This document shows positions 1 to 32,001 of a DNA stretch of 32,001 nt, piece by piece (the stretch's first letter is position 1; each line of letters opens with the position of its first letter). A program made the translations under genes and the position numbers. The stretch covers positions 1 to 32,001 of IMG/VR virus record IMGVR_UViG_3300030389_002569. One strand, written 5' to 3'. Under the pieces are notes generated by a model. It worked only from the letters and a program-made list of their open reading frames with translations. It was not told the origin of the DNA and searched no databases. The DNA comes from a virus.

Positions 1-17
1 CCCACCCGCGCAGGCCA

Positions 18-121
18 CAAGCTTTTAAAAAAGCTTGACCAAAACAGCACGGCTTACACCGTGCAGCAGAAACCTTTCATAAGGTTTCCGCACCTTCCAA
101 ATCGCGCTCCTTACGGAGCGC
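18..121. other. Cluster of four consecutive hairpins
   Basis: Four perfect inverted repeats follow each other: 18-26/29-37 (9 bp, A/T-rich centre), 47-52/59-64 (6 bp, 6-base loop), 69-76/81-88 (8 bp, TCAT loop) and 104-110/115-121 (7 bp, TTAC loop). None is followed by a T-run, so they are not simple rho-independent terminators. They lie just upstream of the first plus-strand gene and could be a 5' leader, the 3' end of a structured RNA that begins left of the window, or part of a replication or packaging site. The hairpins are read directly; the role is unknown. Confidence 0.6.
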
Positions 122-180
122 CCCCACCTATAGCATGGACTACTACGGTGAGATTAATGCAAATGTAAGGAGAACAAAGC

Positions 181-456
181 ATGCGTCCGTCAAATTTACC
201 CAAAGATATTTTGGAAAATAAAATGAAACACAATTCATATAACAATGTAACTCTCATGTACAATCAGCAAATAATATCCATTGCACAACATGTACATGGC
301 AAAGACGACCACGGTGAACCATTGACCACTATGGAAGTAGCTGTCATGCCTCAAGGAACTGATGATGATTGGTTTATTGTACTATACCATGAGTCACCAA
401 GCTCATTGATCAATGCACTATACGATGTAATGAAGCACATCGACGGAGATAATTAA
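181..456 (+). CDS. Hypothetical early protein, 91 aa
   Basis: I do not recognise this protein. It is acidic toward the C-terminus (ends HIDGDN), has no membrane segment or cysteine motif, and looks like a small soluble protein. The start is supported by a strong Shine-Dalgarno AAGGAGAACA, 8 bases before the ATG, a leader also found before the genes at 680, 3310 and 4107. The next gene starts directly after the stop codon, so the two are probably co-translated. It is the first gene visible in the left plus-strand operon; function unknown. Confidence 0.75.
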   Translation: MRPSNLPKDILENKMKHNSYNNVTLMYNQQIISIAQHVHGKDDHGEPLTTMEVAVMPQGTDDDWFIVLYHESPSSLINALYDVMKHIDGDN

Positions 457-687
457 ATGAGAATAGGAAAAGTATTTAAAAGAAAAAGTAGTTGGTGGTT
501 TAGCAAAGAGAGCGAATCATCAATCTATGTATTATCAACCAAGCATAAAACAAAGAAAGCAGCTATGGAAAAAGCTTGGAAAGAGCTTGAAGACAAAAGG
601 TTAGAAAATCTTCATGTCTGGCAAGCCAATGGAAAATACAATGGCTGTTACGCAATCTGTCATGCAAAAGGAGAACAAAATGTTTGA
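457..687 (+). CDS. Hypothetical basic protein, 76 aa
   Basis: The start codon follows the previous stop with no gap. The N-terminal third is rich in lysine and arginine with a tryptophan pair (SSWWF), and the middle (KTKKAAMEKAWKELEDKRL) is predicted helical. It overlaps the start of the DUF932 gene by 8 bases; its last codons contain the AAAGGAGAACA ribosome site of that gene, indicating translational coupling. No family recognised. Confidence 0.7.
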   Translation: MRIGKVFKRKSSWWFSKESESSIYVLSTKHKTKKAAMEKAWKELEDKRLENLHVWQANGKYNGCYAICHAKGEQNV

Positions 688-1552
688 CGCATTACCTGAA
701 GAAAAACCTTGGAACTTTCCAATAGAAGTTTATCCAACGCCCAACGCTGTAACTGGTGAGTTATTACCAAACAGTCAACAGATCATACGCACAGATACTA
801 ATGAAGTACTAGGCGTACATGGTCGATCATACAAACCAGTACTGCACGACGATGTAGTTAACTCAATCGAAGATGCTGTAATTCAATCTGATGTATCTAA
901 AGATTATGAGATAATACCAGAAGTGTATGACAACGGTGCTAAAATGCGCGGCACTGTACATTTCCGCGACTTGTATATCGAAAACAAATATTCAGCAGAA
1001 GTTGGTGACATTGTAAACTTCAGAGTTGACTTCATGAACAGTTACGATGCGTCTTGGAGTTTCTTACAAAAAAGTAAAGGTTACAGATTACTATGCAAAA
1101 ACGGTATGGTATCTGGTTTAGCTATTGCTACTTCTAAATACAAACATACTACGTCAATAAATATTGAAGGTAGTGCCAACAAAATTAAATTGGGTTTGGA
1201 AACATTCATCAGCAATCGTGATCGATGGGCAACTTGGACACGCACCAAAGTAGAACAGGAAGATGTAGAATCATTCTTCAAAGCTACAGTCGCTAAAGCT
1301 TTCACCAGACAGCGCGGCATCACCAAAACAAATGAGAAGCAGCTTGAAAAATTGTTAGGTATTTATTCTAACGAGAGCAGCCATTTAGGTCCCAATTTAT
1401 GGGCATTGTACAACTGCCTTACATATTGGTCTACCCATACCTCAGAAGACAGTAGATCGCCTCACATCACTGCTTTCCAACGTGAGGGTGCTGTTGAAAA
1501 TGCACTAAACTCAACAGCATGGCATAAATTAGAAGATGGAGTCACATTATGA
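680..1552 (+). CDS. DUF932-family phage/plasmid protein
   Basis: A 290-residue protein resembling the DUF932 (TIGR03299-type) family found in phages and plasmids, whose biochemical role is unknown. Typical features are the N-terminal statement about the current parameter (VLGVHGRSYKPVLHDDVV, about 46-64), the central strand-rich part with the motif GYRLLCKNGMV (about 135-146) and the following ATSKYKHT segment. The start at 680 was chosen over an upstream in-frame ATG at 614 because AAAGGAGAACAAA precedes it and the longer form would lie inside the previous gene. The stop overlaps the next start as ATGA. These genes often lie among replication and recombination genes, which fits here. Confidence 0.8.
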   Translation: MFDALPEEKPWNFPIEVYPTPNAVTGELLPNSQQIIRTDTNEVLGVHGRSYKPVLHDDVVNSIEDAVIQSDVSKDYEIIPEVYDNGAKMRGTVHFRDLYIENKYSAEVGDIVNFRVDFMNSYDASWSFLQKSKGYRLLCKNGMVSGLAIATSKYKHTTSINIEGSANKIKLGLETFISNRDRWATWTRTKVEQEDVESFFKATVAKAFTRQRGITKTNEKQLEKLLGIYSNESSHLGPNLWALYNCLTYWSTHTSEDSRSPHITAFQREGAVENALNSTAWHKLEDGVTL

Positions 1553-1830
1553 GTGAAGAAAAAATGCGTCAAACACGGACGTTACGAGTAGATAAAGTTT
1601 TTGTAGAAACAGACGAGGGTCATTCGTCTACATTAACTATAGAACGTGATGTGATATTAGAATATTGCGACCATGTTCCTAATAGACTTTATTTAAAAAT
1701 CGTTGACCCACATAAAATAGGTGGTGCTTTAAACTCTTACAGTATTTATGAAGTTGAAAAGCTAAAGAAATATATCAACCAAGTATATCTTTTAATGAAA
1801 GAAAATAGAGATGGTGGAAATAACTTGTAA
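1549..1830 (+). CDS. Hypothetical protein, 93 aa
   Basis: It starts inside the stop of the DUF932 gene (ATGA overlap), so it is probably translationally coupled to it. The sequence alternates charged and aliphatic residues and ends in a helical, asparagine-rich tail (ENRDGGNNL). There is no recognisable motif. Its C-terminus overlaps the start of the next small zinc-knuckle gene by 20 bases. Function unknown. Confidence 0.65.
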   Translation: MSEEKMRQTRTLRVDKVFVETDEGHSSTLTIERDVILEYCDHVPNRLYLKIVDPHKIGGALNSYSIYEVEKLKKYINQVYLLMKENRDGGNNL

Positions 1831-1963
1831 GAACTGTGGTGGTAACGGTGAATACTACATTGATGTACCTGTTGTAGATTACGTCAATGGTGGTTTCTTC
1901 GATGAAAAACTAGTCACATGTGAGGAATGTGATGGGCACGGAGAAATAGAAAATGAATTGTGA
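1811..1963 (+). CDS. Zinc-knuckle miniprotein (DnaJ-type CxxCxGxG pair)
   Basis: A 50-residue reading frame from ATG 1811 to TGA 1961-1963. It contains two CxxCxGxG-like motifs, CKNCGGNG near residues 6-13 and CEECDGHG near residues 38-45, separated by about 25 residues. Spacing and pattern match half of the DnaJ central zinc domain, as in other free-standing phage miniproteins of this type. It probably folds around one zinc ion and binds protein or nucleic acid; no J-domain is present. It overlaps both neighbours, as is usual in this operon. Confidence 0.65.
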   Translation: MVEITCKNCGGNGEYYIDVPVVDYVNGGFFDEKLVTCEECDGHGEIENEL

Positions 1964-2129
1964 TTATTGCAACAATCATTCTCAAATAAAAGATTGGCAC
2001 CACTTATATTATCCAAACGGAAAAATTTATTACACTTGGGCAGACATTATTCCTTGTCCTAAATGTAATAAAGTAGTTGACACTTTAAATGATTCTGCTG
2101 CATATTCGCAGCATGAAAAGTTATCTTGA
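1953..2129 (+). CDS. Small cysteine-rich protein, putative zinc ribbon, 58 aa
   Basis: This frame runs from ATG 1953 to TGA 2127-2129 and encodes a protein with CDYC near the N-terminus and CPKC about 30 residues later, four cysteines arranged as a zinc ribbon, with an aromatic-rich stretch between them (HHLYYPNGKIYYTW). It overlaps the preceding gene by 11 bases and the HTH gene by 17 bases. The function is unknown. Zinc-ribbon miniproteins in early phage operons can act on transcription, but nothing here proves that. Confidence 0.55.
   Translation: MNCDYCNNHSQIKDWHHLYYPNGKIYYTWADIIPCPKCNKVVDTLNDSAAYSQHEKLS
2077..2113 (+). promoter_or_regulatory. Candidate promoter and operator of the HTH gene
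   Basis: TTGACA at 2077-2082 is followed 18 bases later by CATATT (2101-2106, 4 of 6 matches to a -10 box). An 18-bp dyad TGCTGC-N6-GCAGCA at 2096-2113 covers this -10 region and reaches the A of the HTH gene start codon. The matching dyad near 3262 suggests a binding site for a phage regulator, perhaps the HTH protein itself. The sequence is directly visible; its use as promoter/operator is inferred, and the site lies inside the preceding coding frame. Confidence 0.4.
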
Positions 2130-2358
2130 TACTATAACAGAATATGCTGCTTCCCGAAATGTAGAACTCAAAGAAGCATTTCGGGTAGCAGATATACCAA
2201 CCAGTACTTATTATCGTACAATAAATAATGCAACAGAACTAAGGTATGAGACCGCTTTAAAGATCTTTAAGGCCGTTGATGAAAAAATCAAACGTGATAA
2301 ATATTTAGAACGCAAAGGACATCCTACTGTCACACGAAAAAGAGTCTATAGATATTGA
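2113..2358 (+). CDS. Small Cro/CI-like HTH DNA-binding protein, 81 aa
   Basis: Residues about 17-52 (VELKEAFRVADIPTSTYYR, then a linker and the helix ETALKIFKAVDEKI) have the layout of a lambda-repressor-type helix-turn-helix: a first helix, a turn before the recognition helix TSTYYRTI, then a support helix. The C-terminal 25 residues are basic (KRDKYLERKGHPTVTRKRVYRY). The start at 2113 is preferred over an upstream in-frame ATG at 2089 because it begins at the edge of the domain. It probably regulates phage transcription; the dyad at 2096-2113 is a candidate autoregulatory site. Assignment to this fold is by eye. Confidence 0.65.
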   Translation: MKSYLDTITEYAASRNVELKEAFRVADIPTSTYYRTINNATELRYETALKIFKAVDEKIKRDKYLERKGHPTVTRKRVYRY

Positions 2359-2732
2359 AACGACAATCTATTTACTGCTTAACTTGTAAAAAAAAAGCAT
2401 ACAACTTCGTAGCAATACTTAAAGACAATCCAAAAGGATCAACAGAACCATGCAATTTTTACTGCTTAAATTGTTATGAAAGAGAGCTTAAAGTATTATG
2501 CCAAACCGAAACAAATCAAAAGGCACCTATCATGAAAAGTGGTTCGTCGAATGGCTCAACAAAATCATTGGCATCAAAGCAAAAAGACAACCACTTTCTG
2601 GAAGTCTGGGAGGAGAATATTCTGGAGACATTAAACTCAAAATCAGAGATTACGAACTTGTGGGAGAAGTTAAATACAGAGATAAATCAAAATTTCCAAA
2701 CCCGTTCTCAGTCCTCGAAGGACGAGACATAG
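2355..2732 (+). CDS. Putative zinc-finger protein with TTG start
   Basis: It begins with TTG overlapping the previous stop as TTGA. The N-terminal 50 residues carry CLTC and, about 25 residues later, CNFYCLNC, a plausible zinc-binding set. The remaining 78 residues are low-complexity, polar and lie in a different frame over the first two thirds of the resolvase gene. The zinc part fills an otherwise empty gap and is likely translated. The overlapping tail could be real, or the true gene may have been altered by a frameshift. No family recognised. Confidence 0.45.
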   Translation: MKRQSIYCLTCKKKAYNFVAILKDNPKGSTEPCNFYCLNCYERELKVLCQTETNQKAPIMKSGSSNGSTKSLASKQKDNHFLEVWEENILETLNSKSEITNLWEKLNTEINQNFQTRSQSSKDET

Positions 2733-2857
2733 CATTTTATAAAAGACGGAGAGGAACTCCGCAAACACTAGTCATCATGGATGGCGATACATTCCAACAA
2801 TTAATGGAGAACAACAATGGAATCTCAACTAAAACAATTGAAAGAAATACTAAATAG
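2498..2857 (+). CDS. Hjc-like Holliday junction resolvase / PD-(D/E)XK nuclease
   Basis: A 119-residue protein with the archaeal Hjc-type PD-(D/E)XK core: E13 in the first helix (GTYHEKWF), a Leu/Ser/Gly loop (PLSGSLGGEYSGD) ending in D44, and the catalytic GEVKYRD with E57 and K59, followed by a basic helix (IAFYKRRRG) and a TLVIM strand. Such enzymes cut four-way DNA junctions, resolving recombination or replication intermediates before packaging. It sits in the same operon as the YqaJ exonuclease, ERF and SSB-like genes, matching that role. Its 3' end overlaps the next gene by 41 bases. Alternative: a general VRR/Hjc-like nuclease without strict junction preference. Confidence 0.8.
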   Translation: MPNRNKSKGTYHEKWFVEWLNKIIGIKAKRQPLSGSLGGEYSGDIKLKIRDYELVGEVKYRDKSKFPNPFSVLEGRDIAFYKRRRGTPQTLVIMDGDTFQQLMENNNGISTKTIERNTK

Positions 2858-3026
2858 AGGCTCGCACATATCAGCACTCGATGCATTAAGATGGATAAAA
2901 TCAATGCGACTAGCCGCTCGTATCTATGACCTTAAACAAGAAGGTTTTCCAATAGATTCTTACAAACGTAAAGAAAATGATAAGTACATTACTTACTATT
3001 TCAAATCAGGTAATCTTGATGACTGA
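2817..3026 (+). CDS. Small winged-HTH protein (HTH_39-like), 69 aa
   Basis: The sequence ILNRGSHISALDALRWIKSM followed by RLAARIYDLKQEGFPI resembles the HTH_39 helix-turn-helix domain common in small phage proteins: the 'SALDAL' helix, the 'RLAARIYDLK' recognition helix, and a wing with the basic strand YITYYFKSG. The start at 2817 follows GGAGAACAACA, a good ribosome site lying within the resolvase gene. It probably binds DNA or assists a recombination/replication protein; the target is unknown. Confidence 0.7.
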   Translation: MESQLKQLKEILNRGSHISALDALRWIKSMRLAARIYDLKQEGFPIDSYKRKENDKYITYYFKSGNLDD

Positions 3027-3258
3027 TGACTGGATGAACAAAGTTCAAGCTGCATTAAATAATAAAAATGTAGCGCGTGACATGAAGAAAGTATTTTACA
3101 CCAACCTACCAACATCCGAGCAAATGATTGCAAATCAAATCAAACGAAAGCAACCAGTAGGTGAGCATCATCTTCGAGGACTAGGTAAGCAACGCTTGCT
3201 CGAAACTACTGACATCACAGAACAAGACTTCAAAGATTTTTTGGGTGATGACTATTGA
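3019..3258 (+). CDS. Hypothetical protein, 79 aa
   Basis: ATG 3019 lies inside the end of the preceding HTH gene (8-base overlap), and an in-frame upstream ATG at 2977 would overlap much more. The protein is mostly helical and basic in the middle (MIANQIKRKQPVGEHHLRGLGKQ), ending in an acidic tail (FKDFLGDDY). No family recognised. It is the last gene before the candidate promoter of the recombination genes. Confidence 0.6.
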   Translation: MTDDWMNKVQAALNNKNVARDMKKVFYTNLPTSEQMIANQIKRKQPVGEHHLRGLGKQRLLETTDITEQDFKDFLGDDY

Positions 3259-3283
3259 CAATACTGCCTATATGCAGTAGGTA
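3255..3283 (+). promoter_or_regulatory. Candidate promoter with 18-bp dyad operator
   Basis: A perfect TTGACA (3255-3260) is followed by the dyad TACTGC-N6-GCAGTA (3262-3279), in the position of the -35/-10 spacer. The -10 box is poor (TAGGTA at 3278-3283 with a 17-base spacer), so an activator or phage sigma-like factor may be needed. The dyad shares its core CTGC-N6-GCAG and its 6-6-6 layout with the site at 2096-2113. It precedes the YqaJ-ERF-SSB genes. The promoter role is inferred. Confidence 0.45.
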
Positions 3284-3309
3284 AGTTGTTATAAACAAAG
3301 GAGAACATA

Positions 3310-4086
3310 ATGAATCGTAAAGGATTTATTGGAGGCAGTGACTGCGTAAAAATAATGCAAGGTCAATGGCTCGATCTATGGCAAATTAAAACTGGTAGAG
3401 AATTACCAGAAGATTTGACAAACAATCTAGCAGTACAACTTGGTACAATAACTGAAGACTTCAATCTAAGTTGGTTTGAAAAAGAACACAAAGGTTGCGT
3501 ACTGTCAGATCATCAAAGAGAATATGAAAAAGACATTGGCAATGTGCCAGTGCGTGGTACTATCGATGCGTTCTGGTCAGTTAAATCATCTGTTGTTGAG
3601 GCCAAGCATACTAATACTTTCTGGAAAATGGACGATGTGGTCGAGTATTACATGCCTCAAATCCAGTTGTATGCCGCTCTCGCCCAAGCGAAAGGAGCTT
3701 ATCTTTCAGTAATTTTTGGTAACAGTGATTGGAGTACACGGCATGTTGCATTCGACCAAGAGTATTTCAGTTCTATGTGGGCAGTGGTATCAGACTTCTG
3801 GGGTTACGTTCAACGTGACGAAGAACCAATCGGTATCGATACACCAAGTATCTCTACGGACAGCATTAAAATCGATGAAATGGTCAAGAGAGATGCGACT
3901 TCTGATAACATGTTCGTTGATGCAGCAGTCACCTACATCAATGGACTTGAAACTAATAAAACATTTGAGAACGCGAAGAAAGACCTTAAAAACATGGTCG
4001 GAAGTAATGAGAGAGAGGTTTACTGTGATTACCTAACGGTAAAACGCGACAGGCGCGGACACCTGAGAATAACTAAAAGAAACTAA
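3310..4086 (+). CDS. YqaJ-family exonuclease (lambda Exo-like)
   Basis: A 258-residue PD-(D/E)XK nuclease of the YqaJ viral recombinase family. Visible motifs are GGSD at 8-11, the GTITED acid region at 45-50, D86 in GTIDAF, the catalytic E97-x-K99 in VVEAKHTN and the helix with Q117 (YYMPQIQLYAAL) typical of the family. The enzyme degrades one strand of double-stranded ends, giving single strands for the annealing protein encoded by the next gene. The start follows AAAGGAGAACATA. Such exonuclease-annealase pairs drive single-strand annealing recombination, useful for concatemer repair and gene exchange. Confidence 0.88.
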   Translation: MNRKGFIGGSDCVKIMQGQWLDLWQIKTGRELPEDLTNNLAVQLGTITEDFNLSWFEKEHKGCVLSDHQREYEKDIGNVPVRGTIDAFWSVKSSVVEAKHTNTFWKMDDVVEYYMPQIQLYAALAQAKGAYLSVIFGNSDWSTRHVAFDQEYFSSMWAVVSDFWGYVQRDEEPIGIDTPSISTDSIKIDEMVKRDATSDNMFVDAAVTYINGLETNKTFENAKKDLKNMVGSNEREVYCDYLTVKRDRRGHLRITKRN

Positions 4087-4106
4087 ACAGCCAAAAGGAG
4101 AACACA

Positions 4107-4577
4107 ATGGCAAAAGCATTTCCTGATACACCAGTTAATGTTATCACTCTACTAAGAGAGGTTCGTAAAAAAATACAGCCTATCAAACGTGACGGTAAGA
4201 ACCCTCACTTTGGAAACCACTATGCTACATTAGATAATGTAATAGAGGCAGTAACTAGCCCTTTAGATGATGCAGGATTTATTCTTACACATCGAACATT
4301 TGGTAACGAGCATGGTATGTTTGTCCAAACATCGATTATACATCAAGACGATAGAAACTTGGTACTAAGCACTGACATACCAATCGTATTGCATAAGAAA
4401 GATATGCAAGCACTTGGCGGTGCAATTACATACGCTAGACGCTACGGTATATTGTCATTGCTTAATCTTCCTACTGAAGATGATGATGGCAACTTAGCGA
4501 GCGCGCCACCAAAGCGCAGCGCGAGCGACAATAAGTCTAATAGCCCAGTAACCAACATATGGAAGGATATTAAATAA
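4107..4577 (+). CDS. ERF-family single-strand annealing protein
   Basis: A 156-residue ERF-type (P22 Erf/Sak-like) annealing protein. The signature is clear: an N-terminal basic part with FGNHYATLDNVIEAV (about 35-49), then QALGGAITYARRYGILSLLN (101-120) followed by the acidic LPTEDDDGN. The tail is polar and probably disordered. It coats single strands exposed by the YqaJ exonuclease and anneals complementary DNA. Start supported by AAAAGGAGAACACA; the stop codon overlaps the start of the SSB-like gene by one base (TAATG), so the three form one translation unit. Confidence 0.9.
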   Translation: MAKAFPDTPVNVITLLREVRKKIQPIKRDGKNPHFGNHYATLDNVIEAVTSPLDDAGFILTHRTFGNEHGMFVQTSIIHQDDRNLVLSTDIPIVLHKKDMQALGGAITYARRYGILSLLNLPTEDDDGNLASAPPKRSASDNKSNSPVTNIWKDIK

Positions 4578-4915
4578 TGGCTGAACAATACGACAACAAC
4601 AATCGAGGTGCAGCTTTCACACCTTATCCTGAGCAAAAATTATTTTTGCAAGGCAAGCTACAAATCGATTACAAAGATCATCAGATAGCATTAATTACAA
4701 ACGAAACCAGAGATGGCAAAACAGCTATTGATGTTTACGGCAAACTCGGTAGATTATTCCTCAACGATAATCCAAAAGAGGGTGCGCCTAAATTTTCAGG
4801 CCCACTTGGTGACAAGCAAAGATTAGCAGCTTGGCAGAAAGAAAAGGACGGTGCGCCATATCTATCACTTGAGGTAACAGAACAAAAAAGCGGTAACAAA
4901 GACATACCGTTTTAG
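4577..4915 (+). CDS. SSB-like protein with DIPF tail
   Basis: A 112-residue protein ending KSGNKDIPF. The terminal DIPF is the tip by which bacterial single-strand-binding proteins recruit partner enzymes. The body has strands and glycines suggestive of an OB-like fold (TAIDVYGKLGRLFL, PYLSLEVTEQ) but is divergent from bacterial SSB. Together with the upstream exonuclease and annealase this suggests a phage SSB that may hand DNA to these enzymes. It overlaps the ERF gene by one base and is followed by a terminator. OB-fold assignment should be treated as inference. Confidence 0.65.
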   Translation: MAEQYDNNNRGAAFTPYPEQKLFLQGKLQIDYKDHQIALITNETRDGKTAIDVYGKLGRLFLNDNPKEGAPKFSGPLGDKQRLAAWQKEKDGAPYLSLEVTEQKSGNKDIPF

Positions 4916-4927
4916 AAACGTTCTCCA

Positions 4928-4967
4928 CAGAGGAAAAACACTGCCTGTTTTGAGACTAAATCCTCTG
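4928..4967 (+). other. Nested inverted repeat after the SSB-like gene
   Basis: CAGAGGA (4928-4934) pairs with TCCTCTG (4961-4967), and the segment between them contains AAAACA ... TGTTTT with a short CTGCC loop, giving a two-tier hairpin. It lies between the SSB stop codon and the terminator at 4975-5002 and could stabilise the 3' end of the messenger. Structure seen by eye; function unknown. Confidence 0.45.
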
Positions 4968-4974
4968 TTTAACT

Positions 4975-5002
4975 AGCTAGCCTTTCGAGGCTAGCTTTTT
5001 TT
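4975..5002 (+). terminator. Rho-independent terminator of the recombination operon
   Basis: A 9-bp stem (AGCTAGCCT / AGGCTAGCT at 4975-4983 and 4988-4996) with a TTCG tetraloop is followed by a run of T residues to 5002. This is a classic intrinsic terminator at the end of the exonuclease-annealase-SSB unit. Genes downstream on the plus strand would need read-through or their own promoter. Confidence 0.85.
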
Positions 5003-5009
5003 AAGGATT

Positions 5010-5153
5010 ATGAGCCAAATGATTAAATATATTATAACTTATGTTTGCGAAAGATGCGGGGAAAAATGGCAAATGCAAAATGATTGCGCCTGTGATGATC
5101 GTTGCCCGTCTTGTAATTTAGCAAATGAACCTCTGAACGTAAAAGATGTATGA
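5010..5153 (+). CDS. Zinc-ribbon miniprotein, 47 aa
   Basis: A frame from ATG 5010 to TGA 5151-5153, preceded by TTAAGGATT. The protein has CERC early and CACDDRCPSC in the second half, a zinc-ribbon-like set of cysteines (YVCERCGEKW then DRCPSCN). It overlaps the next start by 8 bases. Similar free-standing zinc ribbons are frequent in phage early operons; no role can be assigned. Confidence 0.6.
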   Translation: MSQMIKYIITYVCERCGEKWQMQNDCACDDRCPSCNLANEPLNVKDV

Positions 5154-5364
5154 TAAAATGGAATACTGGACCTTACTTACACTTGGATACAATGTACTTG
5201 AACAAACAATGTACGTTAGCATTTGGTTTCCAAGTGAAGAAGATTGTTGGAGCGTGCTATTAAATAACAACACACTCTACGATCAAATCAATGCACAAGA
5301 AGGTTATTGTGATGTTAGCGAGGTCACATCACGATTAGTAAAACCTAAAATAAGACCTTGGTAA
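5146..5364 (+). CDS. Hypothetical protein, 72 aa
   Basis: It overlaps the end of the zinc-ribbon gene by 8 bases. The sequence is rich in tyrosine, tryptophan and acidic residues (YVSIWFPSEEDCWSVLL) and has no membrane helix. Not recognised. Its position between the terminator and an HTH gene suggests part of a small accessory unit at the end of the plus-strand operon. Confidence 0.55.
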   Translation: MYDKMEYWTLLTLGYNVLEQTMYVSIWFPSEEDCWSVLLNNNTLYDQINAQEGYCDVSEVTSRLVKPKIRPW

Positions 5365-5405
5365 AAAAACGCAAAAAAAAATAATTATATCAGGAAGACA
5401 TAAAA

Positions 5406-5723
5406 ATGACTGAGGAACAGCTCGGGAAAAAAATGATTGAAGAAGCAAAAAAAATTAATAACAGATTTTCAAAACGCTTCTCACTCAATGGCAGAAAAAA
5501 ATCCCACATTGCCCCACACATGAAACAAAATCCGCCATCACCAAGTAAACCACCGCCAATAACTAAAGGTGATGGATGGCGCAACTCAAAGCTAACCAAG
5601 CAAGAAATCTCTGACATAGGATATTTCTTAGCTAGAGGATGGTGCGCCTCTTCAACTGCAAAAATAGTTGGCGTTAGCGTAAGCAGTGTTCAGAAATATA
5701 AATCAAGATGGAGTGACCAATGA
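5406..5723 (+). CDS. HTH DNA-binding protein, 105 aa
   Basis: The N-terminal half is basic and proline-rich, with charge alternation (KKMIEEAKKI) and a PPSPSKPPP stretch, and is probably disordered. The C-terminal half has a helix-turn-helix pattern of the Hin/homeodomain-like kind: LTKQEISDIGYFLARG, then ASSTAKIVGVSVSSVQKYKSRW, in which 'VSVSSVQKYKSRW' is the recognition helix. It probably binds DNA as a regulator. The next gene overlaps its stop (ATGA). The start at 5406 follows CAGGAAGACATAAAA. Confidence 0.6.
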   Translation: MTEEQLGKKMIEEAKKINNRFSKRFSLNGRKKSHIAPHMKQNPPSPSKPPPITKGDGWRNSKLTKQEISDIGYFLARGWCASSTAKIVGVSVSSVQKYKSRWSDQ

Positions 5724-5899
5724 AAACAATAAAACTTACTAAAGATGAAATAGTAATGTTACTTGATGCAATAAATGAATGGGAATATGGACAATATCAT
5801 GATAATGCACCAGATGGAGAACAATCTGGATACAATGTAAAACAATTAAAAGCTATGAATTCAGCAAAACAAGTTTTACTAGGTGTTTTAAACCTTTAA
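5720..5899 (+). CDS. Hypothetical protein, 59 aa, end of plus-strand unit
   Basis: A frame from ATG 5720 to TAA 5897-5899, overlapping the previous stop by 4 bases (ATGA). It starts KTIKLTKDEIVMLLDAINEW, an amphipathic helical pattern, and ends LKAMNSAKQVLLGVLNL. No family recognised. Its last 12 bases overlap the end of the endolysin gene on the other strand, so the two transcription units converge here without a visible terminator. Confidence 0.6.
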   Translation: MKTIKLTKDEIVMLLDAINEWEYGQYHDNAPDGEQSGYNVKQLKAMNSAKQVLLGVLNL

Positions 5900-6349
5900 C
5901 TCGTAATGTGGTGCATCGATGAAAGGTCTCTTGCCTTGCGACCTTCGAAGATCGATGTACTCATTCATTGCATCTTCCATTGTGCCTTCATAATCACCAA
6001 TAGAATCTATATGCCAAGCTGCACCCCAACGAATTTTAATCCCAAGATCATTAGCTGATTGCTTCATAGCATCAGCAATATCATCATAAAGATTTAATTC
6101 CCAAGATACTCTTGGCCCAATGTAAGCAACAGTATCTATTGCAATACCTTCAAGATGTTTAGATTTCATAGTCTGGCTAGCACCTTTATTAACTAGCTCA
6201 CGCTGTTGCTCCATTGTTCTTAGTCCACCTAAATGTGGTATCCCAAAATCAACCTTAGTTATTCCTATAGCATACTTAGCTAATGCTATTAATTTATCAT
6301 CAACGCCCTCTAATCTTTCTAAAGACCTGTTGCTTAACTTGTATGTCAT
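5888..6349 (-). CDS. M15-family peptidase endolysin
   Basis: A 153-residue protein of the M15 (VanY/T5 endolysin-like) zinc peptidases that cut peptide cross-links in peptidoglycan. Zinc ligands appear as H65 and D72 in SKHLEGIAID and H148 in DAPHYEL, with the conserved GLRT (42-45) and RWGAAW (107-112) motifs. I chose ATG 6349 because it overlaps the holin stop as ATGA; the longer reading frame to 6430 would run through the holin gene. There is no signal peptide, so it needs the holin encoded just upstream to reach the wall. Confidence 0.85.
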   Translation of the reverse strand: MTYKLSNRSLERLEGVDDKLIALAKYAIGITKVDFGIPHLGGLRTMEQQRELVNKGASQTMKSKHLEGIAIDTVAYIGPRVSWELNLYDDIADAMKQSANDLGIKIRWGAAWHIDSIGDYEGTMEDAMNEYIDLRRSQGKRPFIDAPHYELKV

Positions 6350-6687
6350 TTTCCAAAACCTCTCATTGTTCGGATTCCAAAACTGGCTGCTATTGAAGCA
6401 TACATTCCCCAAGATACCCACGCAGGGCATTGCTTAAGATTCTCAAAGCCTTGTTTCATAGGCTCTTGTAAAGCAGGTATAAAATTAGCACAAAGTATCA
6501 AAACAAAAACAATAGTCCACAACTCATCTTTCCAGCTGTCTTTACTTGCCTCTATAGCAGCTTGCTCCCAACTAATTTCACCAGTAGCTAGCTTCATTTT
6601 TGTTTCAGCTTCAGCAGCTTTTACTTTAGCTTTTGAATCTATAATTGTTGTTGCTAACCCCGCAATACTTTTAACTATGCCAATCAT
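6346..6687 (-). CDS. Holin, 3TM-holin-like
   Basis: A 113-residue membrane protein with a charged N-terminal helix, hydrophobic segments at about 57-73 and 89-106, and the motif SWKDELW immediately before the first segment. This arrangement resembles the GTA/phage 3TM-type holins (a weak N-terminal segment IGIVKSIAGLATTII may be the third). It overlaps the endolysin gene by 4 bases and the next upstream membrane gene by 4 bases. It probably forms the lesion that lets the endolysin through at the end of infection. Confidence 0.7.
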   Translation of the reverse strand: MIGIVKSIAGLATTIIDSKAKVKAAEAETKMKLATGEISWEQAAIEASKDSWKDELWTIVFVLILCANFIPALQEPMKQGFENLKQCPAWVSWGMYASIAASFGIRTMRGFGK

Positions 6688-6908
6688 TCGCCTACCCTAT
6701 CTGTCTTAGCTTCTTTGCCTAACCACAATGCGAAAGATGCTGAAAGCATCGCAGTAACCAAAGATACGAACGCGCTTTGCTGTGTTGTTGGGTCATCGAG
6801 GGTCATAAACCAAAGACAAACTTTCCAAGTCAAAACAATCTGACAAAGAAATGCTAGTCTAGGTAGTATCTTCAGTTGGTCTATTGCGTTTGCTGTTATC
6901 TTTACCAT
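6684..6908 (-). CDS. Small two-helix membrane protein, lysis cassette
   Basis: A 74-residue protein with two hydrophobic segments (about 15-37 and 44-63) separated by LDDPTTQQ, and a charged C-terminal tail. It sits directly upstream of the holin gene with a 4-base overlap. It may be a second holin, an antiholin or an accessory lysis protein. Start supported by AAGGA, 9 bases upstream. The family is not recognised. Confidence 0.6.
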   Translation of the reverse strand: MVKITANAIDQLKILPRLAFLCQIVLTWKVCLWFMTLDDPTTQQSAFVSLVTAMLSASFALWLGKEAKTDRVGE

Positions 6909-7011
6909 CTAAAAATTTCCTTGCTATCTTTGCATCACTTACTTGTATAACTAATTTATTATCATCTGTATATACAACCCATCTATTGTACTTAACTTCA
7001 ACTAATCTCAC
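6859..7011 (-). CDS. Possible 50-aa protein with GTG start
   Basis: Between the 152-aa gene and the 74-aa membrane gene an open frame runs from GTG 7011 (overlapping the upstream stop as GTGA) to TAG 6861-6859. It would encode a strand-rich, basic protein starting VRLVEVKYNRWVVYTDDN. It fills an otherwise empty 99-base gap and overlaps the next gene by 50 bases. Overlap style and spacing support it, but there is no homology evidence. Confidence 0.4.
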   Translation of the reverse strand: MRLVEVKYNRWVVYTDDNKLVIQVSDAKIARKFLDGKDNSKRNRPTEDTT

Positions 7012-7466
7012 CTCATCCAATCTCTAACATCAATCCATCCCATATAATGCAGATAGGCCGTAGCCCCCACAGCAGAGAACAGGAGAAGCACAACGATCCC
7101 AACTATGGTAACCATCATTTCCTGACGTTCAATAGCCTCACGCCTCGCCTGAGCCTCTGCCTCACGCTTCTCTGCCAAAACCTCTCTCCTAATCTTTAGA
7201 AGTTCCAAGTATTTCGACCTGCCATACGTCTGAGTTATCCATTCTTTGAGTTCTTCTTCAGCTTCCGCAGCCTGACGTAGTTTCGCCCAACGATCCAACG
7301 CTGTAGCATTTGTACTTTTGCTAGATACACCCTTCTTCTGTAGCGTTTTCTTAGCGTGGTCAGTTGCGTCAAAAAATTCACCAATCTGTTTACTAAGAGC
7401 AGCTACGGATTTGCCAGTTTGAAGACCTAACTTAATTCCGCTAAGAATTGTTATGGGGTCGACCAT
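7008..7466 (-). CDS. C-terminally anchored coiled-coil protein
   Basis: A 152-residue protein with a charged helical region (about 60-115, rich in Glu, Ala and Arg) that is likely to form a coiled coil, then a single membrane segment at about 118-140 and a short tail (YMGWIDVRDWMR). Base composition is richer in G and C than its neighbours. Position between tail and lysis genes suggests a lysis or entry role (spanin-like), but the topology differs from Rz, which is anchored at the N-terminus. No family recognised. Confidence 0.6.
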   Translation of the reverse strand: MVDPITILSGIKLGLQTGKSVAALSKQIGEFFDATDHAKKTLQKKGVSSKSTNATALDRWAKLRQAAEAEEELKEWITQTYGRSKYLELLKIRREVLAEKREAEAQARREAIERQEMMVTIVGIVVLLLFSAVGATAYLHYMGWIDVRDWMR

Positions 7467-7468
7467 GT

Positions 7469-7828
7469 TTACATACCATCTTTACGGGTAAACTCTACAG
7501 TCTTTTCAAGTATTGCAATACGAGATTGTAATTTAATAATTTGCATCATGTGATCAGCCATGCCGCCAAGATCTTGCCAAATCATTTCTGTCTCATCCCA
7601 AAGATCATTAAGATCCTCATCAATATCATCAAGCCGCATTGAGTTAGCAAGTATATCACGCTGCATATTTACTTTATCTTGCACTTCAGATTGTGCAGAA
7701 AGCTGAGAAACAGTAGATTCAAGATTAGATATTGTTGATGCTTGTTGTGCAGTCCACCAAATAAAACCACCAATTTGAAGTATGACTACTCCAATAATAC
7801 CTATGCTTACTTTTGGCAAACCATCCAT
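7469..7828 (-). CDS. N-terminally anchored coiled-coil protein, i-spanin-like
   Basis: A 119-residue protein with a hydrophobic segment at about 7-27 (GIIGVVILQIGGFIWW) followed by a long polar helix with heptad spacing (STISNLESTVSQLSAQ, then LQSRIAILEKTVEF). An N-terminal inner-membrane anchor with a periplasmic coiled coil is the layout of inner-membrane spanins (Rz), which disrupt the outer membrane at lysis. No partner lipoprotein (Rz1) is visible. Inference from topology and position only. Confidence 0.5.
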   Translation of the reverse strand: MDGLPKVSIGIIGVVILQIGGFIWWTAQQASTISNLESTVSQLSAQSEVQDKVNMQRDILANSMRLDDIDEDLNDLWDETEMIWQDLGGMADHMMQIIKLQSRIAILEKTVEFTRKDGM

Positions 7829-7831
7829 AAA

Positions 7832-8971
7832 TTAGATTATTACTTTCCTATGATTAAGTAATTGATAGTTTGAACCAGTATCATGAGTTTCAAACTCTAA
7901 GAAATGTCTGTAACCTCTCGAGTAGTGACTTGCCATTTTGCCAGAAAAACTTGTGGAAAATGTAGGTAAATAATTAGAACCTCGTTCTATATAACAGCTA
8001 TTATTTGAATTATTAAATGAAAAAAATCTATCTAATGTTATAGGCACCACACTAGTTACTGGTATGTCAGGACGAATTATAAGTCTTTCAGTTACCGCAC
8101 TTGGCGAACCACTTGTAAAACTATAAGCTGAATCTAAATTATAACATTTTAAAAGGCTTGTACTTGAACTAGCTGAAGTCACAAATATTTTTGTACCATC
8201 TGAATTAAAATTTAAACTTCCTAGTCCTAATGTTCCCAATGAGCCAAAGCCAAAAAATCCATCGTGACTTTCTGTTGTTGGGTCAAACGCTGATGAAAGA
8301 GAATATTGGTCTACTCCATCCCCTGATTGACCCGTAATATACATTTTTGTACCGTCAGCGTTAAATCTTATACCAGTTGGTTGAGTTTCTTCCAATTGTA
8401 CTGAACGAACAGAAGTATGAGAAGCAGTTGCTATATCATAAGCACTAGAAAGAGTATAAGTATTTACTTCATCACCCGCTGAACCAACAACAAACAATTT
8501 TGTACCATCATTATTAAAAACCATTTCAGTGGGACTATTTTCTTCTGAACTTACATCAAGCCTTGTTTCACTTTGACCATTTGCTGATGACAATAAATAA
8601 GGAACTGATAAAGTATATTGAACAATTTCATCATAAAGGTGGTTGCCAAAATAAGCTTTTGTGCCATCATTGTTAAAACAACCAAAAGTCTCAGACTGGA
8701 CAAAACCATCAACGAGTGTATGGTCAAATGTCCACTTAGTTATATCATCTATTTCGGCTGCGCTGTTATTATGCCCAGGAATAAAGGTATAAATAAAACG
8801 CTTAACAGTTTCAGTTGGAGTCCCAAAAGTAATAGTTGTATTACCTGTTAAAGTTCCTGCATCAAAATAATCATTGTTAGCAATATCTAATGTAACATTG
8901 CCCGTTGTTGCAACAGATACATAACCACTACTAGTGTCTAAGTCTGCTAATTTTCTAGCTCGTGATACCAT
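7832..8971 (-). CDS. Tail protein with beta-propeller repeats
   Basis: A 379-residue protein starting VSRARKLADL, an N-terminus seen in several phage fibre accessory proteins. The segment of about 90-270 carries four blade-like repeats with the core FNNDGTK, FNNDGTKLFVVG, FNADGTKMYITG and FNSDGTKIFV, each followed by a TYSLSSAYD-type strand. This is an NHL/YVTN-like propeller pattern typical of tail receptor-binding proteins. It follows the gp17-like fibre gene with an 11-base gap. It probably sits at the fibre tip or contacts a surface sugar; partner unknown. Confidence 0.7.
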   Translation of the reverse strand: MVSRARKLADLDTSSGYVSVATTGNVTLDIANNDYFDAGTLTGNTTITFGTPTETVKRFIYTFIPGHNNSAAEIDDITKWTFDHTLVDGFVQSETFGCFNNDGTKAYFGNHLYDEIVQYTLSVPYLLSSANGQSETRLDVSSEENSPTEMVFNNDGTKLFVVGSAGDEVNTYTLSSAYDIATASHTSVRSVQLEETQPTGIRFNADGTKMYITGQSGDGVDQYSLSSAFDPTTESHDGFFGFGSLGTLGLGSLNFNSDGTKIFVTSASSSTSLLKCYNLDSAYSFTSGSPSAVTERLIIRPDIPVTSVVPITLDRFFSFNNSNNSCYIERGSNYLPTFSTSFSGKMASHYSRGYRHFLEFETHDTGSNYQLLNHRKVII

Positions 8972-8982
8972 TTTTTACCTCA

Positions 8983-11457
8983 TTATGTATTGTTAACCAT
9001 ACCGTAATGCGAAATATCATGCGTAGTTATATTTGTTGAACCACCAAAACTAAAACTTATTCCACCAATCGTTTGAGTACCCGCATTTCCAAGATTAAAA
9101 CCACCACCAAAAGTTCCCGTTTTAAACGAACCGCCAGATGTATACATTGTATAACTTCCAAAAATTGTAGGTGGTGGCTCTGATGCGCTTTGATTATAAT
9201 CTCGTCCACTAACATAAACAACCGCTCGAAAGCCTTGATAATTTCCTGCACCAACAGCATCTTTAGTCATTTGCATGTTAACTGCACCAGTAGCACCAGA
9301 CGATGATCCGTCAGCCATAACATCATAATCGTAATTTGTTGAGCCACTTATTGCTGAATTACTTTGATCACGAAATGTTGCTCCAAAATGACTGGCGACA
9401 CTTGGATGAACTCTTATATTAAACATATGAGTTTCAAATTTATCATCTAGTGTAAATGTAACATTACTTACACCTGTATTTGCTGTTGATCTGTTTAGTG
9501 CCATCCATCCTAAATGTCCCGTTGCATTTGGCATAGTAACAGTGTTTGAAGCACTTGGTGTATCCCAATCCAAGGTACAATCATGGCTAGTACCTTTATG
9601 ATTTTCCCAATAAAGAGTTTGCTCAGAGTCAAATTGCAATCTGTTATTTTGACCATCAATAGTAACTTGTCTAAAGCCACTTCCATTTTTTGTTCTAAGT
9701 TGAATATTTCCTTTCTCAGAACCATTAGTAGTTGTTCCTATTTGCCCCCTTATATTTGCATATGAAACAAGAGAATCAGCAGAATTTTTTCCATTAAACC
9801 TAATAAGACCAATTGAATCATTTGTAGCAGGGCTTGAACTATCTCTAACTAATCTGAAGTCAGGGCCTTCACCTGAACCCGCATCAACTACAGTAGATGT
9901 TAAGCCATCTGTTACAGTTGAAAGAGAATGATTACCGTTTGCATTTGCTAAAAATGGTTGAGAAACAGTAAAAGATGTAAAGCTATATATTTGCAAAACA
10001 TCACCAACATCAGCCGCCGAATCAGCATCTAAAGTAAAAACTGTGGCACTCGTTGCAGTAAAATCTTCAGATGGTAATATAATACCATTAAGAGTTACTA
10101 TAAAATTTGATGTATTATAATTTAAAGTTGTGCCACCAGAGTCAGCACCAGTAAATGCAGTTTGTCCTGCAGTAGCTGTAAATGAAAATACTGTTAAAGT
10201 AGCCGCATCATTTGCATTGAGAGCAACCCAAGCACCACCATTATATACAAGCATTTGATTAGTAGTAGTATTATAAAACAAATCTCCTTCATCATTATTT
10301 GATGCAGGGTTTGATGTACCAACACGATAACGAGTACCAAAACTATTAACACCAGAAATATTTGCAGCAACTGTAGAAATAGCGTCTGTAGCTGTTGTTC
10401 CATCCTCAATATCTGCTAATGCTTGTATGTCAGCTACTATTGATGATGTACCTAGTTGAGCCATGTTTGAAACAACTGACGCAGTTCCTAGTTGTGCCAT
10501 GTTTGCAAGAACAGAAGTATCATTCAAAGCAGCCATGTCCGCTAGTACATCTGTTGTATTTAATGCAGCCATGTCTGCAATAACATCAGCAACCCCCAAA
10601 GCAGAAACATTTGAGCTAACATTTGCAACGGACGTTATATCTGAAGATATACCTGCAACCGTATTTATATTACTATTTATACCTGCGACTGTATTAACAT
10701 TAACAATCGAAGAGCTAACAGTATTTATATCACTCATATTAGCATTTAATACTTGCACAGGAGTACCATTATTAGCTACAGAAGTTACATCACTACTTAT
10801 TCCCGCAACTGTTGTTACATTACTTGCAACACCTGCAACTGTAGAAACATTACTTGCAATAGCTGCTACACCTTGAATAGCGTTAGTTGCATCAGTTCCA
10901 TCTTCAATATCAGCTAAAGTTCCAATATCAGCAGTAATATTAGCTAATGATTGAACATCAGCAATTTTTGGCCCTGCTTCAACAACGCCCGTTGTAGCAT
11001 TAAAACCTAAAACTGTTCCTTTTCTTGTATCTACAACAGGTAAAGTTAAAGCGGTTGCAACTTCATAATCATTTAGCTGCACTGTCCTAGATAAACGATC
11101 ATCCAAATCAGCAGTCAAAGCAGTTAAAGTATCTAGTTGTTCATTTAGAGCATCTCTACTTATTGCTTGCCCAGAGGCAAAGTTTGTAATTCGTTCTATT
11201 GGAATGTCGCGTACAACTGCTACTTTTGTGCCGCCTGTGCCGCCTGTGATAGCCGATACCATTGTTATGGTTCCAGTAGTGCCAGATCCACCACTAATAT
11301 TATAATGAGTTGTTATACTTTTAAGAACACCATCAACATATAATTTTACTTCATCTGTTTCAAAAAAATCAAATGGAATAGTAAAACTACTTTGTGTTGC
11401 TCCTTGGGCAACGGTATAGTTGACCCTTGGATTGTTGTTTGCAATAACTATTGTCAT
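8983..11457 (-). CDS. T7 gp17-like tail fibre
   Basis: An 824-residue fibre. Residues about 1-135 match the T7 gp17 N-terminal attachment domain: NNPRVNYTVAQGATQSSFTI, the FFETDEVKLYVDG loop and the helix ISRDALNEQLDTLTALTADL. Then follow two tandem-repeat regions (about 202-287 and 291-350), a LFYNTTTNQMLVYNGGAW segment near 393-410, and a glycine-rich C-terminal tip. The N-terminus joins the tail nozzle (gp12-like), the rest reaches the host surface. The ribosome site AAGGAG is 5 bases before the ATG. C-terminal host-range part has no recognised family. Confidence 0.82.
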   Translation of the reverse strand: MTIVIANNNPRVNYTVAQGATQSSFTIPFDFFETDEVKLYVDGVLKSITTHYNISGGSGTTGTITMVSAITGGTGGTKVAVVRDIPIERITNFASGQAISRDALNEQLDTLTALTADLDDRLSRTVQLNDYEVATALTLPVVDTRKGTVLGFNATTGVVEAGPKIADVQSLANITADIGTLADIEDGTDATNAIQGVAAIASNVSTVAGVASNVTTVAGISSDVTSVANNGTPVQVLNANMSDINTVSSSIVNVNTVAGINSNINTVAGISSDITSVANVSSNVSALGVADVIADMAALNTTDVLADMAALNDTSVLANMAQLGTASVVSNMAQLGTSSIVADIQALADIEDGTTATDAISTVAANISGVNSFGTRYRVGTSNPASNNDEGDLFYNTTTNQMLVYNGGAWVALNANDAATLTVFSFTATAGQTAFTGADSGGTTLNYNTSNFIVTLNGIILPSEDFTATSATVFTLDADSAADVGDVLQIYSFTSFTVSQPFLANANGNHSLSTVTDGLTSTVVDAGSGEGPDFRLVRDSSSPATNDSIGLIRFNGKNSADSLVSYANIRGQIGTTTNGSEKGNIQLRTKNGSGFRQVTIDGQNNRLQFDSEQTLYWENHKGTSHDCTLDWDTPSASNTVTMPNATGHLGWMALNRSTANTGVSNVTFTLDDKFETHMFNIRVHPSVASHFGATFRDQSNSAISGSTNYDYDVMADGSSSGATGAVNMQMTKDAVGAGNYQGFRAVVYVSGRDYNQSASEPPPTIFGSYTMYTSGGSFKTGTFGGGFNLGNAGTQTIGGISFSFGGSTNITTHDISHYGMVNNT
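10408..10587 (-). repeat. Five 36-bp coding repeats (12-residue units)
   Basis: Fibre residues 291-350 are five 12-residue units with the consensus (S/D)V(L/V)A(D/N)MA.L..T, for example DVIADMAALNTT, DVLADMAALNDT and SVLANMAQLGTA. They probably form a rod-like trimeric shaft. The DNA units differ enough to suggest old duplications rather than a recent slippage event. Confidence 0.75.
10597..10854 (-). repeat. Ten-residue coding repeats of the fibre shaft
   Basis: Fibre residues about 202-287 carry repeats of the type SNVSTVAGVA, SNVTTVAGIS and NINTVAGISS, partly interrupted by a non-repetitive insert (NGTPVQVLNANMSDIN). The pattern is typical of coiled or beta-rod shaft segments in marine phage fibres. 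The unit is 10 residues (30 bases). Confidence 0.7.
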
Positions 11458-11480
11458 TTTAGCTCCTTACTATACCTTTC

Positions 11481-14400
11481 TTAATTCGAATCTATTGTTC
11501 TAGCAAGATTATTAATCATTGCTCTTGAATCTTCTTTAAGCCAAAACAATTCAGAATATGGCAACATTAAATAAAATTCTTTTAATGCACTTCCATATTC
11601 ACCCGAATAAACATCCATAACACCATCACTAAAATCTTTAATTGTTGAAACACCAGAACCTAAAATAGTAGTAGCAGCTTCTGTATAACCATCTCTACCA
11701 TAAAAAGCTAAATTAAAAGTATCATTATTAGGATCATTAATTCCTGCTTGAGTTAATGCTCGAATACTATTCATTGCTACATCACCATAAACAGATGATA
11801 TACCACTGCGTTCAATAGCTGCTAAAAATTTTTGATCAGAGTCAAGATCAGCCCAAACATATTCTGGCGTTCTTATCTTAGCCATCAAATAACCAATAGC
11901 TAACATAGCAGCAAAACCACCATATCTGTTTTTGATTTGCCCTTGAGCCGCAGTATGTAAAATATTTGTAGCAGCAGACATTGACCAGTTATAAAACTGA
12001 AACGGTAAAGTCATTACACCTGATTCTAAGCGCACATAGCCCGGGAAATCAGGATCTTCTTTAAACAAAGGAAACATTTTAGTCGCTTGATTAACAGGAA
12101 TAAATATAGAACCATCTGCATAAGTAAATCTAGTTGCAGGAGAAGAGCTAAGTATTGTGTTATTTACTGACTGATTAACAGCAGCTTTAAATTTTATTTG
12201 TGTTTCTAAAGAAATACCGTTGTTTCCCCATTCTTCTAAATTAGAAATAATAAGCCCTTTATTTAAACCTTTAGTTCTTTGTACTGGGGCTTTAGCAATT
12301 TCCTTTGCAGTAATTACATCGATGCCATGTCTAGCAAGATACTCTAAATCAAATTTAGAAGCAGACCCATTGCTTACTTTTATAGATGTTTCAACAAATC
12401 TATGAACAGAAAGAACGCCGCTTAAACCTTTAAGACCAACAGTCATTGGTCCTAAACCATTTAAAATAAAACCACCCTGTTTAATACTATCCCAAGATTT
12501 ACTGCCTACAGTAGAACCAGACTCTTCAAGAATTTGACGTTGAACAAATCCAAGAGATAACTCTAATGCTTCACCATAAATTTCTTTTACTTGATAAAAC
12601 TGTTTATTAAATTCTGGGTTATCAAATATAGAAACTAAACCTTTAACACTATTTCTAAAACCTTGTTCCATAATAATTTTAGGAATATCACCTAAAGCAG
12701 TAGGCCCTGCAGAACCTAAATAGTTTAATGAGGTAAATTCTTTTAAAAATTGTACCGATCTATTCGTAAGACTTGTAGGGTCCGAAATGGAAGTTGCAGT
12801 TACACGCCTATATAATATTGTAAGATTTTTTCTAAGTTCATTTGCTTCTTTTACTGACATTCCATTTGAAATTAAATCATCTGTTGCTTCATCAGCAATT
12901 TCTTTAAATGTTTTATTTCCAAATTGATTAGCGAAATCTATTTTAGATCCTATTTTAATATTATATTTTCGAATAATGTCTCGAACACTAGTATTTATAA
13001 AAGGTAATATATCTTTATTAGGTATTGTTAAATTTCTGCTAGGATAATGAACGCTATCTCTTGTTACACCTGTTGTTCCATCAGGTTCAGATAAAATACC
13101 TCTTATAATAGCATCAACATAATTACTTTGAGCAGCAGGTTTATTAGAAAAGTCTTTTGCTTCCCATAAACCACTCTTTTTATTATATTCAAAACCGTTT
13201 GGATTATTCTTTACATGCTCCAATAGTGTTTTTCTAAATATTTTAGGACCAAGTTCATCTTTAGCTATAGCTTCTGAATCAAACTCACGCATAAAAAATG
13301 GTTCTGAAGGACCAGATGTTTTAAACTCAGCATTTTTTAAATATTCTAAATTTGTAGAAAGTTCACCAAGTTCATTTTGAAGTTGTTTGACTCTATCTTC
13401 CCAATATTTTATTTGTTCTTCTCTTTCTGCTAATCCTTTTGCACTTTTAGGTGGCTCTTTAGCTAAAATTGACTGCAATTTAACTTGTGCTAAATCTATT
13501 TCTGTTTCTTTACCAATAACACGCTGACCTAAAAAAGCAGTAGACCCTAAAACACCCGAATCTATTCCTTCTTGTTTCATTTTTTTAAAATATTGTTCTA
13601 TTAATTCAATAGCAGCAGATTCTTCTGTAGTTAAATTAGCAACATCACCTGCTATTCTTCTGATATTTAAAGCGTCCATCCACTCGTCTAAACCAATACC
13701 TTGACCGCTTATTTTTTGTTGAGTTTCTGGGAAAAACATTGTTTCTTTCATGTCATAATGTTTTTGCCAAAGATTTGTCATACCTTTTTCAAAAGTATAT
13801 AAATCTGCTTTTCGTAAATTATTTTTAATAGCTACACTTGGAGGCAATGTAAGACCAAATTTTTGACCAGTGTACAAAAGTGAACTATCATTTCCTATTA
13901 ACAAAGCTGTTCTATGAAAATTATTTAAAGCATTTTTAAATTTTCTAGAATCAGTTGATTTTGCGGTTCTACGCAATATTGTTTTCATTGGCGTAGGTAA
14001 AATATCAATAGTATCATAAAAACTTTTTGCTAAACTATAAGGATTATCAATTTTAGATAAACCTTTGTCTAATCTTCTTGCGCCTAATTCTGTATTTATT
14101 TTATCTCTAATATTTAAAAGAGAAGCCACTTCTCTTTGCATTGTTTCAATAGCTAGAGGATTTGGATCAAAACCAGCAGGTGCATTTCCTCTTAATATAG
14201 CATCAATCTGTTTTTGTTTACCCATAGCTTGACCATGTATAGCTATAGATCTTGCTCTTAATGCACTATCACTCTGTTTAGCATATTGATTTCTTACTTT
14301 TTTTGATAATCTTGGTAAGTCTTTTTCTTTTTTAATAAATATTTCTTGTTCTCTAATTGTTTGGGCATGCAAATTTAATGCTCTATGAGTTGTATCAAAG

Positions 14401-14954
14401 CCATTTGTTATAGCAATTTGCCCTCCTTTAATAACACCACCAAAACCAAAACCAAATGCAGCATTAGAAGCAACATAAAAAGCACCTTCTCGAGGATCAT
14501 AATTATCGTACACTAAAGCTCTAGGAAGCTCTTCAGCAGCAGAAATAGCACCCGCAGTCAAAGAAAAATTAGTAGCACCACCTAAGATTGTTCCTGCTTT
14601 CAATGCTCTGAACACAGGAACATATGATGTTGGATTTAAAAATGCGGCTGTAAAGTTCTGACCAAAAGTAACATTCTGAAAAACATTTCTATCTTTAAGA
14701 TCTTTTCTGAATAATTCTTTTTTCTTATTAAATAAATATTCTGATTTTGTAAGTTTTAAATCTTCAGCTATAGCATTAAACATAGGCTCTATTGTTCGAT
14801 CAAACTGTTCCCTTTCAGAAAACCAATCCTGAACAAAATGTGGCATAGCCATAATAGGATCTTTGTAACGACTTATTTGAGAATATGCGGCAGATAATGT
14901 AGACGGTCTTGCTTGCAAACGTCCATCAGCTACTGGTGCAAAAGAATAAGCCAT
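11481..14954 (-). CDS. Large internal virion protein, gp16-like
   Basis: A 1157-residue protein whose position between the gp15-like protein and the fibre equals T7 gene 16. Such proteins leave the capsid first at infection and form the channel that carries DNA across the cell envelope. Hydrophobic stretches near residues 100-180 (AFLNPTSYVPVFRALKAG, GFGFGGVIKGG) could insert in the membrane, and a coiled coil is likely near 490-545. Unlike T7 gp16, I see no lytic transglycosylase (SLT) motif. The call rests on size, order and composition; sequence identity to T7 cannot be shown by eye. Confidence 0.6.
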   Translation of the reverse strand: MAYSFAPVADGRLQARPSTLSAAYSQISRYKDPIMAMPHFVQDWFSEREQFDRTIEPMFNAIAEDLKLTKSEYLFNKKKELFRKDLKDRNVFQNVTFGQNFTAAFLNPTSYVPVFRALKAGTILGGATNFSLTAGAISAAEELPRALVYDNYDPREGAFYVASNAAFGFGFGGVIKGGQIAITNGFDTTHRALNLHAQTIREQEIFIKKEKDLPRLSKKVRNQYAKQSDSALRARSIAIHGQAMGKQKQIDAILRGNAPAGFDPNPLAIETMQREVASLLNIRDKINTELGARRLDKGLSKIDNPYSLAKSFYDTIDILPTPMKTILRRTAKSTDSRKFKNALNNFHRTALLIGNDSSLLYTGQKFGLTLPPSVAIKNNLRKADLYTFEKGMTNLWQKHYDMKETMFFPETQQKISGQGIGLDEWMDALNIRRIAGDVANLTTEESAAIELIEQYFKKMKQEGIDSGVLGSTAFLGQRVIGKETEIDLAQVKLQSILAKEPPKSAKGLAEREEQIKYWEDRVKQLQNELGELSTNLEYLKNAEFKTSGPSEPFFMREFDSEAIAKDELGPKIFRKTLLEHVKNNPNGFEYNKKSGLWEAKDFSNKPAAQSNYVDAIIRGILSEPDGTTGVTRDSVHYPSRNLTIPNKDILPFINTSVRDIIRKYNIKIGSKIDFANQFGNKTFKEIADEATDDLISNGMSVKEANELRKNLTILYRRVTATSISDPTSLTNRSVQFLKEFTSLNYLGSAGPTALGDIPKIIMEQGFRNSVKGLVSIFDNPEFNKQFYQVKEIYGEALELSLGFVQRQILEESGSTVGSKSWDSIKQGGFILNGLGPMTVGLKGLSGVLSVHRFVETSIKVSNGSASKFDLEYLARHGIDVITAKEIAKAPVQRTKGLNKGLIISNLEEWGNNGISLETQIKFKAAVNQSVNNTILSSSPATRFTYADGSIFIPVNQATKMFPLFKEDPDFPGYVRLESGVMTLPFQFYNWSMSAATNILHTAAQGQIKNRYGGFAAMLAIGYLMAKIRTPEYVWADLDSDQKFLAAIERSGISSVYGDVAMNSIRALTQAGINDPNNDTFNLAFYGRDGYTEAATTILGSGVSTIKDFSDGVMDVYSGEYGSALKEFYLMLPYSELFWLKEDSRAMINNLARTIDSN

Positions 14955-14955
14955 T

Positions 14956-17900
14956 TTAAAACTTACCTAAATAATACATCATAACAGGTGGTGGTTGATT
15001 TTTGAGAGCAGTTTGTTTTTCTGCATATTCTGCAAAAGCGTTTTGAACCCACTCATCTTGCAAAGTAAAAACAGTATTAGGAATTGGTTGTATTGCTCCT
15101 GTTGCAGAAACAATTGCATATAACTGAGCTTCAGGAAAACTTGCTGATGATTGAAGTGTTGGCCCAACTAAAACTCTTTTTTGTCCTGCACTTATTCTAG
15201 CTGCTAAATCTGTTTCGTTACCTTGACCTAGATCATCAAATAATTGGATTGGGGCTATTGCCTGTCCTGCCGCAAAATCTTCAACAGTTATATCTATATC
15301 TCGATCAAAGAAATATTGAGCGTCAGGTAAAGCTTGATTTATATCATTTACTTTTTGTTGAACTGCATAAAATAATGGATTTAAATTTTTTCTTGTGTCT
15401 GTTCCAAAATCATTAGGCACTAAAGAAGAATTTGTAATCGGTGAGTACATTTGTGGATGGCTCATAAAACGAGCATCTATCATATTTGTTAAAACAGTTT
15501 TTAAATTTGTTTGATAAACAGGAGCTAATAATTCAGCAGCAGGAACAAATTCTTGAATAATTTCATCTGGTATGGTTGCTATACTATCAAGTAAATCATA
15601 GACGCCTTTTGTTTTTGTAATTCTTCTAAACTCTTCATTAGTCATTGGAGTTTCATTTGCACTTCTAATTACTTTAAGAATTTCAGCATTTCTATTTTGT
15701 GCAGGAAAGAAATTATATAATTGATAATATGCTTTGAGTTTTGTAGCGTTTTCTTTTCCTAATAAATCATAAACTCCTCTAGTCATATTTAAACGACCAG
15801 AAGCATCTGTCATTGCTAACTCTCTTGTGTTTCTTAAAAACTCACCTATTTCAGTTTCATTTAAAACACCTCTTTCAAATTGATTAAAAGTATCTTCAAA
15901 CTGAGATGTTAATGATCCTGAATTTTTTAAAAGCTCTAGCTGCTTAAAAATTCTAATTTGTTTTTCTTCAGGCATTTGTTGTATTTCATCTAATCGAAGA
16001 GTGTATATTCTTTCATCGATTACGCCGCCTGTTTGCTCTTCAATGTGATTAATAAGCGTTTCTCTACCTTCTGCACTTGTATGTAAATTAGGTGTATATA
16101 TTCCATTTTGTAAGGTTTCTATTAAAACACGTTTTTGATTATTTCTTTGCTCAACCTCGAATACTGTTTTTGCATTTGTAAGAGCTTCACTTACTTGCTT
16201 ATAAACTTTTTCTTGATCTACTTTGTAAATTTTACCACCAACTTTTATTGTTTCATTTAAAAGACTTTTAATTTCTTTTCTAAGTTGTGGATTAAGTTCA
16301 CTAGATAAAGTTCCACCTGATGGAGCAGTAAAACCTTTCAAAGCTGTTAAAAAATCTATTTTGCTCTGTGATGGTTTTGATGTAAAAGCTATAGCAAATC
16401 TATCTGATACTATTTCGTCAAATATTTGTTGAATTGCTAGCGAAATAGCCTCTCTTTCAATATTTAAATCTGTTCCAATTTTTTGAACTAAATCAATATT
16501 ATCTGGATAATTCGATAAATCAGTATTTTGAATTATATTCTCAGATTGTTCAGTAAATTGTAAAACTTGAGAAGCTTTTAATTTACTATTTATTGAGCTT
16601 TGAACAGAATTAACAGCTTCACCAATTTGTTTTTTAATTTTATCAGAAGAATTTTTATGCATTTCTTCTAAGCTTTTTGCTAGTAAATCAATTTCTACAT
16701 GATTAGAAGAATTACTTGCCGCTAATCTTTTTAAATAATTTGCTTGATTAACTGCTTCTATTTCTTTAGCTGCTTCTATTTTATTAATATTAACTTGTGT
16801 AAAATCTTTTACACCTTTTGCAATTTCTTCAAAAGCTTTTGCACTATTACTATCAGCTATTTCGTTAAATAAATTAAATTGCAAAGATGGCATATAATTA
16901 GAAATTTCAGTATAATCGGTACTTTGAAAAATATTAGCAATTTGTTCTGCATTTTGACGCCCATCAGAGGTTCTCATCATTCTAACAACAAGACCTTCTG
17001 CAATCTGATCTTTTGCTTTTTCTATTTCAGCAAGAAGTTTTCTGTGTTTCTCAACATTTCTTTCTTCAGAAGACATAAGTTGATTTGGCAGTAGATTTAA
17101 GTATTTTAATCGTTCTTGAATTTGTGTAATTGATCCTTCTAATCCTAAAACCAAATAGTCATCATTATTTATAAATTGTGTTATGTTTGTAGTTGTTGTA
17201 TCAATACCTACTATAATACTTTCTTCTGTTTCGTCATTTAAAGCTTCCATTAAATTAGTAAGTCTTGTCATTCTATCATCGTCTATTTGTTGATAGGTTT
17301 TTCCAATACTTATTGCATTTTCAAAAAATGGCATATTATCATTAGCCACTTCCAAATAATCATTTGGATTACCTTCTACAAAATTACCGTATAAATTTTT
17401 AATTTTTTTAACAGTATCTTTAGCAGTAGGACTAAGTATATTATAGTAACTCTTGCTACCCATGCTTTGGAAATATTGAAGTATAGATGCAGCATCTTTT
17501 GAAACATCAGGATCTTCTAATAATTTTGATATAGCACCTGAAACAGCTATTTTGCGAAAATCTTTTTTTAATTTTGTAATTTCTTTTAGATCAGTAACAT
17601 TTATTCTTTCATAAATTCGAAAAACGTTTACTTCTTGTTGAATACGTTTTGAAAATTCAGCATGATCTAGGTTATAACCTATTTGAAAAAATAATTTTTT
17701 ATCTTGTTCAATTTTTCTTTCTTTTTCAGCAACAGTTTCGTCGTATATACGTCTTGTTCTTGCAACTTCTAAATCTGTTCTTTTGGCTTCTAAATAATTA
17801 CCACCTCGATCTACTATATATTGTTTGTAAAAACCTTTTGTATCGTTACCCAAACCATCTAAAAAACTCGTGAATTCCTGAGTAAATAATTCAGGAGCAT

Positions 17901-18273
17901 TATTTTCATTTTCATATTTTGCAGTTAGTTCAGTAGCTTTACTTGCTATCTTGTCTTCAATAGCATTTTTAAACCTTAAAAAAACAGCACCTTCAAAAGC
18001 TTCTTTTTGAAAAGTACCTAAATTTATTGCTTGATTTATTATATCTGGTTTACCAGTATTTTTATCAATATCTAAAATTGATGTTATATCTGCTTCAGCA
18101 GCTAAAAGTTTGCCACTGTTTTCAGCAGCAGCTACTGCAACTTTATAGTGTCTATCTCTTTGATTATCAGCAAATTGAACAATCTGTTGACCTACCGAGC
18201 TTCCCCCAGAAGAAGAAGTATTGATTCTAATCGGTCCTAGAAGAGATTGTTTTTCTATTCTTTTTATAGCCAT
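14956..18273 (-). CDS. Large internal virion protein, gp15-like
   Basis: A 1105-residue, mostly alpha-helical, charged and Q/N-rich protein in the T7 gene 15 position. gp15 together with gp14 and gp16 forms the ejection channel (ejectosome). It is larger than T7 gp15 (747 residues). No enzyme motif is visible: the sequence is a succession of helices (for example LNDETEESIIVGIDTT, ALKGFTAPSGGTLSSELN). It abuts the gp16-like gene with one base between them. Function by order and size. Confidence 0.6.
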   Translation of the reverse strand: MAIKRIEKQSLLGPIRINTSSSGGSSVGQQIVQFADNQRDRHYKVAVAAAENSGKLLAAEADITSILDIDKNTGKPDIINQAINLGTFQKEAFEGAVFLRFKNAIEDKIASKATELTAKYENENNAPELFTQEFTSFLDGLGNDTKGFYKQYIVDRGGNYLEAKRTDLEVARTRRIYDETVAEKERKIEQDKKLFFQIGYNLDHAEFSKRIQQEVNVFRIYERINVTDLKEITKLKKDFRKIAVSGAISKLLEDPDVSKDAASILQYFQSMGSKSYYNILSPTAKDTVKKIKNLYGNFVEGNPNDYLEVANDNMPFFENAISIGKTYQQIDDDRMTRLTNLMEALNDETEESIIVGIDTTTTNITQFINNDDYLVLGLEGSITQIQERLKYLNLLPNQLMSSEERNVEKHRKLLAEIEKAKDQIAEGLVVRMMRTSDGRQNAEQIANIFQSTDYTEISNYMPSLQFNLFNEIADSNSAKAFEEIAKGVKDFTQVNINKIEAAKEIEAVNQANYLKRLAASNSSNHVEIDLLAKSLEEMHKNSSDKIKKQIGEAVNSVQSSINSKLKASQVLQFTEQSENIIQNTDLSNYPDNIDLVQKIGTDLNIEREAISLAIQQIFDEIVSDRFAIAFTSKPSQSKIDFLTALKGFTAPSGGTLSSELNPQLRKEIKSLLNETIKVGGKIYKVDQEKVYKQVSEALTNAKTVFEVEQRNNQKRVLIETLQNGIYTPNLHTSAEGRETLINHIEEQTGGVIDERIYTLRLDEIQQMPEEKQIRIFKQLELLKNSGSLTSQFEDTFNQFERGVLNETEIGEFLRNTRELAMTDASGRLNMTRGVYDLLGKENATKLKAYYQLYNFFPAQNRNAEILKVIRSANETPMTNEEFRRITKTKGVYDLLDSIATIPDEIIQEFVPAAELLAPVYQTNLKTVLTNMIDARFMSHPQMYSPITNSSLVPNDFGTDTRKNLNPLFYAVQQKVNDINQALPDAQYFFDRDIDITVEDFAAGQAIAPIQLFDDLGQGNETDLAARISAGQKRVLVGPTLQSSASFPEAQLYAIVSATGAIQPIPNTVFTLQDEWVQNAFAEYAEKQTALKNQPPPVMMYYLGKF

Positions 18274-18275
18274 GT

Positions 18276-18746
18276 TTATTCTTTACTTAATTTTTTAATT
18301 AATAAAGTTGTTCGTTTTGTATCTTGATAATCTTGATATGTTTCTAAACCAGTTTGACCCATTGCTAACAAACCAGACATAAAAGCATCTTTACCTTTTC
18401 TTTTTGTAGCAGCTATTTCTTGTTTGTATCCAAGTTCATTTATAAAAGTCATAAAATCAATATCAGAAACAGAATCCTCAACATTATCTCTATCTTTACG
18501 AAATGCAGCTTTTAAATCAGGGGTAATTTTTCTATTTAATTTTGTTAAAGTAAAAGCAAAATTACTTTTATATATATCTTCAAACTGTTCTAAAAGCATA
18601 CGGCCTTCTCTTAAACCTTGTGCTTTCGCCATGACGCTTTCAGTTTTTACATTAAAAGCATCTAATTGTGCCTGATTTTTAGCAGCAATACCTTGAATAA
18701 AAAATCCAAGTCCTTTTGCCATTCCTGCTATAGTTATTGGGTCCAT
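18276..18746 (-). CDS. Internal virion protein, gp14-like
   Basis: A 156-residue protein in the T7 gene 14 position, with a short glycine-rich hydrophobic N-terminus (MDPITIAGMAKGLGFFIQGI), a long helical body (AKNQAQLDAFNVKTESVMAKAQ, then LLEQFEDIYKSNFAF) and a small C-terminal part (AFMSGLLAMGQTGLETYQDY). The TM-like N-terminus fits the T7 gp14 role in crossing the outer membrane. It shares one base with the gp12-like stop codon on the same strand. Confidence 0.65.
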   Translation of the reverse strand: MDPITIAGMAKGLGFFIQGIAAKNQAQLDAFNVKTESVMAKAQGLREGRMLLEQFEDIYKSNFAFTLTKLNRKITPDLKAAFRKDRDNVEDSVSDIDFMTFINELGYKQEIAATKRKGKDAFMSGLLAMGQTGLETYQDYQDTKRTTLLIKKLSKE

Positions 18747-20986
18747 TAGATAATTAACTCCGCTATAATACCATTTACTTGCATTGGAAGTGGTTCATTC
18801 TGCTCAATAGTAACTTGAGGGTTACGATCATATCCGAGTGATCGAAACTCTTTTTTACCCGTAAAACTTCCATAATTTATCATTGGTTTTGTATTTACTT
18901 TAGCTGATTTAGTATTTTTAAAATCAACAACAATATTAGTTACTCCTCTTACATCACCTGTTGATGGGCCAGAACCAAAAGAAGCATCAACAGGATTTGT
19001 AATTATTTTAGAATCAAATTTTTTACCAACATAAAGATGTGTGTATCCAGAGTAACCAGTAATATCTACTTGATCTGAACCATTTACAGTAAAAGAACCA
19101 AGAAAATCTTCTGTAGTGCCATTAAAACCTAAAACATCTACAACATCACCACTTGAATACAAAGCACTTACATCAGCAAGGCTTGAACTTACAGAAACAT
19201 ATAAATAAAAATCTAAACCTATATCATCTTTAAATTCACAAAGCTGTAATTTATTATCACTATCATAAGCATTAATAAAAATTCTATTTTTAATAGCAAC
19301 GGCAGATGAAAAATTTCCATTTACAGTAAAATTTACCCATGATGCTCTTTTTTCAACCCTATTAGAAGAAAACACAGCTAAATTACCATTGGTCAATGTC
19401 ATTACAGCATAAGTATCAGGTAAATCAAAGCCACTATTAGCAACAGCTAAATACTTTGGTGAGCTTTGGAATAAATGACTTGATATAGTAGAAATAGCAA
19501 CAGATGTATAAGCATCTTCAGAATCAGTATAAATATATTCTCTTACAATTTTTCCATTTTGTTGTGTAAAAATAGTTGCACCATCTACAACATGAGGCAT
19601 TACAAACGCTGAACCATATGTTGTTTGTTTTCTTATTTGTGCATTTGTTGGTGTTGTTGCTTGGTTTAAATAAGTTGGCACATAAAGTTCGGCTTCATTT
19701 GTAAAAACCTGCAAATCTCTATTTGATTTTAAATATCGTATTTCATTTACATTACCTGTTGCAGCAGTCAAAACTATTGAGTCAGTATCAGCACCATCAC
19801 CAACATCATAATTAAAATATTCACCTATTTTTGACATCCAAATAGTATCTGGCTCTGCTATTGTTCCGCCAAAAACTAATCTATTTTCATGAAAAGCTAC
19901 AGCCGCAGGATAACCACGTTTTGCAGAATAAGCTTGCTCATCCCAATCCGATGTGGGGGCATGACAAACAACTTTGACTCTACCCCCGCCATCTTCTGCA
20001 CTTGTAGCTGCCGCTCCTGCCGTAATTTGATAAGTATTTTGGTCAATAATATCGCCAACAGTTCTTGAACCATTTAAATTAGCAGCAGATATACCACCTG
20101 TTGCAGATGCTTCTTGGATTGTTATTGACTCACTACCTGAAAACCCATGATTAATATGCGTAACTTCAACAGTTGTACTTCCATCAATTGTTCTAAATGG
20201 ATTTAAAACAGAAAGCCTTGTTTTTAATTCATCTGTTATTGTTCCTTTAGCCTGAGTACCAGATTGAACGCTTGTTACTTCTATTTCACTTTGTTGGTAT
20301 CGAATTATAGTTCCAATGTGTTTTGAATTAGGATAATTACCACCGCTTTGAGAACCAGTTGTATCCCAATATGATGCACTTGTTGTTAAAGTTACATTGC
20401 TTCCTGTTGTTGCACTTGGATCTAAAGTTACACCCGCCGCATGAAAACTTGTATATGGTTGAAAATTTCTTTTGTTATCTGCACTTTTGTCAAATGAATA
20501 TGTTTCTACCTGAAATGCAGTCAAACTTGTTCTAACTAATAGTCTTGGTGCAAATAATGGGTGACAAATCCACATTACATCACCTGACTGTGCATATGTA
20601 AGCTCTTGCAAATATTCTCTATCAAATGGCAAAGTTGCTGAGTCTACATCCTGAGTAATAGTAGCTACTAAACTAATCGTTCCATCTGTAAGAAGCCGAA
20701 AACATCTTACCTTCTGATGCTCTACAGAAATAATATATTCTTCATTTGAATCAAAAATAAAAGGCATTAGATGAGATTGTTCTGGATAAGACGAATTAAA
20801 AGTAATAGAATAATCGTGTATATGTTTTAAGCCAAAACGTTTTTTTACCGAGCCTTCAGCCATAACAACCATATTTTGAAGAGATTGAGCAGAGCCTCTA
20901 TAAACTTGGCTGTCTGTTCTCATTATTAATGAATCACTTGCCTCACCAAACTGAAAGCTGTTTTGTGCAACTCTTACTTTTTGCAT
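18746..20986 (-). CDS. Tail nozzle protein, gp12-like (tail tubular protein B)
   Basis: A 746-residue protein with the typical N-terminus of T7 gp12 family (MQKVRVAQNSFQFGEASDSLIMRTD, then RGSAQSLQNMVVMAEGSVKKRFG) and beta-rich repeats (TLTTSASYWDTTG, LKSNRDLQVFTNEAELYVPT). It forms the hexameric tail nozzle below the adaptor gp11 and holds the fibres. It overlaps the gp11-like gene by one base. The length is close to that of T7 gp12. Confidence 0.85.
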   Translation of the reverse strand: MQKVRVAQNSFQFGEASDSLIMRTDSQVYRGSAQSLQNMVVMAEGSVKKRFGLKHIHDYSITFNSSYPEQSHLMPFIFDSNEEYIISVEHQKVRCFRLLTDGTISLVATITQDVDSATLPFDREYLQELTYAQSGDVMWICHPLFAPRLLVRTSLTAFQVETYSFDKSADNKRNFQPYTSFHAAGVTLDPSATTGSNVTLTTSASYWDTTGSQSGGNYPNSKHIGTIIRYQQSEIEVTSVQSGTQAKGTITDELKTRLSVLNPFRTIDGSTTVEVTHINHGFSGSESITIQEASATGGISAANLNGSRTVGDIIDQNTYQITAGAAATSAEDGGGRVKVVCHAPTSDWDEQAYSAKRGYPAAVAFHENRLVFGGTIAEPDTIWMSKIGEYFNYDVGDGADTDSIVLTAATGNVNEIRYLKSNRDLQVFTNEAELYVPTYLNQATTPTNAQIRKQTTYGSAFVMPHVVDGATIFTQQNGKIVREYIYTDSEDAYTSVAISTISSHLFQSSPKYLAVANSGFDLPDTYAVMTLTNGNLAVFSSNRVEKRASWVNFTVNGNFSSAVAIKNRIFINAYDSDNKLQLCEFKDDIGLDFYLYVSVSSSLADVSALYSSGDVVDVLGFNGTTEDFLGSFTVNGSDQVDITGYSGYTHLYVGKKFDSKIITNPVDASFGSGPSTGDVRGVTNIVVDFKNTKSAKVNTKPMINYGSFTGKKEFRSLGYDRNPQVTIEQNEPLPMQVNGIIAELII

Positions 20987-21570
20987 TAACTACGCCTTTG
21001 TGCAATGAGCCTCGATGTATTAAGTTTAACTGTTGTTTGTTGTTGTGAGTCAAGCCTTCTAGCTTGTGCCATATATATTAAGGCTTTTTCATCCATAAGC
21101 TGACCTAATTGTGCATCTCTTGCTAAAGAAACAGCAAAAGCTCCTGCAAGCATATATTGAACAGCTAAAGTAAAATAAGGAGGCCAAGTATTCTCATCTG
21201 CTCTAAAATTAAAATCAGCAATAACCTCATCCGAAGAAGAGGCATTACAAAATATTTTACTACCATATGTGTTATATTTGATAACAACATCATTTATAGT
21301 TACAGCATGAACCATAATTGAATTTGAAGGTAATTGATAAGCAGCATCAAATCTTCCTGTTGGTGCTTCTTCTAATCTATTTAAAACAGCTTGATCTGAA
21401 GCAAATCTCCAACGAGTATTTGTTAAAGCTGTTCTTGCTATATCTTCGTAAACAGCATCAGCAACTTGTGATTCTGTTGTTCCATCAACAAATGATTGAA
21501 TATCATTTCCACCAATAAGAACGGAAGCTCTCGAGCAAATTTTTATAGGTGTATCTGCAACTGTAGGCAT
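20986..21570 (-). CDS. Tail adaptor protein, gp11-like (tail tubular protein A)
   Basis: A 194-residue protein matching gp11 (196 residues in T7). Typical features are ICSRASVLIGG near residue 12, TESQVADAVYEDIARTAL and WRFASDQAVLNRL. It links the portal to the nozzle. A TTCG-loop hairpin lies just before its start codon (about 7 bases from ATG), and no ribosome site is visible between the hairpin and ATG, so initiation may depend on the hairpin or on coupling. Confidence 0.85.
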   Translation of the reverse strand: MPTVADTPIKICSRASVLIGGNDIQSFVDGTTESQVADAVYEDIARTALTNTRWRFASDQAVLNRLEEAPTGRFDAAYQLPSNSIMVHAVTINDVVIKYNTYGSKIFCNASSSDEVIADFNFRADENTWPPYFTLAVQYMLAGAFAVSLARDAQLGQLMDEKALIYMAQARRLDSQQQTTVKLNTSRLIAQRRS

Positions 21571-21577
21571 AGAAAGT

Positions 21578-21595
21578 TGGGGGCCGAAGCCCCCA
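21578..21595 (-). terminator. TTCG-loop hairpin, possible partial terminator
   Basis: On the minus strand TGGGGGC-TTCG-GCCCCCA forms a 7-bp, very GC-rich hairpin followed by AACTTTCT before the gp11 start codon. The U-run is weak. Its place between the capsid/decoration genes and gp11 matches that of the T7 late terminator Tphi, so it may lower expression of downstream genes. Inference. Confidence 0.5.
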
Positions 21596-21599
21596 TCCC

Positions 21600-21863
21600 T
21601 TAGTCAGTATCGGTTTCTGCTATTGCTGTTCCATCTGAACAATCAACAACAGTACCAGTATTAGATAAAACAGTACATAAATTAGTTGTTGGTGTATTTG
21701 TATCAGCTACAATAATTACATCACGAACAGCTAACATATTTGCCGCACTATTAAAATATCCAGATGCTCGAACAGTCGCTATAGCATCGGCTGAACGATA
21801 CATCCATAAGCTTCCGTTTGAGTCACCGCCAACGCGGGTTAAACCACTTGCACTATAAGCCAT
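21600..21863 (-). CDS. Small capsid-adjacent structural protein, 87 aa
   Basis: An 87-residue, Ser/Thr/Val-rich protein starting MAYSASGLTRVGGDSNGSLWMY, with the segment ANMLAVRDVIIVADTNTP. It lies next to the capsid gene with a 12-base gap and could be a capsid decoration or minor head protein. I recognise the pattern as recurrent near podoviral capsid genes but do not know a formal family. Placed at the high-expression end of the operon by the hairpin that follows it. Confidence 0.55.
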   Translation of the reverse strand: MAYSASGLTRVGGDSNGSLWMYRSADAIATVRASGYFNSAANMLAVRDVIIVADTNTPTTNLCTVLSNTGTVVDCSDGTAIAETDTD

Positions 21864-21875
21864 AATTCAACCCTC

Positions 21876-22685
21876 CTAGTTATTGTCTAAGACTTCATAG
21901 ATACCCTCGTTATCAATAACGACAGAACCCATGGACATCATAGATGTGGTTAAGTGTGATACTTTTTCCGCAATATAATTAACTTCTGTTGTAACATCAG
22001 CATTAATGCCAAGGCCAACAGCCGTTGTATGATATGCAAAGTTTTTACCACCTGCGACAGCAGACGTTGAAAAGATCTTAAAACCTAAGAACTCTTTCAT
22101 TGTCATACCACCTGCGAATGGTAGATTTTGTGGCCCAACAAAGTCACTTGACGCAAATTCATTGATTGCAAACAAGTCTGCAAAACCTGCGGGTGACATT
22201 GCTAGATAACGCTGACCATCTTCAGGAATGCTTGCATTACCAAAAGTCTCAAACAATGATAGCAAATCTGCTTTTTCTAAAGCAGAACCAGTATCATGAA
22301 TTTGAGTTGAGTTTGCACCTGCATCCATTGCTGTTGTAATAATCTCATCAGTCTTACGACCTAGAGCAGCAGCAGCAGATTGAGCAACAGCTTGACGTTC
22401 GTTGATATTAATTTTCAACTCATCAAGTTTATCAATATACTCTGGTGCATAAAAGTCAGCCATAGTGACTTCTACAGTTGTGTGTGCAAGATCCATCGGG
22501 GTAACATTACCATTTCTGGATTTTGTATTTGCTGTGCCTTTTCCAATTTTTTGGAATCTCGCAGTCGAGCCAGTAACATTTGTAGAGCGAACTGTGTTAC
22601 GAAGTTTCGAACCCATACGCTGATACGCCATGTGTACTTCTGTCTCGAACTGTTTGATAAAGGCTTGGTCTATTGTATTTGCCAT
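21876..22685 (-). CDS. Major capsid protein
   Basis: A 269-residue protein of the HK97-like coat fold used by podoviruses. Signs are the N-terminal helix IDQAFIKQFETEVHMAYQ, a strand-rich middle (GNVTPMDLAHTTVEVTMADF) and the position directly downstream of the scaffold and gp13-like genes. It is short for T7 gp10 (345 residues), leaving out an insertion domain. The start is supported by TAAGGA, 8 bases upstream. Fold assignment rests on gene order and composition. Confidence 0.8.
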   Translation of the reverse strand: MANTIDQAFIKQFETEVHMAYQRMGSKLRNTVRSTNVTGSTARFQKIGKGTANTKSRNGNVTPMDLAHTTVEVTMADFYAPEYIDKLDELKININERQAVAQSAAAALGRKTDEIITTAMDAGANSTQIHDTGSALEKADLLSLFETFGNASIPEDGQRYLAMSPAGFADLFAINEFASSDFVGPQNLPFAGGMTMKEFLGFKIFSTSAVAGGKNFAYHTTAVGLGINADVTTEVNYIAEKVSHLTTSMMSMGSVVIDNEGIYEVLDNN

Positions 22686-22764
22686 TTTTCAGTCCTTAAT
22701 TGAAGTTTCTGGTTTCGACGAGTATCCGTTTTTCTACTTCAACTTGGGTATCCTATCGGGCCAA
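22686..22764 (-). other. Intergenic spacer upstream of the capsid gene
   Basis: This 79-base spacer is the longest inside the virion block. It contains an inverted repeat TTGAAGT (22700-22706) / ACTTCAA (22736-22742) with a long loop. A capsid promoter would be expected here, but no convincing -35/-10 pair is visible on the minus strand. Confidence 0.35.
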
Positions 22765-23361
22765 TCAGTGTATTACGGGTCGTTGTGGTTCATCATAAAC
22801 ACAATTTTTATTTAAATTACAATAAATAAATTCAATATATTTATTTTCGTTTATATGAAAAACACCAACAGGCTCAAAACCTAACCACTCAGCCCATCGT
22901 TTCACACCATCATAATCACCCAAAATAGTCATACTTAACTTTGGATGATAACTTGTTAAATACTCTAATAGCATTCTTGAACCTCTTGCTAGTAAAGTAA
23001 AATTTTGAAATGCATTATTCGAAAACATTGCAAACATTTGAGGGATATCTTGATCTTCATTAAATAAAAGGCCGCCCGTCATTATGATCGGACCGCCTTC
23101 TGTTTTAACAACATAAGCTTGAGCCTCTCGATACATCAAATCTAAAGCCGCTCTTGTTGTTGGATACCCTAAAAGTTTTAGTTCCCTTTTATTTTCTGGT
23201 GAAAGAGTAATATCTATTTCATCAATATGATGAGAGTGCAAACATGTTAGATAAAAATCACCACGTTTTAATATTCGTGGTTCATTTATAGATTTGCTGA
23301 TATCCTTCTGTGACTTCTTTAATAAAATGGGGATCTCTGTCTTTCCAGTATCTTGGGTCAT
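22765..23361 (-). CDS. gp13-like internal protein (GNAT-fold)
   Basis: A 198-residue protein with the layout of T7 gp13 (DUF2833) and GNAT acetyltransferases: an N-terminal substrate strand (YLTCLHSHHIDEIDI), central beta strands (GPIIMTGGLLF) and the C-terminal AEWLGFEPVGVFHINENKYIEFIY, which is the typical GNAT end. The ATG at 23361 lies within the scaffold gene (80-base overlap); AAGGG 9 bases before it supports this start, and no other canonical start exists before the domain. T7 gp13 is needed for a complete internal core. Whether it still acetylates is unknown. Confidence 0.7.
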   Translation of the reverse strand: MTQDTGKTEIPILLKKSQKDISKSINEPRILKRGDFYLTCLHSHHIDEIDITLSPENKRELKLLGYPTTRAALDLMYREAQAYVVKTEGGPIIMTGGLLFNEDQDIPQMFAMFSNNAFQNFTLLARGSRMLLEYLTSYHPKLSMTILGDYDGVKRWAEWLGFEPVGVFHINENKYIEFIYCNLNKNCVYDEPQRPVIH

Positions 23362-24010
23362 TCATCATTTCCCTTAGCTCTTGTTCGGTTTTACCTGCTA
23401 CTGGCTGTGCGCCTTCTGAAAAATTACCATCTTTCATTGCTTCCATAATAGTTTCCATAACCATGACTCCGTCAGCAGTTTGAAAAAGTCTTTCTATTGC
23501 AGGAATTTGATCTTCGCTAAACATTTTATGAGCAAACATCGAGGCAGCTTCTATTCGAGTTTGAGCATTATCTCCAAGTCTAGCTTCTTCTGCATCTAAA
23601 TCAGGTCCATTACTTTGTATTGCTTCAGCATACATATTTATACCCTGTTCAAATTCTTCTTGGCTAAAACCATTTTCAAATGCATGATTAGCCCACCATT
23701 GAAACAATTCATTATCATTTGCAGAATCACCATCAATAATATCTGGAACTTGATAGTCACCAACAGTTTCTGGCCTTTCACTAAATGCTTCAGTTTGAAT
23801 CTCTTCAATAATAGCATTTCTAATATCTTCTTCTTTAGCACCAAGCTTTGCTTCAAGCTCTTTATAGCCTTTTGCTAAATCTTCTGGTGTATTATATTTT
23901 TCTGGTAGCCATTCGGGTTTACTTGGTGTTTCTGTTGCCTGAACATCTTCTTCAGTAACAAAATCTCTTCCATCAGCTTGTGCTACTTCAACAGCTTCTT
24001 CCGTACTCAT
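23282..24010 (-). CDS. Capsid scaffolding protein
   Basis: A 242-residue acidic protein with the diagnostic WLPEKYNTPEDLAKGYKELE near residue 34-53, as in podoviral capsid assembly (scaffold) proteins. The remainder is acidic and helical (EEARLGDNAQTRIEAASMF). The basic C-terminus (PRYWKDRDPHFIKEVTEGYQ) would touch the coat. It acts in prohead assembly and is then removed. The gene overlaps gp13-like by 80 bases and the Bbp19-like gene by 4 bases. Confidence 0.8.
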   Translation of the reverse strand: MSTEEAVEVAQADGRDFVTEEDVQATETPSKPEWLPEKYNTPEDLAKGYKELEAKLGAKEEDIRNAIIEEIQTEAFSERPETVGDYQVPDIIDGDSANDNELFQWWANHAFENGFSQEEFEQGINMYAEAIQSNGPDLDAEEARLGDNAQTRIEAASMFAHKMFSEDQIPAIERLFQTADGVMVMETIMEAMKDGNFSEGAQPVAGKTEQELREMMNDPRYWKDRDPHFIKEVTEGYQQIYK

Positions 24011-24276
24011 TTATTTTTACTCCTATGTGCATGCTGTATTCTTTGCTCAATCAAACCAACAATATATCTTTGACCCTCAACATGACGTAAATTTTCTGTT
24101 GATACATTTGGTCCATGAACAAGTTCAATAGTAATTGATCTTAAATATCTTAAAACTTCTTTCCCAGTTGGCGTTTTAAAAATTTCAGCTACATTTTGAC
24201 TTATTTGGTTATCAATATCTGATTTGCGTTGAACTCCATCGATTCCCATAAATGGAACATCTTTCTTAGTTTGCAA
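24007..24276 (-). CDS. Bbp19-like small phage protein, 89 aa
   Basis: The segment IFKTPTGKEVLRYLRSITIE, then RHVEGQRYIVGLIEQRI resembles the small Bbp19-like proteins encoded between portal and scaffold in podoviruses. It is basic at the C-terminus. Its role is unknown, presumably an assembly helper. It overlaps the portal gene by 11 bases and the scaffold gene by 4 bases. Confidence 0.6.
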   Translation of the reverse strand: MQTKKDVPFMGIDGVQRKSDIDNQISQNVAEIFKTPTGKEVLRYLRSITIELVHGPNVSTENLRHVEGQRYIVGLIEQRIQHAHRSKNK

Positions 24277-25789
24277 TTTGCTCTCCCTGTGCTTCAGTTG
24301 CCATTTGTTGCATCATTGTTTGTATTTGTTTTCTTTGCTCTTCATCTCTTACTAAACTGTCTGGTACACTAAATTTTTTAGCTAAATAAATAGCAACTTG
24401 TTCAGGATCTATAATTATTGGTGTTATTTGTTGACCAAAAGTTCCTTGGACCATTTCTAAAAAACGACCAACAGTTGCTATATCTTGATTGTTTTGTGCC
24501 TGAGCCAAAGGTGAAATAGATCTTATTTTTACTTCTCTACCGTTAACTGTTGGCAATTCAATGCGGCCTTGTTTTTTAAGAATATATATAACTCTTTGTA
24601 AAACTGGCTGAACAAGTTCTGCTTGCAATCTTCCAAATGCCGCACCCATTCTTCGAGATAAATCAGCCATTCTTTCAGCAACTTCTGTTGCCGATGCAGG
24701 AGTTTTATTTGGATCTCCTAACATTTGATTATACAATGCTTCTTTTATATTTGTTCTCATATCCGACAATATAAGTTGAGAAACATTAAAATTACCTGCA
24801 GGAGTTATTGGTGTAAGACCTGCCGATCCCATAGCTTTTGGGATTATAGTCCCTGGAACAAGATTTATTGTATCAGGATTAACAACACCATCATCTTCCA
24901 TTTGATAAATTCCAGACATTGCCATTTGAGCATTTTCTAAAATCATCTCAACAGTGAGATTACATGTTTTTATGGCTGCTAATGCATTTATTAATGGACC
25001 TCGACCATATATTTCACCAGATGATGGACTCCATCTAAAACAAATAAAAGGATTAGATCCTACACCTGACATACTTTTTTCATGTAATATTGTATCTGTT
25101 TCCATACAAACAGCATAATGATAATAAGCATTTTGGTTTTTCTTAGAATAATCTCTGCAAACAATCTCAAGAACAGTTGTTTCTTTATCAGAGTTCATAT
25201 TATTCAATACTTTTTGATCAAATGTACTTTTTGGATAAAGTATAGGTAAATCATCAAAACGTATATGTTTACGCTCTCGAAAAATGTGGTCAACGTCACC
25301 GTTGGGGCCAGTGTCTAAAACAACTTGAGGGAGAGGGATCGCTCGGAAATTCACGGGGTTTATTGAATCTCCTTCCTCAACGCAAAGAACACCTGTCCCA
25401 ACGGCTAGGTCCATAAAAGATTCATGGACTTCCTGACTAAAGTTTGAGTTCTGCAACACCTCAAAAACATAGTCAGTAATCTGATCTAAATCATTATCAA
25501 CAGCTTCTTTTCGTTCTTTAGGGATTTCACTTCCTGCTATTAAATCAGCCCATCTAGCAAAATTTGGAACAATACCTGCTTGCAATCGTGAAGCAAATTC
25601 TTGAACACCTACAACAGCAGTTTCATCAAAAATTTTTTCATCACGCCTTTGACCTGCTTCTTCATAGTAAAATGATTGACGCATAGGCAGAGAATAATCA
25701 TAACACTCCTCAAATAGAGGAACCCATTTTTCTCGAAAAGCTTTTGCTTTTTTATATCGTTTTAATTTATCTTTAGCTAAATCGTGCAT
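24266..25789 (-). CDS. Portal / head-to-tail connector protein
   Basis: A 507-residue T7 gp8-like portal. Recognisable segments are LPMRQSFYYEEAGQRRDEKI, FASRLQAGIVPNFARWADL, FMDLAVGTGVLCVEEGD and the late helix EVAERMADLSRRMGAAFGRLQAE, which lines the channel in T7-type connectors. It forms the dodecameric ring through which DNA is packaged and to which the gp11-like adaptor binds. The stop overlaps the Bbp19-like gene by 11 bases; one base is shared with the preceding small gene. Confidence 0.9.
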   Translation of the reverse strand: MHDLAKDKLKRYKKAKAFREKWVPLFEECYDYSLPMRQSFYYEEAGQRRDEKIFDETAVVGVQEFASRLQAGIVPNFARWADLIAGSEIPKERKEAVDNDLDQITDYVFEVLQNSNFSQEVHESFMDLAVGTGVLCVEEGDSINPVNFRAIPLPQVVLDTGPNGDVDHIFRERKHIRFDDLPILYPKSTFDQKVLNNMNSDKETTVLEIVCRDYSKKNQNAYYHYAVCMETDTILHEKSMSGVGSNPFICFRWSPSSGEIYGRGPLINALAAIKTCNLTVEMILENAQMAMSGIYQMEDDGVVNPDTINLVPGTIIPKAMGSAGLTPITPAGNFNVSQLILSDMRTNIKEALYNQMLGDPNKTPASATEVAERMADLSRRMGAAFGRLQAELVQPVLQRVIYILKKQGRIELPTVNGREVKIRSISPLAQAQNNQDIATVGRFLEMVQGTFGQQITPIIIDPEQVAIYLAKKFSVPDSLVRDEEQRKQIQTMMQQMATEAQGEQIAN

Positions 25790-26055
25790 TAGTCATATCG
25801 TCCCATGAATCCTTGTGAACCTTGACCTGCTGCCATCATAAGAGATTCTCTACCATATGATGATTTAGTACTTGTTGAAGAACTGCCACCTCGACCAGTG
25901 CCTTTTCCACCAGTATTTGATTCTTTTATTGCAACAACAATATCTTCTTTTTTCTTTTTAGCTTTTTCATTTATTTCTTCTTGTTTTTTTTCATCGGCAG
26001 CAATTCTTGCTTCTGCTGCTGCTCTTTTTTCTGCTTTTGATGGGCCAAAACACAT
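25789..26055 (-). CDS. Small MCFG protein between terminase and portal
   Basis: An 88-residue protein starting MCFGPSKAEKRAAAEARI, with an alanine/lysine-rich helix, then a Gly/Ser-rich stretch (GGKGTGRGGSSSTSTKSS) and the tail GQGSQGFMGRYD. An upstream in-frame ATG at 26073 exists, but 26055 has the better ribosome site (AAGGA 7 bases before) and gives the MCFG N-terminus. It shares this N-terminus with the 66-residue gene at 29282-29482. Function unknown; likely a small virion or packaging protein. Confidence 0.6.
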   Translation of the reverse strand: MCFGPSKAEKRAAAEARIAADEKKQEEINEKAKKKKEDIVVAIKESNTGGKGTGRGGSSSTSTKSSYGRESLMMAAGQGSQGFMGRYD

Positions 26056-26057
26056 AT

Positions 26058-27584
26058 CTACATCCTTTGCCAAAATGGTTGTTTTTTTACACTTATACGA
26101 TTTTTTTTGAAAACGTCAAAATTTCTTGTTGCAATAACAGGTTTAATTGGTTTTTGAGTATTCATTAAAGCGCGACCCTCTCCTGCCCCAAGCAACATAT
26201 ATTGCAAAGCATCATGTATATGAGAGAACATATTCTTATCAGGTTTATCTGAATATCTTTCACCAGATACTTCCATACGTCTATACTGATAACCGCCCTC
26301 AAATCCTTTAATTAACTGCAAACATCTTCTGTCAACTAAAAATGCGGGTTTACCTTCAGACATCTTAGTAAGCTGGGAAGAGACAGCTTCAAGACGAAGA
26401 TCAACAGAGTTGGAGGGAGCGGGAAAAGCCCTCAAACCCGCACCGCGCAAAATATGAAAGGGAGTGGATTCATCAGTTTGCGCTCTAAAATCTCCTGCAG
26501 GATCACCAAAAATAATTACCTCTGATGCTGCGGAGAACCTTGTCGCTAGTTCTTGCCGAAGCACTTCTGCAAAACGAACTATTCCCATATCGATAGCGAC
26601 AATTTCTTGTTGAATAAACCAACGACCCCTTACCTTTTGACCAATAGTTGCTGCAGGAGTTAAGCCAAAATCAAGACCAACATACACAGGTAAATTAGCT
26701 GCAATTGGTATTTCTTCTTTAGCAATATGTACTTCAGATGCAAACATTGGATATATAGGCTTTCCATCTTGAATAGATCCTAGTTTATTCATAACATAAA
26801 CATCTATCCAACTTTTAGTCTTACCTCGTATTAAATTTTTATAATAAGACTTCAACATATTTTTTTTGTTTTCAGCAATAGGATTTTCTATATAATTTTT
26901 TATTTCCCCATCTTCATTCTTTTCTTCAATCATTGCAGAAGGTTGAACAAAAAATTCCCAGTTATCAGGCTTTACAAGCATCTTTGCTTGTTCTTTTGGT
27001 ATATGGTCAGGAATTGGAACTTCTCCAGACATAATAGGCCACCAATGATCTTCTTCAGGAGCATTTGTGTCTGCAATAACTCCTGTCCAAGACGGTCCAC
27101 CATCTCGCATAGAAGGAAAGCGACCAACACGCATAGTGCAAGCATCAATAATAGATTTTGGTATTTCTCTTGCTTCGTTAATCCATATGCCCGTAAGTTC
27201 TAAAGATAAAAGTTTTTTTACATCTTCAGGTCTGTCTAATGCTAAGAAGATAACCTCAAGGTCTACTTCGCCTTTTTTAATTCTATGGGTATATGGGACT
27301 GACCAGTTAAATTTTCCCCATTCGTTTTCGGGAAACCAATCAAGCCATGTTTTAATAGTTGTAGTTCGTAACTGTGGGTTTGTGTTTCGTATAATAGCCC
27401 ATCTGGATTTTCGCAGTCCGTCTTGAGATTTTTTTTGTTCCAAAGCCCTTCTAAAAACTTCAACACAACATCCTACTGATTTGCCAGATCCAACTGGCCC
27501 TCTTATACCACGAAAAAAAGTATTGTCTTTCATAAAAGTTTTTAAAACTTCACCATCAGGTTTATATGAAAAATCAATTGCCAT
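26058..27584 (-). CDS. terL: Terminase large subunit
   Basis: A 508-residue packaging motor. Walker A is GPVGSGKS at 29-36; Walker B is TGIWINE with the catalytic Glu near 137; the nuclease domain has GLDFG (D305), FGDPAG (D361) and the metal-binding SHIHDAL (D458). It cuts concatemeric DNA and drives it into the prohead through the portal, using ATP. The gene starts 11 bases inside the end of the 110-aa gene. Its recognition partner, the small subunit, is encoded about 2.7 kb upstream in the same strand, with ten tiny genes between the two. Confidence 0.92.
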   Translation of the reverse strand: MAIDFSYKPDGEVLKTFMKDNTFFRGIRGPVGSGKSVGCCVEVFRRALEQKKSQDGLRKSRWAIIRNTNPQLRTTTIKTWLDWFPENEWGKFNWSVPYTHRIKKGEVDLEVIFLALDRPEDVKKLLSLELTGIWINEAREIPKSIIDACTMRVGRFPSMRDGGPSWTGVIADTNAPEEDHWWPIMSGEVPIPDHIPKEQAKMLVKPDNWEFFVQPSAMIEEKNEDGEIKNYIENPIAENKKNMLKSYYKNLIRGKTKSWIDVYVMNKLGSIQDGKPIYPMFASEVHIAKEEIPIAANLPVYVGLDFGLTPAATIGQKVRGRWFIQQEIVAIDMGIVRFAEVLRQELATRFSAASEVIIFGDPAGDFRAQTDESTPFHILRGAGLRAFPAPSNSVDLRLEAVSSQLTKMSEGKPAFLVDRRCLQLIKGFEGGYQYRRMEVSGERYSDKPDKNMFSHIHDALQYMLLGAGEGRALMNTQKPIKPVIATRNFDVFKKNRISVKKQPFWQRM

Positions 27585-27906
27585 CGATAGATCTTTTTCT
27601 AAACTTATCTATTACATCACTTAATGTTTTAGAAAAAAATTCTGGGTCTACATCATCAGGTAAAATTACATAGTCCTGATTTTCTACTGCCTTTTTGAAA
27701 GCTTCTTCATCATAATCTTTTAATTTTCCATCTTTCATTCTTATAGAAGGATATAAAAAATTTTTACCATCTATTTCATTAGTATAGCTAAATATTGTTT
27801 TTCCGTTTAAAGTGGGTGTAGATGGATCTATAGCTCTAAAAAACCAAGAAGGTCCATATTGAATCATTACAGACAAAACAGATTTTTCAACTTCTGTTAG
27901 TTCCAT
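27574..27906 (-). CDS. Hypothetical protein upstream of terL, 110 aa
   Basis: A 110-residue acidic protein with an N-terminal helix (LTEVEKSVLSVMIQYGPSWF) and a C-terminal helix (FFSKTLSDVIDKFRKRS). No family recognised. Overlaps terL by 11 bases and shares one base with the preceding gene. Possibly a terminase accessory protein. Confidence 0.6.
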   Translation of the reverse strand: MELTEVEKSVLSVMIQYGPSWFFRAIDPSTPTLNGKTIFSYTNEIDGKNFLYPSIRMKDGKLKDYDEEAFKKAVENQDYVILPDDVDPEFFSKTLSDVIDKFRKRSIDGN

Positions 27907-28106
27907 TACCGCAAGCCTTTATCAACACCCGCTTTTATCATTGCTTCCGCAACATCAGGGCCAATATTATCTATTACCCCATCAATCATTTTATTGGTTA
28001 CAAAAGCAGCACCATGTTTTTCATCAAAGTGTTTAAAATGAACTTTTTTTACAATACCTCGAAGCATTCGTAATTCTTCAGGCTTGAGCATATCAACAAA
28101 ACTCAT
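27906..28106 (-). CDS. Hypothetical protein, 66 aa
   Basis: A small helical protein, starting MSFVDMLKPEELRMLRGIVKK and containing HFKHFDEKHGAAF. It overlaps the neighbouring genes by 1 and 4 bases. No family recognised, no membrane segment. Confidence 0.6.
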   Translation of the reverse strand: MSFVDMLKPEELRMLRGIVKKVHFKHFDEKHGAAFVTNKMIDGVIDNIGPDVAEAMIKAGVDKGLR

Positions 28107-28327
28107 TTTGTTTTCTTCTTAGGTTTTTTCTTTGATTCATCAACATTAGGCGTAGAAGGATCATCTGACTTAAATGTACCCTTCTCTGTTCGTGCTTTGA
28201 CTGGTTCATCACCCTGTTCGAGCTTTACTGAGTAGCTCATATGATTTTTTTCAGTCCAAGTAAAACCATGTAATTCATGTGTTTCACCTATCCAAAGTTG
28301 ACCAGTAGATTTTATATACCAAGCCAT
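28103..28327 (-). CDS. Hypothetical protein, 74 aa
   Basis: The N-terminal part is aromatic and strand-like (WYIKSTGQLWIGETHELHGF), while the C-terminus is a lysine-rich tail (ESKKKPKKKTK). It overlaps the next gene by 4 bases. Possibly a small nucleic-acid-binding virion component; family unknown. Confidence 0.6.
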   Translation of the reverse strand: MAWYIKSTGQLWIGETHELHGFTWTEKNHMSYSVKLEQGDEPVKARTEKGTFKSDDPSTPNVDESKKKPKKKTK

Positions 28328-28456
28328 TTACTTTTTTTTCGCCTCCATAATTTTTTTCTTCAAAGCAGGTGGTAAGTTTTTTTGCTTACCTTTTAGCATT
28401 GTTTTCTTTTTTGGTCTTCCGACCTGTGAACCATAAGTTCCTTTTCCTTGAGGCAT
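28328..28456 (-). CDS. Tiny basic protein (MPQGKGTYGS type), 42 aa
   Basis: A 42-residue protein starting MPQGKGTYGSQVGRPKKKT with a basic second half (LPPALKKKIMEAKKK). This N-terminal pattern is common among tiny basic proteins of podoviruses. The start follows AGGAG at 6 bases, a ribosome site located in the last codons of the preceding DUF5872 gene. It stops directly before the next start. Confidence 0.7.
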   Translation of the reverse strand: MPQGKGTYGSQVGRPKKKTMLKGKQKNLPPALKKKIMEAKKK

Positions 28457-28458
28457 AA

Positions 28459-28695
28459 CTAACTCCTATATTGTTTTACCTTCCGAGCAATCTTTTTCGG
28501 TTGAGCCACAAATTGCTTACCCGCAGCCTTACCCTTTCGTTTAGCTCTGGTTGTAGCTGCATATTCAGCATCACTAAGAGCAGCAATAGCCTTGCTAGGT
28601 AAGTACCGTTCACCTGTTTCACTAGACTTTTTTCCAGACTTAGTGCGCCACTTCTGCTTTCCCCAATTTAATAATGATCTCTGAGATTTTTTCAA
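28459..28695 (-). CDS. DUF5872-like basic protein
   Basis: A 78-residue protein with the pattern KQKWRTKSGKKS, then GERYLPSKAIAALSDAEYAA and TTRAKRKGKAAGKQF, as in DUF5872 phage proteins. It has about 23 Lys/Arg residues. Translation starts at TTG, which overlaps the preceding stop (TTGA); no other start is available. Role unknown; a DNA-binding or condensation role is plausible from charge. Confidence 0.65.
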   Translation of the reverse strand: MKKSQRSLLNWGKQKWRTKSGKKSSETGERYLPSKAIAALSDAEYAATTRAKRKGKAAGKQFVAQPKKIARKVKQYRS

Positions 28696-28850
28696 GTTCC
28701 CACTTCTTTCTGAGCTTTTTTATGTGCAGCGGAAAAAGAAACTCCTTTACGCATTAACGCCCTCATCATAGCCATATGTTTTGGTGTATGATGAACTTTA
28801 TGCTTTTTTAAAGTAGTTTCTTGTCTTTTAGTAAGTAACGTTTTTTTCAT
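28692..28850 (-). CDS. Tiny His/Lys-rich protein, 52 aa
   Basis: A frame from ATG 28850 to TGA 28692 encoding 52 residues (MKKTLLTKRQETTLKKHK start; VSFSAAHKKAQKEVG end), with five histidines. The pattern of a KKHK box followed by a MRKGxSFSxAHxxA tail is familiar from tiny phage proteins near terminase genes. It overlaps the neighbours by 4 bases each. Confidence 0.6.
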   Translation of the reverse strand: MKKTLLTKRQETTLKKHKVHHTPKHMAMMRALMRKGVSFSAAHKKAQKEVGT

Positions 28851-29017
28851 TTATAGCCGCCTCCACGTTTTTTGTATTCTTTAGCAAGTAACTGAGCTTT
28901 CCTAGCAGACCACTGACCTGCCGCCGTACCATGTGTAGCCCTAGCTTTTATGCTTTGGAATAAAGATTTACGCATCTTGGGCTTGGTATAATTACCTGCT
29001 TTATTAACCGTACTCAT
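28847..29017 (-). CDS. Tiny basic protein (VNKAGNYTKP type), 56 aa
   Basis: A frame from ATG 29017 to TGA 28847 encoding MSTVNKAGNYTKPKMRKSLF and ending QLLAKEYKKRGGGYK, with the segment GQWSARKAQ in between. I recognise this as a recurrent small phage protein. Very basic. Overlaps both neighbours by 4 bases (ATGA). Confidence 0.65.
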   Translation of the reverse strand: MSTVNKAGNYTKPKMRKSLFQSIKARATHGTAAGQWSARKAQLLAKEYKKRGGGYK

Positions 29018-29280
29018 GGGAAATCAGGATCTCCTTTTTTAGGTTGTGGCATTTTATCTTGCAGCTTGTCTAGTTGCTGTTCTTTGCGTTTTATAGCGTC
29101 TATTATTTTTTGTCGTTTTGGGTTTGATTTACCTTTATACACTTTACTGTCTCTACTTAGTCCGTATCGAATACCCTGCTTTAGCTTCTGAAGAAGTGTT
29201 GATGTAGGATTAAGCGACTCAAGTTCTTTTTCGAGCGCAGCTATTTCTTTAATAAGAAGTGATATTCTTTTCTGAGACAT
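29014..29280 (-). CDS. Coiled-coil basic protein, 88 aa
   Basis: An 88-residue protein with heptad-like leucines in the N-terminus (LLIKEIAALEKELESL), a basic centre (RYGLSRDSKVYKGKSNPKRQ), a second heptad stretch (RKEQQLDKLQDK) and the end KKGDPDFP. It probably forms a dimer. Function unknown. Confidence 0.6.
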   Translation of the reverse strand: MSQKRISLLIKEIAALEKELESLNPTSTLLQKLKQGIRYGLSRDSKVYKGKSNPKRQKIIDAIKRKEQQLDKLQDKMPQPKKGDPDFP

Positions 29281-29281
29281 C

Positions 29282-29482
29282 TTAATATTCCATAGGTTGA
29301 ACTTCAGTGCTGAGAAGGGAAGATCGTTTTGTCATACCCTTTCTTTTTGTAGAAGGTTTCTTAACATCTTTAAACTTAGGCTTTGCACCCGTAACCGAAT
29401 CAAAAGATAATGAAGGTAAAGGAACAGGCTCAGGCTTCATCTCTTGATACATCTGTTCCGCACTCTTACCACCAAAACACAT
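29282..29482 (-). CDS. Small MCFG protein, 66 aa
   Basis: A 66-residue protein starting MCFGGKSAEQMYQEMKPEP, followed by a proline-rich segment and a basic part (STKRKGMTKRSSLL). Its N-terminus matches the MCFG protein encoded next to the portal. Removal of Met would expose a Cys at the N-terminus. Role unknown. Confidence 0.6.
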   Translation of the reverse strand: MCFGGKSAEQMYQEMKPEPVPLPSLSFDSVTGAKPKFKDVKKPSTKRKGMTKRSSLLSTEVQPMEY

Positions 29483-29484
29483 AA

Positions 29485-29751
29485 CTATGCCTTTCCTGCA
29501 TTTTTGTTTCTCTTAATAGATCTATTACGCGCCCTTCCAACTAAACGCAAATTATTCTTACTGTTGTCTCTTGGATTGCCATTCTTGTGATCAACATCTT
29601 TGCCATCGCCCTTCGATGCTTTACCAGACTTCTCTAACAAATAACGCGCCCTTTTTCTGGCGCGGTTGTCTTTCATTCTCTTAGGTGACTTATCGTATTT
29701 TCCTTCACCCTTAGAAGAATAATCTCGAATGTAATTCTTAGAACTAGGCAT
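29485..29751 (-). CDS. HNH-like small nuclease
   Basis: An 88-residue basic protein with VDHKNGNPRDNSKNNLRLVG (53-72), a short form of the HNH motif (Asp-His, Asn, and the N-N-L helix), as in small phage HNH proteins. HNH enzymes nick or cut DNA with one metal; near terminase genes they often help packaging. The first His and the C-terminal Asn region are present, but the domain is very short and activity is not certain. Confidence 0.65.
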   Translation of the reverse strand: MPSSKNYIRDYSSKGEGKYDKSPKRMKDNRARKRARYLLEKSGKASKGDGKDVDHKNGNPRDNSKNNLRLVGRARNRSIKRNKNAGKA

Positions 29752-30041
29752 TACTTCTTCTTATGCCTCTTTGCAAAGTTTCTAGCAGACTCAACACTTC
29801 TAAAACCCCACGCCCTCAAAGCTAAAGCCTTGCGCGTTGGTCTACCCTTCTCATCTTTCATTGGACCTTTCATACCCGCAAACCTAGCAGCAAAGGAAAC
29901 CTTACGAGCCATTCTCCTTGAACCCGCCTTCGGTTTATCTTTAACAGGCGGCTTTAGATTAGAACCCTCTTTACGCTTAAAATAAGCACGACCTGCGGCA
30001 TTCAAACCGCCTTTAGGATTCTGATACTTCTTCGCGGGCAT
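29751..30041 (-). CDS. DUF6321-like basic protein, 96 aa
   Basis: The sequence NPKGGLNAAGRAYFKRKEG, then FAARFAGMKGPMKDEKGRPT and RKALALRAWGF is the pattern of DUF6321 phage proteins. About 30 of its 96 residues are Lys or Arg. It overlaps the HNH-like gene by one base and the tiny upstream gene by 29 bases. Probably a nucleic-acid-binding protein; no experimental role known to me. Confidence 0.7.
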   Translation of the reverse strand: MPAKKYQNPKGGLNAAGRAYFKRKEGSNLKPPVKDKPKAGSRRMARKVSFAARFAGMKGPMKDEKGRPTRKALALRAWGFRSVESARNFAKRHKKK

Positions 30042-30123
30042 AGCCTTCGCTCTCTAACTTCTCTTTAGCCGTTTTGTTATCGCCTTTTTTAGGAGTAGGC
30101 TCTGGGTCTTTTGTATATCTCAT
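30013..30123 (-). CDS. Tiny protein, 36 aa
   Basis: ATG 30123 has a good ribosome site (AAGGA, 6 bases before), and the frame runs to TAA 30013, encoding a polar peptide starting MRYTKDPEPTPKKGD and ending REEVSES. It overlaps the next gene by 29 bases. The ribosome site and position support it; no family recognised. Confidence 0.5.
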   Translation of the reverse strand: MRYTKDPEPTPKKGDNKTAKEKLESEGYAREEVSES

Positions 30124-30275
30124 AATCGTCCTTTAGCATAAAAAAATAATTCTGAAAAGAAAAACGAACCTTGATAGAAAAAAATACGAGTGAGAGAGAC
30201 ACTAACACGACAGTAAGCTAAGTTTTGGCCCCCCCTAACTAAACTAAGCGACAGCCGCCATACGAAATGCAGGAT
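30124..30275. other. Spacer between small terminase gene and basic-protein cassette
   Basis: This 152-base stretch holds no convincing gene. It has A/T-rich tracts (about 30133-30175) and a C7 run near 30228 on the plus strand. A promoter for the minus strand could lie in the A/T-rich part, since TATGCT precedes the first tiny gene, but the -35 is not clear. Confidence 0.35.
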
Positions 30276-30659
30276 TCAAGCCAAATCAATCTGGACTCGT
30301 ATGTCCCCTGCCACTTGCACTTGCGATCTATCTATCGGCTTATATCCTGCACGGTCTAACAAATCCTTAGCCGCTTCCAACTGGACATACTCGGACTTTG
30401 CGTTAGTCACTAACCTTCGTAACTGCCCTGCAGCAACTGTAGCACTAAGCCCAAACTCCTCATTCATTCTTTCCATCAGGTATTGCTGCACATGCGGTTG
30501 CTTTAACGCCTTGCTAGCACTTACTCTTCCCGACTCCCCATCTGCATATCCCGCAAGCGGCGCGGCCTGTGTAATAGTGCAGCCTTTTGCTACTATCGTA
30601 TCCACCAACGCGGTCTGTTTCCGTGTTAGCTTTCTTGCAACTGGCAGGTTGTTATTCAC
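30276..30659 (-). CDS. terS: Terminase small subunit
   Basis: A 127-residue protein with the terminase small subunit HTH pattern: LTRKQTALVDTIVAKGCTI followed by TQAAPLAGYADGESGRVSA and SKALKQPHVQQYLMERMN (about 12-70), and a C-terminal region ending VQIDLA. It recognises the packaging start and directs the large subunit. It is the first gene of the minus-strand unit. Start codon follows AAAAGGGGG with about 10 bases spacing. Direct repeats upstream may be its binding site. Confidence 0.75.
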   Translation of the reverse strand: MNNNLPVARKLTRKQTALVDTIVAKGCTITQAAPLAGYADGESGRVSASKALKQPHVQQYLMERMNEEFGLSATVAAGQLRRLVTNAKSEYVQLEAAKDLLDRAGYKPIDRSQVQVAGDIRVQIDLA

Positions 30660-30711
30660 TCTAGCCCCCTTTTCTTTTCCCCCACGCTTTCCTGTTTATC
30701 ACCGCTTTGTC

Positions 30712-30749
30712 TACAATTACCTTACGTCACAAGTACAGTTACCTTACGT
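30712..30749. repeat. Two tandem 16-bp repeats upstream of terS
   Basis: On the plus strand TACAATTACCTTACGT (30712-30727) and TACAGTTACCTTACGT (30734-30749) differ at one base and are phased by 22 bp, two turns of the helix. This spacing suggests a protein-binding site, for example for the small terminase (pac-like) or a transcription activator of the late operon. No clear sigma-70 promoter is seen nearby. Repeats are directly visible; function is inferred. Confidence 0.65.
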
Positions 30750-30854
30750 TCTTTTGGAGCTGTTAACCCGCTCTTCGATCGGGGCTATAACGGAGTTGAT
30801 AGATAAAGTGGCCAGTCTTCTTCTTCAGCTTACCTTGTGCGCTTGTCCATTATT

Positions 30855-30971
30855 GCGGTGCAGACGCACCGCTTTGCTGAGGGATTTGTCTTGTAAATCC
30901 CTCAGACTCCCACAACCGCTTTAAACGGAATTCATATTCCTATTTGCATAGGGCAAATACGAATACGAATT
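30855..30971. other. Three hairpins in the divergent region
   Basis: Hairpins: 30855-30861/30866-30872 (7 bp, AGAC loop), 30877-30887/30895-30905 (11 bp, perfect, 7-base loop) and 30929-30947/30953-30971 (17 of 19 positions paired, 5-base loop). None is followed by a T-run. They could be part of a larger structured RNA with the element downstream or a DNA structure for replication or packaging. Confidence 0.65.
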
Positions 30972-30983
30972 AACTAACTAATT

Positions 30984-31244
30984 AAATTGAACACGTTGAG
31001 AGAGGGGACAGGGGCGCGCTGACTTGTACCCTAAGCAAAATCTGGCTACCACACATACCCAGTGTTCCGATTGCTGTTAACCTGCAATTATTCTCATGGC
31101 TATTGGCCATGAGTGCAGGGCAATCGGCATAGCGTTCAAACAAAATGCGGGACGTAGTGTCCTATTTTGTTTGTAGCCAGATTTTGCATAGGGAAAAGTC
31201 AGGCAAGGTGCGCCCCTGCCGCCCTCTCTCGGCCGGTTCAATTT
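30984..31244. ncRNA. Multibranched structured element, candidate ncRNA
   Basis: Nested helices: 30984-30992/31236-31244 (9 bp perfect), 30998-31006/31222-31230 (9 bp perfect), 31009-31016/31211-31218 (8 bp perfect), 31019-31024/31197-31202 (6 bp) and 31029-31049/31173-31193 (20 of 21 positions paired, one A-A mismatch). The last encloses three hairpins: a 4-bp ACAC/GTGT hairpin (31051-31065), a long compound hairpin (31067-31127: 8 + 6 + 8 bp) and 31138-31172 (9 + 4 bp). No coding frame explains this. It could be a structured RNA or a DNA structure (origin, packaging site, mobile inverted-repeat element). The transcribed strand is unknown. Confidence 0.6.
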
Positions 31245-31288
31245 GGGGACTACAAACGAAACTTAGTCAAGTAAATAGGAGAATGAAA

Positions 31289-31813
31289 ATGGCTAGATCA
31301 AAAGTAGATACTAAAGCTTTGGAACAAGCAAACGGAAATCAAGAAGCAATGACAGACGCGAGCGCGGTAACTTATGCGCTGAATTATGCAACTGATCGAT
31401 TTATTGAATTAATAGAGTTGTTCGGCGGTACTGAATGGCAGAAGGAAAATGTCGCCAGAGGTTTTGTATCACAAGCTGAATATCTAATTTCCAATAAGAA
31501 TAAACAGATCACGAAATATGCAATGGAAGTTCAAATAGCTGAAGAGAACAAAGAGCGCGGTATGGCAATGTCTCAGACAGCCATAGAAAAAGCAGAGTTC
31601 ATCCAAGCGAACTGTGAAGTTGAACTTGAAGATTTAAAACTGTACCTTCAATCTTCTAAAGCAGCTTACAATCTTGTAGTTGGGAAAAAATACGAGCCGT
31701 TGCAGAAGCGAACTATCCCAAACAAAACCCACCGCACCGCAGCGCAACGCCTCCAAGATCAACAGGCCGAGCAGAAAAAGGTAGACGCCGCTGTTAAGAA
31801 ATACGGCAAATAA
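31289..31813 (+). CDS. Hypothetical early protein, 174 aa
   Basis: A largely helical protein with an acidic middle (IEKAEFIQANCEVELEDL) and a basic C-terminus (KRTIPNKTHRTAAQRLQDQQ, then KKVDAAVKKYGK). The start at 31289 is chosen over 31283 because AGGAG is 7 bases upstream. The open frame extends upstream into the structured element, but that extension is not credible as coding. Lies immediately downstream of the folded element and ends before a strong terminator; probably among the first genes expressed. Not recognised. Confidence 0.75.
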   Translation: MARSKVDTKALEQANGNQEAMTDASAVTYALNYATDRFIELIELFGGTEWQKENVARGFVSQAEYLISNKNKQITKYAMEVQIAEENKERGMAMSQTAIEKAEFIQANCEVELEDLKLYLQSSKAAYNLVVGKKYEPLQKRTIPNKTHRTAAQRLQDQQAEQKKVDAAVKKYGK

Positions 31814-31835
31814 TACCTACCAAACCTCGAGAACT

Positions 31836-31863
31836 AGAGCGGCTTCGGTCGCTCTTTTTTTTT
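31836..31863 (+). terminator. Rho-independent terminator with TTCG tetraloop
   Basis: AGAGCGGC (31836-31843), TTCG loop (31844-31847), GTCGCTCT (31848-31855), then a run of eight T residues to 31863. The closing C-TTCG-G is the classic stable tetraloop. It terminates the 174-aa gene's transcript, so this gene forms a separate short early unit. Confidence 0.9.
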
Positions 31864-31923
31864 AACCCTAAAAAAATTTTCGCGGCTCGGCTTCGCCTCG
31901 CCGCTTGGAGATAGGATGCAGTT

Positions 31924-32001
31924 ATGCTTACAGTTACTTCTCGTATTCGTCAGTTACTCGACATTGGTATTGAGATCCCTTTGTCAGACGATCAATCCAC
32001 A
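31924..32001 (+). CDS. Start of a further plus-strand gene (partial)
   Basis: ATG 31924 begins a frame (MLTVTSRIRQLLDIGIEIPL, then SDDQST) that runs off the right edge. A ribosome-like AGG lies 8 bases before it. An alternative ATG at 31914 in another frame is also open to the edge but gives a less typical protein (leucine/cysteine-rich). The gene is cut, so no product can be named. Confidence 0.5.
   Translation, partial: MLTVTSRIRQLLDIGIEIPLSDDQST

Follow-up and report, generated by a model that had tools for sequence, protein, structure and literature searches.

The window, meaning the whole 32,001-base virus record examined here, represents a nearly complete, circularly permuted genome, the two ends of which are bridged by one relative across a gap of approximately 230 bases. 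The structural genes (those for the terminases, a head-tail adaptor, the major head protein, and tail proteins) run leftward, and the early genes, including those encoding a YqaJ/RecE-like exonuclease and an Erf annealing protein, run rightward. None of the genes scanned was seen to encode a phage RNA polymerase, and no tRNA was found within the window. A single copy of a structured element lies between the gene for the terminase small subunit (TerS) and a rightward gene referred to here as P, in the following arrangement.

30276 to 30659, minus strand: TerS, the left neighbor of the element (phrog_2538, E value 3.7e-13)
30665 to 30683, minus strand: polypurine/polypyrimidine mirror-symmetric tract between TerS and the element, reading CCCCCTTTTCTTTTCCCCC on the plus strand
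30712 to 30749, no strand assigned: two 16-nt repeats, TACARTTACCTTACGT, 22 bp apart, matching TGACGTNACGTCA-like palindromic repeats at the same place in relatives
30984 to 31244, no strand assigned: the whole structured element, nested stems closing a three-hairpin junction, supported by fold z score and covariation
31289 to 31813, plus strand: gene P, encoding a helical protein of 174 amino acids, with homologues, and the adjacent partner gene in all relatives
31836 to 31855, plus strand: terminator-like hairpin after P, AGAGCGGCTTCGGTCGCTCT followed by a T run; a comparable hairpin follows P in one relative (L127)

The P protein has no match in PHROG, Pfam, or the PDB, and tblastn searches with the P sequences of the window and of L112 found no homologues in deposited phages. 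Its AlphaFold model is all-helical (pLDDT, 82; pTM, 0.61), and a structure search returned weak helical matches only, to unnamed phage proteins. The motifs ACYTSxNS and GExW are present in many relatives of this family of small helical proteins, which are always found beside the element. The P transcription unit looks monocistronic.

The interval between TerS and the element contains, in addition to the tract and the repeats, repeated TGACGT-like sites and, in many relatives, a TTGTCA/TTGACA motif. The two 16-nt repeats are likely operators of some regulator, and the interval as a whole may be a late promoter or a packaging region with operators. The mirror-symmetric tract could be a pac site, could form a triplex, or could mark a transcription start. 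At the tract site, most relatives carry CCCCCCTCTCCCTCTCTCCCCCC letter for letter amid surroundings that cannot be aligned.

Within the element, a long interrupted stem leads to a small branched head, with the following parts.

30984 to 31020, no strand assigned: left strand of the outer stem, pairing with 31207 to 31244 and interrupted by small mismatches
31021 to 31025 with 31196 to 31200: short inner helix, from fold prediction
31029 to 31049, no strand assigned: left strand of the 20-bp stem, pairing with 31173 to 31193
31051 to 31065, no strand assigned: junction hairpin 1, small, with 88.5% of cells paired in the alignment
31067 to 31127, plus strand: junction hairpin 2, in which two perfect stems flank a 6-nt bulge, TGTTAA (CCGATTGC-TGTTAA-CCTGCA...)
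31138 to 31172, no strand assigned: junction hairpin 3, reading CAACAAGAATAGAGATAGAGCGATTCTTGTTG in relatives; the window is partly misaligned here against the other sequences
31173 to 31193, no strand assigned: right strand of the 20-bp stem, from fold and covariation
31207 to 31244, no strand assigned: right strand of the outer stem, separated by 44 nt from the P start codon

The predicted folding energy of the plus strand is -142.0 kcal/mol, compared with -79.2 ± 4.7 kcal/mol for 200 dinucleotide shuffles (z score, -13.3), and none of the 200 shuffles folded as well; the minus strand gave -142.3 kcal/mol (z score, -12.9). Among 397 folding windows covering the whole 32-kb record, the element is the top fold, with a residual of -6.4 compared to -2.3 for the next unrelated one. 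The first-pass annotation had placed at exactly these positions a multibranched structure beyond chance, lying between divergent phage operons, and both the fold and the flanking genes (TerS on the minus strand and P on the plus strand) agree with that description; its mention of arms on a 60-bp scale is about right, provided that the nested stems are summed. It was also correct that no coding frame accounts for the element. No open frame covering the element was found, and although a 222-amino-acid ATG frame from 31145 begins within it, the likely P start is the ATG at 31289, which follows AGGAG and from which all relatives align, so that the longer frame is an upstream extension of P and not a coding basis for the element.

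Covariation of the helices among relatives, by which the annotation had proposed that its reading be judged, is present. Homologous elements were located through P protein searches in L004 to L007, L155, and L156, giving a 7-sequence alignment with the window in which two-sided compensatory changes occur at 27 of 100 base pairs, against a mean of 8.6 ± 2.2 in shuffled controls; none of 500 shuffles reached 27. The structure of the window leaves 92.4% of the alignment cells paired, a measure that, unlike the count of two-sided changes, is favored by deriving the structure from one of the seven aligned sequences. Sliding the partner strand by 1 to 3 columns left only 31 to 46% of cells paired. 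In the outer stem, two-sided changes affect 12 of the 34 pairs across the 7 sequences, with 94% of cells paired, and in the 20-bp stem the corresponding values are 7 of 20 pairs and 95.7%. The 20-bp stem has been rebuilt in L156, where CCCTAAG/CATAGGG is replaced by ATCCAAG/CTTGGAT, and GAGAG/CTCTC of the window's element appears as GGAAG/CTTCC in L004 to L006. The fold of the element has been maintained in evolution through compensatory change, with its place kept and its stem sequences not.

A wider set of 80 loci was gathered from IMG/VR through TerL relatives. By our own count, 30 relatives were usable (those with TerS and enough upstream DNA, with the truncated L042 left out), and in 25 of them the locus folds most strongly within 1 kb upstream of TerS; the fold recurs in elements with widely different sequences. 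The element had been assigned to no known family, and the proposed Rfam scan agreed: neither the window nor any of 18 related loci contained an Rfam family at gathering score, and a permissive scan of positions 30600 to 31400 gave weak chance matches to unrelated families only. A DNA similarity search of phage and plasmid collections found nothing, the exact DNA pattern AAGCAAAATCTGGCTA matched mostly unrelated contigs, and no report of the element was found in the literature searched. The nearest cultured relative is Pelagibacter phage EXVC031P Hodr, with 67% TerL identity, in which the corresponding site is occupied by an inverted repeat, 87% paired, that extends into its P gene.

Parts of the element recur as modules. 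The TGTTAA bulge is found with other stem letters in L155, L156 (as TATTAA), L157, L158 to L160, L161/L162, and L167, and control 6-mers in its place gave 0 to 1 hits. A blind pattern search of IMG/VR DNA with the CTGC/GCAG form of the bulged hairpin returned 9 contigs, every one of which was a known member or carried TerS, TerL, or P of the same phage clade. The TGTTAA-bulged hairpin looks like a recognition module. A weaker copy is present in the window at about 30757 to 30797, after the operator repeats, and the bulged hairpin is also present in L176 to L179; in L006 (3763 to 3846), a second TGTTAA hairpin is nested in the loop of the first, as if copied in. Near-identical elements precede quite different P genes in L167 and L177, and the join between element and gene lies immediately ahead of the start codon of P. 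This is a modular exchange of RNA and gene, and the RNA of the short type is therefore not tied to the sequence of P, a point against the main explanation given below. An identical apical hairpin, CAGTTCGCAATAACGCTCGTTCCTCGGATATTGCGAACTGCAAGC, is shared by the otherwise different elements of L117 and L160 and is missing from L158/L159, which are close relatives of L160. A hairpin with the apical motif GTTCGCAA is frequent in the large forms and absent from the window. The element evolves partly through module swapping.

In several relatives the element is far larger and extends over P itself. Giant inverted repeats covering P were found in L099, L106, L095, L045, L051, and L093 and likewise in L112, L114 to L129, L131, L132, L134, and L145 to L147. 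Their arms contain approximately 440 to 560 paired positions, of which roughly 76 to 86% are Watson-Crick pairs (76 to 84% in the first six loci named), in a hairpin of approximately 1,100 bases. The P protein of L045 matched 33 loci, and most of those above approximately 55% identity have the giant architecture. The right arm of the giants begins ahead of P, ends about 40 nt beyond the P stop codon, and includes the whole gene, so that one arm of the hairpin is the complementary strand of all of P, whereas the right arm in the window ends before P. Most changes in the right arm affect third codon positions, indicating that P is a real gene. The left arm was considered as a divergent paralogue of P, and this explanation was dropped because no P-like open frame is present in the left arms examined.

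The giant forms also carry a signature of which strand is under selection. When one-sided changes at paired columns were classified among closely related large forms, those leaving a G·U pair on the minus strand outnumbered those leaving one on the plus strand by 201 to 29 (138 versus 20 in the left arm, 58 versus 6 in the coding part of the right arm, and 5 versus 3 in its noncoding part), in sequence pairs that share ancestry, so that the counts are not of independent events. On the left arm the changes were A>G and C>T in the minus-strand sense; on the right arm, read along the plus strand, they were G>A and T>C. A mutation bias of one strand as the source of the A>G/C>T excess is ruled out, since the right arm shows the opposite directions. 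Selection for weakening a plus-strand hairpin is also disfavored: 181 minus-strand G·U changes compare with 100 transversion mismatches, an approximately 1.8-fold excess, despite a transition/transversion ratio of about 0.75 at 4-fold sites of neighboring genes (pooled over pairs, some of them saturated). A strand-symmetric test, in which the sequences were folded with G·U forbidden and 1-by-1 mismatches were then classified, gave minus-to-plus ratios of 162:7 in the giants, 20:5 in intermediates, 16:4 in short types (two-sided binomial P of approximately 0.01 by our own calculation, on sequences that are not independent), and 51:54 in background windows, and the signal inverted on reverse complements. 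Several of the closest relatives showed few two-sided Watson-Crick exchanges between them, or none, and such exchanges were frequent at greater distance, as expected from compensation through wobble intermediates.

The G·U bias, which affects both arms in opposite directions, points to the leftward single strand as the selected form in the giants. The pattern suggests that this strand is, most simply, RNA, and a minus-strand RNA in the giants is held with good confidence; dG·dT pairs are likewise tolerated, so that a single-stranded DNA hairpin may also be considered. A consensus scan for sigma-70 promoters turned up none that would convincingly drive leftward transcription. In the window subfamily, one-sided changes numbered 71 for the minus strand and 79 for the plus strand, and the outer stem has several conserved G·U pairs that are present on the plus strand only; the minus-strand reading would extend to the window itself through homology of place and the trend of the family.

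Taken from these comparisons of sequence, the most probable explanation is that the element belongs to a new, fast-evolving family of structured phage RNAs whose probable role is the regulation of P and of the early/late junction (probability of roughly 0.6). The more general part of this reading, that a covarying structured RNA family occupies the TerS-P junction of this marine phage clade, is very likely correct. In the proposed mechanism, the leftward strand would be transcribed as RNA and fold on itself and, less certainly, would act as a cis-encoded regulator of the P transcription unit. In the giants, the half antisense to P would be held in the hairpin by a noncoding P-mimic arm, which would pair less perfectly, through mismatches and G·U pairs, than P mRNA would, and abundant P mRNA could invade the hairpin. 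In the short type seen in the window, the branched head and a stem of approximately 60 bp would remain, just upstream of the P ribosome-binding site. The specific proposal of a regulatory RNA of the P unit is put forward tentatively. That the giants represent a class of self-complementary RNA in which the complement of an entire protein gene is one functional arm of a hairpin, with the window as a compact member, is judged at a little under even odds. If so, every position of P would have to serve both the protein code of one strand and the base pairing of the other with a noncoding partner, which would go on copying the gene as P evolves. We know of no described counterpart of a gene-long mirror arm in bacteria or phages.

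An alternative is that the element functions on the plus strand as the 5' leader of the rightward P mRNA, as a riboregulator or a put-like antitermination RNA with the TGTTAA hairpin as its recognition module. The invariant bulge with its covarying stems is found in only one orientation relative to P, the weaker copy of the bulged hairpin follows operator repeats that hold -10-like hexamers on the plus strand, a plus-strand terminator closes P, and the conserved G·U pairs of the window subfamily are on the plus strand. The minus-strand signature of the larger relatives, and of the short types taken together, does not fit a leader, and a consensus scan found no good plus-strand promoter; this explanation appears unlikely. 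In phage HK022, put RNAs are cis-acting antitermination elements whose bulged hairpins lie close to where a transcription unit begins. The likeness to the element would lie in such hairpins, and the minus-strand signature of the element family does not fit.

Slightly less probable is a role in the DNA itself, as a cruciform, replication origin, or packaging site, or a palindrome kept by template switching or gene conversion. The position beside TerS and the conserved mirror-symmetric tract is consistent with this explanation, as is the lack of a clear strand preference in the window subfamily, and a mutational process could homogenize the arms without any function. Under conversion, two-sided changes should arise at once, but the closely related L121 and L124 differ by 20 classified one-sided changes and by none that are two-sided. 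The one-sided changes are strongly biased toward minus-strand G·U on both arms, and the branched heads covary too. The strand-specific G·U signature of the larger relatives favors RNA over an origin or packaging site, a role that may still apply in the window subfamily.

A packaging RNA encoded beside the terminase gene, with a role analogous to that of the phi29 pRNA, is very unlikely. The position next to TerS and a structure conserved with little conservation of sequence would suit such an RNA, and the two are alike in keeping their fold while the sequence drifts and in lying near packaging functions. However, the size of the element ranges from approximately 260 to more than 1,100 nt, a length both very different from that of the pRNA and variable, and Rfam, which includes known pRNA models, gave no match. 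Phage phi29 lacks an ordinary pair of small and large terminase subunits, whereas the present clade has both. A MITE or transposon end, also raised by the first-pass annotation, can practically be dismissed: although an inverted repeat is present and hairpin modules are common to otherwise different elements (L117/L160 and the nested second hairpin in L006), the element is a single copy in the record, occupies the same syntenic place beside TerS and P in every relative, all of which carry an element, and shows compensatory changes across its stems.

Among known structured RNAs, GOLLD and ROOL are similar in being large, elaborate, covarying RNA structures of phages and prophages, with function unknown. 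They form nanocages and are long RNAs (many GOLLD RNAs exceed 800 nt), frequently encoded close to tRNA islands (PMC12286853). The resemblance suggested at first did not hold up: both families are in Rfam and neither matched, and the element, at 261 nt, is far smaller, lies beside TerS with no tRNA nearby, has a long simple stem with a small branched head, and in its relatives has arms complementary to a protein gene. The c4 antisense RNA of P1/P7-like phages (RF01695) is likewise a phage-encoded structured RNA of antisense type, but Rfam gave no match, and its structure, size, and gene context differ. A more distant analogy may be drawn to hairpin RNA genes formed by inverted duplication. In the birth of plant microRNAs, a noncoding inverted copy of a gene gives a long self-complementary transcript, and a noncoding inverted copy and a self-complementary transcript would be the shared features here; the differences are the phage setting, that P stays coding, and that the mirror arm tracks P across diverged relatives.

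Structured phage RNA is itself already a known kind, and this particular family has no counterpart in Rfam or in the literature searched. It adds a covariation-supported phage RNA family missing from Rfam, from marine phages that are almost wholly uncultured, and its large forms represent an extreme overlapping constraint in which the opposite strand of a protein gene is paired over its full length. Because EXVC031P is cultured and has a long inverted repeat in the corresponding position, transcription and function are directly testable in that phage. One further contig (L172, PBGS01000047.1), binned as part of a Euryarchaeota metagenome-assembled genome, carries TerS, TerL, and P of the phage clade and is probably a mis-binned phage contig.
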